Below are positions 1 to 64,000 of a stretch of 64,000 nt of DNA, piece after piece (position 1 is the stretch's first letter; each line of letters starts with the position of its first letter). The DNA is from a virus. Under the pieces are notes generated by a model. That model saw only the letters and a program-made list of their open reading frames with translations. It did not search any database and had not been told where the DNA came from. The translations under genes and the position numbers were made by a program. The stretch lies in the IMG/VR virus record IMGVR_UViG_3300049830_000285, positions 62,001 to 126,000 of that record, one strand, 5' to 3'.

Positions 1-1119
1 ATATTGTCCATCAAAGAATTGAAAATGAGTTCTACGTTTGTCAATCAAATGAAGATTAGATGTTACAGAATTAGATTTATCATTGATTGCCAAGCTAGAC
101 CAAGTGAGTCTATCTGTTATCTCATTGCGAAAATAGCTTTTCTTTTCCCATTTAATTAAATGGTCACTGGTAACAACAACAACAGGATTGCCATTTGCGG
201 CGTTTTGCGTTCCAATAGTAAATGTATCCTTTGAACCCCAATAAATAACAATATGCCACCACTCGTTATTTAACCAATTGGTTAAAAAAGCAGGCCTAGT
301 TACGGTAATATCCCAGCTAGTATTTACGGAGCCATTTCTTGCAATAGAGTAATCCAGTTGAGTCAAAATACCATTAGTGTCATCACTTACAGGCGGCTGA
401 GTTAGAGCACCCCATGAACTAATTGTTCCATTTCCAGAGACGACGGCAGTTTGGTGTAAATTGGCATGAGAATATAAGCGTACATCTAATGGAGCGTCTG
501 TTGCTGCATTAGTGAGCATCACTCCCTCAAGCTCTTCTTTGGTCAATGTAAATCGAAAATCTTTTACCGGAGATGTTCCGCCTGTGGTGTTTTTAATAGA
601 AAGCCAACGAGCATTCTGCCAAAATCCAACCTGATGATATGTACCAGAGCCAACGTGATATCGGACTGGTGTTAACCGAGTAAGTCGAGAGGCGTAGCTG
701 GGTTCTGAATTTTCGTCATTATTAGATGGTCGAGCACGCGGATATCCCTTCCATTGGTTATAATCCCAAACTCCCCATCCCTCCGGTGTGGGTGGCCCAT
801 CATAACTTGGATTCCAATTTCCAGATACATATGCGGGAAATAACGATTGTGTTTTACCATTATCAGCTAAAACAGCTCCACCTTGAATTCCATATCCAAC
901 TCGGTCTAGACTACCAAATTTTAATAATGACGTGTTGGGAAGTGCATAATCAAAATCATGAAAACGAACAGAACCCTTCAATCGACATAATGCTCTCTCT
1001 AGCCGTAACAATGCTCCTGGGCGTCTATCTATGTCCCCTATAGGTGTATCTATTGCTCCCCAAGCTCTTCCTAAAGATTCTGTCAAAAGCGTGAGTTGTT
1101 TTCTGTCAATATTTGTCAT
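1..1119 (-). CDS. Probable virion protein, 3' end outside window
   Basis: The reading frame is open for 373 codons from an ATG at 1119-1117 to the left edge of the window, so the C-terminus is missing. It begins MTNIDRKQLTLLTESLGRAW. The product is rich in Trp, Tyr, Asn, Thr and Ser and has alternating short hydrophobic stretches, which suggests a beta-rich virion protein. No named family was recognised. It starts 3 nt after the stop of the next minus-strand gene and so sits at the downstream end of the connector cluster. A head-tail, neck or tail structural role is inferred from that position alone. Confidence 0.7.
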   Translation of the reverse strand, partial: MTNIDRKQLTLLTESLGRAWGAIDTPIGDIDRRPGALLRLERALCRLKGSVRFHDFDYALPNTSLLKFGSLDRVGYGIQGGAVLADNGKTQSLFPAYVSGNWNPSYDGPPTPEGWGVWDYNQWKGYPRARPSNNDENSEPSYASRLTRLTPVRYHVGSGTYHQVGFWQNARWLSIKNTTGGTSPVKDFRFTLTKEELEGVMLTNAATDAPLDVRLYSHANLHQTAVVSGNGTISSWGALTQPPVSDDTNGILTQLDYSIARNGSVNTSWDITVTRPAFLTNWLNNEWWHIVIYWGSKDTFTIGTQNAANGNPVVVVTSDHLIKWEKKSYFRNEITDRLTWSSLAINDKSNSVTSNLHLIDKRRTHFQFFDGQY

Positions 1120-1122
1120 ATA

Positions 1123-1902
1123 TCAATCCCAAGAATCTGTAGGTACAGTGTCTGGCCCATATGCTGTCTGTTTCACCAACTCTTCCATCATGATTGAAAA
1201 TTCAGATGCATGCAATAATTGTTTCCCCATACCATCATCACTTGGTTTAATGTCAGTCATGTCAACATTGTACAAAAAGCGAACGGCTCGTCTTTTGTCA
1301 TTTTGATAATAAAGAATTCTATCTCTTGCTTGTGTGGTGAGATTTGGAACTGAAACACTATTTCGAACATCTGTGTCAAGCAATTCATATGCCGCTCTCG
1401 CTACTCCAGAGTCCACAAATGGAGGAATTGTATCGGTTGAGGGATGCGTTTCCAACCATGTGTTGGTTAAATCTGTTTCTACGATTGTAACATAAGGTGC
1501 AAATAATGTGGCATGTGTCAACGTAAAATGCAAAGGAGACATAATTTTTTTGTTACATATGGGGCACTTAACCATCACCCATATTCTTTTATGCGGCAAT
1601 AATGTCTCAAATAAAATACGAGCCATTTCTTGACTAACTCTTTCAGATATCTCTTTGTTATCATTCTGAGCCCATGTTTGAATAGTGATTGTATGGGTGA
1701 GTTTATAAAGACTATGAGCGTATTTTTGTGGCTTGGAAGTGGAACCCTTAATGACAATCGCTGGTTGCTCAGGGATTGTCTCTTGGTCGCCAAAAAGGAA
1801 TTGTTTAATTACACGGTCATAAACAACGTTTTGACCCGCGTTGTTTTTTGGCAAATCTGTAAATAAGATGCCGCGTACCGTTTCATAGACTTGTTCAAGC
1901 AT
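1123..1902 (-). CDS. Possible tail-completion/neck protein with inserted C2H2 zinc finger
   Basis: 259 residues from an ATG with no clear Shine-Dalgarno. The first 110 residues alternate helix and strand in the style of small phage tail-terminator or tail-completion proteins: an N-terminal helix containing VYETVRGILF, then a strand containing TITIQTWAQND, then a helix. That assignment is only a resemblance. A zinc-finger-like segment follows at about residues 112-130: CPIC, then two histidines four residues apart. The C-terminal half is charged and unrecognised. Upstream lies a DUF1320-like connector gene, which fits a neck role. The zinc finger could instead mark an unrelated regulatory protein. 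Confidence 0.6.
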   Translation of the reverse strand: MLEQVYETVRGILFTDLPKNNAGQNVVYDRVIKQFLFGDQETIPEQPAIVIKGSTSKPQKYAHSLYKLTHTITIQTWAQNDNKEISERVSQEMARILFETLLPHKRIWVMVKCPICNKKIMSPLHFTLTHATLFAPYVTIVETDLTNTWLETHPSTDTIPPFVDSGVARAAYELLDTDVRNSVSVPNLTTQARDRILYYQNDKRRAVRFLYNVDMTDIKPSDDGMGKQLLHASEFSIMMEELVKQTAYGPDTVPTDSWD

Positions 1903-1943
1903 GCTTGTCTGTAATTTCTAGCAGAAGTCTTTGAAATCCTTGA

Positions 1944-2432
1944 TTACTTGGAGTCTGATTTTCCGCCAGAAGCTGGGTTGCGCGGAGCATTCATCAAAGT
2001 GTTGCGAATAAATCTATTTGCACGAAGATTAACCTGGCCCACTAATAGTCGTTCACCGTTTTGTATTTTAGCCAATTCTGTGTGAGCCCATGCTTCGCGT
2101 TCTTTCTGAGAATCACTTCTCTGACGGTCTGCGCCCTGTAATCTTTGCTCCCAAATCATCTGAGCAGCCAGTAAAGCGGCAACAGATGGAATTGGTTGTG
2201 GATATCCCACTTCTCCGCCCTGATTAACTTTGACTAAAGGTACATCAAATTGCGTGGCAAGAGCGCCGTCAATGTGCGAACATGCTTGTTGAATAAAAAA
2301 ATCAACATCAATGTTGGTTAATGATTCCGGGTTGGGATTCATTGGATTCGGTGTCGGATTTTGTCCCTGTGAAACAATTCCCTCGGGAAGATATTGTTTC
2401 ACGGAATCTTCATCGCAATAACTACGTGCCAT
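1944..2432 (-). CDS. DUF1320 / Mu gp36-like head-tail connector
   Basis: 162 residues. The N-terminus (MARSYCDEDSVKQYL) and the segment with IDGALATQFDVPL match the pattern of DUF1320 proteins (Mu gp36-like): a short helix after YCxxxDV, then a helix ending in IDxxLxxxxxxPL, then a helical segment with LLAAQMIWEQRLQGAD. In that family the protein joins the capsid vertex to the tail. Between the first two helices lies an Asn/Pro-rich loop at residues 25-37 that is longer than usual. The ATG overlaps the TAA of the upstream gene by one base, so the two are probably translationally coupled. The C-terminal tail is basic and probably disordered. Confidence 0.7.
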   Translation of the reverse strand: MARSYCDEDSVKQYLPEGIVSQGQNPTPNPMNPNPESLTNIDVDFFIQQACSHIDGALATQFDVPLVKVNQGGEVGYPQPIPSVAALLAAQMIWEQRLQGADRQRSDSQKEREAWAHTELAKIQNGERLLVGQVNLRANRFIRNTLMNAPRNPASGGKSDSK

Positions 2433-3154
2433 TATTGTTGTTGTACCTCTTGTGGATTATTGTTAGAAATGGGTGCATTAGCCTGCATTTGCTCGTCTTG
2501 TTTTAAATACTGAGGTACAAATTCGGTTCCCTCTCCTTCTGGCAGCAAGCCAGTTGCCTCCATATCTTTGCGATGGATTAGAGTATATGTTTTGCTCGTT
2601 TCAAGAGCATTGGGCGTATCTGAGGCAGAAGACACAAAACGTGGATATTCAACCTCAACATCCATATAACCACCGGAAACGTCATTATAAATTTCGATTG
2701 CATCAGGGGCATAAATACTTCCTTTCATTTTATTTAGGTGTTGGGCTTGTCGCTTTGTTACATTAATTGCCATAACCCAACCGCCACGGTCGTGTGCGAA
2801 TTGAATAGCTTTATCTATTGGAAGATTCAAATGCATTGGTTCCTTTAAATTGTAGACGACAATATGAAACTTATCAGCACACGTATAATCTTCCCCTGGC
2901 GCTACATAAATATCTAATCCAGATTGTTTTGCGATTTGTGTTGCTTGCCATCCTACTTGTGGACTGTTCGGAGCCACAATACCCACCATATCTAATCCTT
3001 TAATGATAGCTGATGTAAGCATTGATTTCAAAACTGAACTAACATCATTTGTGTTGGCAACCTGGGACATATCGCCTGGATATACGCGCAAATCTACGCG
3101 CATTTGATGTTTGCGTAAAGATGTTCGTATAGATTGCGGTGTATACCAGGACAT
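2432..3154 (-). CDS. PHP-fold protein lacking metal ligands, next to connector gene
   Basis: 240 residues. Residues 20-160 follow the PHP (polymerase and histidinol phosphatase) domain order: DLRVYPGD at 21-28 where active enzymes have a DxHxH motif, GLDMVGIVAPN at 53-63 where they have xxTDHN, APGEDY at 85-90 matching the PGxE strand, GGWVMAINV at 124-132 where a histidine follows the strand, and DAIEIYND at 151-158 matching the IExxN signature. Almost all metal-binding histidines are replaced, so catalysis is unlikely. The last 80 residues are Gln/Asn-rich. Coupling to the DUF1320-like gene suggests a structural role in the virion or its assembly. The fold call rests on motif order only. 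Confidence 0.6.
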   Translation of the reverse strand: MSWYTPQSIRTSLRKHQMRVDLRVYPGDMSQVANTNDVSSVLKSMLTSAIIKGLDMVGIVAPNSPQVGWQATQIAKQSGLDIYVAPGEDYTCADKFHIVVYNLKEPMHLNLPIDKAIQFAHDRGGWVMAINVTKRQAQHLNKMKGSIYAPDAIEIYNDVSGGYMDVEVEYPRFVSSASDTPNALETSKTYTLIHRKDMEATGLLPEGEGTEFVPQYLKQDEQMQANAPISNNNPQEVQQQ

Positions 3155-3189
3155 TCTATATTTGCTTTCTGCAAATTAGTCTGGATGTC

Positions 3190-3840
3190 CTATTGTCGTG
3201 CGCAACCACAATCAGAACAGAATTTTTCTCTATCATGAAACTTACGACCACATTCAATACAAAATAAATTAATCTTTTGAAGCCTGCCGCAACTAGAGCA
3301 AAACTTAGCATTATATGGCAAAGTTACATTACATTCTGAATCCGCACATAATTTAGTTCCAGCACTATAAATATCTTCACTCTCAGAAGAGTTTTTAGCC
3401 ACCTTGCGTACTCTATTGTCTAAAACAGCTAATTCTGTGTTAGAAGTTGAATGTGATGCGTTAGATGCCGTAAGCACGCGCTGCGTTGACTGTTGTAAAT
3501 CATCTTCGATGTTTAAAAGTAAATCATCCATATCTTTGTCGGTTATTCCAACACTAGACACTTGCGTTTCTTCTGGAAGCTCTTTCTCTGGTTCATCTTC
3601 GTCCTCATCAAGAGGCATGTTATATTTTTTTGCCAAGTCTTTCATCTGTTGCGAATCCCAAATACTAATATCTGCGCGAGGCATACCAGTTTCTGGGTCA
3701 ATTGTGAAATTTACCTTATCATCTGTAATCGCTGCATCTGGTTTGGCTTGCAACACAGTGTGCCCATATTGATTTTTGGTGATTTCTCTAAAACCAGGCT
3801 CACCGGGTTTTGCATTAAAATTAAAGCGTTCTGTACTCAT
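3190..3840 (-). CDS. Hypothetical protein with C-terminal double zinc ribbon
   Basis: 216 residues. The N-terminal 160 residues are acidic and low in complexity (DEDEDEPEKEL near residue 80) and probably disordered. The C-terminus carries two zinc-ribbon units: Cys pairs in CADSEC and CSSCG, then CIECG and CSDCG. This arrangement resembles zinc-ribbon tails that mediate protein contacts. No enzyme motif is visible. It lies between the PHP-like gene and another small hypothetical on the same strand, so it probably belongs to the same late transcript. Function is unknown. Confidence 0.7.
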   Translation of the reverse strand: MSTERFNFNAKPGEPGFREITKNQYGHTVLQAKPDAAITDDKVNFTIDPETGMPRADISIWDSQQMKDLAKKYNMPLDEDEDEPEKELPEETQVSSVGITDKDMDDLLLNIEDDLQQSTQRVLTASNASHSTSNTELAVLDNRVRKVAKNSSESEDIYSAGTKLCADSECNVTLPYNAKFCSSCGRLQKINLFCIECGRKFHDREKFCSDCGCARQ

Positions 3841-3879
3841 TTTTTGACCTTTTTTTGTTTCTGGCCGACTCCGAGTTGT

Positions 3880-4329
3880 TTATACAGCAGGTTTCATTTG
3901 TTTTGCTTCAGACTTAGACCATTTAAAACTTTCAACATCCACTCCAAGTTGGTCGCCAATACCCAAAATGTAATTCATCATATCAGCTTCAGAAACACCG
4001 TCAGGTGCTTTGAAGATAACAGTACACGTATGAGTCTTTCTGTCATCCACAACTGGCTCTTCGCCTGGACGCATTTTTACAAAACTAGAAATACCAGGGT
4101 TCATCGAGGATTCTTGTTCGCCTTCATCGGCTGTATCGCCCTCATCTGCCATATTTTGGAAAGACGGATTGTACCCGCCACTACCGCCAGCCATATTAGT
4201 TGATTGCCCAGTGTCTCCAAAGAATTGAGCGATTCTGCGCAACTCTTTAGCTCGTGGGTGGTTAATAGATTCCAATTTGCTTGCAATCCTTTCAATATTC
4301 TGCTTCATTTCTGCAACGTTCTCTTTCAT
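3880..4329 (-). CDS. Small helical hypothetical protein
   Basis: 149 residues from the ATG at 4329. That start is chosen over an in-frame GTG at 4365 because AGGTGG lies 4 nt upstream of the ATG. The N-terminus is a helical pair (IERIASKLESINHPRAKELR), followed by a Gly/Asn/Glu-rich linker and a C-terminal alpha/beta segment with CTVIFKAPDGVSEADMMNYI. The helical pair resembles the N-terminus of the protein at 25799-26173. No family was recognised. The gene may belong to the virion cluster that follows it on the same strand. Confidence 0.65.
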   Translation of the reverse strand: MKENVAEMKQNIERIASKLESINHPRAKELRRIAQFFGDTGQSTNMAGGSGGYNPSFQNMADEGDTADEGEQESSMNPGISSFVKMRPGEEPVVDDRKTHTCTVIFKAPDGVSEADMMNYILGIGDQLGVDVESFKWSKSEAKQMKPAV

Positions 4330-4448
4330 TTGTCCACCTGTGGAATTTTTTACGATTTTTGACACCCTATAATTAGGCTATATACTTTACTTAGATACAA
4401 TTGTAGTTTTCTCCTACTTCATTAAAATTAGCATATAAGTCAAAATTG

Positions 4449-5618
4449 TTACTTATTAAGATTCGTTTCGAACTTTCTAAGTGCCTCTAGAATTTCTCCT
4501 TCAGAGGATTTATCGAGAATATCTGACATACTCATTCCTTTCTTTCGATATTCTACTGCTTCAGGCCAAATTTTATTGATTGGATGCTCGCTTAATATCT
4601 TGGGGTCAGTGTTATCAGCAATTTCTGCATATGAATCATTAACATATTTAGACAGTGTAAGCATTCTATTAATTAGCGATTGTGTTGAGAATATTTCCCC
4701 GGTTATTCCGCTGCTAAGCGAAGCATGACTACCAGTACCTCCTCCACCACTACCCGTGTTATAGCCACTTCCTGCATCCATCATGCGAATTTCTCGCAAA
4801 GCTGTAAGTTCATCTTGCGGAGAATAAAATTGAAGCATTTGAAGAAATTTGGGATTTCTTAATTTTAATCTGTGAAAATATTTGTCGATGAGAATATAAC
4901 CCTCGTAAGATAATGGGTCACTATTCTTCTCAATCAATTTTTGAGCACTTTCTAAATCTTTTACTTTCACGAAAGGTACTTTTAAATTTGGAAATTCCAT
5001 CTCATAAATATCTAATTCTTCTAATGTATCTCGGGCTATGGCAGCTATCAGAGTAACTTTTCTATCTGTGTAAACTACCACAACTCTATTTTCGGGTGAT
5101 GTTATTTCAAATGTGTAGAAAATATCTTGATTGAGTTGCGAAGTGAATGTATTCCAATCACTTCCCATGTCTTGAATGCATTTTTCCACTAGCTGTCGCC
5201 AAGTATAATTTGAAGGACTAGCGTTAATTGTGTAATTTTTGATATCACCATCAGTGGAATGTCTAGTACATACGCGCCATTCATTCTGATAATGGTAAAA
5301 TGTGATAAGAGCGCCATCTAATTTGGTCATAGCCCGAGCGCTTGACCAGTCAAAGTTAGCAATGGTTGGTGCTGCATAAGTTTCTTCTACTGCGAAAAAA
5401 GCCTCAGGCGACTTACTTACAACATTCCATGTTCCTACTTCCAGCACGAGTGCGCGACTCTCTTGTACAATTTTCGAATCCATTGGTGAAAGAACTCTGT
5501 AATTAAATACTACTCGTTGGTTGTCAGACGAGTAGTTGTGTTGAATCTCATATCTTTGGTATAAATCTTCTAGGGTTTTACCAGAGCGTAAAAAAGTTTG
5601 AATGGCGAGTTCTTTCAT
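4449..5618 (-). CDS. RNA ligase, T4 Rnl1-like
   Basis: 389 residues, close to T4 RnlA (374). ATP-dependent ligases of this family activate and join RNA ends, and T4 Rnl1 repairs cleaved tRNA anticodon loops. Nucleotidyltransferase motifs are present in order: motif I KLDG at 99-102 (adenylated Lys99), a FEIT strand at 170-173 as motif IIIa, YEGYILI at 238-244 as motif IV, and KLRN at 252-255 as motif V. A Gly/Ser-rich linker around residue 290 separates the catalytic core from a helical C-terminal domain of about 90 residues, where Rnl1 enzymes bind tRNA. No polynucleotide kinase is visible in this window. The start has no obvious Shine-Dalgarno. Confidence 0.85.
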   Translation of the reverse strand: MKELAIQTFLRSGKTLEDLYQRYEIQHNYSSDNQRVVFNYRVLSPMDSKIVQESRALVLEVGTWNVVSKSPEAFFAVEETYAAPTIANFDWSSARAMTKLDGALITFYHYQNEWRVCTRHSTDGDIKNYTINASPSNYTWRQLVEKCIQDMGSDWNTFTSQLNQDIFYTFEITSPENRVVVVYTDRKVTLIAAIARDTLEELDIYEMEFPNLKVPFVKVKDLESAQKLIEKNSDPLSYEGYILIDKYFHRLKLRNPKFLQMLQFYSPQDELTALREIRMMDAGSGYNTGSGGGGTGSHASLSSGITGEIFSTQSLINRMLTLSKYVNDSYAEIADNTDPKILSEHPINKIWPEAVEYRKKGMSMSDILDKSSEGEILEALRKFETNLNK

Positions 5619-5669
5619 GAATATGTTTTTCGCATTAAGGAATCAATTTACCTTATACGACAAGTGACC

Positions 5670-6515
5670 TCAATGTGTGGGCCAAATATCAAAAATCTCT
5701 TTAGAAGCATAGCAAACTTTAAGTAACTTGCTATAGTAACTGAACAATTTTATATCATCTCCTTGAATAATTTTTGTAAAAAAGTCTTTCGGGTCTGTGT
5801 TTCTGATATTACCGCACACGATAGTTTTAATATTTTGTGCAGCACAAAAATGAGCCAAAGAATTACTTGTTGTTATTACCCCGTCAGCAAGTTCAGCTAG
5901 CGCAAATACGTGATTCATGGTGGGGGTTTGATTTGTCAATCTAACAATGTTGTTGAAAGTTTCCAAAGGAGAATCATCCCATTCTTTTCCAATAGTCACG
6001 AATGTTTTTTCCTGGTCTCTTATTATCCATAAAATATATTCCCACCAATGCGGCCAATGTGCTTGACGATTAACGGTGTTGATGCTATATGGTTGAAGTA
6101 AATAAAACGGTCTCGGTATATTTACACAAACATTAGCCGCCCAATCTTTAGCTTCTTGTGGAAGATTTAAATTCCTTGCAAGAGGATAATCTGAGTTGTA
6201 ATGGCTACTTTCTTCAAATGACAGTGCGGTATTTACAATATCGTCTGGAGTCAACCCCGTGTTTCCAAGAATAGTCAGCAATCCTTGTTCATATAATTCT
6301 GGTGTCCAAAGCGCTTGCATTGTGGTTTGAAATTCAACAACATCTTTGTGTCGGGTTGTTCGAATGTCGGTGATAAACGTTTGGCATTTAAGAAAATCCT
6401 CCATTCCATCTATTCCACCAAAATACACAATCCCACCAGTACCTATTTTTTGTTGGAAGAAACCAAGTGCGCAAATTACATCACCCCAGTTTCCAATAGC
6501 AGTTCCGTATTTCAT
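5670..6515 (-). CDS. GT9 (heptosyltransferase)-like glycosyltransferase
   Basis: 281 residues. The N-terminus has GNWGDVICALGFFQ, like the GDxxxxxP/xxxL loop of GT-B heptosyltransferases. The C-terminal half has LLQPYSIN, FVTIGKEWDD, and a helix then loop with LAELADGVITTSNSLAHFCA, the usual GT9 nucleotide-sugar binding stretch. It is shorter than bacterial heptosyltransferases (about 320-350). The start codon overlaps the stop of the upstream gene as ATGA, so the two are coupled. It is the last gene of a three-gene glycosyltransferase operon. The sugar donor and acceptor are unknown; host lipopolysaccharide or a virion protein are both possible. Confidence 0.75.
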   Translation of the reverse strand: MKYGTAIGNWGDVICALGFFQQKIGTGGIVYFGGIDGMEDFLKCQTFITDIRTTRHKDVVEFQTTMQALWTPELYEQGLLTILGNTGLTPDDIVNTALSFEESSHYNSDYPLARNLNLPQEAKDWAANVCVNIPRPFYLLQPYSINTVNRQAHWPHWWEYILWIIRDQEKTFVTIGKEWDDSPLETFNNIVRLTNQTPTMNHVFALAELADGVITTSNSLAHFCAAQNIKTIVCGNIRNTDPKDFFTKIIQGDDIKLFSYYSKLLKVCYASKEIFDIWPTH

Positions 6516-8461
6516 TCAGTGTCTCCCAAATACGGCTGAATGAAATACAGGTCATCAATGTTATTTTCGGTTATTTGCTCTAGCTGAAGTCCAGCCGAAT
6601 TGAGTCTGCGATTTAATCCCGTAATATTACAAACCGGGAATTTGCTATCTGTTATGTAAAATTTTCCCTTTGGTGATAGCAGATTATAGGCTAATAATAT
6701 TTGAGAACTAACTGTGCGAAGACTATTATGAGTGCCACAGAAAATCAAATCAAATTTATCATCTGATTCTTGTTGGTTTTTTAAGTAAACCAAAATATCT
6801 TCATTAACTTTGATAATACTTTTCTGCTCATCTTCTGAAAGTGCAGAAATAATTTGGTCATATTCAACTGGGGGATTCATTTCAACAGATGTGATTACTC
6901 CATTAACACCCGAACATGCAGATGCTAAGCAAGCGGTCATTAATCCAGCTCTGGCATTAATTTCTAATATCTTTGGCTTATGTTTTTTTTCAATAATATC
7001 ACATAAATATTTGTAGATATAGACATGTTTTTGAATACTATCTATGTCAGAATACATAACTCTGAGTTGAGGCTGCGCTCTAATAGTTTTTGCGAAAGAT
7101 TGTAACAAGTATGTGATGTTTGAAAATGTGTCTAGGTTTTTAACACCAAATTGACAGTCGGGTGTGTGTGAAAATTTGTTTTCGAATTGTGCATATTTCT
7201 CCTTTCCGGGTAATCCGTTAAAATGTAATACATTTATCAAATGTTTGTCATGGAAAGCAACAATGAAATTATCATGTATTTGAATTTCTGGAGTGACGTG
7301 ACACATTTGAAAATTGAATAAGTGGCTTATTTCTGTGTAAAGACCTGTTTTAGCTAATGCTAAATTGAAAATCGCTTGTTCTCTCCATTTAATTGACGGA
7401 TTTTTCACATCCCACACTGAGCTTCTGGGCATATAAGAGCGCATGGTGCTATCTAACGACAGCCATGCTTTTCTACCGCCTGCAATTACGCCTCCATTAA
7501 CAATGAATGTATTTTCCCCTTCGTATCCTACTCGCAAAAACATGTCATCTCCCTCAGCTCCTTTATAGGGGAATATATCTGTTGATATCAAATGTCTTAA
7601 TGTAAAATTTGAAGGAATCAAATTTTCTTCTCTGCTGACTAAAATATTTCTTTCATCTGTGGTTTTCAATGTGTCAAATATCGGAGCAAGGCTTTTTAGG
7701 ATAATCATATCAGCATCAAGCATCAAATAATAATCTGCGTTAATAAAACTAGCAACGCTATAAACTAATGATTTCAATAGAAGAGTTTGCGTATTTTCTA
7801 CGGTAATAGAAAACATAGTAGCATTGTATTTCTTTGCCAATTTTTTGCATTTATCATCTGGATTCATTACAAAGAAAAATAATGATGCGTCTTGGCATTC
7901 ACCGTTGACAAATAGGGAACCCAACATATTATCTAACATATTAACGTAATTTGGAGTTAGAGTAGTGAATATACATTTTTCACATACGGGAAGTTTATCT
8001 GGTACTCGTCCATATGCTCGACCTAGTACGCTTGGAAACAAAACATGCTTCTCCTTGTGAACGGCTGGTTGAATCCAAACTGGGTGACATCCGATTGGGC
8101 TTTTTGTTTCCACGACAAGTTTAATCTTTTGCGCTCCGTTGAGATTCGCAAAAATTTCTCTTGGCTCGTCGCCACCCGCCACGTTACACGCAGCAGCAAC
8201 AAGAACATCATCTGCATACACTAGAAAATCACAGTAAGCACCAGGGAACGAAGAGTCGTTAAATCCTATTTGAGTAGTAAAGTATTCATAATCACCATTA
8301 ATATCATAAACCACTTGTCCATGGGGATGAAAAGATAATGCGTTGGTAAAATATCTTCCTCGCACTGACACCAATAAATCTTCATATCCCATCTTTCCGC
8401 CTATACCAAGTTCGCCGTACACGCACTCAAATAAAACTGGGTTAAGGTCACACAGGAGCAT
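6512..8461 (-). CDS. NPCBM-like / GT8-like glycosyltransferase / methyltransferase-like fusion
   Basis: 649 residues in three parts. Residues 15-132 resemble an NPCBM sugar-binding module: GRYFTNALSFHPHG, a strand with YFTTQIGFNDSS, then VVETKSPIGCHPVWIQP. Residues 160-425 resemble GT8: FTTLTPNYVNMLDNMLGS, the DAD metal-binding motif at 249-251 within YLMLDADMIIL, VNGGVIAGGR at 321-330, and a C-terminal HFNGLPGK at 413-420 like the GT8 HxxGxxKP signature. Residues 495-610 have a Rossmann methyltransferase pattern with ILEINARAGLMTA, then FDLIFCGTHN and LLSPKGKFYITD. The usual GxGxG loop is altered, so the third domain may not be active. The start overlaps the upstream stop (TAATG). Confidence 0.75.
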   Translation of the reverse strand: MLLCDLNPVLFECVYGELGIGGKMGYEDLLVSVRGRYFTNALSFHPHGQVVYDINGDYEYFTTQIGFNDSSFPGAYCDFLVYADDVLVAAACNVAGGDEPREIFANLNGAQKIKLVVETKSPIGCHPVWIQPAVHKEKHVLFPSVLGRAYGRVPDKLPVCEKCIFTTLTPNYVNMLDNMLGSLFVNGECQDASLFFFVMNPDDKCKKLAKKYNATMFSITVENTQTLLLKSLVYSVASFINADYYLMLDADMIILKSLAPIFDTLKTTDERNILVSREENLIPSNFTLRHLISTDIFPYKGAEGDDMFLRVGYEGENTFIVNGGVIAGGRKAWLSLDSTMRSYMPRSSVWDVKNPSIKWREQAIFNLALAKTGLYTEISHLFNFQMCHVTPEIQIHDNFIVAFHDKHLINVLHFNGLPGKEKYAQFENKFSHTPDCQFGVKNLDTFSNITYLLQSFAKTIRAQPQLRVMYSDIDSIQKHVYIYKYLCDIIEKKHKPKILEINARAGLMTACLASACSGVNGVITSVEMNPPVEYDQIISALSEDEQKSIIKVNEDILVYLKNQQESDDKFDLIFCGTHNSLRTVSSQILLAYNLLSPKGKFYITDSKFPVCNITGLNRRLNSAGLQLEQITENNIDDLYFIQPYLGDTE

Positions 8462-9975
8462 TATTTTACCAACCAGGAATCAACAAGTTGTTTAGTCGAT
8501 TCAGAATAATAGTGATATGATTGAAACTTGTACAAATCCAACGACTCAATATATAGCGTCTGCCTATCAACACCGTCACCGTATACATCCCCAAAATATA
8601 CAAAATTGATATTATCGGAGATATCAAAGTAAGCTGAATCGGTCATCCTAGAATACATTTTTTCGCTTAATATTGCTTGCATTTTATTGCAATTTTTAAG
8701 TTGCAAAATATAAGGTCTCATTTCTTGGATTGCTTTTTTGGAGAATAATCCCATGTTAAGCCATCCTTCTTTAAACACGGATACGTAATTGGCTTTATGA
8801 CCAAATGCTGCAATTTTGGTCATAAAATTTTGACCAACTTTTGCCGTATCGTGCATTACGAACCATCTATCTCCCCCAAATCCCTTTTCAGCAATATCAA
8901 TTAATGCATTGTGGTCATAAGAGTTGTGTTGCACGTAGCTATAAAGAATGCCATTTTTGCGCTCTAAATATTCTTTTGGCGAACCGCCAACAACAACTAG
9001 TATTCTTTCTTTTTGAACTGCGGCTTCTTCTAGGCTTTTCAGCAATACGGGAAGTGTTTTTTGAACAGTAGAAACGTGTGATGAAATGGCTATATTTATT
9101 TCATCGTTATCCGAAATAAATAGACTACCAAGGGGAAATCCCATATCAAAATTGCTCACATCATCGTCACAATTATATTGTTTGTGATGTGATTCTATTT
9201 TACTATTTAGTGCTTGATAGCGGCTGAGTATAGCTGTTTTTTCTAGATAATCTAAGTATTTATCATCGGAAAACCATGAACATATAGAATTGCCGCATAT
9301 AGCGGAAAACACCGAGTCCATTTCTTTAAAATGATTTGCAAACGTGTCGCCGCGAGAAGCAAAAGCATATTTGTGCTTGGTTTCTTTCGAGGTGGGAATA
9401 TAGTATTCAAATTTCATATTTTCCACTCCCTTGGATTCAGCTTCATCAAGAAAACTTTCGTGAATTTGTTTTCTAAACTCCGGTTTTGCATCTTTTATCG
9501 TAAAGGTGTCGAAATATTCAGTATCCCATCGCCAAAGCAGATATGGCTTCAAATGATTGGTTACTTGATAAATATATGTAGTTCTGTCTGTATTAACAAC
9601 AGCGGGACAAATCAATTCATATTCTGGGTTGTTAATTACAAATTCTGATAAAGTTTCTATACATTTATTGTCAATGAAGCATATTTTATCTGCGAAATAT
9701 AAGCATAAATCTTGATTGGTGTGTTTTGTTTTTCTCAGAAAATCAGTAACAGATTGGTTGAAACTTTTATTTACGTTTAGCTGAGATATTGTGATTTTGT
9801 CACCATATTCTATAGCAACAGTTTGTAGGTAGCCCTTAGTATACGTGTCATCATGCCGCATAAGTAAGATAAGAGAATCTACACTCTTTTGAGCCAATAT
9901 TTGTGGAATGACTATTTTGGCATATTTGTGGTTGGATATAGCCAAATAAACAACTATTTTACAATCTCTTACCAT
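8461..9975 (-). CDS. Glycosyltransferase-like protein, possibly two GT-A domains
   Basis: 504 residues from the ATG at 9975; an in-frame TTG two codons upstream is less likely. The N-terminal half begins CKIVVYLAISNHKYAK and reads like a GT-A nucleotide-binding strand followed by a helix. The second half begins again at about residue 294 with EINIAISSHVSTVQKTLP, then ILVVVGGSPKEYLE and WFVMHDTAKVG, the pattern of a second GT-A core with a poorly conserved DxD region. Upstream on the minus strand, TATAAC ends 7 nt before the ATG, a possible -10 element for the operon. It is the first of three coupled glycosyltransferase genes. Substrates are unknown. Confidence 0.65.
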   Translation of the reverse strand: MVRDCKIVVYLAISNHKYAKIVIPQILAQKSVDSLILLMRHDDTYTKGYLQTVAIEYGDKITISQLNVNKSFNQSVTDFLRKTKHTNQDLCLYFADKICFIDNKCIETLSEFVINNPEYELICPAVVNTDRTTYIYQVTNHLKPYLLWRWDTEYFDTFTIKDAKPEFRKQIHESFLDEAESKGVENMKFEYYIPTSKETKHKYAFASRGDTFANHFKEMDSVFSAICGNSICSWFSDDKYLDYLEKTAILSRYQALNSKIESHHKQYNCDDDVSNFDMGFPLGSLFISDNDEINIAISSHVSTVQKTLPVLLKSLEEAAVQKERILVVVGGSPKEYLERKNGILYSYVQHNSYDHNALIDIAEKGFGGDRWFVMHDTAKVGQNFMTKIAAFGHKANYVSVFKEGWLNMGLFSKKAIQEMRPYILQLKNCNKMQAILSEKMYSRMTDSAYFDISDNINFVYFGDVYGDGVDRQTLYIESLDLYKFQSYHYYSESTKQLVDSWLVK

Positions 9976-9990
9976 ATGCAATGTTATACA

Positions 9991-11052
9991 TTAAACACCG
10001 CCTTTCCAAAGCTGCCTAAAGAATCTAGAGCGCCCGCCCGGAAGCATATGTGTTTGTGTAACAATGGTACGAATCTTGGGATAAGAAGAAATTGGAAGCG
10101 TTTTAAGTGCCATTTTCCACCATTCTTCATAAGACTTCATAGTTTCTCTAATGTCTTTAATGGCATCATATGCGTCCCTGTCAGGGTCTTGCACGAGCAA
10201 CCGCCATTCTCGGTCATTTAAGTTGGCTAAAAGCTGTCTGTAGAGCCAGAATGCAGCGCCTTGAACAACACCTTGCTCCCACCAAAATGGCATTTGTCCA
10301 ACGCTACTAATTTTTGGTGCCCCTGGCTGTGAGCTGATTGCTTGCAGGGCGTAAATTGTTGCAGCATTAATTTCATAGTTGGTGAACATTTTAACGGGGT
10401 ATGTTGCATATACTGTATCATAGTCATGAATCGTGTATGGAGAGCCATCTGAGCTTCTGAAAAAATGCACGCGACCCTGATAATCAAGTCTGTACAACAA
10501 GCCATCAGCATAGTTATCTGTACCTCCACTAATGGTTTTGAAAATAGGTGTGTTTTCACTTAATACAATAACGGGACTTCTGTCACCATCATTTGAAGCG
10601 CCAGAAATATGGATTTGCGGTCTTGGAAAGTAATTCCAGTTATTGTATGCGAATTTACACCAACTTCTGTCAGTTCCTTCAAAAACACCTTGCTCTCGAT
10701 ACACCATTTTTCTGGTAAATTGTCGAACTTCATACAGAATACTGGAAATGATTAAATATTCGTCACCAGAAAAAGGCTGAGTTGTGGCAACTACATTATT
10801 GCTAGCATTAATTTCTTGAATCTTATAGTAAGTGCTCGGGTTGCCTTTTTTATCTACATATTCATCCATTGGAAAATCAACAGTGCCAATAAGTGAATAG
10901 TTACCATCTAAGTGTGTAGAACTTAAAATATTGTATTTGATAATGCCACTGGTATTGATTCTATCCCATCGTACTAAAATCCCCGGTAGAGCCATACTTT
11001 GAAAATATGACTCTGCTACATCTTGATTTGCGCCTAATGGTGTATCTGCCAT
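9991..11052 (-). CDS. Probable virion protein with N-terminal fibronectin III-like domain
   Basis: 353 residues. Residues 22-95 look like a fibronectin type III domain: ILVRWDRINTSG, YNILSSTHLDGNYSLIGTVD and YYKIQEINASNNVV. The middle is beta-rich, and the C-terminal 110 residues are helical with several Trp residues (MPFWWEQGVVQGAAFWLY). No enzyme motif was found. It lies between the glycosyltransferase operon and another probable structural gene. The upstream sequence has a strong hairpin 13 nt before the start and no Shine-Dalgarno. A neck, collar or baseplate role is an inference. Confidence 0.65.
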   Translation of the reverse strand: MADTPLGANQDVAESYFQSMALPGILVRWDRINTSGIIKYNILSSTHLDGNYSLIGTVDFPMDEYVDKKGNPSTYYKIQEINASNNVVATTQPFSGDEYLIISSILYEVRQFTRKMVYREQGVFEGTDRSWCKFAYNNWNYFPRPQIHISGASNDGDRSPVIVLSENTPIFKTISGGTDNYADGLLYRLDYQGRVHFFRSSDGSPYTIHDYDTVYATYPVKMFTNYEINAATIYALQAISSQPGAPKISSVGQMPFWWEQGVVQGAAFWLYRQLLANLNDREWRLLVQDPDRDAYDAIKDIRETMKSYEEWWKMALKTLPISSYPKIRTIVTQTHMLPGGRSRFFRQLWKGGV

Positions 11053-11064
11053 GTTGTTAAATTC

Positions 11065-11096
11065 GAAAGGCGATAGGGTTTTACCTATCGCCTTTC
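11065..11096 (-). terminator. Hairpin terminator between two minus-strand genes
   Basis: A perfect 13-bp inverted repeat: arms 11065-11077 and 11084-11096 with a 6-nt loop. In the minus-strand direction it follows the stop of the gene at 11117-12154. The U tract after it is short. It also lies 13 nt upstream of the next start codon, so it could act as a 5' leader hairpin or RNA processing site instead of a full terminator. Confidence 0.7.
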
Positions 11097-11116
11097 ATAA
11101 AACACTTGATTACTTA

Positions 11117-12154
11117 TTAACCAAGTCGTCGCACGCCGCCGCTTGAATCATCAAAATCGCTTGCTAAATCAATCTCTTCTGCGTAGCCTTCGTCATCCTC
11201 AAGATTGTCTAAGTCAACAAAATCGGGAATTGGAGCGCCGTGTGGCATTGCATTTGGATTAAAAGGGTCAATGTACCCCTGGTCATTTTGCAAACTTCCC
11301 AAACCCATAGCAGAACTTCCAGCAAGTCGTTGGTCTCTGTTATAGTTGGTCATATTCACCTGGTTTACATTTGTGCCGTATTGACCGTCATTTCCAGGAG
11401 AAATGACTGTTGCTCGTCCGCGCCCAGTTGCACCAGAAATAACACCGTCATCAAACATATCTTCTCGATTAAGCAATCTAGCAACCAATGATGGCTGCTT
11501 TCGAACCATACCAGCAAAGGTGTGAGCGTCAAGAGTAACACCACGGTCTTCATATTGCATACGTGCTTCTGAAAATGCGGTGGCGTAAGACATTGGGTCA
11601 TTCGCATGTCCCGCAGTGCTTACTTGGTCTTGTGCTGCTCGTCCACCGTCAGCTTTGTTTAAGTTCAAAACTTCAGCTTCAAGAATTCGACCATCGGCAT
11701 TTACTGTTCGTGTGCGTCGATTACTAATTCGAGATGTTTCAGCACGAGCTTCAGCAGCTTTAATGTGCATGATTCTATCCCAACTATCTTGAGAAATTCG
11801 GATAAGGTGGCCTAAGCTAATAGCTCTTCGCAAATCCTGACTTCGTTTAACGATAGCCGGGTCTTCCCATGTAAGGTCTCGGACTTCCAATCCGCCAAAT
11901 TCCATTCCAATATCTGAAATATAAAGTGGGCCTTCGAATGTATTCTGAACAATAAATGTTTCAGTTACAGGCTGTTGTGGTGGAGCCACTTGCTGTTGCT
12001 GAGGGGCTACCCAAGCTTGCTGTGGTGGGGAAGTTTGAACAACTTCTTGTCGAATCGCCGCCGCACGAGTCTGCTTAACTGGTGTTTTAGCAGGGACTTT
12101 TGGACTTGCGGTTTTCTTAACCGCTGTTTTTGCAGGTTTCTTAATTTCACTCAT
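11117..12154 (-). CDS. Probable structural protein with histone H1-like N-terminus
   Basis: 345 residues. The first 30 residues are Lys/Ala/Pro-rich (KKPAKTAVKKTASPK), then a Gln/Pro-rich stretch to residue 65, which gives a histone H1-like basic tail. From residue 67 the chain folds: FIVQNTFEGPLYISDIGMEF, then a helix and mixed charged segments. The C-terminus is acidic (DLDNLEDDEGYAEEIDLASD). The start is well supported by AAGGAGA upstream. A strong hairpin follows the stop. It may be an internal head or tail protein that contacts DNA through its tail, but that is inference and no family was recognised. Confidence 0.65.
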   Translation of the reverse strand: MSEIKKPAKTAVKKTASPKVPAKTPVKQTRAAAIRQEVVQTSPPQQAWVAPQQQQVAPPQQPVTETFIVQNTFEGPLYISDIGMEFGGLEVRDLTWEDPAIVKRSQDLRRAISLGHLIRISQDSWDRIMHIKAAEARAETSRISNRRTRTVNADGRILEAEVLNLNKADGGRAAQDQVSTAGHANDPMSYATAFSEARMQYEDRGVTLDAHTFAGMVRKQPSLVARLLNREDMFDDGVISGATGRGRATVISPGNDGQYGTNVNQVNMTNYNRDQRLAGSSAMGLGSLQNDQGYIDPFNPNAMPHGAPIPDFVDLDNLEDDEGYAEEIDLASDFDDSSGGVRRLG

Positions 12155-12206
12155 TGTATCTGTCTCCTTTGTTTTTTTTCCGAGGTCAGAATTTTATTCT
12201 TCTGTA

Positions 12207-12563
12207 TCATTCGGGTTTTGACCTTTTATTTTTTTCTGGGGCATCAATTACGCCATCAGAAATTTCAGAGCCAACCCACAATTCATTTGATTTTGCCTCT
12301 CTTGAAGTTGGGTCGTAATTCCGCTTTCTTTTTTCTCTTGCGTCTTTCATGTGTTTGCCGTGCTCAATAGTTTTTAGAGACGCACCTGATTTTTTTTGTG
12401 CAAGAGTTCTTCCTTGATGAATTGAAACGGTTGTAAAGACTCTTTTAGCCGCACTCGAACAATCTGGGCAAATTTGCTCAGGACTATAATCGGTTGCAGA
12501 CACCTGGATGTCAAAATTGCTTCCACACTCTTCGTTTGAGCATTGAAATTTATATTTCGGCAT
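12207..12563 (-). CDS. FmdB-type zinc-ribbon protein
   Basis: 118 residues from the ATG at 12563. A longer frame would start at 12614, but the usual family start MPKYKFQC is at 12563, and a TGTATAAA element ends 10 nt before it. Residues 1-45 carry the FmdB-like zinc ribbon: KYKFQCSNEEC, then CPDCSSAAKRVF. The remainder is basic (KHMKDAREKRKRNY) and ends in a short acidic stretch. FmdB-like ribbons occur in many bacteria and phages and are described as putative regulatory proteins. It is transcribed divergently from the zinc-ribbon gene at 12617. Confidence 0.7.
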   Translation of the reverse strand: MPKYKFQCSNEECGSNFDIQVSATDYSPEQICPDCSSAAKRVFTTVSIHQGRTLAQKKSGASLKTIEHGKHMKDAREKRKRNYDPTSREAKSNELWVGSEISDGVIDAPEKNKRSKPE

Positions 12564-12573
12564 GGTAACTGAG

Positions 12574-12581
12574 TTTATACA
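12574..12581 (-). promoter_or_regulatory. Possible -10 element TGTATAAA (minus strand)
   Basis: On the minus strand TGTATAAA is followed by 10 nt and the ATG of the FmdB-type gene. It faces a TTGTATAAG element on the plus strand, so the 53-nt gap holds two divergent promoter-like sites. No convincing -35 box is seen. Confidence 0.4.
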
Positions 12582-12588
12582 CCGAACA

Positions 12589-12597
12589 TTGTATAAG
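12589..12597 (+). promoter_or_regulatory. TTGTATAAG promoter-like element
   Basis: TTGTATAAG lies 19 nt before the ATG at 12617. A transcript starting about 7 nt after it would include the AAGGAGA ribosome site. The same TTGTATAA core occurs at 16771, 26218 and 42416. Confidence 0.45.
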
Positions 12598-12616
12598 AGT
12601 GTAGAAGGAGACAAAA

Positions 12617-12805
12617 ATGTCTGAAAACTTTTTAAATAACGTCGTGATGTATTGTGTTAAATGCCGAAGCAAGGTAAATGTTAACAACCCTCAGCAATTA
12701 ACGCTCAAGTCCAAAAGCAAGAAAAATAGTAGCCGAAAGGCATTGAAGGGTGTGTGCCCACACTGTGGTACTTCTACATACAAGTTTATTCCAAAGGATT
12801 CTTAA
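12617..12805 (+). CDS. Small zinc-ribbon protein, DUF5679-like
   Basis: 62 residues with a strong Shine-Dalgarno (AAGGAGA) before the ATG. The sequence contains MYCVKCRSK and, after a Lys/Ser-rich loop, GVCPHCGTSTYKF, a CxxC...CxxC zinc ribbon of the DUF5679 type often seen in phage genomes. The loop between the knuckles is very basic, which could suit nucleic-acid binding. The last 4 nt overlap the 3' end of the convergent membrane-protein gene. Function is unknown. Confidence 0.75.
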   Translation: MSENFLNNVVMYCVKCRSKVNVNNPQQLTLKSKSKKNSSRKALKGVCPHCGTSTYKFIPKDS

Positions 12806-13101
12806 ACTTGATTTTGTAGTTGATTGTAAACTAACGCGCTAATACATACCACGAGAGTCACTGCGATGGTGAATAGCCATCCAAAAATGACTCCATTAAG
12901 GTAGATAATTGCTAATATGAGCAAAATGTTGATGGCAGTTACAATATAATCAGTGATAGTTGTGGCTCTAAGTTTTGGCATGAAAAATGACAAGATAAAC
13001 ACACATGTGCTATAAGCCACAACTCTCAAAAGAAGCAGAGTTATTAATATTGTCATTGGTAAAACTAACCACATGCTCATATACAGGTTCAATAGATTCA
13101 T
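12802..13101 (-). CDS. Small integral membrane protein
   Basis: 99 residues from the ATG at 13101; a longer frame would use a TTG at 13149. The chain is strongly hydrophobic with about three membrane segments: around residues 8-25 (MSMWLVLPMTILITLLLLRV), 52-68 (IVTAINILLILAIIYLN) and 70-88 (IFGWLFTIAVTLVVC). Basic residues (MPKLRATT) lie between the first and second segments. No holin motif or partner lysis gene was found nearby, so lysis is only one possibility. It is a minus-strand gene inside a mainly plus-strand block. Confidence 0.6.
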   Translation of the reverse strand: MNLLNLYMSMWLVLPMTILITLLLLRVVAYSTCVFILSFFMPKLRATTITDYIVTAINILLILAIIYLNGVIFGWLFTIAVTLVVCISALVYNQLQNQV

Positions 13102-13164
13102 ATGAGGAAATTTCAATAGTAGGATTGAATAACAAAATTTGAGAAACAATCAATAGCGTGCGCC

Positions 13165-14571
13165 ATGAGTGAACAGGAAAATTCAGAAGATTTAAGAATT
13201 CCAGATATTTTGCTGGATATACAGGGGATGAGAACATCTTCCAGGGAAGTTGATGCCGCGACTATCGTTGAAGCTCAGCGTATTTTGGAAGCCAATCGAA
13301 ATATTGAAGCTGGTATTGCTGATATTTTAACAAATCTTATTAAAAACAGAAGAGTCACACCGGAAGAAGTTTCTGGAATTTTGAATAAAATCAAAAGCAT
13401 TAAAGCTCCAGCATTACCATCAACATTACCAGCGGGCACTATTAATCCAGCGCAAGCACAACATGATGCTATGATTGATTTTCTAGAGCAACTTAATAAC
13501 AATACTCAGAACAAATTTCTTCACTCACCTTTTCACAAGGGAATGAATCCAAATTGGAAGCAGTTGGGCGAAGTTGCCGACCAAGCCAAAGCTGGTGCTC
13601 CAGGTTCTTTTGAGGCAATGCAACAAGCGATGGGCACCACCGCAAATGGTGTTGAAAATGCTTTGAAAAAGTATTGGAGAGTTGCAAAATGGTTCACACC
13701 TGTCGATGAGGCTATGCTGAATAAGCAAATGATTGGTGTTTACAAGCTCGGAGACCACGGACAGCAAATACAAATCACCTATAAACAGTTCTTTGAAGGC
13801 GCTGGTTCTATGAACTACACCCCTGGAATGGAAACAACAGGAAACATAGTGATGAGTAGCCCCGATGCAGTGAAAATTTCATTATCAAAATTGGCAACTA
13901 CTATTGGTGGTAGCGCGACTTTAAGAGGTTTAGCGCAAACTACAGCCACCGCCGCAGCTACTGTAGCTGCGATTCCAATGGCTGCTGGCGTGGCTGGTAC
14001 ACTTTGGGGATTTGGTCAAGGCATGAAAAATGCACCTGGACAGGTTGATTATGACAAAGCGCTTCCTGGTAATTCGGCATTAACTGTTGACCCATCTATG
14101 AATAATAATCCAGCATCAGTTGGCGCTCCGAAAACAAGTCCGTTGGGTGGAACAACTAATGGAAATAATATTGGCGGATTGGGTGGACAATATAGTCCAA
14201 AACCGAACATTGGTTGGACTCCCACAAAGCCAAATTTGCCATCTAATCCCAACGATTGGTTGCCAACCTCACCAACTGATTACTACAATCTTGTTGACCG
14301 CAAAAGTGATAGCGAGAATGAAAATATTCGTTTATCACAAATGGCTTCAACACCAGTTGATGATGTTGATACGGTTGTAAACAATTTGTTGACTATATTG
14401 GAGCAAGGGGCACCAGGCGAAGCTACTTTACAGCAAGCTCTAAACTATTTGTCTCATGAAGATTCAAAGGCACAACCTTTGATTCATCAATTTCAAATGC
14501 AACAAAATGCACAGCTATCACAAGCTCCTACAAACAACCAGGAAATACCAGACCAATTGCCAAAGAGATAA
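13165..14571 (+). CDS. Hypothetical protein of the tail/virion block
   Basis: 468 residues, no clear Shine-Dalgarno. Residues 1-90 are helical and charged. Residues 85-220 are mixed. Residues 250-280 form an Ala/Thr-rich hydrophobic segment (TTATAAATVAAIPMAAG) that could insert in a membrane. This is followed by a Gly/Asn/Pro-rich stretch at 300-385 and a helical, Gln-rich C-terminus. No family was recognised. The stop is 2 nt from the next ATG. A hydrophobic segment in a helical, Gln-rich protein beside a longer helical one is sometimes seen in tape-measure regions, but that is speculative. Confidence 0.65.
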   Translation: MSEQENSEDLRIPDILLDIQGMRTSSREVDAATIVEAQRILEANRNIEAGIADILTNLIKNRRVTPEEVSGILNKIKSIKAPALPSTLPAGTINPAQAQHDAMIDFLEQLNNNTQNKFLHSPFHKGMNPNWKQLGEVADQAKAGAPGSFEAMQQAMGTTANGVENALKKYWRVAKWFTPVDEAMLNKQMIGVYKLGDHGQQIQITYKQFFEGAGSMNYTPGMETTGNIVMSSPDAVKISLSKLATTIGGSATLRGLAQTTATAAATVAAIPMAAGVAGTLWGFGQGMKNAPGQVDYDKALPGNSALTVDPSMNNNPASVGAPKTSPLGGTTNGNNIGGLGGQYSPKPNIGWTPTKPNLPSNPNDWLPTSPTDYYNLVDRKSDSENENIRLSQMASTPVDDVDTVVNNLLTILEQGAPGEATLQQALNYLSHEDSKAQPLIHQFQMQQNAQLSQAPTNNQEIPDQLPKR

Positions 14572-14573
14572 AT

Positions 14574-16769
14574 ATGTCAACTCGCCTAAAAAAAACCATT
14601 GTGGCGCAAATTCCGCCAGAAGTTATTCCAGCTATAGGCGAGGCAGTGGCCGAAGCTGGTCAATTTGCGAAGGGTGTTGTCAATAAAGCAGAAGAAGTCG
14701 GTGGGGAAAATCATAAGGGTGATAAAACAGAACAAGGTGCTGATTACTTAAATGATTTAAACTCGGCGCAGCAAGCTGTTAGAGAACAATTTGCGGGTTT
14801 TGGATTAGATAGTGCTACTGTAGACTTATATACTAAAAAGTTAATGACACTAGGAATGCCTAGTTTTATGACTGCTGCAAAATTTTTACAAGACGTGTCA
14901 GTAATAGCAAACACAGCATCCACTACTATTCAAGAAGTTTTTCCTGTAGCTGAAGCTATTTATCAACGAAATATTCATAGTCCAGAAAGAGCATTAGCTA
15001 TTTTGCGCGTCATTGCTAAATATGAAGCAAAAGCTCCTGGTATGGGTTTATTTAATATGGCTCAAGCTGCTGCCACTGGAAAATACAATCCACAAGCACT
15101 CGGCGTCATTCGATACAGTCTAATGGGCGCTCCCGGAAGCAAGGGAAATATGAATGAAAGTCGAGATTTGCAGCAGGCATTTGATGGAATTAATGCTCCT
15201 AACTCTGAACTCGGCACAGAGTTGAATGAAACAAATCTTGCTCATCAAAGAATGCAAGCCACTCAAGAAGCGTTGCTAATTCAATTGAAACGAATCAACT
15301 TGGAAATGGAAAAGAAACGCGACCAAAAATTAACCGAGATTTTCAATACCATGAGTCAACAGTTACCTTCATGGGTTAAGAATAATACGTTGTTTCTTAG
15401 GTCGATTATGGAAGGTTTGAAAGGTGTTACCATGTTTAACATGATTAAAAACACTGCCATACAGGGAATGGGAATCAATGGAAAATCTGGACTTGGTGTG
15501 CCTCAGGGCAGCACTGCTCCGCCTATGGGATTTATTAAAGCCTCTTCCGAAAGAATCTTGAAAACAGCGCAAGTAGCTGGTTCTGCGCCAGTAGATTTAA
15601 GTGGCGGCGCTGCGCCAAGTGCTTCACCAAGTGGTGCGCCTGTTATGCCTGGTGTTTCCCCAGGAGCCACCACGGTACCAGGCCCTCCGAATCAAGAACA
15701 GTTAGCATATCAAAATATGCAACAAGCAAACAATGGCGTAACAACTGACATTGCACAACAAGGCTATGCGGCAGGTGTTTGGAGCACACAAACTACAAGT
15801 GAAGTTACAAGATTAACGTCTTTAATTGCAAGTTACAAAGCGGCTCTAGATACTAATTTTACCAACTTGACACAAATGGTTGATGCTGGTATTGCGGGAC
15901 ATTCTCAATTCACAAGCGATATGCAAGGTGTAGCACCTTATGCTACACCAGAGCAGATGGAACATTTTGGTCAGATTGCAGATAAAGATGCCACAGCTTT
16001 AATTCAAGCTATCCAGTCGCTTATAACGATTTTTATTCAAACATCAGCGTCAATATCTACTCAGCAAATGGCTTCAAGTGGTGCAGGTATTTTACAATTT
16101 GCTGCAAATATGAGAAATCTGGAAGCCAATTATCGTTCTCAATTGAAAGAAGCACAACAAATTAAAATCAAGATTTTTGATATTTCGGTATTGGGCACAA
16201 TTGACCAACAGGTTAGATTATTGGAGCCAACTTATCAAGAGTTAAAAGCAAATATTGACATGATGAAATCATTCAACAATGTTGGCGCAGATGCGTTTGT
16301 AATGCCATTTGTTCAAGTAACACAACAAATGTCGGCTTTGTATTTTGAAGCATCTAAAAAATATCAACAAGCTTCTGGAAGAATTCAGGCAGAGCCAGCT
16401 ATGGCACAATATTGTCAACAGCGAGCAAAGCAAATGCACGCAGCAGGCACAAAAGCCAGAGCAGAGGGTGTTATTGCTCTTCGAGAATTAATGAAGCAGC
16501 AGGGCGGTCAGGCAGTTGCGTCTACTAATAAAAAGTTCGTTCGTTTAGCCAAGGAAGAAGAAACTCTTGAAAAAGATGAGCCAGAAAACGTCGAAGAAGT
16601 AGAAGGCGCAAAAGAAGTAGAAGCTAAGCCTATGCCAGTTGATGAATATTGGGACAAACTTTATAAAAATGACCCACCATACGGCGATGTAATTGTTCAC
16701 CCAGAACAACATCGCAATCAACCGTCATGGAAAATGAAGCGGAAACATCAGATTAAGCGCCTAAATTAA
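14574..16769 (+). CDS. Long helical protein, possible tape-measure or internal virion protein
   Basis: 731 residues, predominantly helical and rich in Ala, Gln and Met. It contains long amphipathic stretches (residues 220-280 and 500-620), a Pro/Gly/Ser-rich spacer at about 340-375 (GAAPSASPSGAPVMPGVSPG) and an acidic C-terminal part (EEETLEKDEPENVEEVEG). No protease, lysozyme or transmembrane region is obvious. Its place before the large beta-rich tail proteins and its helix content would suit a tape-measure or internal scaffold protein. No family match is recognised, and the alternative is an assembly chaperone. Confidence 0.6.
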   Translation: MSTRLKKTIVAQIPPEVIPAIGEAVAEAGQFAKGVVNKAEEVGGENHKGDKTEQGADYLNDLNSAQQAVREQFAGFGLDSATVDLYTKKLMTLGMPSFMTAAKFLQDVSVIANTASTTIQEVFPVAEAIYQRNIHSPERALAILRVIAKYEAKAPGMGLFNMAQAAATGKYNPQALGVIRYSLMGAPGSKGNMNESRDLQQAFDGINAPNSELGTELNETNLAHQRMQATQEALLIQLKRINLEMEKKRDQKLTEIFNTMSQQLPSWVKNNTLFLRSIMEGLKGVTMFNMIKNTAIQGMGINGKSGLGVPQGSTAPPMGFIKASSERILKTAQVAGSAPVDLSGGAAPSASPSGAPVMPGVSPGATTVPGPPNQEQLAYQNMQQANNGVTTDIAQQGYAAGVWSTQTTSEVTRLTSLIASYKAALDTNFTNLTQMVDAGIAGHSQFTSDMQGVAPYATPEQMEHFGQIADKDATALIQAIQSLITIFIQTSASISTQQMASSGAGILQFAANMRNLEANYRSQLKEAQQIKIKIFDISVLGTIDQQVRLLEPTYQELKANIDMMKSFNNVGADAFVMPFVQVTQQMSALYFEASKKYQQASGRIQAEPAMAQYCQQRAKQMHAAGTKARAEGVIALRELMKQQGGQAVASTNKKFVRLAKEEETLEKDEPENVEEVEGAKEVEAKPMPVDEYWDKLYKNDPPYGDVIVHPEQHRNQPSWKMKRKHQIKRLN

Positions 16770-16770
16770 C

Positions 16771-16779
16771 TTGTATAAG
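16771..16779 (+). promoter_or_regulatory. TTGTATAAG promoter-like element
   Basis: TTGTATAAG begins 1 nt after the TAA of the preceding gene and ends 13 nt before the ATG at 16793. It shares the TTGTATAA core with three other plus-strand intergenic sites. Confidence 0.45.
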
Positions 16780-16792
16780 TTAGGTGTTAATC

Positions 16793-17008
16793 ATGTGCAG
16801 CAATCAAAATCAAATCGTTTGTCCTAAGTGTAGTAAAAGGTATGTTAAATGCCCTTGTTGTGGTGAATTAATAGAAGAGCAGCACCAGCAGCAATTGAAT
16901 CCATGGCAAACGCCCAATCCATTGATGCCCATGCCAGTGTGGTCTCCAACTGATTTAAGGCCTGGTACTCCATATAATCCTAACGGCCCGTTTGTTCCGA
17001 TGTGTTAA
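16793..17008 (+). CDS. Small zinc-ribbon protein with Pro-rich tail
   Basis: 71 residues from the ATG at 16793; a GTG three codons earlier is possible, but TAGGTG sits 6 nt upstream of the ATG. Residues 9-26 are a compact zinc-binding segment: CPKCSKRYVKCPCCGEL. The remainder is Gln- and Pro-rich (PNPLMPMPVWSP) and probably disordered. It starts just downstream of a TTGTATAAG element. Function unknown; it may be an adaptor among virion proteins. Confidence 0.6.
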   Translation: MCSNQNQIVCPKCSKRYVKCPCCGELIEEQHQQQLNPWQTPNPLMPMPVWSPTDLRPGTPYNPNGPFVPMC

Positions 17009-17010
17009 AA

Positions 17011-18333
17011 ATGCAAGATAATATTAATGCTTTTCATAAAGAGGCTTTTGCTACACCGCAGGGTTTTGAAGCCGATGTGGAAAATTCATATGATGAAGCT
17101 CCATATGAAAAAGGGCTACAAACACAGGGTATGGTTGCAGCTAAATACACATCTGGTGACACGAGATATCAAGCTGAACAGCCGTTAATTCAAAGTCATT
17201 TAACTACATTGCCTTCCAAAGTATCTAAGCGATATTCTCCTCAGAATGATGAACAAAACACAGGGATGCCACTTCCACCAGAACCAACTTTTATGAAAGA
17301 TAGTGGTCGTCCTGAAAGAATTACATCGGTGAGGGGATTAATTAACAGAGAGAATATACCTGTTAGTGAAAAAAGGAAATCTTCACCATTAGCGGGAGTT
17401 GATTTTGCTAGAACTCACTCGGAAGCTGCTGCTTTGTTGGAGAGATTGGGGAAAAAGGTATCTTTCGAAGCTCATCATAGCGCGTTAGTTCAAGAGGCTT
17501 CGCAAAAATCATTACAAACATCTGTGAACAATGATATTGAACGCATTACGGTTGATTTACGTAAAGCTAAAGCTGAAATTGCAGACCTTGGAAGTAAAAT
17601 TGTATTATCTTCTGTTCCAGAAAAGAATTATGATAATCTTAATTTAGTTGCCGTTGGTCAAGAAGCTTTTGCATTAGATAGTCAATTGCGCACTGCTAAA
17701 TCAGCAAAGACTTTTGTCGCAACACGTAATGTTCGACCAAGTGATGCCATATCAGCGAATGAACTATTTGCGCAAGAACAAGCTGAATATGAAGAAATTT
17801 TATCTCAATCAACCGAGGCATCAAATCGCGCTCAGGCACTTGCAACACAACGTAGCGCAAATTTAGTGACACTCATCGAAGATAAGTTGGCAAAAGCCAA
17901 AGAAGAGTCTGATGAAATTTTAGATGCCGAAGATGCCACAAAAGTAATTCGCAGAGTAATGGACGATTATGTTCAAATGCGTAGTAATAACTCCAAAGAA
18001 CAACATGTTCAGATGCGAAATGTTGAAACCAAGGTAAAGAAAATTATGCAAGCCGAACTACCAGAAGAAATAGAATCAAAGGTTGACGCAGTAAACGAAA
18101 TTAAAGAGATTATTCACGAAGTTGTGAAATCACACCCAAACCTAGTTCAAAGAAACTCGGGAAGTAATGATATGGAATTCTCCTTGGCGGCGAGAGATAC
18201 ATATTTGAGAGTTCAAATAGAACAAGAGCTTCGAGAGAAATTCGAATTAAGATTAGTGGAAAATAATAAATTGATGGAGAAAAAGAATCTAGTTGTTTTT
18301 GAAGAAATGATAGACAGATTCCTTAACCCATAA
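17011..18333 (+). CDS. Coiled-coil protein
   Basis: 440 residues from the ATG at 17011; a GTG at 17002 is in frame and would overlap the previous gene. The N-terminal 130 residues are polar and probably flexible. From about 165 to 430 the chain is helical and charged with heptad-like spacing (IERITVDLRKAKAEIADL, then EIKEIIHEVVKSHPN), so extended coiled coils are likely. The stop and the next ATG share a base (TAATG), which implies coupled translation with the 1420-residue protein. No family was recognised; a scaffold or tail-interior role is possible. Confidence 0.65.
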   Translation: MQDNINAFHKEAFATPQGFEADVENSYDEAPYEKGLQTQGMVAAKYTSGDTRYQAEQPLIQSHLTTLPSKVSKRYSPQNDEQNTGMPLPPEPTFMKDSGRPERITSVRGLINRENIPVSEKRKSSPLAGVDFARTHSEAAALLERLGKKVSFEAHHSALVQEASQKSLQTSVNNDIERITVDLRKAKAEIADLGSKIVLSSVPEKNYDNLNLVAVGQEAFALDSQLRTAKSAKTFVATRNVRPSDAISANELFAQEQAEYEEILSQSTEASNRAQALATQRSANLVTLIEDKLAKAKEESDEILDAEDATKVIRRVMDDYVQMRSNNSKEQHVQMRNVETKVKKIMQAELPEEIESKVDAVNEIKEIIHEVVKSHPNLVQRNSGSNDMEFSLAARDTYLRVQIEQELREKFELRLVENNKLMEKKNLVVFEEMIDRFLNP

Positions 18334-21300
18334 TGCCAGATAGCTATTCTAATCCATCATATAAGCCGCCAACAAGACCCTATAAATGGGTACCAAACAC
18401 GATACCGAATGGTGGAGACACACCTATTGGTTTCTATCCTCCGCAAATAGTTCGCGGGGCATTCAGAAACGACATCACTATTCAAGAGGGATTTACAGGT
18501 AGTACCGTCACCGTCACTGCAACTGGAACAATGATAAGTTCCAAGGGCTCTGAAAACAACCCAATATTAGCAGTTCATCGTCCAATGGTTGACCCCGATA
18601 ACGACCGAGGCGTACCTCCTTCTGAGTTATTTGACATAAGTGGAAATTTCAAATGGCAAGTGGAATTATCACAAGCGACCCGAATATCGTCAATAACTAT
18701 AGAATATGCATTAGTTGTAGATGTTAATGACCCTGCACTTTTAGCTTTATTAGACCCAGGTGATGCCGCAGCTTTAGCATTGTATTTGCAACACCCAACT
18801 GGTGAACCACCAAGCATTGACTGGAGCAAATATAAATTTGCAAAAATCACTTTAGATGATAAAGAGTATCCAGCTAACGGAACAGATGGCAAACCAAAAG
18901 AGTTAGCTGTTACGGGTGTTACAAAGACTGTTAAATTACACACAGTGAAGTTTGTTGATTCATTTGTGGTAAGTGGATTTCCGATAACTAAAAGAATTGC
19001 TATTTCTAATAGGTCTGGTTTAGACACGCTTGAATTAATCTTGTCTAAAGTTTATATTTTTGATGCCGCAAGAGTCAATCTACATGATAATCAGCTACCA
19101 AGCGCCTTGATGGAATACGCATATCCAACTCGTTTTTCTTTTACACCATCTCCAAGTATGAACGCACAGCGTTTACCATTTCCCTCTGATGCTGATAATC
19201 CAAATTTTCATTTTAAAATATACTCCCCGGAGGAATTAATAGCCACTAAGTATGGTATGGCTCATTCTATAAATCTGAGATTTTTAGTATTTTCTATGCC
19301 AATATTAGGAATAGACCCAACTGGTGTAAACAATTTGTATTTCGCTATTTTTATTGGGCCAGCTCCTGGTAGGAGAACTGTCAAAACAGCCCTAAGTGGT
19401 GAGTTAGCACAATCACATATTGCAAATGCAAATAAAAATCGAGTGGTCGTGGCTGATAGCTTTACAATAGAAAAAGATACAAAGACCCTTCGATTAGAAA
19501 AAGTTGCCTCAGCAGCAGCTATTTCTCCACCAGCAAATAATGCAAACTGGATAAGAATAGATAATTCTACATACAATGTAGTCGGAAATAATACTTTTGG
19601 AGATGAGGGTTCTTATGTTAGTGAATATTTGTTTTTAGATAATTCAACTTCTGTAAACAATTGGTATAGAACAGTTCAATCGCTTGGCAGTGGCGCAGAA
19701 AAGATATCTGCCCCATTTCAAAATAAAACATATAGTGAACATATAGTTTACAAAGCTTTATCATCCGCTACAACATCCACCAAGAAAGATAGTGTTGTGC
19801 GCAGAATACCGATAATGTCTGATTTTATTGGTGGCTCGCCATTGAATGCTGAAAGACCAATATCAACGTTTGTTATGGATGGATTTAATGCTCTAGTGAA
19901 TCCTATACGTATTCGAAAAGGCTCATTCAAGTTAGCTATTAGAGCCAAGGTAGAAGACCCGAGCTTTTTATTAAACACTCATTTATATGCGCGTTTTTGG
20001 TTTGTTCCAGATGGTTCTGACACCGATGTGAATAATCTCTATCATTGGCGAGATTCAACAGAATTTCATTTTGAAACTTCTGCCACAGGTACAAAAGTGG
20101 TACAGGGAGCGCCGCGAAGTATGCAAGATTTAATTGTGTCACCCCCAATACCAAATAGCCTCACTTATCTAGAGATGGTTCGCTATAATGATGTAGAAGT
20201 GGATTTTCCAGAGAAGGGGCATTCCGCGCCATTTTCCGGTGCAAAGCTGATGGTGGCTTTATATGCTGTGGGTTATCCATCGGCTGATGGTACAGCACAA
20301 AATATCACAAAAAATACACCAAATTTACCAAAAATAACTATTGAACTTGATTCTCAGTATGGCACTTTTGAAACTCCAATACAATATGTTGAATCTAATG
20401 TGTTGTTTGCTCAGCGAGCGAGTAGATATAACTCGTCACAATTTATTGCAGTTGATGCACCGCAGATTGTAACCAAGGGTAAAATCGGTGGTGGCGAACT
20501 TGATTCTGGCGCTTATCCCAAATATGATTCTAAATTTAAATCCAATGATAGCGAACCATTCAATGGATTGCTGAAAATGAATAAATCGGATTCTGGCACA
20601 TTAGCTAAATTCTGTATTCCTATCACTGCCGTACCTGGGGAAAAGGATGAGCAAACATCAGTTTATGCAGATTTTGCGACAGCAGATAAATCACTGGATT
20701 CCGGTCGAGTGTTAGATGGGGATTGGAAAGTTTCATTTACGGTGAATAGAGGTATAGACACAACATTAGTAGCTATAGATTATCGCATTGAAATGTTCTT
20801 GGTGAGTGGCGATGGCAAGGTGACAGAGCGAATCTTCAGGTCTTCAACTGTTAATGGTGTGAAGATTTCTGGCACGGGTGATATTTCTTACACTGCGTCA
20901 ATTAAAATTCCAATGATTATCAGTGGCTCGGGTACACAATTGGTTATGCGATTAATTGGCTATCCTTACTCAAGAAGTGGAAATGCCGTGGATGTTGGTT
21001 CTATTCAAAATCAACTGGGCTCCACTCCTTTTGGAATCAGAATTGATTCTCTTCAAATAGTAAGCCATACTTTGTCGCGTTTGTCAATATCTCAAGTGGC
21101 ATCGTTTCTTGGTAGCCCAGCTTTTAATGAAAATCTACAAGTGGTGCCGAATCAATCTATTGGTGAAACTTCCGATTTTTGGTTTATTGCTTCGGATTTC
21201 TTAACACATGTATTTGTCGTTGACGCAAGTGTTGGTATTGATATTACTGGCTCATTATATAGTCCAGCTTGGTTTATTAACATGCCAAAAGACATGGAGA

Positions 21301-22595
21301 TACGAGCGCGGGGGCAGGGATTTTTAGACCAAGACGTTTGGAGTAGAACAGTTGTAGCTGATGGCACATCTGCTGGCGAGGGTGCAACTTCAGCGGTAGA
21401 AGATAAGCATTCAAAAACGGTACATGTTGCCCATGAAGACGTGGACACGGTTGGTGGTCAATCTATTTCTATGATGTCTGATTCTCCGGTTATTAAACAT
21501 AAAGTCTTTGATTCTCCATATCGAAAATCATTATTAGATGATAACGTTGCTGGTCGAAATGCTGGGGGTATTTCCGTTCTGGGTAACACTGCTCCTAATT
21601 TGCAATTTATCAATATGGGCAGCTTCACTAACGACAATCCCGCTGTACTTGGGCTTATATCACAGCACGAGGGCAACGATTATGCGTCAGCGCAAGCTAG
21701 TATGAATACATCTCTAGGTGGCTTTGGTACATGGTTTGGTTCTAATCGTGACATGGCTGCAAATGATTTTGCAACAGTTAAAAAATTCGCAGATGGATTT
21801 TTGTCTCCAGTAATGGCACAATCATCTGTTTCTTCTTTAGTATATGTCGCTGGTTGGTGCGAACCCGGCGCGATTCTCTTAAAAGAAGCTAGTATGTGGG
21901 ACAGTAACACAAACACTGCTTCTGGAAATATCTTCTTGGTTGACGGATTAACTAACAATCCTATCCCTGACAGCTCACCAATAACTCAACCATCGTTCAT
22001 TTCTGGTCTCAAAGCTGTTCAAACATTTCCAGGCATAATAATTGATGCGCATAACACTGTGACTGTAGCTTACACATTGGAGGGTAGAACAGGAGAATTA
22101 TATGCTCGTTCATTAATTGGTGGACAGGGGATGAGCAATCCGTATGTTATTGCTACATTCAGAAGTCCAGGTCACTTAACCTCTGATGTCAATATCTTTG
22201 CGCCAACAATGAGCTGGCATGAATCAACTCAAAGTTATTATGTAGCTATGTGGTGTGGCGGCAAGATATTTTTGACGACATTCTGCGGCTTAAGAACATC
22301 GCATGGCGTGTTAATGAATCCGTTACAATTAGTAGCCGGGGATAAGGATTTCACTAGCGGGAAAAACTCAGCCAATCCAGTCTTTCAGGCATTAGTACAA
22401 TCTGGCGGATTGATTAACAATCAACTTGGAACTGCTGAAAGTGATATTCCACAACAAAGAGTTGGCTTGTATGTAAGTGATAAATGGCCTTTCCAGGGTA
22501 ATGCTTTCGTATATTACAAAGATAGTAACAATAAATTGATGATGCGCCAGGTTCGAATTGGTGGAATCACTGGTGCGCAAAAAGAAATCAGTTGA
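18333..22595 (+). CDS. Large beta-rich virion protein
   Basis: 1420 residues. The N-terminus is Pro/Tyr-rich (YKPPTRPYKWVPN). Most of the chain is beta-rich with Ser, Thr, Asn and Gly, in the style of tail or baseplate proteins. Residues about 1155-1405 look like a propeller: repeated short strands such as LVYVAGWCEPGAILL, TVTVAYTLEGRTGELY and YYVAMWCGGKIFL, separated by Asp/Asn/Gly turns. No catalytic motif is evident. The gene is coupled to the coiled-coil gene upstream. A peripheral tail or baseplate protein that touches host polysaccharide is a reasonable inference. Confidence 0.7.
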   Translation: MPDSYSNPSYKPPTRPYKWVPNTIPNGGDTPIGFYPPQIVRGAFRNDITIQEGFTGSTVTVTATGTMISSKGSENNPILAVHRPMVDPDNDRGVPPSELFDISGNFKWQVELSQATRISSITIEYALVVDVNDPALLALLDPGDAAALALYLQHPTGEPPSIDWSKYKFAKITLDDKEYPANGTDGKPKELAVTGVTKTVKLHTVKFVDSFVVSGFPITKRIAISNRSGLDTLELILSKVYIFDAARVNLHDNQLPSALMEYAYPTRFSFTPSPSMNAQRLPFPSDADNPNFHFKIYSPEELIATKYGMAHSINLRFLVFSMPILGIDPTGVNNLYFAIFIGPAPGRRTVKTALSGELAQSHIANANKNRVVVADSFTIEKDTKTLRLEKVASAAAISPPANNANWIRIDNSTYNVVGNNTFGDEGSYVSEYLFLDNSTSVNNWYRTVQSLGSGAEKISAPFQNKTYSEHIVYKALSSATTSTKKDSVVRRIPIMSDFIGGSPLNAERPISTFVMDGFNALVNPIRIRKGSFKLAIRAKVEDPSFLLNTHLYARFWFVPDGSDTDVNNLYHWRDSTEFHFETSATGTKVVQGAPRSMQDLIVSPPIPNSLTYLEMVRYNDVEVDFPEKGHSAPFSGAKLMVALYAVGYPSADGTAQNITKNTPNLPKITIELDSQYGTFETPIQYVESNVLFAQRASRYNSSQFIAVDAPQIVTKGKIGGGELDSGAYPKYDSKFKSNDSEPFNGLLKMNKSDSGTLAKFCIPITAVPGEKDEQTSVYADFATADKSLDSGRVLDGDWKVSFTVNRGIDTTLVAIDYRIEMFLVSGDGKVTERIFRSSTVNGVKISGTGDISYTASIKIPMIISGSGTQLVMRLIGYPYSRSGNAVDVGSIQNQLGSTPFGIRIDSLQIVSHTLSRLSISQVASFLGSPAFNENLQVVPNQSIGETSDFWFIASDFLTHVFVVDASVGIDITGSLYSPAWFINMPKDMEIRARGQGFLDQDVWSRTVVADGTSAGEGATSAVEDKHSKTVHVAHEDVDTVGGQSISMMSDSPVIKHKVFDSPYRKSLLDDNVAGRNAGGISVLGNTAPNLQFINMGSFTNDNPAVLGLISQHEGNDYASAQASMNTSLGGFGTWFGSNRDMAANDFATVKKFADGFLSPVMAQSSVSSLVYVAGWCEPGAILLKEASMWDSNTNTASGNIFLVDGLTNNPIPDSSPITQPSFISGLKAVQTFPGIIIDAHNTVTVAYTLEGRTGELYARSLIGGQGMSNPYVIATFRSPGHLTSDVNIFAPTMSWHESTQSYYVAMWCGGKIFLTTFCGLRTSHGVLMNPLQLVAGDKDFTSGKNSANPVFQALVQSGGLINNQLGTAESDIPQQRVGLYVSDKWPFQGNAFVYYKDSNNKLMMRQVRIGGITGAQKEIS

Positions 22596-22610
22596 TGTAC
22601 AATATGTAGC

Positions 22611-22961
22611 ATGAACACCAATATTAAATCAACTCCAACAGAACCTGTAAATTTTCGCATCAATACTGAAATGGTGGTTAATTTAAAAAGACTCGCCAGA
22701 CATGTATCTTATCATCTTGATGATGATTATACTTATGTGGACATCATTAGATGTTTGCTGGCAGAACATTTTCCAGTTCCAGAGACAGACTTAATTGCAG
22801 ATACCCAATCAAAACAGGTACAAGATATTTGTTCACGTATTACCAGACAGGCTGCTTTAGCGGGCGTACCGTACATTTCCTCAACCTTTACATCCAGTAC
22901 ATCTATAGAAGGAACTACAATTTCTGGCTTAAAACAAAACAACCTAGATGAGAGCGAATAG
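22611..22961 (+). CDS. Possible ribbon-helix-helix protein
   Basis: 116 residues. Residues 13-55 fit a ribbon-helix-helix layout: a strand (VNFRINTEM), a helix (VVNLKRLARHVSYHL) and a second helix (YTYVDIIRCLLAEHF). The rest is Thr/Ser-rich and unrecognised. RHH proteins bind DNA as dimers and often repress transcription. It sits between a virion gene and the CCA-adding enzyme, so it might control local expression. The assignment is tentative because the helical turn residues are not diagnostic. Confidence 0.5.
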   Translation: MNTNIKSTPTEPVNFRINTEMVVNLKRLARHVSYHLDDDYTYVDIIRCLLAEHFPVPETDLIADTQSKQVQDICSRITRQAALAGVPYISSTFTSSTSIEGTTISGLKQNNLDESE

Positions 22962-23013
22962 GATTCGTTCAAATTAATGTTGAACAAATATTAAGCGTAG
23001 GTTGTAAATCATC

Positions 23014-25815
23014 ATGTGGTATGGAAAAATGTTGAAAGCAAATAAAAATGGAATCTCACGAGAGGAATTGAACATCCCTCTGAGCGGCGCTTTGCAACAA
23101 ATTCTACAAACATTGGTACAAAATGGCTGGAGAGGCTTGGTCGTTGGCGGGGCTGTTCGAGACGCTGTAACAGGTCATGTTCCCAAGGATATCGACGTTG
23201 AAGTTTACGGGCCTGATTTCAAACAGCTTGCGGCAGTTCTCAAGCAATATGGTCATGTACTTGGCGGCGCAGCGGATGAATCAGTAGACGATAATTCATA
23301 TCAAGAATTTGTGCCCATTCCTTATTTTCCAGAAAAGTTCAGGGATTCACAACCATCTCAAATGAGTTCAGATGGCCCAATTCCCAATCAAGGGTGGATG
23401 TACAATCTAAATCCAAAGCCTCAAAAATCTCCTGTTATTGGAAAGGCGTTCGGTGTTATCAAATTTAGAGATGCCGAAGGGAACGATTATGACTTCTCCT
23501 TACCTCGTCGTGACAGTAAGACGGGTGAGGGTCACACTGGATTTGATATTCAAGTAGACCCAAATATGTCTCCACTTGAGGCTGCATCACGGCGTGATTT
23601 TACGTTTAATTGTTTTTCATCTGAAACAAGAATGTTGACAAAAGCTGGAATTTTTAGTTTTTCAGAGTTGGTAGAACAGTATGTTGATGTTTTAAATCAA
23701 AACGGTGAATGGGTCAATGCTTTAATTAGAGCATGCGGACAACAGCCGTTAATGAAGTTAATTTTACAAAGAAATGGAGTTAAAAAAGAAATATTTGTAA
23801 CACCAAATCACAGATGGTTTGTGCGCAACAAACATACTGGAAATTACACATCTGTACGCACCACTGAAGAATTAAAAAAATGTCATTTTATATCATCTGT
23901 TTTTCCTAAAAATATTTCAAAAGATGTTATCCCAAATAATGATGCAATATGTCGCGGGTTTGTGTTTGGCGATGGGTCTTTAACATATGGTAGTAGAAAC
24001 ATTGCTAGTGTTGCAAATTTTTGTGGAGAGAAAGACAAAAATTTATTACCTTGTTTTTCAAAACTCCCTGTAGGTTGTTCTCCAAGAGAATACCCTGGTG
24101 TCATAAAAATTCAAGGATTGCCATTTGAGTGGAAAGCCCATGTTCCTGATTTAGAACACGAAGATACATCGTATTTATATGGATGGTTGGCGGGATATTT
24201 TGCCGCAGACGGCTGTGTTGATAAAAAAGGGTGCCCGACATTAAGTTCTGCATCGTTAGAAAACATTGAATATGTAAAAATGTTATGTCAAAAACTAGGA
24301 ATAGGAACTTTACACACAAGTGTTTCTCACGGAGGCGCTGGGGCATACAAACCAGACTCTGTGTGTTATATACTTGCTTTTGTAAGGTCAACACTATGCC
24401 CTGAGTTTTTTGTAATTCCTGAACACAGAAAAAGATTTGTGTCTCATCAATACAATAGAGAAAGAACTGGATGGAGCGTTGTTTCAGTTGAAGAAACTGA
24501 CCGTTACGAAGAAGTTTTTTGCGCAGAAGTGCCAATTGACCATGCATTTGTTTTAGAGCACAATGTATTAACTTCGAATTCACTTGCATACGACCCGTTG
24601 ACAAACGAACTTCATGATTACTTTGGCGGTAAAAAAGATTTGGATAATCGAATTTTGCGTGCTACAGATATGGAAAAATTTGGGGAAGACCCACTGCGCG
24701 TTTTGCGCGGTATGCAATTTGCTGCCAGAATGGGATTGACAGTAGACCCGCAAACTGCAAAGTTGGCGCAAAATCTTGCAAATGAAATTCCTAATCTTTA
24801 TAAGTCTCCAGAGAATCCAAATGGCATCTCTCGCGAACGTGTAACTGAAGAATTTATGAAGCTTGCTACCAAGGGTAAATTCCCAGGTAGTGCAATTCAG
24901 TACCTTCAAGATACTGGTTGGGTAAAATACTTCCCGCAAGTTCAGGCTATCATTGATGTACCGCAGGATGAAGAGTGGCACCCAGAGGGAGCTGTACATA
25001 TTCACACAGCACACGTCATGAACGCTGCTGCTGAAATCGCTGATAGGCGCGGTTTGAAAGGTGATGACAGGGCTGTTGCAATCTTTGCAGCGCTCGGGCA
25101 CGACTTCGCTAAAGCAACGACAACAGAGCAGCGCGAAAAGGGCGGACGAATGCGATGGACGGCACATGGGCACGAAGAGGCTGGCGGGCCGGTGGTAAAA
25201 GAGTTTTTACAGAGCATCGGAGTTAAAAATGACATTATTAATCGTGTTGTTCCGCTTGTCCGTAAGCATTTGAATCACATTCAATACAAAGACGAGAACA
25301 TTTCCAAGGGAACTGTTCGTGGTTTGTCGCATGATATTTACCCTGCGACTATAGAAGACTTGGTTGACTTGATTGAAGCAGACCATTCTGGACGCCCGCC
25401 TTTGGAGAAGATGCTACCAGAGCAAGCTCAATGGTTATTGGATGCGGCTAAGAAAGATAATGTTCACAATCAGAAGCCACAACAGGTTATCACTGGAAAG
25501 CATGTATTGCCATGGTTCCAGGGTAAAGTTGGCCCGCACGTCGGAAAAGCAGTTAAGGAAGCTTATGAAGCCTACTTAAAGGGCAGATACACCACCCCAG
25601 AAGAGGCAGAAGTATGGTTACGCAACTATATGAAGGCAAATGCTCAATTACTGCGTGGTGATGATGTTTTGCCATATTTTGGCGGTAAAGGCGGCGCTCA
25701 AGTCGGACAAATATTAGATAAAGCCTGGGACGCTCAATCTGCTGGTGAATATACTGACCAAGATGCAGCGAGAGCTTGGTTGGAAAACTATATGAAAACT
25801 AACCCATCCGCTTAA
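23014..25815 (+). CDS. CCA-adding enzyme (tRNA nucleotidyltransferase) interrupted by an intein
   Basis: 933 residues including a 323-residue intein (200-522); the spliced enzyme would be 610. It adds or repairs the 3' CCA of tRNA. The N-terminal nucleotidyltransferase has VVGGAVRDA at 43-51 and DIDVEVYG at 59-66, with the catalytic Asp pair. The next conserved block, RRDFTFN, ends at 199, and its continuation SLAYDPLTNELHDYFGG resumes at 523, so the intein cuts this motif. An HD domain follows: HxxH near 660 and GHD near 693. The C-terminus carries two copies of a domain that ends bacterial CCA enzymes, at about 820-872 and 879-931, each beginning VLP(W/Y)F. The ATG is chosen, with only a weak ribosome site. 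Confidence 0.9.
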   Translation: MWYGKMLKANKNGISREELNIPLSGALQQILQTLVQNGWRGLVVGGAVRDAVTGHVPKDIDVEVYGPDFKQLAAVLKQYGHVLGGAADESVDDNSYQEFVPIPYFPEKFRDSQPSQMSSDGPIPNQGWMYNLNPKPQKSPVIGKAFGVIKFRDAEGNDYDFSLPRRDSKTGEGHTGFDIQVDPNMSPLEAASRRDFTFNCFSSETRMLTKAGIFSFSELVEQYVDVLNQNGEWVNALIRACGQQPLMKLILQRNGVKKEIFVTPNHRWFVRNKHTGNYTSVRTTEELKKCHFISSVFPKNISKDVIPNNDAICRGFVFGDGSLTYGSRNIASVANFCGEKDKNLLPCFSKLPVGCSPREYPGVIKIQGLPFEWKAHVPDLEHEDTSYLYGWLAGYFAADGCVDKKGCPTLSSASLENIEYVKMLCQKLGIGTLHTSVSHGGAGAYKPDSVCYILAFVRSTLCPEFFVIPEHRKRFVSHQYNRERTGWSVVSVEETDRYEEVFCAEVPIDHAFVLEHNVLTSNSLAYDPLTNELHDYFGGKKDLDNRILRATDMEKFGEDPLRVLRGMQFAARMGLTVDPQTAKLAQNLANEIPNLYKSPENPNGISRERVTEEFMKLATKGKFPGSAIQYLQDTGWVKYFPQVQAIIDVPQDEEWHPEGAVHIHTAHVMNAAAEIADRRGLKGDDRAVAIFAALGHDFAKATTTEQREKGGRMRWTAHGHEEAGGPVVKEFLQSIGVKNDIINRVVPLVRKHLNHIQYKDENISKGTVRGLSHDIYPATIEDLVDLIEADHSGRPPLEKMLPEQAQWLLDAAKKDNVHNQKPQQVITGKHVLPWFQGKVGPHVGKAVKEAYEAYLKGRYTTPEEAEVWLRNYMKANAQLLRGDDVLPYFGGKGGAQVGQILDKAWDAQSAGEYTDQDAARAWLENYMKTNPSA
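23611..24579 (+). other. Intein with LAGLIDADG (DOD) homing endonuclease
   Basis: Residues 200-522 of the CCA-adding enzyme. Block A starts with Cys200 (CFSSETRMLTKAG). Block B has the TPNH signature at 263-266. Two DOD endonuclease motifs follow: CRGFVFGDGSL at 313-323 and LYGWLAGYFAADG at 388-400. Block F contains VFCAEVPIDHAFVLEHN, and the C-terminal block is VLTSN522, followed by Ser523 as the +1 extein residue. The penultimate residue is Ser, not the usual His. All splicing blocks are present, so a functional intein is likely. It sits exactly in the conserved RRDFTxN/xLAYDP motif of the enzyme. Confidence 0.95.
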
Positions 25816-26173
25816 ATTTGGATGAGGTATTTGCTTGTAAATTCAAGTTATTGACCTGGCCTGACATAATGGATTGATACATTTGTCGGGCAGCGTCATC
25901 ATTTAAGCCAGACGGGTCGATTCCAGCACCTCTTAATGCGGAGTGTATGTTCATCATTTCCATTTGGTCATTCATTTGATTACCCATTTGTTGATTTCCC
26001 ATCATACCATTCATGAAATCTGGCATTTGTGATTCATCACCGCCAGAATTAAAATCTTGAATAGGCCCGTTTATGTTTGATAGACGCACCATTACTTGCG
26101 TTATTACCTCTGCCTCTTTGTGCATCCCTACTTCATCAAGTTGATTGGCGATGATTTCAAGTTTATCTAGCAT
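25799..26173 (-). CDS. Small helical Met/Gln/Asn-rich protein
   Basis: 124 residues from the ATG at 26173, chosen over a TTG at 26266 because AGGGA lies about 5 nt upstream of the ATG. The N-terminal 33 residues form a helical pair (MLDKLEIIANQLDEVGMHKE), followed by a Met/Asn/Gln/Gly-rich linker and a short helical C-terminus. Its helical pair resembles the N-terminus of the protein at 3880-4329. It ends 17 nt inside the convergent CCA-adding gene. Function is unknown. Confidence 0.6.
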   Translation of the reverse strand: MLDKLEIIANQLDEVGMHKEAEVITQVMVRLSNINGPIQDFNSGGDESQMPDFMNGMMGNQQMGNQMNDQMEMMNIHSALRGAGIDPSGLNDDAARQMYQSIMSGQVNNLNLQANTSSKFKRMG

Positions 26174-26217
26174 TGTGTCCCTTGTATCTTTTTTCGAAAT
26201 AGAGTTTGCCACATCCT

Positions 26218-26226
26218 TGTATAAAT
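26218..26226 (+). promoter_or_regulatory. TTGTATAAA promoter-like element
   Basis: TTGTATAAA lies in the divergent gap, 53 nt before the ATG at 26280 that opens the baseplate and fibre gene block. It matches the TTGTATAA core found at 12589, 16771 and 42416. Confidence 0.45.
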
Positions 26227-26279
26227 GAAAATACAGGTTATTGAATAGTAAACACCAAAATTTCAACTAAGACTATCAC

Positions 26280-29200
26280 ATGAACACAGAACCCAAAGAA
26301 TATAAAGTAAAGTGTCTTTTAGGCGCGGTATATGCCCCGGATATTGGCTTTATATCAGAAATGGCAGCCAGGTCTAGAGTTTCGAAAGACCCTGCAAATC
26401 TTATTCCGCAAACATATTATTTGCGAAGCAACTATGCTGGTGAAGCTCCTAAAATGCCATCGGTATCTCAGCGCCTTAAATCTGTACTACAAAGTTCAGG
26501 CGGATTGATTCCCGAACCCAATCCATACATTGGCGCACCAATGTCTACTTTTGTTTATGGCGGATTAGTGCCAGAAGAGAATCATCCACAATTGGATAAT
26601 ATTCTCGGCCCGTCTAAGGCAAAAGCTTTTGAATTTGAGAAAGGTGTGTTTTATCAATATAATCCAGTTTTTGATGGCGGAGAAGCAGACCTTGGAGGAA
26701 CCGGACGGGACGGCAGCGATGCCCCTGAATTTCAAAACCCATCTAATTTTGGGCCTACACCAAATTTCGCTTTTGAGGGTGCGCAATATCCTTCGATTCC
26801 ATCTATGAAATCTGCGCCATTTAATGTAGAACAGCAGCGGTCTACATATAATATTTGGCAACATGTTAATCTTGATGAAAAGAAAAATCCCGTAAAATAT
26901 AGAAAACATTTAGGCCCGGTTTATCCCGATGGATATTCTGGAGGAAGAATGCGACAAAATGTGTCTGTTGATGGTGATGCATATGTAGTTGTCACATCAC
27001 AAAATACTGTCACGCAACTAGAGAGGTTGTTTCCTATTGCCGCTGATTTAGCATACGAAAATGACACCAAGATTTATTATCCCAACGCTGGTAATATCGC
27101 AATCGCTCCAAAAACCATCAAAGCGCGACCATCTGATAATTGCGGTTTTCAGGTTCACCTTAAACACTCTGAAGTAGCAAAGATGAGTAATCCACAAAGT
27201 GGAAAAGTGGACGGCGGTGTGCGCATTGAATTCGGTGCATCTGAATACCCAAAGAGTGGAAACTTTATTCAAAATTTTCAGATTAACTTAATTGCTGGTC
27301 AAACACCCGAGCTACATTATTATCACCCGTTGAAACAAACATGGGAGCAATTTCCGTTGAACGGGGCACCGTTTGGTTCTGGAGATTTCAAATTATTTGT
27401 CCATTATGCTGGCCCAAACATGTTGATTGGGTTTGATGAAAACGTGGAAAGTTGGAATGCATTTGTCCCGCTTGATAATGAAGATGACAACAAGCAACAA
27501 ATTTATGCTCGTACACCTGTTAATTCTAAAATCAGCATGACGTTTAATAACATCACGGCAGCTTTCAAATACGGGCCGATTGCATTTAACAACTATCATC
27601 CAGAAAATGTATCCTCCGTTCGTGAGACAGACCCAGACGTGGGCGAAATTGACCACATGGGGCAGTTACAAACGAGTTTTAGTGCCCAATCAAAGATTGA
27701 CCCAGGGCGTCAATCAACAGACCGTAGCGAGGCTTTAAATGCCACTAATATCAATTCTCAATTTCAAGCACAGCGATTATATGGGATAAATGCTGGTAAT
27801 CCCGATGACCCAGAGCGTATTGAGAGCCGAGAATCATCTGCGTCATGTTATGCAGATTGGCGTAGACCATCTGCGGAGATGATTTATCGTGAAATTAGTT
27901 CAACAACTGATGCGAGTACGGGTGAAAAATTTTCCAAGGGTCGTGTAATTTTTGACACCACCATCGAGGGCCCGCAATTTCAATTTGTTAGAGCTGGAAA
28001 TAATCAATCAGCCGATTCTTCGAGCCAGAGTAGCTTAAAGAAATATTTTGGTCAATCATTAGATGGCAAAGACAAACCAACATCTTCTGCTTTAGCTGAT
28101 ATTATTGTTCAAATGCCCTGGGGAGATATTTCTGATTATGTCGAAAGCTGGACAGTGAGTGTCTCCTATCCGCTTGGAAGTGGAGGTAGTAATAGTAATC
28201 ACTCATATATGCAAAAACAAGCAAGTGTTGTGTTGAGAAATCTAAAAATGACTACACTTGGTCGTCAAATATTGGATTCTATTGAAAAAAATAATTTGAC
28301 CATTGAGCTTGGCGCAGGCCCAAATACTGCGGAAACTTTCTTCCAGGGTGTTATCACTGAAAGCGAAACTGAGAATACACCAAACGGTAGTATCACAACA
28401 GTAAAATGTACAGATATCGCCACTCAAATCTTATCTGATGTACCGTGTTCAACAGTTTTGTTTTTTCAAAGTATGAGATATGGAAGAATTATTGAATATG
28501 CTGTTGCGATGTCTGGTTTATATGATTGGTACGACCAAACAAATGACCCCAAATTGGCAGATGCTTTGAATTTAAGATTAGGTTATAGTCCAGTGGAAGG
28601 TAGCTTAGCAACTCAAGTTCTATCGGCTTCTCCACAGAAAAAAGTCATTGATGTTTTAAAACCTGCACTTTCGCTGGTTATTGATTCTGACGCTCTGCCT
28701 GTTTTTTATTGGGACGAATCTACACAACGACTGAAACTCGACAGAAGACAATCTCCGCTATTGTTGGATGAATTAACCTTTGCTGGATATCTTGACCCTG
28801 ATATTAGTGCTTCATATTTACCAAATAGTTTGGTGGAAGGTCAACATGGCGTATTGCACAATTCTGGTTGGAGAACAACAACAAATAATAAGCAGTTACA
28901 TGCTGGAATAGTTTTATATGGACAAAATTGGTACGGAAGAGTAATAACATACACAAAAATTAACGAAGATGAATTCGCTAATCGCTTCACCAAAGAAGGG
29001 TTGGCGAATCTTATTAATTCTGTTGGCGAAGCTGCTGATTTTAAGGATTTAACTGGAGGGTATATTGGTTATAGAAAGATTTTTATTGACCAAGCACAAT
29101 CCAATCTATTTCCCGACTTGTTGTCTTTAAGAAATTACGGTTCACGTCTAAAATCATTTATGATATTGCCATATCAGCGAATTGCATTTAAATGTTATGT

Positions 29201-29405
29201 TACACGACCATTAAAGCACGCTGGGCAATTTCAAATCAAAACATTTTTAAATCCACCTGGATTATCTGCTGATGATGATAGTGAAAACGCAACAACTGGC
29301 AACTATTTATACTCTGAGGTAACGTACAGTTTTACGAAAAGCAACAACTTTATCTTAGCCGATGTTAAAGGGGAACAGCTTCCACCTCTCGCATATAATA
29401 ACTAA
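26280..29405 (+). CDS. Baseplate hub-like protein
   Basis: 1041 residues. Residues 1-600 are polar with repeated Asn/Gly/Pro turns and no recognised domain. Residues 604-720 resemble a late control D / gp27-like hub: IVQMPWGDISDYVESWTVSV, then LTIELGAGPNTAETFFQGVI, then ITTVKCTDIATQILSD. This pattern of charged strands ending in a CTD motif is found in hub proteins that hold the tail tube at the baseplate. The C-terminal 250 residues are beta-rich. It opens the plus-strand run of baseplate and fibre genes. The hub call is based on pattern, and a general baseplate protein is the alternative. Confidence 0.55.
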   Translation: MNTEPKEYKVKCLLGAVYAPDIGFISEMAARSRVSKDPANLIPQTYYLRSNYAGEAPKMPSVSQRLKSVLQSSGGLIPEPNPYIGAPMSTFVYGGLVPEENHPQLDNILGPSKAKAFEFEKGVFYQYNPVFDGGEADLGGTGRDGSDAPEFQNPSNFGPTPNFAFEGAQYPSIPSMKSAPFNVEQQRSTYNIWQHVNLDEKKNPVKYRKHLGPVYPDGYSGGRMRQNVSVDGDAYVVVTSQNTVTQLERLFPIAADLAYENDTKIYYPNAGNIAIAPKTIKARPSDNCGFQVHLKHSEVAKMSNPQSGKVDGGVRIEFGASEYPKSGNFIQNFQINLIAGQTPELHYYHPLKQTWEQFPLNGAPFGSGDFKLFVHYAGPNMLIGFDENVESWNAFVPLDNEDDNKQQIYARTPVNSKISMTFNNITAAFKYGPIAFNNYHPENVSSVRETDPDVGEIDHMGQLQTSFSAQSKIDPGRQSTDRSEALNATNINSQFQAQRLYGINAGNPDDPERIESRESSASCYADWRRPSAEMIYREISSTTDASTGEKFSKGRVIFDTTIEGPQFQFVRAGNNQSADSSSQSSLKKYFGQSLDGKDKPTSSALADIIVQMPWGDISDYVESWTVSVSYPLGSGGSNSNHSYMQKQASVVLRNLKMTTLGRQILDSIEKNNLTIELGAGPNTAETFFQGVITESETENTPNGSITTVKCTDIATQILSDVPCSTVLFFQSMRYGRIIEYAVAMSGLYDWYDQTNDPKLADALNLRLGYSPVEGSLATQVLSASPQKKVIDVLKPALSLVIDSDALPVFYWDESTQRLKLDRRQSPLLLDELTFAGYLDPDISASYLPNSLVEGQHGVLHNSGWRTTTNNKQLHAGIVLYGQNWYGRVITYTKINEDEFANRFTKEGLANLINSVGEAADFKDLTGGYIGYRKIFIDQAQSNLFPDLLSLRNYGSRLKSFMILPYQRIAFKCYVTRPLKHAGQFQIKTFLNPPGLSADDDSENATTGNYLYSEVTYSFTKSNNFILADVKGEQLPPLAYNN

Positions 29406-29433
29406 AGGAATTTGAAAATGAGGAGTGAGTAAG

Positions 29434-29664
29434 GTGACAATAAAATCGAGTTTCAGGTCGTTTGACGAAATAATTAGCAACCATATTGAAAGACATAGTT
29501 CGACTAATGAAATTCCGATGGGTTCACCAAATGCCGTTCTTGCTGCCCAGAGTCAGCCTTTCTTTAATTCTTCATCTCAAGTCAAAGGTGTGTTACAGTG
29601 GGGTTTTTCGACTTGGGGAGTTGAGCCAGTCATAGGCATCGACGAGCCTCAAAACAGGAAATAA
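29434..29664 (+). CDS. Small hypothetical virion-block protein
   Basis: About 76 residues from GTG at 29434. An in-frame GTG at 29425 exists, but AGGAG at 29421-29425 lies 8 nt upstream of the 29434 GTG, which decides the start. The product begins MTIKSSFRSFDEIISNHIER, then has a loop with VLQWGFSTWGVEPVIG. No family was recognised. It lies between the hub-like gene and a 1220-residue fibre-like gene, so it is probably a small baseplate or assembly protein. Confidence 0.5.
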   Translation: MTIKSSFRSFDEIISNHIERHSSTNEIPMGSPNAVLAAQSQPFFNSSSQVKGVLQWGFSTWGVEPVIGIDEPQNRK

Positions 29665-29667
29665 ACC

Positions 29668-32600
29668 GTGGGAAATACAGATATTTACAAGCTAGGGTTT
29701 TTAGAAGCCTTTCAAAAAGTCGGTGAAGTCATCGACATGGATGAGCGTCGATTTCGAACGATTGAAGCGCAGACATATGCTATTTACACTATTTTTGGTA
29801 ATGGCGTGCTTGACGACGACCCTCTTAATCCATCTTGGCGTATTCAAAATGTACCAGGAGATATCACTGGACAAGTCGTGCAAATTACCCCTGGCGGCGG
29901 ACATGTTGCTTGGAAATCTGCTGTTACAACTGATGTCACACAAGTTAAGCTTCCTCCACCATCTGGCGCTACCACTGGCAACTTATATACATTTTGGATT
30001 TATGCCAGAGCTAATGACACAACTCACGATAAGAGAACAGTAGATTTTGTTGCCTCTACTGTGGAAATTGCTGATTTTGATAATTATATTGGCTTAGGCG
30101 CGGTTATAGTTGATTACAGTTCAAGTCCACCATCTGTTACATGTTATAATGACGCAAGTCACGGCAGGGTTAATATTTCCTTATTCAATACGCTTGCCAC
30201 ATTAATCAATAAACATAAGCATATTGGTGGCGCTAATAATCCGAGTCGTGTGGATTTAGGTTTGCACGTACAGGGGAAACTTGATGGAACATTTATTGAG
30301 AATTTGGATTTAGGTACTGTTACAAAAGGAAATTTAGCCCCAGAAAGACTTCCTTTAATAAGCCACACCATTTTAGCTGACATCGGAACTCTTACACACC
30401 CGGAAATAGATTCTCTGCTTGAAACATTGGAAAATCCATCGTCATACAGATTATCCGATTTACATATTGCGAATCTTTTGCAACTCGTTTTAGCTTTGAA
30501 AAAACAAAGCGGTCTTGGTACAGTTGATGCAAAACTTGTCAACGCTATTTTCTATACTCCTGGATACAATGCTGATGACCATTTAATTGCTTATTATTCT
30601 ACTTTTGCAACCTATGGATTATCGGGAGTCGTTGCTGATTATGTACCTGGCCCAAATGGTGCTGGAAAAGTAGATTTAGCCATAGTTGACAAGAATTTAC
30701 ATGAAATCTATGGCACAAACCCGTCTGCTATTAACAGTGATGTTATTGTATGGACAACAGATTTAGATTTCACAACAGCTTTAGAAAATCACCAAACACG
30801 AGTGAATTCCCCGGAGCCATACTCGCATGATATTGTTATTACGGGAACTGGTGTAAATGGTGAAATTGATATTGATATTCCCCTTGAATATAAAGCGATT
30901 ACATCTACCAACCTAGCTGCGTCAGCTAACTCCTTTGCATGGGATGGCGGTTACAAATTTATTGATAACAAAACACAAACAGCTATTGTTCCACCGCCAC
31001 CACCAACATTAACAACTCCACCATTTAATAATGAATTCGTAGACACATATGCTGTTGAGAGATATTTCTTTGGTACTTTCTCCAGTGCTCAAGACTGGTC
31101 AACTCGAACCAAGCTGGGTATTGGATGGGGTCTTTCTTCTATTAGTCACCCAGGCGATGTGTTCATTTATTTGATTTACGATGGTGGTACAGCAACAACT
31201 GTTGTTCAAAATGGCGTCAGCACCACCGTTAAAATTTCTTCATTGGTGACACTAAGAGACGGCGATTTACAAACATCTGCTACTAGGCTTTATCGAGCTA
31301 TCAATATTTCTGAATTTAATGTCACTGATATGACAAAGATTACAGGTGTCGGTGTTGCTTGGAAAACTGCTACTGGATGGGATGGCAGTGAAGTAGATTT
31401 TTATTTATTGCATCCAAATGATGATGAAATAAGCACAATTGAAAGCCCAAATCTTGCAGTTGTTGAAGAGCGACAAACGCTACCCGACACTACATCTGCT
31501 ATTTTCATATGGAATGATAGTCTTTATGCTGAAACTGCTGAAATAGTCTTCAGATTTGATAGCGGTTTTACAACAACAACGTATAGTTTATTGAATTGGG
31601 ACACCACGGAGCCATCGAATACACAAGTAAAGTTTAGAACAAGAGCTGGAGATAATGATGTTAGCATGGGCGCATTTTATGATGTTGACCCAGACACTCA
31701 TTTGATTGATTCCAATTCATCTGTGGGTAGATATTTTGATATTCATGTGAAATTGGTATCAGCACCAGGTTTATCATTGGCACCAAGTCTGCAAACACTA
31801 TCGCTAGCTTTTGAAAGCGCGGGCGTTCCAGTAATTAAAACTTGGAACAAGAGACTTACGGATTCTACAAACGACCAAACTGGATGGATGGAGGGTCGGT
31901 CATTTGTTAATACATTAATTGGCGCTGATTACGTAGATGGTTTGTTGACTAAAAACTCCTTAACGCTGGAGTCTTCAAGCGGAGTTGGCGAATTTCAATA
32001 TATTCGCAGCGATAATAGTTACAACGCTTTTCAACTTGACGGCTCAGACGAGTCTTCTTATCAAAATGGCGAGACACTATACACTACACCATATCAAGCA
32101 TGGCACGGTAGTGTTCGCAGCGGATATCAAAGCCCGCTTGATTTTGAGATTCTATCTGATAAAAGTGTAGTATTTGCTGATACAAACAATGACCGATTGG
32201 TTCATGTCGATATTGACGGTAATATGATTCGCTCTATACAGGGCAATATTAGACTAAGAAATATTGACAGAGACTTTGTAGCATTAACAGCAGATTATAA
32301 CCCAAGACTTGGTAAAATATGGATTGCATTTAGTCAAAATATTACCATATCAGATAAATCTAAAATCTATCTACAAAGTGACCAAAATAGTTTGTCATTC
32401 AGTTTGTCAGATATAAATTGTGTGCCGTTTTCACCAATAGATAATAAAAGCGCCACAATACAAGCCACGTTGTCAGCTAGTTTGCAAGCAATAGTTAATT
32501 CTTGGACAAGTCCAATGAAAATCTTAATCCTTAACGGAGCTGTTACTTCTGCTGGGAGCGGCGGAAATACAGGTGGTGGCGGAAATACAGGTGGAGGAAC

Positions 32601-33330
32601 AGGTTCAGGCGGCGGGACATCTGATTGTCCACCAACAGGCCTGTATGAAAACCTTGGTACTGGTGATTTATCAGGAAAATTGGCTTGTTTTACTGGCTTG
32701 GAAGACAACACAGCCTCTAGTGCTGATTCGGGAGATTTTAATGGAGATGGTAGTATCACAAGTGTACTTCAAGGGCCTGGTGGACAAATTAGTAATATTA
32801 CTTTGAACGTATTTAGCGGTGAAGTGGTTTACTATAATCTATTTAATCCGATAAGTGTACAAGTATTTGAGGATACTAATTCATGGTTGGTAAGCACAGC
32901 GGGGGCTGATTCAGTTATTCGTTTTGATTCTAGCAGTGTAGCCTCTTGGACTATTCCATCTACATTAATTACTATGCGAGAAGGCTACGGTGGTTCTGCT
33001 TATTTGTTGAGCAATGGTAATGTTCTCTTAGCCGCCCCTGCGAGTGATTCAGATGGGGCAAAGGGCACGTTAATGGTTGTGAATCGGACTACTGGAAACG
33101 TACCATTGTTCAGCGTTCCTATTGATGGAGACCCAGTTAGAGCATTGCCATATACAAATTCTTTTGAATATTGGGTGGCTATTAATGACCGCTCAAGCAC
33201 TGGTTCGGCGTCTAGATTGGTTAGAGTCAATACTTCTGGAAAAATTACATGGAACTGGGGTAGTGGTATTTTAACACACCCATCGGGCATGTCTATATTA
33301 GAAAACGGCACACTGTTGGTGTCTGAATAG
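29668..33330 (+). CDS. Fibre-like protein with HxHxGG block, Gly linker and NHL propeller
   Basis: 1220 residues from GTG (AGGA 8 nt upstream). It begins DMDERRFRTIEAQTYA, similar in layout to the 2874-residue protein. At about residues 183-188 is KHKHIGG, an HxH motif, followed by GKLDGTFIENLDLGTVTKGN. A Gly/Asn/Thr linker lies at about 965-990, encoded by 18-nt repeats. NHL-type propeller stretches surround it: VVFADTNNDRLVHVDIDGN before, and VRVNTSGKITWNWGSG with HPSGMSILENGTLLVS at the end. It most likely reads as a long tail-spike or fibre. The last blade stops at a TAG, and closure of the propeller may use earlier strands. Confidence 0.65.
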   Translation: MGNTDIYKLGFLEAFQKVGEVIDMDERRFRTIEAQTYAIYTIFGNGVLDDDPLNPSWRIQNVPGDITGQVVQITPGGGHVAWKSAVTTDVTQVKLPPPSGATTGNLYTFWIYARANDTTHDKRTVDFVASTVEIADFDNYIGLGAVIVDYSSSPPSVTCYNDASHGRVNISLFNTLATLINKHKHIGGANNPSRVDLGLHVQGKLDGTFIENLDLGTVTKGNLAPERLPLISHTILADIGTLTHPEIDSLLETLENPSSYRLSDLHIANLLQLVLALKKQSGLGTVDAKLVNAIFYTPGYNADDHLIAYYSTFATYGLSGVVADYVPGPNGAGKVDLAIVDKNLHEIYGTNPSAINSDVIVWTTDLDFTTALENHQTRVNSPEPYSHDIVITGTGVNGEIDIDIPLEYKAITSTNLAASANSFAWDGGYKFIDNKTQTAIVPPPPPTLTTPPFNNEFVDTYAVERYFFGTFSSAQDWSTRTKLGIGWGLSSISHPGDVFIYLIYDGGTATTVVQNGVSTTVKISSLVTLRDGDLQTSATRLYRAINISEFNVTDMTKITGVGVAWKTATGWDGSEVDFYLLHPNDDEISTIESPNLAVVEERQTLPDTTSAIFIWNDSLYAETAEIVFRFDSGFTTTTYSLLNWDTTEPSNTQVKFRTRAGDNDVSMGAFYDVDPDTHLIDSNSSVGRYFDIHVKLVSAPGLSLAPSLQTLSLAFESAGVPVIKTWNKRLTDSTNDQTGWMEGRSFVNTLIGADYVDGLLTKNSLTLESSSGVGEFQYIRSDNSYNAFQLDGSDESSYQNGETLYTTPYQAWHGSVRSGYQSPLDFEILSDKSVVFADTNNDRLVHVDIDGNMIRSIQGNIRLRNIDRDFVALTADYNPRLGKIWIAFSQNITISDKSKIYLQSDQNSLSFSLSDINCVPFSPIDNKSATIQATLSASLQAIVNSWTSPMKILILNGAVTSAGSGGNTGGGGNTGGGTGSGGGTSDCPPTGLYENLGTGDLSGKLACFTGLEDNTASSADSGDFNGDGSITSVLQGPGGQISNITLNVFSGEVVYYNLFNPISVQVFEDTNSWLVSTAGADSVIRFDSSSVASWTIPSTLITMREGYGGSAYLLSNGNVLLAAPASDSDGAKGTLMVVNRTTGNVPLFSVPIDGDPVRALPYTNSFEYWVAINDRSSTGSASRLVRVNTSGKITWNWGSGILTHPSGMSILENGTLLVSE
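32560..32595 (+). repeat. Two 18-nt tandem repeats encoding a Gly/Asn/Thr linker
   Basis: Copies at 32560-32577 and 32578-32595 differ at one base and encode a GGNTGG unit twice within the fibre-like gene. Such short repeats can change linker length by slippage. Confidence 0.85.
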
Positions 33331-33337
33331 GTCAAAA

Positions 33338-34459
33338 ATGCAATCAATACCCAATTTAACTTTTGAAACTTTAGATGACAGAGCTGGATTTACTCTTACA
33401 GCGCCTTCGAATAATTATATCAATATCATCTTTTCTGATGCACCTGAAAATTTTAACATTGGACAAACACAAGATGCTTTAATTATGATGATATCGCCAG
33501 ACATTCGAGCTACGGCATTTAATGCTGGTGATAACATAGCATTATATTTGAGTAAATCAAGTAGTATGCCCCAAAGCTTTAGCCTTGCGTTTGAAAATAT
33601 CGTGAGCCTAGATGTAAGAAATCATCAAGTAATTCTTCATATGTCAAATATGAAGATTTATATTGACTTTTCCGATTGTGTTGTTGTTGCTTCAGACCCA
33701 ACAACTATTACTGTTTCAGTGAGTAATGCTGATTCTAAATTAGAATTTTCCACTCAAATCAAATCCGCCTTTGCTGTTATGAATCAAAATGTATCTATGC
33801 AAAGTATTGATGGTGGACGAATGTTGATTCCATCATCTCGAAGGATTCCAGAATTTATTATTTCCATTTATGACGATAGTAGTTTTGTTCGACCGAGACC
33901 ATCGCGTTTTGGTGTTCCGGTTATATCTACGGTGCCAGGATTTATACCAGACAGCTCTTGGAGCGTGACGGTGCCGCAAGAAGATAAAGATTTAATGGAA
34001 TTGGGTGTGGGAACTGAGAAGCGAAAAATGTACTTCAAAATTATTAGTGACCAAACTATTGAAGGTTCTTTGCGTGATAATCTTCAGCTTGAAATTGATA
34101 TGCCAGCAGGGGTTGACACCGTTGTCGAAACTGTCTCTCTTCCATTGACTTATATCAGCTCAGCCGATGTAAATGATATATTTACTGGCTCTTATGATTT
34201 TCACAAAGAAGATACTGTTAACTTTGTAGATGGATTCGCTTATTTATCAGTGCGATTGCCGTTAAAAATTCAAAGAAATCTTCCGTTAATCTTCCAAGTG
34301 AGCACCGATGGTTCTACTTTTACTAATCCAACAAGTTTGCCAGTAAGTTCTTTACCATTTGATGCTTTAAGCATTGAAAATAATGTACAACCTAAATTAG
34401 CCAATTCCAAACAGGGTTCGAAAGCTGAAAAAGGGAAAAATAACAAGAATGGTCAATAA
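33338..34459 (+). CDS. Beta-rich baseplate/fibre-associated protein
   Basis: 373 residues. The chain is beta-rich with many short hydrophobic strands (FTLTAPSNNYINIIFS, QVILHMSNMKIYIDFSD), and the last 20 residues are Lys/Asn-rich (KQGSKAEKGKNNKNG). It starts 7 nt after the TAG of the fibre-like gene and lies ahead of the 2632-residue protein, so it is probably co-transcribed with them. No motif was found that identifies the function. A small tail-fibre connector or chaperone is possible. Confidence 0.6.
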   Translation: MQSIPNLTFETLDDRAGFTLTAPSNNYINIIFSDAPENFNIGQTQDALIMMISPDIRATAFNAGDNIALYLSKSSSMPQSFSLAFENIVSLDVRNHQVILHMSNMKIYIDFSDCVVVASDPTTITVSVSNADSKLEFSTQIKSAFAVMNQNVSMQSIDGGRMLIPSSRRIPEFIISIYDDSSFVRPRPSRFGVPVISTVPGFIPDSSWSVTVPQEDKDLMELGVGTEKRKMYFKIISDQTIEGSLRDNLQLEIDMPAGVDTVVETVSLPLTYISSADVNDIFTGSYDFHKEDTVNFVDGFAYLSVRLPLKIQRNLPLIFQVSTDGSTFTNPTSLPVSSLPFDALSIENNVQPKLANSKQGSKAEKGKNNKNGQ

Positions 34460-34491
34460 CCCACAATGTAATCTGGCCATGGTGCTATATT

Positions 34492-37400
34492 ATGTCAATT
34501 GAAGTCAATCTTGTGCTCCCTGATAACCTCAGAAGCTCATTTTTAAGAGGAGAATTTATTGAACAGGGTCAAACATATACGACTCTGCTACAAAGCAATA
34601 ATCCAGCAAGGGACTTAAATCGTCATACTTTAAGTTTTGGTTTTGAATTAGTTGACACAGAAACTCGCGAACCAGTAGCATTGACGAGAATTAAATCGTT
34701 AAAAATTTCCAATGACCCTGATTTTGACGCAGAATCTACTTTAGAAATCACCAATTGGCCTGTTGGCACATTTGATAGCGCCACCACTTACACATATACC
34801 TTTAACCCGTCATATTTCTTTGACTCAGCAAACGTTTCACCTCAGGGTACAGCAGACGACCCAGGTGCAGTAACTGGTAATCCGGGATTCTTTGTTGAAA
34901 ATTGGCCTTTGTCTGGCAACGGCGGATTGTCCACTGTGTACTTTAAGGCAATCCTTGAAGCTGGTTCAGATGAAATCACATATCCAGGCTCATATAGTAT
35001 TTTTGACCAAATATTTTGGGAAACAGAAAGACCGTCAACCCCAGGTAAACCAGAAGTATTAACATTCACTGATGGTTGGGTTGGTCGAAAATATGCGTGT
35101 AAATTTAGAGCTTCAGAAGAATCATCCACGGGACGATTTAGCGCAGGTGTGTCTCGATATATCGGTGATATTATTGAAGTTAGAAAAAATGCTATTTCCA
35201 GCGGAATTTACAATCTATATTCCACGCTCGGCTCTTCTTTGACGGGAGTTTCGAGAAGTATCTTACCAGATGAACCAGCTACAGCAATGACTGTTACTGG
35301 ATACAACGTTCAGTACGATAATACAGGATATGCAGCAAATGCTGGCAGAACTATCAACACCAATCTATTACTCAATACTAGTGCTATTTTACGCGGCGCA
35401 GCTTTATATTCTAATACGGCAACAAAGATTACATTGTCTACGACTGCTCCTGATTTTTGTGTTCAGGCACATGTTCAAATGTCGGTAGCTGATTTAAACA
35501 CAGCGAGTCGCTACTATATTAAAGCGTATACAGGTGTATTTAATGCGACATCTGGTTCTGTAGATGAATTGGTGGTCAGAGTTAACCTTCCTGCTCTGAA
35601 AGACATTCTGAATTCCACTTCACCACAGCAACCTACAGCAGACATTTATCGACTATCTGCATCATATACTCCAACAAGTGTATATAGTGTAAACCTACCC
35701 ATGCACATTGTTCCAGCATTACTTGCCGGGGGATTATTAGAGTTATTTCTTAGTAATTTTGATTCTCGTGGTTTGATGCAAGTATCTGCATACTTTACAC
35801 CAGACGGCGCACCTTCAGAATCCATTTTGATTGCAAGCACATTAATGGCAAATAAATTCTCTGACACGGCTGCCATGGGCGGTGCTATTGTTGGAGCCGT
35901 GACGGGCGGTGATGGTACTTTTCAATGCGATGAGTTGATGATTGCCTCTGGTAGATTCCTACTTGATATTGATTTGGGAGATTGTTTTAACGACGACCGC
36001 TCGGAAAACACATGGTTAGCGGCAAATACTACTTCTAAAAATTGGAATACTTTATTAGCAAATGGAAATTGGCTTTATTACACCGAGTTTGTCAGCAACT
36101 TAGCTGATTCGACTCGTGCTGAAAATGTTTCTGGCCCATCTAAGTCAGTGGCTTCTGATGCATTAACACTTTCAGCACCAGGTTATTTAAATCAAAAATC
36201 TGTCGCTGAAATACAATGCTCTACTCCAACTATGTCATCTCGCGCTCAGGTAACATTCGATGCAGACGTAAATGGAAGCACCAACTTTGGAGAATATTAT
36301 GTTGCATTTAGCCCATATGCTGTAACAGAACAACTTTCAACGTTGCGACCTATGGTTTCTCGATGTGACCCATATCAAAATGAAGCTGACGAGCCAATGT
36401 TGTTGCCCACTATTATCGTGGGTTTCTCGCCAGTTCGTGGAATTTATGTTACACAAAGAAATAATGACAATAGTTTAACAACCAAAAAAATAATGCACTT
36501 TACACCAGATGAAAATGGTGCAGAAACATGGAAAGTTGTTATTTCTAATGAGCCGACTGCTGGCAGCGGTGATACTACCAGTTTGGTGATTTTGCGAAAT
36601 AGTGAAGTCGTGGGAACTGTATTTGTCGGCAATTTATTACCATCGAAAGATATGGGGCTTGGATTCTATGTGGCACTTGGCGTTCGCTCCGAGAAAGCCA
36701 CGCAATCCGAGGCATCTGATATATATAATGCAGATTGTATCTTTTCAAATATCTTAATTGAAGGTTTACAAGCAATACACTCAATCGGTGATGACGACCC
36801 TGTTTCTATCAGACATTTTGCTAAATATGATACTGGCGCAACAACTCTTAAGCCGTTAATGGGTCAATATTTGATTGATGGTTCAACTGATGCTGGAGAT
36901 TTTAAATACTCTCTTTATCCTCAGCGAACTATCGTGGCTGATTCAGACACCGATTATATCATTGAAGTTGCGGCAGCTACAGTTGGTGCAAATATTCCAA
37001 AAACATTTGATTGCCCATCGTATCAATTAGATTTAGTCGAAACTTCTTTAGGGGGATTTGTTTTAAACTATGGAGACCTTGTGTTGGTTAAAGACCAAAC
37101 AAATCCACTTGAAAATGGTGTCTACCAAGTTAAATATGACATTGTTACATTTAGGTACTATTGGGAGCGATGGGCTGACTTAAATGAAGGTACGACTATT
37201 ACCGCTAGCACCACGCATCGCTTATACGTTCAAATGCGAGATAGATGGCTTTGGTGCCAAAACTGTCGCGTGGCAACAACAACTGTTGTTGCTGATTTCA
37301 ACAATGTATCCACCACTATTGACGGAGTAGTTGTTAAAGTTGGTGATAGAGTTTTGGTATGTAAAGAATCTTCCAACTTTATTGCACAAGGAATTTATAC

Positions 37401-40400
37401 CGTTGCATCTATTAATTCAAATGGTGTAACTTGCGTACTTAGCCGTGCATCTGACATGAATGTTGATTCACAACTTTCGCCACGCAGCAGAGTTAAAGTC
37501 GAGCTAGGAAACACTTGGGCTGGAACATACTGGGGATTTAAGCTTATAGCGGAATTGCCACCGTCAGCACCATATGTGTTTGGTGTTACCAATATTCACA
37601 TTCATCAACAACCATTTAATTTGTCACTTGAACCATGTCGATACGCCTCTAATATAAATCTGGTTCTCAGCGGACTCGTGGTTGGCCCATATACTCTTAT
37701 TGATGGTGATAGATTGTTGATTAAATCACAAACTAATCAAGTTGAAAATGGTATTTATATCGCACATGCTGGTGCTTGGACAAGAGCCACGGACTTTGAT
37801 GCACCGAGCGATGTATTCCCGCAAATGGTAATACCAGTAAAAGATGGTGTTGTCAATAAGATAACTAGATGGACAATAGACCCAACTATTCACGACAGTT
37901 TATTAGTCGGAACTATTAACATGCGATTTGTAAAAGTCCCTAATCTAGAGGGTCTCACTTGGTTTTTGGACACCGATGAAGAAACTGTTATCGGCACAAC
38001 TGATATTAAGTTTACAAGTTCCAATTATGCACAAAGCTTTGATGTTGGACAGATGGGATTGAATACATCATTCACAAGTGAACTTTTAGATTTGAAAGTT
38101 CGTAATGATGGTACTGATTTCACATCAAATATGTTTCCATCAGTACGCTTACATCTACACGATGCAAGCACTGGTAAGATTGGAGCGCCACTGACTGACT
38201 GGATACCGTCTGGAAGAAGGTTGTACGAAAGTTTTGCAGAACACGGTGGTTTAATTTCTCAAAATGACTTGGTTCAATTTGAAATGACAAGTCAACCATT
38301 ATATTTAGATTCCGGTCGAAAATATTGGTTGATTGTTCGCACTCCTCCTGCCACATCCTTGCGTTCCGCAAATGCGAGCGAATTAAACTTTGATAAAATG
38401 GTAGACACTAATGAATTTACAGGTTTGAATTTGATTAATGATTTGTATTTCAAATTATTTGCACGAAGCATCGAACGATACGATAGCACCACTCACGCCA
38501 CAGCCATTCATTCTCGTGTCAGAGCTGATTCTCACGCAAGGGTAGAAAGCTCAGCTAGTTTATTATCTAGCGTTGTGCGTGTTGATTTGCAAGCGCCTAC
38601 GTCATCTTCTGTGACGGGTCGTCCATTTGTGGAACCAACTATTATTCCTTCCGTAAGAAGCGCCGTATTGAGTATTGATGCAACAGATGATGATTCTGGA
38701 ATGCTTGCTTTTAGAATCGGAAAAGAGGGGCACTATGGTATGGTTGATTTTACTTGTTGGCAACCATGGTCGGCTTTTGAGAACGCTGGAATCATCGAAT
38801 ACACAACATATCTTTACAATACTTGGTGGAACAACTCACTTGGGGAAAACAATGCTTTGATATTTGATTCTACAGGCACAGGACACGCTATTGCTGGTTC
38901 TACATCAGATGGCTCACGAAGAGTGTGGGTTCAGGTAATGGATGGTGTGGGTAATATTTCTGAATCCTATCCACTTACATTGATTGCCCAGGGATTGGCG
39001 CTAGTGGATACAGTTGCTCCAGCGGGAGCTTTGAGTTTTTCTAATAATTTAACTGGATTAACGGCAAACATTACAAATACTTCTTCTACACTACTTGCCA
39101 CTTCTGGCGCAGATAGAACAAGTGCAGTCAAAGATATTCGCTTCCGCGCTCTTAAAGCAGGCTCTGCCAGAACATGGTCTCCTTGGTATTCTTCAGAAGA
39201 ATACGTTCAATGGGCTATTGATAATGATATTAATAGTGTGACAGACGGTTTAAAGAGAGTTGAAGCTCAATTTAGAGATTATGGTAATAATATTGAATAC
39301 GAAGCTGCATTATGGGATTCTATTTATGAGTCTGCGGATAAAAATGTGCTCTTTATTGCCATGGCAACTTGGAAACCATTAAGCGCCACCGATGAAACAT
39401 TATATTTGTCTGGCATTAAGTCTGAAAATTACACTGGAGTCAGTTTGTCGGATAGCTTCAGTAAGGATTATCCTGACAATACCGCATATTATGCTGTGTC
39501 CACTGAAGTTGGAAGCATTGGAAGACAAATTCGAGTAAGAAGTTCTGACCATGTTACGGCATATATTAATGCATCGCCTACAACAGATTTTGTCATAGAT
39601 GGTACTCGCGGTTTAATCGTATTCAACACGCCAACAACAGAAGGAGATGTGCTAACTGCCGACATTCATCGCGACTATGCCGTTATTTATAAGTGGGACG
39701 GGAACGCTGTGTTGAAAATAGTTGACATGGGATATTACGAGGAGCCAGCTATTATATCTATGTGCTCCACTCATTTGTTTGCCACAACAAGTGATGATAA
39801 CTTTGTGCTACTCGGCGGTGCCTCTGGAAGAGTTTGGAAATTTAACGGAAGCAATGTATCCGGCCCAGTCTTCACTGGCACAGAGGATAATTACGCACTG
39901 CCAATAACCACTCTTACGATTCATCAATTCCCACATGAAAGCAATCCATATGTTTACGCAGGAACAGCTAACTTCCCGCGATTATATCGAGCTTCCCTTC
40001 CAAATTCGGACACAAGTACCGCATGGAGTGCCGTAGCTGATATTGGATTCTTACAAAGCGGAATAGGTGATATTACATGTGCGTGCAGTGCTTACGGTAT
40101 GTTGTTCCTCGGAACAAATAGCGGACGAGTGTTGCGCTATGAAAGAACGTTAATCAATACAACAGATTCCACAGAACAAGAGACGCTTGAAGAAAGTCTT
40201 TTGCAAAATGAATACATTGGAGAATATGAATCCAATGTATTACCAGTGTCATGTTTATTGGCAACTCAGGAGCAAATCTTAGCTGGTATTGGTGATAGAC
40301 CAGAAATATGGAATTTTGTTTTAACACATCAAATTCAACCAAAGCCAAGCGAGCTATGGGCAAAGCAATTGTTCAATAAATGGTTCATTCACGACTCGGT

Positions 40401-42390
40401 GCCATGGCAATATTACAGCACAGTTGAGAAGGGCTCTTTGTTAAATTCAAGCGGAAGAACTCACCTCAGGGGCGACAGCAGTGTAGTTGCCGAATCCATT
40501 AGTGACCCAGATACAGAAAATGGCTATAGAGATTTGATTCTACTGTCAGGTGGCGCAGCGGGAACTCAAACAGAATTTATAGCTAATACTGGCACAGACT
40601 GGGAGCAATTAATTAGTAATAATACGCCAAGCAATACCTTGCAAAATGTAGTTGCTGCTACAGTAGATGAACTCTCGTTCGAGCCAGTATACAATAATGG
40701 AGCTGCTGGAGTTGGTGCAACCCTCACAGCGACCATTCACGGCGTTTTAGTTGTTGATGGCGTCACTATTGCAATAAACAACAGAATCTTGGTTAAAGAC
40801 CAAGCAAATAGCGCTCATAACGGTGTCTATTCATTAACACAAGTTGGCACTAGTGGTGTTTATTACATTCTCACTAGAGTTGTTGATTTAGATGGGTCAG
40901 CCGATTTCATATCCAATCTATCTGTCAAATCGACTGGCGGCGATTTGAATGCAAATAATAGCTGGTTGCTCTATTCCGAGGCATCATATGTAACTGGAAC
41001 AACCGCGATTATATGGTTGAAGCCAACGTGGGCTATGGAATTCGATATGATGTATTTCACCGGAGCGAAGCAAGGTTTCCGCGTGAGCGATGGATATTAT
41101 GTGACTGATGTTTCATTGTCTTCAAGCGAGTTGACTTTAAGTAGCGGCGGAAAAACCAAAACTGTGCCATTTAGAGACACCAATATTCAAACAATGTCTA
41201 TTGGTGGCGCAAAATACCCAGCCTCAAACGTTAAAAAGATTTGGAATTTCTTTAATACAGGCTCTATTCAAGACAGAGGCCCGTATTGGACTGGGGAAGA
41301 GTCTTCTGCATCCGCTAGTGTCGAGGATTGGAATACTTATCGTTTTGTTATCCCGAGTAATGCTACAATGGGTGTCGGGGCAGAGGAACCAGAAACTAAT
41401 GCTTCCTTTACTACTAAAACTCAATTTGTTCGCATAACACCAACTGCAACAAGTGGAGCGCCAAGATTTGGTATTACAAATCTTGCCTCACCAATATCTG
41501 TAAACACAAGAACAAAAGTCTATGTTCGACTTCGTATAACTGACAATTCGACTTCAAATAGTGTGGAGCCCGCCATTGATTCCTTCGACTTGTCGAAGGT
41601 TAAGATTAGATTTGCCTGGTCTGAATCTAGCAATATTAGTGAAAATACTTCGTGGTATGAACTAGCTGCTAAAAACACTAATGGATTTGAACTTTATGTA
41701 TTCGAACCTTCGTGGAACCAATCATTGCGCTCGTTATCTGTTGAAGTGTCTGGACTTGACGAGGGCATAGGTGCTTCTAGACCATATGTGGATGTTGATT
41801 ATGTTGCCCTAGTAGCTGATGAATTGGCACCAAATTTTGCAGATAACTTCACACAAGTTCGAGTTGCTGTTGAGGGAAGAGATGTTAAAGTTTGGCTGGG
41901 CAAATCGGAACAACCACTTTTAAATGAGATTAATTTCTTGACATTGCCAACAACGCAGATGGAAGTAAGATTTGGAAAGATTGATAGTCTGCAAGAAGCA
42001 AGCACCTGGGGCTGGGGATATGTGCAATTTGTTGTGGGTGGCACCGCCGCCGATAGATTAGAGCGAGCGCCAACAAAGCGTTTAATATACGATTTTACAT
42101 TGCAAAGCAGGCTGCCGTCCACTGGCGGAGTTCGATGTTTGGTCAACTATCAGGGTTCAGCTTGGGCACTTACAGATGGAATATCAGAAATGAAAATATC
42201 AGATAATCCAAATGATAGAGCGGCTAAAACTTTTGAATATATTGCAGAACAAGAAACCTGGAGCATGAGAGAGCCACCATGTCCAAAAGAAACATCTGGA
42301 AAAGGATTAATTCATCCTTTGGCGGCAACTTCTTACTACGGAACACTAATTGTTACTGGTGAACGCGGGAATATTCGCTTTACAACTTAG
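34492..42390 (+). CDS. Giant modular tail/fibre protein (2632 aa)
   Basis: 2632 residues, with ATG directly after a short AT-rich stretch and no Shine-Dalgarno. Residues 1-800 are beta-rich. Three tandem-like copies of the shared module occur at about 841-923, 924-1023 and 1049-1148, and a fourth at about 2066-2177, each built around (D)xxx(L/V)VK(D/S)QT and NG(V/I)Y. A sheet-type adhesion-like module lies at about 1179-1327 (LRLHDASTGKIG replaced here by VRLHLHDASTGKIGAP), an Ig-like stretch at about 1660-1730, and a propeller region at about 1745-1945 (VYAGTANFPRLYRAS). The C-terminus ends IVTGERGNIRFTT. It is probably a long receptor-binding or whisker-like fibre; the receptor is unknown. 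Confidence 0.7.
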   Translation: MSIEVNLVLPDNLRSSFLRGEFIEQGQTYTTLLQSNNPARDLNRHTLSFGFELVDTETREPVALTRIKSLKISNDPDFDAESTLEITNWPVGTFDSATTYTYTFNPSYFFDSANVSPQGTADDPGAVTGNPGFFVENWPLSGNGGLSTVYFKAILEAGSDEITYPGSYSIFDQIFWETERPSTPGKPEVLTFTDGWVGRKYACKFRASEESSTGRFSAGVSRYIGDIIEVRKNAISSGIYNLYSTLGSSLTGVSRSILPDEPATAMTVTGYNVQYDNTGYAANAGRTINTNLLLNTSAILRGAALYSNTATKITLSTTAPDFCVQAHVQMSVADLNTASRYYIKAYTGVFNATSGSVDELVVRVNLPALKDILNSTSPQQPTADIYRLSASYTPTSVYSVNLPMHIVPALLAGGLLELFLSNFDSRGLMQVSAYFTPDGAPSESILIASTLMANKFSDTAAMGGAIVGAVTGGDGTFQCDELMIASGRFLLDIDLGDCFNDDRSENTWLAANTTSKNWNTLLANGNWLYYTEFVSNLADSTRAENVSGPSKSVASDALTLSAPGYLNQKSVAEIQCSTPTMSSRAQVTFDADVNGSTNFGEYYVAFSPYAVTEQLSTLRPMVSRCDPYQNEADEPMLLPTIIVGFSPVRGIYVTQRNNDNSLTTKKIMHFTPDENGAETWKVVISNEPTAGSGDTTSLVILRNSEVVGTVFVGNLLPSKDMGLGFYVALGVRSEKATQSEASDIYNADCIFSNILIEGLQAIHSIGDDDPVSIRHFAKYDTGATTLKPLMGQYLIDGSTDAGDFKYSLYPQRTIVADSDTDYIIEVAAATVGANIPKTFDCPSYQLDLVETSLGGFVLNYGDLVLVKDQTNPLENGVYQVKYDIVTFRYYWERWADLNEGTTITASTTHRLYVQMRDRWLWCQNCRVATTTVVADFNNVSTTIDGVVVKVGDRVLVCKESSNFIAQGIYTVASINSNGVTCVLSRASDMNVDSQLSPRSRVKVELGNTWAGTYWGFKLIAELPPSAPYVFGVTNIHIHQQPFNLSLEPCRYASNINLVLSGLVVGPYTLIDGDRLLIKSQTNQVENGIYIAHAGAWTRATDFDAPSDVFPQMVIPVKDGVVNKITRWTIDPTIHDSLLVGTINMRFVKVPNLEGLTWFLDTDEETVIGTTDIKFTSSNYAQSFDVGQMGLNTSFTSELLDLKVRNDGTDFTSNMFPSVRLHLHDASTGKIGAPLTDWIPSGRRLYESFAEHGGLISQNDLVQFEMTSQPLYLDSGRKYWLIVRTPPATSLRSANASELNFDKMVDTNEFTGLNLINDLYFKLFARSIERYDSTTHATAIHSRVRADSHARVESSASLLSSVVRVDLQAPTSSSVTGRPFVEPTIIPSVRSAVLSIDATDDDSGMLAFRIGKEGHYGMVDFTCWQPWSAFENAGIIEYTTYLYNTWWNNSLGENNALIFDSTGTGHAIAGSTSDGSRRVWVQVMDGVGNISESYPLTLIAQGLALVDTVAPAGALSFSNNLTGLTANITNTSSTLLATSGADRTSAVKDIRFRALKAGSARTWSPWYSSEEYVQWAIDNDINSVTDGLKRVEAQFRDYGNNIEYEAALWDSIYESADKNVLFIAMATWKPLSATDETLYLSGIKSENYTGVSLSDSFSKDYPDNTAYYAVSTEVGSIGRQIRVRSSDHVTAYINASPTTDFVIDGTRGLIVFNTPTTEGDVLTADIHRDYAVIYKWDGNAVLKIVDMGYYEEPAIISMCSTHLFATTSDDNFVLLGGASGRVWKFNGSNVSGPVFTGTEDNYALPITTLTIHQFPHESNPYVYAGTANFPRLYRASLPNSDTSTAWSAVADIGFLQSGIGDITCACSAYGMLFLGTNSGRVLRYERTLINTTDSTEQETLEESLLQNEYIGEYESNVLPVSCLLATQEQILAGIGDRPEIWNFVLTHQIQPKPSELWAKQLFNKWFIHDSVPWQYYSTVEKGSLLNSSGRTHLRGDSSVVAESISDPDTENGYRDLILLSGGAAGTQTEFIANTGTDWEQLISNNTPSNTLQNVVAATVDELSFEPVYNNGAAGVGATLTATIHGVLVVDGVTIAINNRILVKDQANSAHNGVYSLTQVGTSGVYYILTRVVDLDGSADFISNLSVKSTGGDLNANNSWLLYSEASYVTGTTAIIWLKPTWAMEFDMMYFTGAKQGFRVSDGYYVTDVSLSSSELTLSSGGKTKTVPFRDTNIQTMSIGGAKYPASNVKKIWNFFNTGSIQDRGPYWTGEESSASASVEDWNTYRFVIPSNATMGVGAEEPETNASFTTKTQFVRITPTATSGAPRFGITNLASPISVNTRTKVYVRLRITDNSTSNSVEPAIDSFDLSKVKIRFAWSESSNISENTSWYELAAKNTNGFELYVFEPSWNQSLRSLSVEVSGLDEGIGASRPYVDVDYVALVADELAPNFADNFTQVRVAVEGRDVKVWLGKSEQPLLNEINFLTLPTTQMEVRFGKIDSLQEASTWGWGYVQFVVGGTAADRLERAPTKRLIYDFTLQSRLPSTGGVRCLVNYQGSAWALTDGISEMKISDNPNDRAAKTFEYIAEQETWSMREPPCPKETSGKGLIHPLAATSYYGTLIVTGERGNIRFTT
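37012..37260 (+). repeat. Shared fibre module copy 1
   Basis: Approximate limits. Coded residues include VLVKDQTNPLENGVYQV, the core of a module found also in the 2293- and 2874-residue proteins and the protein at 58774-60108. Confidence 0.6.
37261..37560 (+). repeat. Shared fibre module copy 2
   Basis: Approximate limits. Core residues DRVLVCKESSNFIAQGIYTV keep the DRVLV, then GIYTV spacing, but with a Cys and Glu in place of the usual DQ. Confidence 0.55.
37636..37935 (+). repeat. Shared fibre module copy 3
   Basis: Approximate limits. Core residues DRLLIKSQTNQVENGIYIA, followed by TRATDFD, match the module pattern. Confidence 0.6.
40678..41022 (+). repeat. Shared fibre module copy 4
   Basis: Approximate limits. 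Begins VYNNGAAGVGATLTAT and carries ILVKDQANSAHNGVYSL. The opening matches the copies at 48905 and 59409 closely in protein, with many synonymous changes in DNA. Confidence 0.75.
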
Positions 42391-42415
42391 TTCAACGCAG
42401 GCCATGGGCTTCCCG

Positions 42416-42424
42416 TTGTATAAA
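42416..42424 (+). promoter_or_regulatory. TTGTATAAA promoter-like element
   Basis: TTGTATAAA ends 18 nt before the ATG at 42443. It lies in the 52-nt gap between two giant genes and matches the shared TTGTATAA core. Confidence 0.5.
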
Positions 42425-42442
42425 AAGTAATGGAAGCATACA

Positions 42443-45400
42443 ATGGCCGCACCAACTTTTACATCAGCACTGACGAGCCAAGACGGATTAACAGTTGAAA
42501 TCTTACTTGGTGGCTCTGGGGTTACATCAATCATCCCTGCCACGGGAGCTATTACGGGCTGGACATTAGTCCAAGACCCCGCTGGTTCGGCAACAACTAT
42601 TCCAATTACGACAGCTTATCGAAAGGGCTCGTCTGGTGCTGATGCACTTACTGTTGTTCTTACACTTCAAACTAGATTAACCGCCTTAAGTGTATTGAAA
42701 TTATCCTATTCATCTGGAACAGGAAATATCACCGACCAAACTGCTGCCTTCCCAATGGCAACTTATGCTGGCAGTAACAGCAACTGCGTTAATTATACTG
42801 GGCGTCCCGTATTTTTATCTGCTGCCACCAGTTTAGATGGTCAATTTATTGACATTGTTTTTAATGATTATGATAGCACTTCTATTTTGCCATCTAATCA
42901 GGGAATTCCTGGATTCATAGTCAAGGTTGGTGGTAGTGGTGGAACCTCCCAAACCTTTCCAAACCCAATTAGAAAGGGCGATTCTGGCTCAGACCTTAAA
43001 ACTGTTCGAATCACATTAACGACACCGCTGCTTTATACTGATTCAAACATAGTTGTTAAATACACACCAGATGTTTCTGTATTTATTACTGATAATAGTG
43101 CCCCTCCTGTTCCGACTCTGGCATTTGATTATCAATCAGTTACACAAAATACTATTGAAAGAATAGCCCCAGCATTTGCAAGTGCTCACACATCAACAGA
43201 TGGTTATAGTGTCTATGTAGTATTTACAGAAACGGGCCCGCCGTCTCCGGGTAAAATTTTACCAGAAAGCATTAATATCGCTGGATTTACGATAACAGAA
43301 GATGTCGGCGCTGGTTATGTTACTAGAAATCAAGTTAGTGCCATTCGAAGTACCGATACTATGGATGCAAATTATTTGCGAACCATAATTATCACTCTGA
43401 ACACGCCTTTAACATACAATAAAGTATATAAAATTGCATATGCTAATGTAACTGGCAAACCAAAAGTAACTGATGGAGCCACAATACCTAATAATCTTTT
43501 GGCATTCACTTCTTCACCAGTAACCAACACCACCACATATGAGCGCATTCTTCCAGTTTTTCTTAGCGCCACTACTAGTAGCACAAATCTTGTTTTAGTG
43601 AATTTTACAGAGGCTAATTCTGTTCCATTAGCGCCAACATCACCAAGTGGCTTTATTTTACGAGCAAATGGCGCAAATATTCCATTTAGTATAACTAGAA
43701 CAAGCAACACTCAATACACACTAACGCGAACTGATTATAAAACCTGGGGTGCAGAAGATTATATCACCGTTGAATATGTTCAACCAACTTCTAATTTTGT
43801 AACTGATGCAGCTCCAGCTAGTAATAAATTAGCTAGTTTCGGGCCAAATGTTGTAACAAACGCTATTGTAAATAATACATCAGCACCATTGTTTGTTCGT
43901 GCTGCTACAAATGTTACCGGGAATAGTATTGTAGTTTATATTCGCGAAAATCACAGCTTTCCACCATATATTAACCCATCAACTGGAATTACAGGGTTTT
44001 ATGTTACTGTAAATGGAGTTCCCAGAGACATTATTTCCGCAGTTCGTGGAAATACTATCACAACATTTACAGATGTAAACCGCACCATCAATTTAGCTTT
44101 GGCTTATCCAGTTAGGGCAAAAGATTTGATTAAACTAAATTATTACAATGGTAATGTGGTTGATGTAGATACAGATTCTTCTCCTAATAATTTAGGAAAT
44201 TTCTCATCATTGGTGGAAAACACGACTGCGGCTAAAATCTTTGGAACCAATGTTGCGTTTGCTACTTTTGACTCTGATGAAATATTTAGAACTCAACAAT
44301 TCGATATTCTTCGTTCTTATGGAATACAGTGGATAAGAGATTATCAAGTAGACGGACAGGTGGACACTAATCCGGGTACCCAAACTGTGAATCGTGCGCA
44401 TGCTGTTGTTGTTGCTCGTCAGGCATTAGATTTAGATATCACACCATCTATTGTTTTGGCTGATTCCAATTACGGAATCGAGAATTCAGATGGAGTTAAC
44501 TTTACAGCCGCTAATTTTAATGCTTTCAAACATCGTTTTGCTGACCCAGCAGAGAAATCTGATGTACGACGAGCAATGTTGTGCGCCGCTATTGCTGGCA
44601 ACCTAACAACAGTCTTAACCTGGGTTTTAAATGACGTAAGTGCATTAAATGAACTATTCCCATATGGAACAGTTGGAGAAGAATTTAATGGGCCTAGATT
44701 ATATGAATGGAGATATTTAGCACCAAATGGTGGCTGTTCATGGGATGCATTTGAGCGCGTTTTATCCGGGACACGCGGAGCAGTTGTGTTTAATGTCTCT
44801 GGAAATGTAACGTCTGGAAGTGCATTACCAACAAGCACGGATTTTGCAACATTTTGCGCAGCATTGCCAGTACCTATTAACTTTACTGCTGTTTCAGAAA
44901 GTACATTGAGGTCGCGTTTCGAAAGCTTCAGAGCTTCGTTAGCTACTCGATGGACTAAGGGCGGAACATTGGGTAAAAGCGTCTTAGTGGAAAATGACGA
45001 TAGTAGCACCCTGGAAATTGGAGATTCTTCTTCTCGTGTTGTAACAGCTTTCAATTACAAACGATATGATTCTATTAGCGGTGACCCAGTAGTGAATAGG
45101 GGAGCTAAACAAATAGCTTTGGCACAAACTTTATATAATGCGAATTATCACACGGTGTTATTAGACGAATGGACTGAAAGAACTATAGATATTACTTTTA
45201 CTCTTGGTTCTGGAAAAACCATGCCTTTATGGACTGCTGGAACAGCAGCAGGTTCTTATTATGCTTTATTGGCAAATGATGTTACAAATTACGGTAATCT
45301 TTCTGCGTCACATCTTTGTATAGACCAAACAGACTGTGACGCGGCTATGCATTCAATTTCCCAATTGTTTGAACTTACGCAAGCTTCAAATGATTTATCT

Positions 45401-48400
45401 AGCATTCCTTTTAATCCTTTACACTGGATACTTAGTGGCTCATCGAGTATGGATAGCAGAACTGGATATTTGTTAGAAAGAAGACTTGGCTGGCCATTAG
45501 CTTCTACCATTTTAGATACCACTCCACCTATTGGAAGCTTGGTAATTAATGAAAGTCCAGGAAGTGGCGGTATTAAGGTTCATCATTTCGCAGCATATGG
45601 TTCAACAACATTGAGCAACGGCGGCGGTGGACAGGATGATTTAAATAATAAATATGAAGCCACTCAATTGCTTTCTAGCGGTGCATTTGATATTACTGCC
45701 ATCAGCTTAAATTTCAAGAAAGGCGGAACAATCACCAATCAAAGCGAGAGAATAACGGTTAGTTTATACTCAGACAGCGGCGATAAGCCTTTGCAACAGC
45801 TTGCTACTTCAAGTGACTTTGTTTCTTATGGAGATTTAACAACATCATTCCAAGCATTTGAATTCAAGTTGGATTACAGATTGGAAGACAATACAAAATA
45901 TTGGATTGTGGTTTTCCGCAGTGCTGCTCCATTGGGTACGAGTGCATTTATATACATCTCAACAAAATCACCAGCGGCTGGAGAATATGCAATTTCCAGC
46001 GATGCAAGTTCGTGGACTTTGGAAACAGGCAAGAGTTTTCAATATTCCTTTACAGCCTCAGATGCATCAGCACAACCACAGTCAGCAATTAATGAGTTAC
46101 AAGATGCTCTTGAAATACCAATTTATGATACGGTTACTTTTGGTGGGTCAGATGATGAAACAATTTATGAATTAATAGGTGTTGGAGACAGGCGCTATAT
46201 CGTTATGAGAATTAATCAAGTAACAGAAAATAACGTGTTGGTATATCCAGCTATTAGTAGTGTGGAAGTCGGTCTTACAGCAGATAAGCCAAAAAGCTAC
46301 TTAATAGAAGCTAAGGTTAATCCAACAGATGCCTGGACTTCTTTGTTCACAATGATTGCCGACAATGAATCGCGAGAATACTTTAGATATACTTTTTCAT
46401 CTCCTGTGCGGTTATCTGATATTCGATTGAGCTACAGAGGCGATTTCTATACATCATCTAATGATGGAACCATTACAGTTTCTGGAACTGACCCTCTCAC
46501 ATCGGTTACTGCATTTCAGGCTTCACATTATACTGATTTCCACGACGCAATCAGCTTTCCAAATGCTGATTCAGATGGATGGGTTCCATTTACCGATGGT
46601 ATTTCATTGTTTGATTGGAAAATGATTAATGATTCAGAAACATGGTTGAAACAAGCGGGAAATTCGCTTGCCGGCCCGTTAAGTAATGCAACGATTTTTG
46701 GCGGATTTATTGTTGCACATGACCACACCACTTTGTACACATTCAGTGCATCGGGTACATTAACATCCAGAAAAACTATAACAAGTGGTCAGGAACCAAT
46801 TTTATCCATTGCTGTACATAAAAATGTGTTATATGTAGGCTTAGAAAATGGACAATTGCTTTCTAGTTCTGATGCAAAAATATATTCAACGGTGCCTATT
46901 TCAACTATCACAGCTCCGATTCGAGCATTGGTTTCGTATAGAAGTAAGTTATGGATTGGAACTGGTAGAGACACTGATAATTTATCAAAAATTTATACCT
47001 GGGATTCAACATCGCTCATCTTAATTCGAACACTGGTACAGCCTCAAATAAATGCTTTTGCAGTGGCACACGGTAAATTGTTTGTTGGTGCTGGTAGTGA
47101 TAGTGGAGTTCAAGCAGCTTCAGTGTATTACTATGATGGTCAACAATGGTCATTGACATTCTCAGCTCAATCGGTTGGTGTAGACGCCCTGACGTTCTCC
47201 ACGGCAGATTCAAGACTCTGGGCTGGTTTGGAGGGTGGCAGCGTTTATGCGCTGACTTTCAAAGAAACTGGAGATTTAGACACATGGAAGCAGGCTTATG
47301 ATGGAGATGCCACTCATTATATCTCCATTAGTGATGACCCCAATGGAGATTATGTTTGGCTTTGTTCAGATACGGGATTGGTTGTTTATAACAAATCAAC
47401 GTTAACATTTGCATCTGTTCCATTGCCAACTCCAGAGTCTGGTTTACAATCTGTGTGGACAAACAGCGATGCTGCAAACTACCTAACTATTGGTTCTGGA
47501 ACTCGTAAAATTTATTACAATGATGACCAAATTAACTGGGCGGATTTTAGTGCTAGCCGACCATCTAATGTTAATGCCACTTATTTCAATACTTCGTGGG
47601 AAGAATATATTACTCCGTCTCAAACAGCTAATTGGAAATTCTTTAGCAACACAACACTCGGTGTGTCAAGGCTATACATTAATGATGAGTTGATTATTGA
47701 TGAAGTAACGACTCCTGCTGTAACGACTGGTTGGGCTCAATTGACTGAAGGTAAGTATTACAAATTCAGATATGAATATTTCAAAGATGGGTCATCTGGC
47801 GGCAGCGCAGTTTTGAATTGGCAGGCTAATGGTACTGGTGGAATCACAAATGTTTCAAAGCCTTACTTTGGTAAACCAAATGAAATCACAAAAATTTCAT
47901 ATATCGGTGCAGCACCATATGCAATGAGTAGCTCTGGCAATATTTACTTATTGGATACAAGTGCTATTGCAACCAAAAAGCGAACAGCATATGTTCGCTT
48001 TAAGGATGAAGCTGGCAATACTACAACGCTACCAGGCCTTTCCGATACTATTATTCAAGACTCACCGACCAGAAACGGGGTGAGGATATCAGACGGAAAT
48101 ATTTATCAAATCAACACGAATGATAAGCGTGTTTTGGCAACATTTGCATCACCGATATCTGGTGCTCTCAAATCACCGAAACGAAAGACGCGAGAAGATG
48201 GTTCGTATGAATCAGAACCGTTCTATTCTCCGACATTAACTCGATGGGATAAAATTTCTTTCTTGGCAGTTATGCCAGCGGGAACTTATCAAGAAGAGGG
48301 ATTGGATATCGGCGTAGAAGTAACGCTACAAGTGCGCTCGGGTAAAACACGTGAAGAATGTCTAGCAGCAACTTGGGGCAACGATATGACATACAGCACG

Positions 48401-49324
48401 ATTATTGACCCAGGTATTGCAGGCACTGTGGATACGGCATTAAACGGCGATTTTAGCATTGCTGGCATAAGTGATAAGTGGATACAATATAAAGCTATAT
48501 TAGTTACAGCAACTCGCGGAACAACACCAGAACTTAAAGCTGTTGTGTTGTCTTATCTTGCTGCTCATGCAAGTTATTTCTTCACAACATTGTTAGATAC
48601 TTCTGCTGAATCAGAGAGTCCATATCCACAATTCAGAAGAGGATTGCTAACTGCAAATATGGCACCAAATGGCGGAGCTATTAAATTTGGTTACACAACT
48701 GAAACTGTGTCGCCAACAACTTTCAACTTCTCAAATTACACAGAAATTACACCAAATACAGTTTTTGAGCTTCCCTCTCCATCTCAATATTTGCGATTTG
48801 GTATTTTATTTGTTTCTGTTATGTCAGATGCTGCTCCGACAAAATTGTATCCAAAGACCGCTTGTGTGGTTGCCACAACACAAGTTTTACCTTCGACTCT
48901 TGCTATTGTTTATAACAATGGTGCCGCAGGGGTAGGTGCAACGCTCACAAGGGGAGAAAACGGAGTATTAGGCGCTATTGATGGAGTAACCCTTTCAGTG
49001 AACGACCGACTTCTGGTTAAAGACCAGGCGAACGCCATACAAAACGGTCTGTATAAGGTTACTAATGTCGGTAGTGGTGGAGCACCCTATGTACTTACTC
49101 GGGTGACAGATGCTGACCAAGCTGCGACAGAAATGCGCTATGGTTTGTATACTACCATCACTTCTGGAACAACCAATGGAACTAAGAATTACTTTATGAA
49201 AACCGCAGACGTGATTGTGATGGGAACATCGTTGCTGTCATTTACCGAATTTACACCAGCAATAGTTGATGAATTTGGTGTTCAGCTAGACGCAGGTACA
49301 GCGGACATGAAGTTTATGGATTAA
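42443..49324 (+). CDS. Giant modular tail/fibre protein with SwmB-like repeats and PA14 domain (2293 aa)
   Basis: 2293 residues. The first 600 residues hold five SwmB-like Ig-type repeats, beginning near residues 3, 122, 242, 370 and 481, each opening with a (A/R/L)PxF(T/L/A/V)xA motif. Residues about 598-1020 form an alpha/beta region (ILRSYGIQWIRDYQVD) that might be a TIM barrel; no catalytic pair was confirmed. A sheet-type adhesion-like module lies at about 1070-1210 (ITVSLYSDSGDKP, then NTKYWIVVF). A propeller region runs from 1413 to 1620. A PA14 domain spans about 1690-1810 (WEEYITPSQTANWKFFSN, RLYINDELIIDE, then YYKFRYEYFKDG). The C-terminus has one shared module at about 2155-2272. 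It probably binds host carbohydrate. Confidence 0.75.
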   Translation: MAAPTFTSALTSQDGLTVEILLGGSGVTSIIPATGAITGWTLVQDPAGSATTIPITTAYRKGSSGADALTVVLTLQTRLTALSVLKLSYSSGTGNITDQTAAFPMATYAGSNSNCVNYTGRPVFLSAATSLDGQFIDIVFNDYDSTSILPSNQGIPGFIVKVGGSGGTSQTFPNPIRKGDSGSDLKTVRITLTTPLLYTDSNIVVKYTPDVSVFITDNSAPPVPTLAFDYQSVTQNTIERIAPAFASAHTSTDGYSVYVVFTETGPPSPGKILPESINIAGFTITEDVGAGYVTRNQVSAIRSTDTMDANYLRTIIITLNTPLTYNKVYKIAYANVTGKPKVTDGATIPNNLLAFTSSPVTNTTTYERILPVFLSATTSSTNLVLVNFTEANSVPLAPTSPSGFILRANGANIPFSITRTSNTQYTLTRTDYKTWGAEDYITVEYVQPTSNFVTDAAPASNKLASFGPNVVTNAIVNNTSAPLFVRAATNVTGNSIVVYIRENHSFPPYINPSTGITGFYVTVNGVPRDIISAVRGNTITTFTDVNRTINLALAYPVRAKDLIKLNYYNGNVVDVDTDSSPNNLGNFSSLVENTTAAKIFGTNVAFATFDSDEIFRTQQFDILRSYGIQWIRDYQVDGQVDTNPGTQTVNRAHAVVVARQALDLDITPSIVLADSNYGIENSDGVNFTAANFNAFKHRFADPAEKSDVRRAMLCAAIAGNLTTVLTWVLNDVSALNELFPYGTVGEEFNGPRLYEWRYLAPNGGCSWDAFERVLSGTRGAVVFNVSGNVTSGSALPTSTDFATFCAALPVPINFTAVSESTLRSRFESFRASLATRWTKGGTLGKSVLVENDDSSTLEIGDSSSRVVTAFNYKRYDSISGDPVVNRGAKQIALAQTLYNANYHTVLLDEWTERTIDITFTLGSGKTMPLWTAGTAAGSYYALLANDVTNYGNLSASHLCIDQTDCDAAMHSISQLFELTQASNDLSSIPFNPLHWILSGSSSMDSRTGYLLERRLGWPLASTILDTTPPIGSLVINESPGSGGIKVHHFAAYGSTTLSNGGGGQDDLNNKYEATQLLSSGAFDITAISLNFKKGGTITNQSERITVSLYSDSGDKPLQQLATSSDFVSYGDLTTSFQAFEFKLDYRLEDNTKYWIVVFRSAAPLGTSAFIYISTKSPAAGEYAISSDASSWTLETGKSFQYSFTASDASAQPQSAINELQDALEIPIYDTVTFGGSDDETIYELIGVGDRRYIVMRINQVTENNVLVYPAISSVEVGLTADKPKSYLIEAKVNPTDAWTSLFTMIADNESREYFRYTFSSPVRLSDIRLSYRGDFYTSSNDGTITVSGTDPLTSVTAFQASHYTDFHDAISFPNADSDGWVPFTDGISLFDWKMINDSETWLKQAGNSLAGPLSNATIFGGFIVAHDHTTLYTFSASGTLTSRKTITSGQEPILSIAVHKNVLYVGLENGQLLSSSDAKIYSTVPISTITAPIRALVSYRSKLWIGTGRDTDNLSKIYTWDSTSLILIRTLVQPQINAFAVAHGKLFVGAGSDSGVQAASVYYYDGQQWSLTFSAQSVGVDALTFSTADSRLWAGLEGGSVYALTFKETGDLDTWKQAYDGDATHYISISDDPNGDYVWLCSDTGLVVYNKSTLTFASVPLPTPESGLQSVWTNSDAANYLTIGSGTRKIYYNDDQINWADFSASRPSNVNATYFNTSWEEYITPSQTANWKFFSNTTLGVSRLYINDELIIDEVTTPAVTTGWAQLTEGKYYKFRYEYFKDGSSGGSAVLNWQANGTGGITNVSKPYFGKPNEITKISYIGAAPYAMSSSGNIYLLDTSAIATKKRTAYVRFKDEAGNTTTLPGLSDTIIQDSPTRNGVRISDGNIYQINTNDKRVLATFASPISGALKSPKRKTREDGSYESEPFYSPTLTRWDKISFLAVMPAGTYQEEGLDIGVEVTLQVRSGKTREECLAATWGNDMTYSTIIDPGIAGTVDTALNGDFSIAGISDKWIQYKAILVTATRGTTPELKAVVLSYLAAHASYFFTTLLDTSAESESPYPQFRRGLLTANMAPNGGAIKFGYTTETVSPTTFNFSNYTEITPNTVFELPSPSQYLRFGILFVSVMSDAAPTKLYPKTACVVATTQVLPSTLAIVYNNGAAGVGATLTRGENGVLGAIDGVTLSVNDRLLVKDQANAIQNGLYKVTNVGSGGAPYVLTRVTDADQAATEMRYGLYTTITSGTTNGTKNYFMKTADVIVMGTSLLSFTEFTPAIVDEFGVQLDAGTADMKFMD
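48905..49258 (+). repeat. Shared fibre module copy 5
   Basis: Approximate limits. Begins VYNNGAAGVGATLTRG and carries RLLVKDQANAIQNGLYKV, close to copies 4 and 8. Confidence 0.75.
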
Positions 49325-49335
49325 GCTAAAAAAAT

Positions 49336-49344
49336 TGGTATAAT
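49336..49344 (+). promoter_or_regulatory. Extended -10 element TGGTATAAT
   Basis: TGGTATAAT has the extended -10 form TGnTATAAT. It ends 14 nt before the ATG at 49359 and starts 12 nt after the stop of the previous gene. No clear -35 box is visible. Confidence 0.5.
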
Positions 49345-49358
49345 GGCATTACAGAGCG

Positions 49359-52300
49359 ATGATTAAAACATCAAAATATTCATATAACATGTTGGAGCTA
49401 GGGGACATTTGGTACCCCGGCTATGACCGTGAAAATATGGAGACGGTTGAAAATCAAATCAATGCTTTAATTAGCTTTGTTGGGCCTGGTGTTATTGATG
49501 GCTGGGATGTAACAAAAATTAGTATTCCGAGTGGAGATGACGTTACTGATGCCACATATAGGTCTGAACAACTTGCATTAATCCAAGCATATGATGCAGA
49601 CCCATATTCAAGACTTGGGCGGCAATTTGCCTTACTAGGCCTTGTATCTTCACTAAATAGCTGTCAGGCGGCGTCTGTATCGAACTTAACACTCTCTGGA
49701 TTGCAAAAAATTGACGGAATAGACATAGTTGCTGGCAATCGTGTTTTAGTTAAAAATCAAACCACACAAACACAAAATGGTATTTATGTGGCAGCTAGCG
49801 GCGCATGGAGTCGCTCAACTGATTTCGATAATAATTCAGAACTATCCGCAAATATGATAATTCGTGTTTTGAGCGGTTCAGATAACGCCAATACACTTTG
49901 GGCGCTATCACCGCCTATAACGGCAAGTGCCTCGCCTTATGCATATACCATTGGAACAAACAAATTGTTTTTCCATGATGCTTGGGAACAAGTGATTCGA
50001 GTAACAACGGGACATGGATTTGTTGGCAAATGGGCAGCTAGAACTGATGTTATAGCTTATTTCAGATTCACGACAACTAATATTTACTACGCCTGGGTGG
50101 AAGCAAGCAATTGTTTGGTAACCGAGGGGTTGGCAGCTATTGTAGTTCCTCTTGACCCAGATATTGATTTTGATTTAACGCACACTGCTGCGTTTCTTTC
50201 AGAAATCTGGGTAAGTCAAAAAAACAACGCAAATAATAATGGCGATTATCGAATTTATATCGACCGTATTGTTTACAGTGATAAAAGACAGGTGTTAAAA
50301 GATTTAGCATCAGCCTTAGACAAAGCGCTGAAAAAAGCATTTTACAGACACGTTCATCTTGGCGGCAGCGACCATCCTAGTAAAATCAACCTAAGCACAA
50401 AGCTTGTGCTCGATGCAGTTGGGCCAGAGGGAAGCACAATATTCTTAATTAAGGATAGTAAGGGTAATACTTTCACCTGGAACGCATCGGATTATGGATT
50501 GCCGATTGTAAAGCTAAACGATGTTGAGCTTCCGATTACATCATATGTTATTAATTCTACTCAAGGTAAGTTGTATCTTCAAAATAGTATCAGCTCAGGC
50601 TCAACCTTAAAAGTGATTTTGCCATTGGCTAAACAAGTTAAATTAACAATTCAATCAGATTCTGATATAGTTGACGCATTTATTTATCTTACTGATGGCA
50701 CTAAAAGATTTGATTCGGATGGAAACCCTAATGGTAATCAAATTTATACCTGGGATGCAGGATTATATCATACTCCAGTGGTGATGTTAAAAGGCGATGT
50801 TGTTGACCCTCTGGTCATTCCTTATACGATTAATGCAAGCCGTGGCGGAATCGCATTTCTTCCCGCATTAGATGGTGCAACATATGTCGATACTGACTTA
50901 GAAGTAATTATCACTCATATTGCTGATGAAATTACTGGAAAACTATCTGGCAAGAGATTAAAGAATATTGATGCATCTACATTTACTATTGGCAAATTAG
51001 ATACTAAGAGAATGTACGGTCTGAGCCATGTTGGTCAAAATAGGCACATGGAACTAGCTGAGTTGCGCCCAACTCTAAGATTGTTTGATTCTGGCGACCA
51101 CACTACATTTTACGCAGAAGTTCCCGGTAGCGAGCTACAGCACACAACGGATATATTTGCGATTTATCAATCTCAAAATTTCATAGGACAAAATACACTT
51201 CTTGGTTCAAAACATGGCTTATTGCAAACATCAGACTATGTTGCTGCTATATTGCAGCCAAATTGGATAGCTGACAGTGGACAAATTGTTCAGATTATTG
51301 ATAATCTTTTGATACCTAAAAATACGAATCATTTTGCAAATACTTTTGTGCGAACATGGGATGATTCTTTAACCCCTCGAACTGGTAGAATATTTTCCAC
51401 TAAAGACCGGGGTTTATCTTGGCAGCGATTAAAGATGCCGACAATTGCTACAGACACAAGCACCATAACAGCACTTGCAACAGCGTTTCAGGTTTCAACA
51501 GAGCGTATCGAAACTTCCACGGGATTGGCGAAAACATATGAATGGTATACGATATATAATCTTGGAACCAACCATGGTTTATACTCAGCGCAAATCAAAG
51601 AAGGCTTGGCGGATGATGAATGGGAGTGGACTTATCAATCTTATTTATCAACTAACACTAAAGTTTACGCAGTTTTGGAAATAGTTACCTTACACGAAAC
51701 ATGGGATAATGACGGTAATCTCACCGAGACATTTGACAGAAGTGTCTACGTCGGCGCTGAAACTGGATTTTTTGTCAACGGATATCTTGTAAGTAATGCA
51801 ATTGTAAAAGGCATTTACTGGCTTCAAGGTGGCACAGACCCAAGAAAAAATAATATCATTTGGCATACAGACCATGAAGTGTATGTAACGCATACATCTG
51901 AATTAATTGAAACAGATAATGCTCGATATTACAATCATCCATTAGTGTATTTCAAGCAAGCTGATATTGTTCAACTAACAGATGCTAAAGCTTCAACTAC
52001 TAGCAATATCACTGATTTCGTGACTTCATGCCCATCTACTGTTGATGGCGTGGCTTTAATTGCCAATGACAGAGTATTAGTAAAAAATCAAACTAATAGT
52101 ATTCAAAATGGAGTTTATACAGTTACAACTGTTGGTGCTGGTTCGAATGGACATTGGATACGCGCCACAGATATGGCGGCAGCAGTAACAGCTACAAGTG
52201 AATTCTACATTCGAGTGACCAACGGCAATATTTTTGGTGGAAGCGCTTGGCATGTTAAAACCACTACATTAATTAACACTGATGCATTGAATTGGATAAA

Positions 52301-55300
52301 TTTGATTTTACGCCCAATTAACGATACATCTCGCACATTCAACAATTTACATCAACATGCATTTGACCCTAGTATCTATTTCGCTTTAACAGACAGCAAT
52401 ATTTATCGTATTGATGATGTGTATGATGACGGAACTGATTCATGGACTGCGTTATCCGCATCTCAATTGATTTGGGAGGAAATGAATCAAGGAAGTCCAA
52501 GATGTATTATTTCGGACAGCACCGGAGATTTTGGAGTATTACGAGTCGGGACTAACAGGGGCATTTGGAAAAGTGCAAAAGCTGTCTGGGATAATACTGA
52601 TGTTAATGCGCCCTGGGTAAGAACAAGCCAACAATTCTTGACTTCACATGAACCCACTGTCTTCGTTGCAACTGATTTCTCAGACTATACAGAGTCGGTT
52701 GAATACAGCCACACACCGCCGACACCAACTTTGCAGCACAGCGTTGCTTATCAAGGATTTATTTGGGATACACCTAAACAACCTTGGGATAATTTCGTCT
52801 TTGAAAAAGATTACACAACATTTTGGGTAAATCCGTGGAATGGCGATAATGCCGATGTTGTGGTGTATATTGGAAACACCCCGAGTGATACGAACTATAT
52901 TTTAACACCAGAGCTGGGCAAAATACAATTTACATCAACTATTGGTCGCACCAATGCTCGCAAGGTCAAAATCACTATTCTTAGACCGGGCGCGTTTATT
53001 TCTGACATTGGCACAATTCCACACGGTGAAATGCCCAATAGTTTTGTAACAAATGCCACTCAATCAACTGTTTTGAGTCAGGATTTTACTGCTCAAGATA
53101 CGATTATTCATGTTGCTGATGAGGGGGCAATTCCTGTTGGAACCAATTATATCGAACTCAGAAACAGTATTAATCGCGAAAGACTTAATATTGTGGTGAA
53201 TCCAAGTACAAAAGAAATTACATTAGCTCATCCGCGCTCTGGAATTGTTACATTTCCAAAAACTACAACAAAGGTCTATGTAGTCAATGTTCAATCAGTT
53301 TTGGGTATTGAAGATGAAATAACTAAAAAACAAACCAACGAAACATATCATTTAAATTCTCTTGGCGGCGTAAATACAATCCAGCTTTCTATTGCTGCAA
53401 AAAATCATTACACTTCACCATCACTGTTTGACAATTATGGAAGTTATGCAAGACATGGATATAATGCTGACCGCGGCCCAAAAAATGCAATGTTTTTTGA
53501 TTTTGGAACAGACCCATATGATTCCACAAAATCCTCGTCAGCTTTTTACGTGGGCAACGACCCATTTGGTGGCATAGATTCTGCTGTAGAACCAACTTCT
53601 GTTTACTCTATTTATGGCGCTTCTCCATCAGGTGATAACATGCAGGTTGGAACCGACCAGGGCATGTGGTATTATTCATTATCAGAATCTCGATGGCTCA
53701 AATCCAGCTCATTGGGTCAGGCGCATAGAACTTATTTTATTCAAAATGTAGACTCTGTTTTGACAACTGGTACTGATTCGGGTGTTTATCAAAAAAACAA
53801 CAATAGCTGGGCTTTAAACGCAACATATCCACAAACTGCTTTTGCCCAAGTTGACAATCAGCCCTGGAAAACAATTGGTGATGTCACCTATACTTATGAT
53901 GCATGGGGTAAAGAAGATGGTTTGGCTTTCATTTTGCATCAAAGCGATTCATCAACTTTTGTTTCAGACCATTTTGATGCATTAGATGGAAGACGAGTTT
54001 ACGGGTTGCACCATGACCAATTTATTCGCGTTAGCACAGATAGCCAGGGCAATACAACGCAAACTCTAGTAAATACATTGTATTTAGCCACAGAAGATGG
54101 ATTATTTGCTGTTACCGAGGGTGGAAGAGATAGTAAATATAGTTCTGTTTTAACTGGCAGACAAATGTTTGGCGATAGCCGACCTATGATTGATGTGGCA
54201 CTTCCAAGCGGCGGCACACAATCAGTTCCTGTAAAATTCTATAGCATAACAAAATCGCAAAGACCAAATAGTATTCCAATGATACTGTTCTCAAGTAATG
54301 GTGTTTATGTTGTTCGAAATTGGAGATGGTGTGACCCAGACCCCGCAGCCGCCCCTCCTGTTCTAGATTTCTTCGCGGAATCTCACAGTTTAGCTGGAAT
54401 TTCATGCTACAGTTATCTGCAAACTTCTGAAGGCACAACACCAGTTGTCTACAAGCTCTTTGTAGCCACAGAAAAGGGTGTGTATAGAAGTTATAACGAT
54501 GGTTATACCTGGGAGCGCTGTGAGCGCATTGCAGGCGGTGATACGGCTGTTTATACTCTTGTGTCTTCTGGAACTGGTATTCTCGCAGGAACTGAACTTG
54601 GCTTTTATTATTCCGATGACGACGGAGATACATGGTATCTTCCAGAAGATAACGGAAATGGTGTAGCTGAATTTGCCTCAGTTGTGTCAACTTCTATTGC
54701 TTTCAATGGTGGATATTTAGCGCAAACTTTTAAACTAGATGCAATATCTAATGATGTTACCAAAGTCGCACTCCATCTATCTCTTAAAGATTTGACGAAT
54801 AACCCTGCCTATAATGCATCGTTGAACAACACCCTTCAAGTTGCAATCTACACCACTAGTGGTGGTCAGCCAAATTCTCCAATCGCGACAGTCGGGACAC
54901 CTGATACAATTTTAGCTAGCGATGTTGCTTTTAGAGGTTGGCATTATGCCAATATATCTGTTACTGGATTAACACCCGGTGCGACCTATGCTCTCGTTGT
55001 CAATGAAAATATTGCACCGGGTGGCGTGTCTGCTTTCAAATGGCACACCTCCAAAGTGTTGAATCCCTACCCTGAGGGAAAAGCGTTTCAAGGGGCGTCT
55101 TGGACTTCTTTAACAACTCAGGATTACTACTTTAGAGTGTATCAGCCAGCACCTCCAATTGCTACTGAAACTATTGAGCCTGTTGGCTATTATGACAACA
55201 CACATCCTATCGGCTGGAGAGAAGGCGAGGGCAGGGGATGGTATGTATCAGGCGGACAATTAACTTCTAATATCAATCCATTAATTAGTTTAGTGGTAGA

Positions 55301-57983
55301 TGACTCCCGTTCTGCAAAATGGAGTGACCCAAGTGTGACTAATCCAAGAGAAATTGCGATTAGCAATTTCTTATCCACAATCTTTCAGTTTACTGATGTT
55401 GTCCTTTCTGGAACTATATTTCCTGAGTTAGCGGGCGAAACATTTTATCCAACATTTGCTGATTTCTGGGTGTTTGGCTCTGGAATATTAGAGCGAACAA
55501 ACGGTTACACTAATGATTTAATTGGAACTATTCAAGTTGTGGCATCAGCATTATATGAACGGGGTTCGTTAAGTGAACCTTATGATACATCAGAAATAGC
55601 TTTTGGTGCGCTTTCGCCACAGTCATTAGCCGATGCAATCGTAAAAGATAATGATGAAGATAACAACATTGAAAGAACAAAACGCATAGTTGAATATATG
55701 AATTCAATCGGAGCTTTAAATCATGATGATATCGTTACTTATTGGAATTCATTAGCTGTCAGCGAACAAAGTGAATGGGGCACTACTGGTGGATTTTTAG
55801 ATTCTAATATTCCATATTACTCTGACGTTAGAGGTTTTGTTCTTGGAAGATTCGGAGAATTATTCTGTCCGTTGGCAGTTGCTATTGTTGATGGTGACGG
55901 CGAGGGAAATCCATCAGATGTAGCATTAATGTTACAAAGCGGCTGGGATGCAGACGGCATCAAGCCATTAGTTCTAGGATTGGGTTCTGGTCATCGACAG
56001 CAAGGGCTTAGAACAATGGCAACAGAAGCGCTTGGAAAACATGTTTCAATTGTAGATGGAACAGTCTCTACTGGAGATTGGGATAATACCATAATATCTA
56101 TTTTACCGGGTGGCGAAAATACGGTTTATACTGCTATTTGGAATAGGATTTATGATTATGAAGAACCCACTTTCATTAGTGTAGTCGGAGCAAATTGGAT
56201 TTCAACTATCGGGTCAAGCGTAGTTCTTCAATACCGATATACCATGGATAGAGTAAATTGGTCTCCTTGGATAACACATAGTGGTGGCGGGTCTGAACTT
56301 ACCATCGGTCTTAAGCTTCTGGGAATTGAATATCATGTAGAATTGCAAGAAGGTATAGACTTTGGGGAAAAATCGCTATCTAGTATTAGCTCTCTATATC
56401 ACAAAGTTATCACTCCTGGGTATAAGTATTTATTTACAAAACCGCAAGATGTTGATGGTATGGTGTTTGAGTATTTGTTATCTCAAGACACAGGAACAGA
56501 TTGGCCTTCAACTGCCGATTTACAATGGGGAATCATAAGAGGCGACTCTGTTGATTTCGCTGATTTCGAACAAATGCGCAAAAACCGAAAGGGCGCTTTG
56601 CCAAATCGACAGGCAAGCTTGCAATTTACAGAAGAAGTAAAGCAAGATAAATTAGCTACCGTTACAAGTGATTTTCATTACTATTATGTAAAGAATAGCG
56701 CTGGACAAACAGTTACATGGTCAACTACAGACATCATTACCGTTTATGCGCTTGTGCTGGGGCAATATCGCGAAGTAGTCCCGGATGGTTCTGATGGTGA
56801 TTTTGGATTTGTGTATTTTGCAAATGCTCAACCATCAGATTTGATTATCAAAGTAACAATTGTAACACCTCAGCATTTGTACACATCTAGCGGAGAAGCC
56901 ACCACTACAAAAGATGGGCGAACTTATGTTCTGGCTAATGGTAGCTGGCCGAAAGACGCAACTGCGATAGTTATTGTTAATGGAAAAATCAAACGCGGGG
57001 GATTCTGGTTATCTCCAGATGATGGTACTGTCACTTTTTCCAAAGAAAGAGAGAGAACAGACCTCGTAACAGTATATATTGAATTTAATCATAAATTCCG
57101 CGTGGGAGTGGAAATTAAGAACTACTCTACTGTTTCAGATGTTACACCGTCGAACTTTGGTTTGTTCTATACAGCTAAGCCAGATGGAAGATTGGTTTTC
57201 TTATATGACAATACTAATCCTCCAGCTATTGTTGACAATCTTGTTTCTATCTTACCAAATGGATATCATGAGCCAACATCGAGTCAGAGATTGCTTTTGA
57301 ATTATGTGTTTTATTCTAGTGACAACAACACTGAGCGCGGCACAAAAACAACATGGTGGAGAAAAAGACCATCAGACCCGGCTACATATTCACTGCCAGA
57401 AGACCCCGATTATCCAGGACAAAACTTCCGGCAAATGACTTATGAAAATATTGAAACAGTTGGAATGACCAATAGACACTTCCCGGAATACAACAATCGT
57501 ACTGTTGAGCGAAAAGCAGATGTTAATGCGAGCGATTGGTTTAAGACTTCAGATATTATTCGAGTGAAAGTCACTCCATCTGATGGAATATCTGATGGAA
57601 TTATAGTTCAATCGTCTGCGACAACTCTTACAGGTGAGCATGTTCCATATGTATCTGGTGTAACTATTTCTGCGACTGGCAAGGTTGAAGAGCCTGCATC
57701 TAGTGGTAAGTTTTACGTTCCTGCTGGAACCGAGCTGCGAGCTTATTATTCATACACAGACACGGACACGGGAACTGTTGTTATCAATGGCACCACCCAC
57801 ACTAGTTTAGTGGAATGGTTTGTTAATGACTCAACTACTGTTTATTCGACGCTGCCAGCGATTCCAGCGGGAACTATTACGGCAGGCCAATCAATTAGCT
57901 TTAGAGTTACACCAAGAGACGGGGCTTTACCTAGCGCTCACATTGGAATTCCAGTAATGAGCGAAAATGTGGTTGTTCGTTAA
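49359..57983 (+). CDS. Giant modular fibre protein with HxHxGG block, BNR boxes and VWA domain (2874 aa)
   Basis: 2874 residues. It begins YSYNMLELGDIWYPGYDREN, then a helix and a GPGVIDGWDV segment. Shared modules lie at about 102-207 and 876-985. HVHLGG follows at about 331-336 and then two Ig-like units (358-520). These interrupt a block that continues as GKLSGKRLKNIDASTFTIGK. Asp boxes of BNR propellers are seen: STKDRGLSW near 680, YNDGYTW near 1711 and SDDDGDTW near 1752. A sheet-type adhesion-like module occupies 1783-1932. Residues about 1973-2260 resemble a VWA domain: ISLVVDDSRS carries the DxSxS metal-ion site, followed by CPLAVAIVDGD and IKPLVLGLGSG. The rest is beta-rich. It is the probable outermost fibre. 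The gene ends by a 4-nt overlap with a convergent gene. Confidence 0.75.
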   Translation: MIKTSKYSYNMLELGDIWYPGYDRENMETVENQINALISFVGPGVIDGWDVTKISIPSGDDVTDATYRSEQLALIQAYDADPYSRLGRQFALLGLVSSLNSCQAASVSNLTLSGLQKIDGIDIVAGNRVLVKNQTTQTQNGIYVAASGAWSRSTDFDNNSELSANMIIRVLSGSDNANTLWALSPPITASASPYAYTIGTNKLFFHDAWEQVIRVTTGHGFVGKWAARTDVIAYFRFTTTNIYYAWVEASNCLVTEGLAAIVVPLDPDIDFDLTHTAAFLSEIWVSQKNNANNNGDYRIYIDRIVYSDKRQVLKDLASALDKALKKAFYRHVHLGGSDHPSKINLSTKLVLDAVGPEGSTIFLIKDSKGNTFTWNASDYGLPIVKLNDVELPITSYVINSTQGKLYLQNSISSGSTLKVILPLAKQVKLTIQSDSDIVDAFIYLTDGTKRFDSDGNPNGNQIYTWDAGLYHTPVVMLKGDVVDPLVIPYTINASRGGIAFLPALDGATYVDTDLEVIITHIADEITGKLSGKRLKNIDASTFTIGKLDTKRMYGLSHVGQNRHMELAELRPTLRLFDSGDHTTFYAEVPGSELQHTTDIFAIYQSQNFIGQNTLLGSKHGLLQTSDYVAAILQPNWIADSGQIVQIIDNLLIPKNTNHFANTFVRTWDDSLTPRTGRIFSTKDRGLSWQRLKMPTIATDTSTITALATAFQVSTERIETSTGLAKTYEWYTIYNLGTNHGLYSAQIKEGLADDEWEWTYQSYLSTNTKVYAVLEIVTLHETWDNDGNLTETFDRSVYVGAETGFFVNGYLVSNAIVKGIYWLQGGTDPRKNNIIWHTDHEVYVTHTSELIETDNARYYNHPLVYFKQADIVQLTDAKASTTSNITDFVTSCPSTVDGVALIANDRVLVKNQTNSIQNGVYTVTTVGAGSNGHWIRATDMAAAVTATSEFYIRVTNGNIFGGSAWHVKTTTLINTDALNWINLILRPINDTSRTFNNLHQHAFDPSIYFALTDSNIYRIDDVYDDGTDSWTALSASQLIWEEMNQGSPRCIISDSTGDFGVLRVGTNRGIWKSAKAVWDNTDVNAPWVRTSQQFLTSHEPTVFVATDFSDYTESVEYSHTPPTPTLQHSVAYQGFIWDTPKQPWDNFVFEKDYTTFWVNPWNGDNADVVVYIGNTPSDTNYILTPELGKIQFTSTIGRTNARKVKITILRPGAFISDIGTIPHGEMPNSFVTNATQSTVLSQDFTAQDTIIHVADEGAIPVGTNYIELRNSINRERLNIVVNPSTKEITLAHPRSGIVTFPKTTTKVYVVNVQSVLGIEDEITKKQTNETYHLNSLGGVNTIQLSIAAKNHYTSPSLFDNYGSYARHGYNADRGPKNAMFFDFGTDPYDSTKSSSAFYVGNDPFGGIDSAVEPTSVYSIYGASPSGDNMQVGTDQGMWYYSLSESRWLKSSSLGQAHRTYFIQNVDSVLTTGTDSGVYQKNNNSWALNATYPQTAFAQVDNQPWKTIGDVTYTYDAWGKEDGLAFILHQSDSSTFVSDHFDALDGRRVYGLHHDQFIRVSTDSQGNTTQTLVNTLYLATEDGLFAVTEGGRDSKYSSVLTGRQMFGDSRPMIDVALPSGGTQSVPVKFYSITKSQRPNSIPMILFSSNGVYVVRNWRWCDPDPAAAPPVLDFFAESHSLAGISCYSYLQTSEGTTPVVYKLFVATEKGVYRSYNDGYTWERCERIAGGDTAVYTLVSSGTGILAGTELGFYYSDDDGDTWYLPEDNGNGVAEFASVVSTSIAFNGGYLAQTFKLDAISNDVTKVALHLSLKDLTNNPAYNASLNNTLQVAIYTTSGGQPNSPIATVGTPDTILASDVAFRGWHYANISVTGLTPGATYALVVNENIAPGGVSAFKWHTSKVLNPYPEGKAFQGASWTSLTTQDYYFRVYQPAPPIATETIEPVGYYDNTHPIGWREGEGRGWYVSGGQLTSNINPLISLVVDDSRSAKWSDPSVTNPREIAISNFLSTIFQFTDVVLSGTIFPELAGETFYPTFADFWVFGSGILERTNGYTNDLIGTIQVVASALYERGSLSEPYDTSEIAFGALSPQSLADAIVKDNDEDNNIERTKRIVEYMNSIGALNHDDIVTYWNSLAVSEQSEWGTTGGFLDSNIPYYSDVRGFVLGRFGELFCPLAVAIVDGDGEGNPSDVALMLQSGWDADGIKPLVLGLGSGHRQQGLRTMATEALGKHVSIVDGTVSTGDWDNTIISILPGGENTVYTAIWNRIYDYEEPTFISVVGANWISTIGSSVVLQYRYTMDRVNWSPWITHSGGGSELTIGLKLLGIEYHVELQEGIDFGEKSLSSISSLYHKVITPGYKYLFTKPQDVDGMVFEYLLSQDTGTDWPSTADLQWGIIRGDSVDFADFEQMRKNRKGALPNRQASLQFTEEVKQDKLATVTSDFHYYYVKNSAGQTVTWSTTDIITVYALVLGQYREVVPDGSDGDFGFVYFANAQPSDLIIKVTIVTPQHLYTSSGEATTTKDGRTYVLANGSWPKDATAIVIVNGKIKRGGFWLSPDDGTVTFSKERERTDLVTVYIEFNHKFRVGVEIKNYSTVSDVTPSNFGLFYTAKPDGRLVFLYDNTNPPAIVDNLVSILPNGYHEPTSSQRLLLNYVFYSSDNNTERGTKTTWWRKRPSDPATYSLPEDPDYPGQNFRQMTYENIETVGMTNRHFPEYNNRTVERKADVNASDWFKTSDIIRVKVTPSDGISDGIIVQSSATTLTGEHVPYVSGVTISATGKVEEPASSGKFYVPAGTELRAYYSYTDTDTGTVVINGTTHTSLVEWFVNDSTTVYSTLPAIPAGTITAGQSISFRVTPRDGALPSAHIGIPVMSENVVVR
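49662..49980 (+). repeat. Shared fibre module copy 6
   Basis: Approximate limits. Core residues NRVLVKNQTTQTQNGIYVA, then WSRSTDFD, follow the module pattern. Confidence 0.65.
51984..52311 (+). repeat. Shared fibre module copy 7
   Basis: Approximate limits. Core residues DRVLVKNQTNSIQNGVYTV, then WIRATDMA, follow the module pattern. Confidence 0.65.
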
Positions 57984-58765
57984 TCTAAAACGACATGTGG
58001 ATATTGTGCTACATCATCAAGCAAATCTTGATTGGAAAATTGTTTTCTGTTAATAGTTCTCCAACCATTGCTTGAAAGTGTTTTGTCCGAGGGACAGATG
58101 CTTCTCGTGGTTCTTCCATGCTCACCGTAATGCAAAATTTGAGCATTGTGAATTCTGTCATGTGGATTTTTCGACCTATCAAGGCGAATAAAATCATCTT
58201 CAAGAAATCTCTCCAATCGCACTCTAAATGCCCACATTAATTCTCCATGGCAAACAATTACAACGTTTTTGTCACCAGAATATTCACGATGTAAAGTGTC
58301 TAACACTCTATCTACGCGAAGGCAAAGATTAGAAATTGATTCTCCGTTTGGCGGAGCACCATAAAATGGGTCTTCTTGCTTGAAAGAAGAAGCGCCTGTT
58401 CTTTCAACAAAATCGCGTAATCCGACATCTCCCCAATCTCGCTCACGAAGATATGGTTCAACTTTCCATTGGGCATCTTTAAGATTTAAAGCAGCAGCGG
58501 TTTCTTTTGCGCGAACAAAATCAGATACAAAAAAACCATCGAATTTCAGCTTGATGTTATGCCTTAAATAATCGCCAGCCACTTCAGCTTGTTGGTGACC
58601 AAGTTCGGTTAATCGCCACTTCGAACCAGTTCTGCTCAATACAGATTTGTCTAATGCATCGAATTGCCTAGTTCCTTGGCGCAATTCATGCACCAATTTG
58701 TTAAATTCTGATTCACCATGTCGAACTAAGATGATATTTTTTGGTAACACATTATATGTTACCAT
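57980..58765 (-). CDS. Histidine phosphatase family protein
   Basis: 261 residues. The catalytic set of the histidine phosphatase superfamily is present: RHGESEF at 15-21 (His16 the nucleophile), a second arginine in SDFVRAKETA, the acidic LRERDWG, and a second histidine in VIVCHGELMW. A short extra stretch lies between the RHG motif and the next conserved block. The family includes phosphoglycerate mutase, phytase and nucleotide or sugar phosphatases, so the substrate cannot be assigned here. The stop overlaps the 2874-residue gene's stop by 4 nt (TTAA). It begins 8 nt after the structural protein gene and is probably in the same transcript. Confidence 0.85.
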   Translation of the reverse strand: MVTYNVLPKNIILVRHGESEFNKLVHELRQGTRQFDALDKSVLSRTGSKWRLTELGHQQAEVAGDYLRHNIKLKFDGFFVSDFVRAKETAAALNLKDAQWKVEPYLRERDWGDVGLRDFVERTGASSFKQEDPFYGAPPNGESISNLCLRVDRVLDTLHREYSGDKNVVIVCHGELMWAFRVRLERFLEDDFIRLDRSKNPHDRIHNAQILHYGEHGRTTRSICPSDKTLSSNGWRTINRKQFSNQDLLDDVAQYPHVVLD

Positions 58766-58773
58766 AAATATTC

Positions 58774-60108
58774 TTAAGCTGCGCTTTTAACCCAGATTTC
58801 TAGCATATCGCCGTCAACACCATTATCAGATGCGATAGAGATAGCAGACAAGGTGATACCAGTAATCGCGGTGGCACCAATCGCAAATCGAGTACCAACA
58901 GAAGAGCCAACTGGAATAGTAACAGTCTGAAGACTGGTAGTTAAATCAGCTTTTTGCACAACAAGTGTCGCAATAATTTCATCTGTAGTGGCTGCACTAC
59001 CATTTCCAACAATTCTGACTTCAAGATTTGAATTTAATGAAATACCACACATAGTAGTTTGAGTGAAAGCTAGTGCTGTTGTGCCCATAGTAATAGCCGC
59101 GTTAGTGGACATATAGAACTTTTTAGAGCCATTTGTTGAACCAGATGTGACATAAACTGCCATTCCATATGATACTTCGGTTGCTGATGAAGCGTCTGCA
59201 TCAGTAGCTCGCACAAGCATCCAGGGTACTGATGCACTTCCGATACTGGCAACTACATATACACCATTTTGGAACGCAGAAGCTTGGTCTTTAACCAACA
59301 GTCTGTCTCCAGCAGCTAAGGTGATACCATCTTGCGCAGCCAATGCTGCGTTTCCGCCAGCAGTCAGGGTCGCGCCAACGCCAGCAGTACCATTAGCATA
59401 GGTGGGAGTGTTGGGAAGAACTCCAGTTGTTGCTGCTTTGGCATCTGTAACATCATGAACAGTGGTGAGAGTGGCAGGCCAAGCTCCGCTGGCTTTTGTA
59501 ACTGTTCCTACTTTAACAATTAATTCTTCTACCATTTGGTCGCGCCACAACTTTCTAAACCCCGATGTGAAAAACGGGTCATTAACGCCAGTTGAGGTTG
59601 CGTTCCATTTGTCTCTGAATTTCTTGCTGGAATAAGCGGCTTTAGAATATGTTTCAAGCGCTGTGCAGCAAGCTTTCATGACTGGCTGAACATCAGATGT
59701 CATTTTCTTTTCAACTGTGCGAAAAGATGATGCGAGAGCGGCGGCATTATCATATTCAGTTGACACCATGTTAGTATTTACTGTTTGTCGTGCGTTAGCG
59801 ATTGTTGTAAGTGCATCAATGCCACCCGCCACCGTTCCTAACACCGATGTATAACCTGTACCCAAATCAGTTGTGATACTTAAAACTTTTGTTTTGTCGT
59901 CAAGAGCCATAATACTTACCTCGAAGTCCATTGCCTGTACTTCGTTCTTAATAGTTTCTTCTGGAATTTCTGACAAAGCCCCTACTGACGGCTCAACCAT
60001 TTTTTCTACTGTTTTTGCAGGGCTTTCAACAGCTTTTACTTTCTTATCTTGAATAACAGGTGTAGATTCCTCGTTTTCTTCTGGTGTGATTTTCTTTTCG
60101 TCTGCCAT
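58774..60108 (-). CDS. Probable virion protein carrying the shared fibre module
   Basis: 444 residues. Residues 1-65 are polar and acidic (ENEESTPVIQDKKVKAVES). Residues 66-230 are helical or mixed (TTIANARQTVNTNMV, KKMTSDVQPVMKACCT). Residues about 234-352 are the shared module: TPTYANGTAGVGATLTAG with RLLVKDQASAFQNGVYVV. The remainder is beta-rich with Val/Thr/Ile strands. The gene starts 27 nt downstream of a strong hairpin. GAGGGC upstream of the ATG is a reasonable ribosome site. A decoration or tail-surface protein is plausible, but no capsid or tail-tube family was recognised. Confidence 0.6.
   Translation of the reverse strand: MADEKKITPEENEESTPVIQDKKVKAVESPAKTVEKMVEPSVGALSEIPEETIKNEVQAMDFEVSIMALDDKTKVLSITTDLGTGYTSVLGTVAGGIDALTTIANARQTVNTNMVSTEYDNAAALASSFRTVEKKMTSDVQPVMKACCTALETYSKAAYSSKKFRDKWNATSTGVNDPFFTSGFRKLWRDQMVEELIVKVGTVTKASGAWPATLTTVHDVTDAKAATTGVLPNTPTYANGTAGVGATLTAGGNAALAAQDGITLAAGDRLLVKDQASAFQNGVYVVASIGSASVPWMLVRATDADASSATEVSYGMAVYVTSGSTNGSKKFYMSTNAAITMGTTALAFTQTTMCGISLNSNLEVRIVGNGSAATTDEIIATLVVQKADLTTSLQTVTIPVGSSVGTRFAIGATAITGITLSAISIASDNGVDGDMLEIWVKSAA
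59053..59409 (-). repeat. Shared fibre module copy 8, inserted in a structural gene
   Basis: Approximate limits. The coded TYANGTAGVGATLT matches copies 4 and 5 in the fibre proteins. Here it lies on the opposite strand, within a different protein. Confidence 0.7.
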
Positions 60109-60134
60109 GATGCCCTCAAGATATGTTTAAAATA

Positions 60135-60170
60135 AAAAAGCCCAGGAACCTGTTGGTTCCTGGGCTTTTC
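60135..60170. terminator. Strong hairpin terminator, usable in both directions
   Basis: A perfect 15-bp stem, arms 60136-60150 and 60155-60169, with a TGTT loop. T-rich runs follow it on both strands. It ends 11 nt before the 3' end of the minus-strand Gly-rich gene and 27 nt upstream of the next minus-strand start, so it most likely ends the secreted-protein transcript. Confidence 0.85.
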
Positions 60171-60180
60171 TTTGTTTTTC

Positions 60181-60495
60181 TTAGTGTCCGCCGCGTCCAC
60201 CTGAGCCAGCGTTTCCGCCGTTATTTCCACCAAAGCCACCATTATTTCCGCCGAAACCGCCATTGTTTCCGCTTCCAAATCCTCCACCGCCGAATCCGTT
60301 GTTGCGATTACCCATTCGAGATAAGCTTGTTGGTTCGGGAGACATGTCAAATGTATATTTGCCAGATAAAATCATAGCAATCAATTGCGGGTCTGCGCTT
60401 CGGATGATGATTTTTCGAGTAACCTTACCATCTTGTGCAAATGCTGATGCTGCTAAAATAGCAGATAGTGTGAGAATTGTGAAAAGTTTTTTCAT
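60181..60495 (-). CDS. Secreted Gly-rich protein with signal peptide
   Basis: 104 residues. A classical signal peptide, MKKLFTILTLSAILAASAFA, has a cleavage site after AFA. Then comes a short charged segment with IIIRSADPQLIAMILSGKYT, and a Gly/Asn/Phe-rich tail (GGFGGNNGGFGGNNGG) encoded by 21-nt repeats. No transmembrane helix follows the signal. A secreted protein is unusual in a phage cluster of RNA-processing genes. It could be a host-derived extracellular or periplasmic factor, but its role is unknown. The end of the gene lies at a strong bidirectional hairpin. Confidence 0.7.
   Translation of the reverse strand: MKKLFTILTLSAILAASAFAQDGKVTRKIIIRSADPQLIAMILSGKYTFDMSPEPTSLSRMGNRNNGFGGGGFGSGNNGGFGGNNGGFGGNNGGNAGSGGRGGH
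60221..60262 (-). repeat. 21-nt tandem repeat encoding a Gly-rich tail
   Basis: Two near-identical 21-nt units (60221-60241 and 60242-60262) with a third degenerate unit after them. They encode GGFGGNN units of the secreted Gly-rich protein. Confidence 0.8.
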
Positions 60496-60533
60496 GTTAT
60501 TGTTCTTTTTTACACGTGTTGTGTTGTTTTCCT

Positions 60534-60941
60534 TTAGAGTAATTTTAATTCTCCAGTGACTTCATTAATGCGGTGAGCGTAGTTTGGGCCAATAGCTAAA
60601 CAAGTATATGTTGGCACTCCATCGAATTCTGTTCTGCCAGCATCTAAAATCAAATGTACGCGCAACCCCTTTTCTTTTGCTCGTTCATAGATTTGATGCA
60701 ACTCTTCTTCGCTTTCTACCCGGACGCATACTTTTGTAAATGCATCTGTTAGCCAAGCTCGTTCTTCGGAATCAAATTCGATTGTTTTAGCTTGTTTTCC
60801 GTTTTTACGAAATCCAACTTTGTCAGATAAAAAACTCAAGCTAGCATGTGCGCCTTGGGCTACCATTTTGCCCTTACGCATATTCAGGTCATTGCGCATC
60901 ACGATAACCTGTTTAACTTCTAAACCTGGTGTTTCACCCAT
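60534..60941 (-). CDS. Peptidyl-tRNA hydrolase, Pth2 type
   Basis: 135 residues, slightly longer than archaeal and eukaryotic Pth2 (about 115-120). Pth2 releases tRNA from prematurely freed peptidyl-tRNA. Motifs in order are KQVIVMRNDLNMRKGKMVAQ near residues 10-29, GAHASLSFL, then VRVESEEELHQIYERAKEKG, and HLILDAGRTEFDGVP with TCLAIGPNYAHRINEVTGEL. These match the family closely. The Shine-Dalgarno AAGGAA lies 5 nt upstream of the ATG. It differs from the bacterial Pth1 fold, so it was probably acquired by transfer. It is on the same strand as the ADP-ribosylglycohydrolase and the small gene between them. Confidence 0.9.
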   Translation of the reverse strand: MGETPGLEVKQVIVMRNDLNMRKGKMVAQGAHASLSFLSDKVGFRKNGKQAKTIEFDSEERAWLTDAFTKVCVRVESEEELHQIYERAKEKGLRVHLILDAGRTEFDGVPTYTCLAIGPNYAHRINEVTGELKLL

Positions 60942-60943
60942 TA

Positions 60944-61270
60944 CTATTTCCTTTTCTTTCGTTCTTTCGAATTGTTAGACGAGCCACCCTGCGGTGTGTT
61001 TTGCTCATATTTTCTTCCAGTGATGTGTTGCTCGCTGTCAAGCCACCCAAGCCATTGCTTAACTTGAGAATACGCCCCACTATCAAACAAATATTGAATC
61101 ATCACAACCTTTTCGTTGTATTCGGTTCGTCGCTCCTTACTCCATCGGTTGGCGTTTTCTTTTTTACTAACCGAACCAAGGGTGAAAATTTTGTTCATTT
61201 CAGCAGCGGCGAGTTTTCTATCAATTGATGCGTCGGATTGATAGTTTCCGTTTTTTGTATTTTTAGCCAT
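60944..61270 (-). CDS. Small hypothetical protein, highly charged
   Basis: 108 residues, Lys- and Glu-rich. It begins MAKNTKNGNYQSDASI, has a helical segment VMIQYLFDSGAYSQVKQWLG, and ends in a basic tail (NNSKERKKRK). No family was recognised. Its start overlaps the 3' end of the ADP-ribosylglycohydrolase by 8 nt and its stop lies just ahead of the Pth2 ATG, so the three genes are probably one transcript. Confidence 0.65.
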   Translation of the reverse strand: MAKNTKNGNYQSDASIDRKLAAAEMNKIFTLGSVSKKENANRWSKERRTEYNEKVVMIQYLFDSGAYSQVKQWLGWLDSEQHITGRKYEQNTPQGGSSNNSKERKKRK

Positions 61271-62255
61271 AGATTAAACCGTGTAGTTGTTCTGCCTGTT
61301 CCATGATAACATTTCCAAGCTCTAATTCTTGCAATAACAGGACTGGTAATGATTGTACACCATTTTGCGTGCCAATTAGCTGTCCTGTGATACTTCCTGT
61401 AGAATCTGAATCTCCACTGTGATTTACAGCATTAATTATCGCGTCTAAAAAGGTGTCATTTTTCAAAGCACAATAGATACTCATAGCTAGTGCTTCATCT
61501 CCAGTCCATCCTTCTCCAATGTCGCTGAAATGCTCATGATTAAATTTGCTATCCAATGCATGTAATTCTTGAGCTAATTCCCATAATTTTATTGTTCCGC
61601 AGCTATTTTCTTCTTTCTTAATAAAATCAAAAGTGTCAGATTGTGCAATTTCAAATGTTTTATTATGATGGGTTATTAACGAAATCATTCGAGCAAGTGC
61701 CCCAGCGGGAATAAATCCATCAACATCGTGGTGGGTGACAAGAGCACACATCTTACCAGCACAATAAGCTTCATCTGGGTCATTGAGGGTTAATCCAATA
61801 GGTGCAGAACGCATTACGCCACCACAACCTTTACTTCTATTGTTAATGGTTATTCCCGTGTCTTTTAGTTGTTTTAGCGACCCAAGGCAGGTTAGTCCCG
61901 GCGCTCTTTGTGACCAAAGTTCTTTATGTTGCATGATTTTTAAACGAGCGGCACCATCATAATCATTTTCTTGAGTTTCAAGCCAATATAAATATGCCTG
62001 TGTTAAAATCACTTCAAATGGAATGCTTTGTCTAGATTGAAAAAATTGGCACAATGCATCAACGGTAAACATTGTCATCTGGGTGTCGTCAGTGATGGCA
62101 CCTTTTCTACCATAGGCAAAATCAAAATCTTGAATACCTTTTTCGCCATAAGCATGTTTTATGGCTCCCCATTTCATAAACTCAACCGGGGCACCCAAGG
62201 CATCTCCGATAGCGCCGCCAGCCAAACATCCTTGAAAGCGCTCTAATGTGGTCAT
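61263..62255 (-). CDS. ADP-ribosylglycohydrolase (DraG family)
   Basis: 330 residues from the ATG at 62255; an in-frame ATG at 62300 would overlap the upstream gene. The family begins at this ATG with ERFQGCLAGGAIGDALGAPV. Further DraG-type motifs are AITDDTQMTMFT, GCGGVMRSAPIGL and SGDSDSTGSITGQLIG near the C-terminus, where the usual D-x-D-T has Ser for Thr. These enzymes remove ADP-ribose from arginine, other residues or, in some members, DNA. TATAAT lies exactly 6 nt before the ATG, so the mRNA may be leaderless. The phage role could be removal of defensive ADP-ribosylation, but the substrate is unknown. Confidence 0.85.
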   Translation of the reverse strand: MTTLERFQGCLAGGAIGDALGAPVEFMKWGAIKHAYGEKGIQDFDFAYGRKGAITDDTQMTMFTVDALCQFFQSRQSIPFEVILTQAYLYWLETQENDYDGAARLKIMQHKELWSQRAPGLTCLGSLKQLKDTGITINNRSKGCGGVMRSAPIGLTLNDPDEAYCAGKMCALVTHHDVDGFIPAGALARMISLITHHNKTFEIAQSDTFDFIKKEENSCGTIKLWELAQELHALDSKFNHEHFSDIGEGWTGDEALAMSIYCALKNDTFLDAIINAVNHSGDSDSTGSITGQLIGTQNGVQSLPVLLLQELELGNVIMEQAEQLHGLIYG

Positions 62256-62261
62256 GTGTAT

Positions 62262-62267
62262 ATTATA
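62262..62267 (-). promoter_or_regulatory. -10 box TATAAT 6 nt upstream of the ADP-ribosylglycohydrolase ATG
   Basis: GAGTATAATA lies on the minus strand with TATAAT at 62262-62267, and six bases separate it from the ATG at 62255. The same spacing is found upstream of the gene at 62856. No convincing -35 box is seen here. Confidence 0.55.
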
Positions 62268-62274
62268 CTCTATA

Positions 62275-62856
62275 TTAAAATCCTCTAGCTTTCCTAGCAT
62301 GGTGCAGTAGACTTCTGGCTGCCTCTTCTGCTTCTTCTGGCTTTAAAGCCATCCAAGAAATGGTTTGCGAGAAATCAGTTACAACACAACCGTCTTCATG
62401 ACCTATTCTCCATTTGAAATCCTGCGATGGCGCTGCTTGCTGTGTGGTTTCGGATTCATAAAATGGAACAAATTCACCGACAATAAAGGAGGATATCTTC
62501 CCGAGATTCATGTATTTTTTGTCTGCCTTCGGTAAAACAACAATAGCTAACACAGAGTCGTCTAACGGCTGAATTCTCAACGAGTGCTCTCCGCTAATGA
62601 TTTCATATTCAAAACCAGTTTCGCCAATGACTTTACTCCAATGCTGCCCGTGGCTTATGTGTAATTCACACATACCTGAAATAATTTTCACAGCAAAATT
62701 ATTCATCCAATCCCATGATTGAATTTTATCAATTTTATGAAGTTCTAACACCCAATCATCAACGACGCAATGAACAGAACTCGTGCCGCATGAAATCCAC
62801 TTGCCCTTTAATAGCCGTGGCATATCATTTTCCAGTTTACGCAAAGCGTTAAGCAT
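62275..62856 (-). CDS. Hypothetical protein, leaderless promoter
   Basis: 193 residues from the ATG at 62856; a longer frame would need a TTG start at 62916. It begins MLNALRKLENDMPRLLKGKW. It contains several strand-like stretches (VHCVVDDWVLELHKID, SLRIQPLDDSVLAIVVLPK) and a helical C-terminus (LKPEEAEEAARSLLHHARKA). No family was recognised. A sigma70-like TTGATA/TATAAT promoter sits just upstream, with the -10 exactly 6 nt before the ATG. Divergent from the CoaE gene. Function unknown. Confidence 0.65.
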   Translation of the reverse strand: MLNALRKLENDMPRLLKGKWISCGTSSVHCVVDDWVLELHKIDKIQSWDWMNNFAVKIISGMCELHISHGQHWSKVIGETGFEYEIISGEHSLRIQPLDDSVLAIVVLPKADKKYMNLGKISSFIVGEFVPFYESETTQQAAPSQDFKWRIGHEDGCVVTDFSQTISWMALKPEEAEEAARSLLHHARKARGF

Positions 62857-62862
62857 GATGTT

Positions 62863-62892
62863 ATTATACTCTTTCCTCAAACTGTATATCAA
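62863..62892 (-). promoter_or_regulatory. Sigma70-like promoter TTGATA-18-TATAAT, leaderless
   Basis: On the minus strand TTGATA (62887-62892) is followed by an 18-nt spacer and TATAAT (62863-62868). Six bases separate TATAAT from the ATG at 62856, so transcription starting 7 nt after the -10 would begin at the start codon. Confidence 0.6.
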
Positions 62893-62907
62893 ATGTGGTA
62901 AGAAAAA

Positions 62908-63492
62908 ATGCTTCAAATAGGTATCACTGGCGGAATTGCATGCGGAAAAAGCACAATTCTAGAACAAATCAGCTCACTTGGATACTCCGTCTTTTCATCT
63001 GACGCCGCTTTTAAGGCTATTTTTGACACCGCAGAGGTACAAGAGTGGCTGAAAGAGCAAATAACCCAACGCAAGGGAGAAGATGGCTGGAAAGAGTATC
63101 AAGAAGTTGGTAAAACCATGATTCGATATTTGGTACTAAGCGACCCACAATTTAAAACCGATTACGAAAGTTTTGTTCACCCGATGATTCGTAAAGCAAT
63201 GATTGAAGCCAATGCAGATGTTTCAGAGGTTCCGTTATTATTTGAGACTAGCGGAGAGTCATGCTTTAGGCATATTTGGGTTGTGGCGTGTGACCCGGAA
63301 ACTCAAATATCAAGATTGATGGAGCGCATGTCTTGCAATCGAGATTATGCTCTTGCTTGGATAAACAAACAAATGTCGCTTCGAGACAAAATAGAAAGAG
63401 CAACTCGTGTCATTTACACTGATGAAACGCCCGATAAGGTTTTTGAAATAGTTAAACAATCATTGGCTGAAGATTTAACAATGGTAGGTTAA
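62908..63492 (+). CDS. coaE: Dephospho-CoA kinase
   Basis: 194 residues. The enzyme phosphorylates dephospho-CoA to CoA, the last step of coenzyme A synthesis. It has the P-loop GITGGIACGKST at 5-16, the SSDAAFKAI segment with a conserved Asp, HPMIRKAM, EVPLLFE and the QxxRLMERM lid. The final conserved stretch is ERATRVIYTDET, where cellular enzymes usually have an Asp-rich turn. The length matches the family (about 200). It is divergent from the neighbouring minus-strand gene and overlaps the convergent gene's 3' end by 18 nt. Whether the phage copy is active is not shown here. Confidence 0.85.
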   Translation: MLQIGITGGIACGKSTILEQISSLGYSVFSSDAAFKAIFDTAEVQEWLKEQITQRKGEDGWKEYQEVGKTMIRYLVLSDPQFKTDYESFVHPMIRKAMIEANADVSEVPLLFETSGESCFRHIWVVACDPETQISRLMERMSCNRDYALAWINKQMSLRDKIERATRVIYTDETPDKVFEIVKQSLAEDLTMVG

Positions 63493-63918
63493 GCCAAGCT
63501 CTTTGAAAATAACTCGATTACGTTCATGGGTTTCTGCTCTGATTTTTTCAGCATTTTTAGGATAATTTTCTCCATCATTTCTGCACTCCCACAATTCTGC
63601 ATGACATCGGTCACAATTTGTTCTGCACCAGCCGCCGTTTCTCCATGTGCCCTCTAAGCCACAATCTTCGCAAATTTCACCAGACTGTTTTTCCGCATCA
63701 CTAATCAAAGCACTAAATTTTTTATCTACATCAACCGCGCTCGATGCATAAAATCTCAAGGTGCCAAATTTTTCCTTTACTTGCAAAACGGAATATGTTG
63801 GGTCGAGCTTAATTAATTCAATGTGTAATCTAGCTACCAATGGTAGCCATCCATCACCTACGCCGCTCCAACATGCATCATTGCCTATGTTGGGTTCTAA
63901 AAAATGTAAAGTTTTCAT
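63475..63918 (-). CDS. Zinc-binding hypothetical protein
   Basis: 147 residues from the ATG at 63918; an in-frame TTG at 63981 is less likely. The N-terminal part has DGWLPLVARLHIELIKLD and VKEKFGTLRFYAS, a pattern shared with small phage and bacterial proteins of unknown function. Two cysteine pairs follow (CEDCGLEG, then CRTNCDRCH), so a zinc ribbon is likely. The gene ends by overlapping the coaE 3' end by 18 nt. Function is unknown. Confidence 0.65.
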   Translation of the reverse strand: MKTLHFLEPNIGNDACWSGVGDGWLPLVARLHIELIKLDPTYSVLQVKEKFGTLRFYASSAVDVDKKFSALISDAEKQSGEICEDCGLEGTWRNGGWCRTNCDRCHAELWECRNDGENYPKNAEKIRAETHERNRVIFKELGLTYHC

Positions 63919-63925
63919 GTTTGCT

Positions 63926-64000
63926 CTAAAATATGACAATATCCTCTGGGTGGTCAACAACGATTCCGTTATCTTCTTCAATTGGAATAAAATCCTGCTC
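63926..64000 (-). CDS. Partial CDS, 5' end outside window
   Basis: A minus-strand frame open from the right window edge to a TAG at 63926 encodes 24 acidic residues ending NGIVVDHPEDIVIF. It sits 7 nt before the next minus-strand ATG, as expected for the end of an upstream gene. The fragment is too short to identify. Confidence 0.5.
   Translation of the reverse strand, partial: EQDFIPIEEDNGIVVDHPEDIVIF

Follow-up and report, generated by a model that had tools for sequence, protein, structure and literature searches.

Does an open frame for a phage tRNA nucleotidyltransferase carry, inside one of its nucleotide-binding motifs, an intein that can still splice and still move? The frame lies in a stretch of 64,000 nucleotides (here, the window) of a 177,708-base IMG/VR virus record. 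The original prediction, of a LAGLIDADG intein interrupting motif B in the CCA-adding enzyme of a phage, is backed by homology, by empty sites and a second occupied site in other phages, and by a predicted fold. The source is a large bacterial virus with an intein and homing endonuclease inside a tRNA-end-repair enzyme, and the intein is real and probably active. We consider it highly likely that the insert is a mobile intein, splicing out of a 933-aa precursor to leave a 610-aa CCA-adding enzyme, with the freed intein homing to intein-free CCA alleles.

The interrupted gene and its surroundings

Positions 23014-25815 (+) form a single open frame of 933 aa. The insert, 323 codons at 23611-24579, is in frame, with a Cys directly 3′ of RRDFTFN and ...NVLTSN directly 5′ of SLAYDP, splitting motif B at codon precision; the spliced product has 610 aa. 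These limits and this product length, already given in the original prediction, proved exact when the open frame was rechecked (Table 1). On both flanks of the insert, the frame matches tRNA nucleotidyltransferase phrog_2244 (5.7e-57), PolyA_pol, and HD. The exteins retain motifs A to D and the HD domain, with the features of class II CCA-adding enzymes: a PolyA_pol head with GG..VRD..DxD, and the RRD and EDxxR motifs. The C-extein carries a duplicated C-terminal helical tail. By these sequence features, the host is a CCA-adding enzyme, and phrog_2244 is its best family match. A dN of 0.20 against saturated dS in the N-extein indicates purifying selection. The intein has a GC content of 0.358, compared to 0.439 and 0.460 for the exteins, and the intein of a second phage, described below, is likewise AT-richer than its exteins. 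At 23254-23430, about 40-57 additional N-extein residues lie between motifs A and B; they are missing from the genome G001 and mostly missing from the relative L026.

About 20 tRNA genes are found in the phage, all with an encoded 3′ CCA except one doubtful prediction. This makes it more likely that the enzyme serves in repair of tRNA ends than in their first maturation. Among these tRNAs is a predicted one with a CTA anticodon, a possible UAG suppressor (L012 3328-3402; G000 43328-43402); TAG is the stop codon of 11 of about 90 long frames despite this prediction. An RNA ligase-like gene (phrog_562) is present at 4449-5618 of the window. The two large genes that border the CCA gene have relatives in the related phage L040, where they again lie on either side of it.

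Table 1. Features of the interrupted gene (window coordinates; a slash marks a splice junction)
Feature	Position	Strand	Basis or remark
N-extein: nucleotidyltransferase head, motif A (VVGGAVRDAVTGHVPKDID)	23014..23610	+	Pfam/PHROG matches, window residues; 59% identical to second intein-bearing phage
Motif B, first half, RRDFTFN	23590-23610	+	End of N-extein
Intein, 323 aa, with LAGLIDADG homing endonuclease domain	23611..24579	+	Pfam, homology, predicted fold
Splicing block A; nucleophile (candidate) Cys1 at 23611-23613	23611..23649	+	Family alignment, window residues
Splicing block B, IFVTPNHRWFVR: T64, H67, W69 (W of WCT)	23791..23826	+	Family alignment, window residues
LAGLIDADG motif 1, ICRGFVFGDG; catalytic D121 at 23971-23973	23947..23976	+	Family alignment, window residues
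LAGLIDADG motif 2, LYGWLAGYFAADG; catalytic D200 at 24208-24210	24175..24213	+	Pfam, family alignment, window residues
Splicing block F, EEVFCAEVPIDHAFVL; Cys304 at F:4 (C of WCT)	24508..24555	+	Family alignment, window residues
Splicing block G, HNVLTSN/S: T321 (T of WCT), S322 penultimate, N323 terminal, +1 Ser	24559..24582	+	Family alignment, window residues
C-extein: rest of motif B (SLAYDP), later motifs, HD, tail, stop codon	24580..25815	+	Pfam/PHROG matches, window residues
Motif C	24592-24660	+	In C-extein
Motif D, EDPLRVLR	24685-24708	+	In C-extein
HD domain	24997-25290	+	In C-extein

Splicing residues, fold, and proposed route

The insert has the hallmarks of an intein: it sits in frame at a conserved site, is missing from orthologues, and has Cys1, the T..H pair of block B, a terminal Asn, and a +1 Ser. 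Its two LAGLIDADG motifs, each with a catalytic acidic residue (D121 and D200), and a match to Pfam LAGLIDADG_3 (9.5e-9) mark a homing endonuclease. Pfam Intein_splicing was matched with 23.5 bits, short of its curated cut-off of 35.8 bits. An AlphaFold2 model of the intein (pLDDT 80.7, pTM 0.79) predicts a HINT plus LAGLIDADG fold, and Foldseek matched this model to the TliVMA intein, PI-SceI, PI-PfuI, and the Mxe GyrA intein (E down to 1.3e-12). Searching the PDB by sequence with the intein alone gave no match; a profile search reached PI-PfuI weakly.

We imagine that the 933-aa precursor is translated and that the intein folds as a HINT domain carrying the endonuclease. Cys1 would then attack the Asn199-Cys1 junction, the N-extein would be transferred to Ser+1, and cyclisation of Asn323 would release the 610-aa enzyme with an intact motif B. 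Since the nucleotide-binding motif is split before splicing, the precursor should be inactive. Splicing, the use of Cys1 rather than Cys304 as nucleophile, enzyme activity of the product, and DNA cleavage are all things that we infer.

The splicing blocks and the two DOD motifs of the original prediction stood up to rechecking of their residues in the window; what it had overlooked was a class 3-type WCT motif (W69, C304, and T321). With Cys304 present as well, Cys1 is a candidate for the initiating nucleophile, and one can envision a class 3 route in which Cys304 in block F, not Cys1, attacks the N-terminal junction. All three WCT residues are present, and among the relatives W and C are invariant and T is found in 83/86. 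Class 3 inteins, however, are defined by the absence of a position-1 nucleophile, Cys or Ser (PMC7664689, PMC5050341), but the CCA intein has Cys1, a class 1-type residue conserved in 85/86 family members, and we therefore do not assign it to class 3. Canonical splicing has also been reported for a class 1 intein with a WCT motif (Reitter and Mills 2011), and overall we regard the Cys304 route as unlikely. A more elaborate idea, that splicing could take either route (Cys1/Cys304) with redox sensitivity and that the intein would thereby switch tRNA repair of the phage post-translationally, giving active enzyme only under certain infection conditions, strikes us as decidedly improbable. If it were true, the family with both Cys1 and WCT (in RtcB, DnaG, RNR, and CCA enzymes) would stand, in its mechanism, between class 1 and class 3.

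Has splicing instead been lost, leaving an enzyme that is dead or cut in two? The noncanonical penultimate Ser would be in keeping with such degeneration, and this residue had been singled out in the original prediction as non-standard. That view does not survive the family comparison: in 86 members, the penultimate position holds Gly in 75, Ser in 4, Arg in 4, His in 2, and Ala in 1, so that doing without His there, as the CCA intein does with its Ser, is typical of the family. Penultimate Gly, Lys, and Ser are on record for class 1 inteins of mycobacteriophages, and in one of these a change of Gly to His increased precursor accumulation (PMC5050341). All of the splicing and nuclease residues are kept in two lineages about 47% diverged, there is no frameshift or stop, and the CCA exteins are conserved, whereas decay in this family looks like the relic L048 (see below). 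Loss of splicing is thus very improbable. Nor does the +1 Ser reflect adaptation to the intein, as had been proposed. Ser is found at this position in at least seven phage homologues without an intein (L028/L129, L042, L043, L044, L128, L131, and L132) and in E. coli poly(A) polymerase, consistent with a permissive native residue; Ala stands there in the closest empty relative, and Cys in the second intein-bearing phage.

Occupied and empty sites in other phages

A degenerate junction search of IMG/VR found one further phage contig, of 478,840 bp, with an intein at exactly this site, reading RRDFTMN/CFSGET...LLTSN/CLAYDPL. This second intein-bearing phage is a distantly related giant phage; compared to the window, its intein is 53% identical, its N-extein 59%, and its C-extein 53%. 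The other four of the five matches in that search were due to chance. The recurrence of the insert at this very codon in the second phage, together with full-length bacterial relatives up to 45% identical, excludes a chance resemblance. The window does come from an uncultivated assembly, and a chimera or assembly artefact might be suspected; an independent contig with the same junctions in diverged sequence refutes this and leaves it essentially no probability.

The site is empty in at least 10 related phage genes (L026, L027, L028/L129, L029, L040, L042, L043, L044, L131, and L132), and the uninterrupted relative MT835871 reads MRRDFTIN/AMMQDVLTGEIIDHFGG. In the extein tree, the closest empty relative, L026 (about 75-76% identical to the window enzyme), is the sister of the occupied window enzyme with 100/100 support, so that intein presence is patchy. 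If the endonuclease is active, the freed intein should cut intein-free CCA alleles at motif B, and repair from an intein-bearing copy would spread it. The closest intein-free relative matches 49/72 bases around the insertion site, which makes present-day cleavage of that allele uncertain.

It is possible, although we think it the lesser likelihood, that the intein splices with an endonuclease that no longer homes and is simply kept by descent. The two occupied phages are separated by 1.15 changes per column in the intein and 1.1 in the exteins (tree paths), about what is expected under long co-inheritance at one site. These near-equal distances fit such co-inheritance with losses, and comparing them gave no sign of recent intein transfer between the two lineages; independent gains in the two phages are possible. 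Against loss of homing, both catalytic Asp residues are kept in both phages, and the patchy distribution in close relatives, which takes two or more changes along the extein tree, is expected for homing gain plus loss. With two occupied and at least 10 empty alleles, the related phages lend themselves naturally to tests of homing and of loss.

Beyond these phages, IMG/VR searches with patterns from the window protein or the intein alone found no relative. No intein was seen at the CCA junction in 84,980 prokaryote genomes by a scan requiring RRDFT, Cys1, and D/E-T, which leaves room for other sites or variants. Nor was any found in a CCA-adding enzyme among 60 evenly spread samples of 467 CCA-like phage records, each represented by one aligned piece, many of them covering part of the enzyme. 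In annotated phages, among the matches listed, intein-like matches fell in RNR, hedgehog/hint, hypothetical, or unannotated genes.

The CCA gene may be a hotspot for mobile elements. In L042, an interruption of about 1 kb (4610-5640) follows EDPLRVLRGMQ and holds an HNH-type homing endonuclease ORF, and in L028, one of about 1.1 kb (2915-4000) lies at HPEG..HTAH and contains a NUMOD3 ORF. Both breaks resemble introns; Rfam gave no intron match in either gene. At HPEG..HTAH of the HD domain, L025 (10352-10822) and L040 (about 5040-5450) have an in-frame segment of about 150 aa, without a Pfam match for that of L025. Upstream of the CCA gene in L042 (2265-3311) and L028 (199-1260), at a distance of a few hundred bases, there is another ORF whose head is of the nucleotidyltransferase (PolyA_pol) type.

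Relation to known inteins

A LAGLIDADG intein is itself a well-known kind of element. The CCA-adding enzyme, in turn, appears to be a new intein host protein with a new site: we found no mention of an intein in this enzyme in the open-licence papers searched. Its description as an unusual host in the original prediction is supported together with the main reading. Known intein hosts would come to include a tRNA-repair enzyme, here interrupted in a nucleotide-binding motif.

Full-length relatives at 40-45% identity are found in bacterial RtcB and then DnaG, with remoter ones in RNR and a MobF-primase protein. In the family alignment (n = 86), H67, W69, C304, and D200 are present in all members, Cys1 and T64 in 85, and D121 and T321 in 83. 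The single member without Cys1 is the extein-less relic L048 (2001-2945, Rhodococcus sp. Leaf247), which is free-standing, with Cys1 replaced and the terminal Asn changed to Asp.

In the intein tree, CCA and RtcB inteins form sister groups (96/98 support). The latter (in Actinomycetota and Competibacteraceae; e.g., L045, L046, and L049) share 40-45% identity over 323 aa, Cys1, WCT, LAGLIDADG, and the terminal Asn, but their host is the RNA ligase RtcB, their site N/CHHNY, and their +1 residue Cys. RtcB is also encoded by G001 and two relatives, intein-free as judged from open frames of 389-408 aa. The sister relation hints that an intein jumped ectopically from one RNA-repair gene to another, the two genes being found together in some of these phages; a jump between RtcB and CCA genes inside such a phage is for now a lead, not a result.

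The inteins in the zinc finger of DnaG primase, among them that of the MobF-primase on Skermanella plasmid pSR-4 (L009), belong to the same family and share its layout, with Cys1, WCT, and a penultimate Gly; unlike the CCA intein, they occupy the CHC2 zinc finger (C[FH]GC) and fall outside the RtcB plus CCA clade. Phage RNR inteins (Thermobifida phage P318, Morganella phage MP1, and Vibrio phage ICP1 nrdA) also have LAGLIDADG and also lie in phage nucleotide-metabolism genes, those of P318 and MP1 with Cys1 and WCT, but they are 21-30% identical and interrupt another enzyme. Class 3 inteins (MchDnaB1 and mycobacteriophage TerL) have the W(B:12)-C(F:4)-T(G:5) motif in common with the CCA intein but no position-1 nucleophile. 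Finally, inteins of the mycobacteriophage "nucleotidyltransferase" (NT, POG1177) are likewise phage inteins in a similarly named host, which PMC5050341 calls a DNA nucleotidyltransferase, and are a possible precedent for inteins in CCA-adding enzymes.
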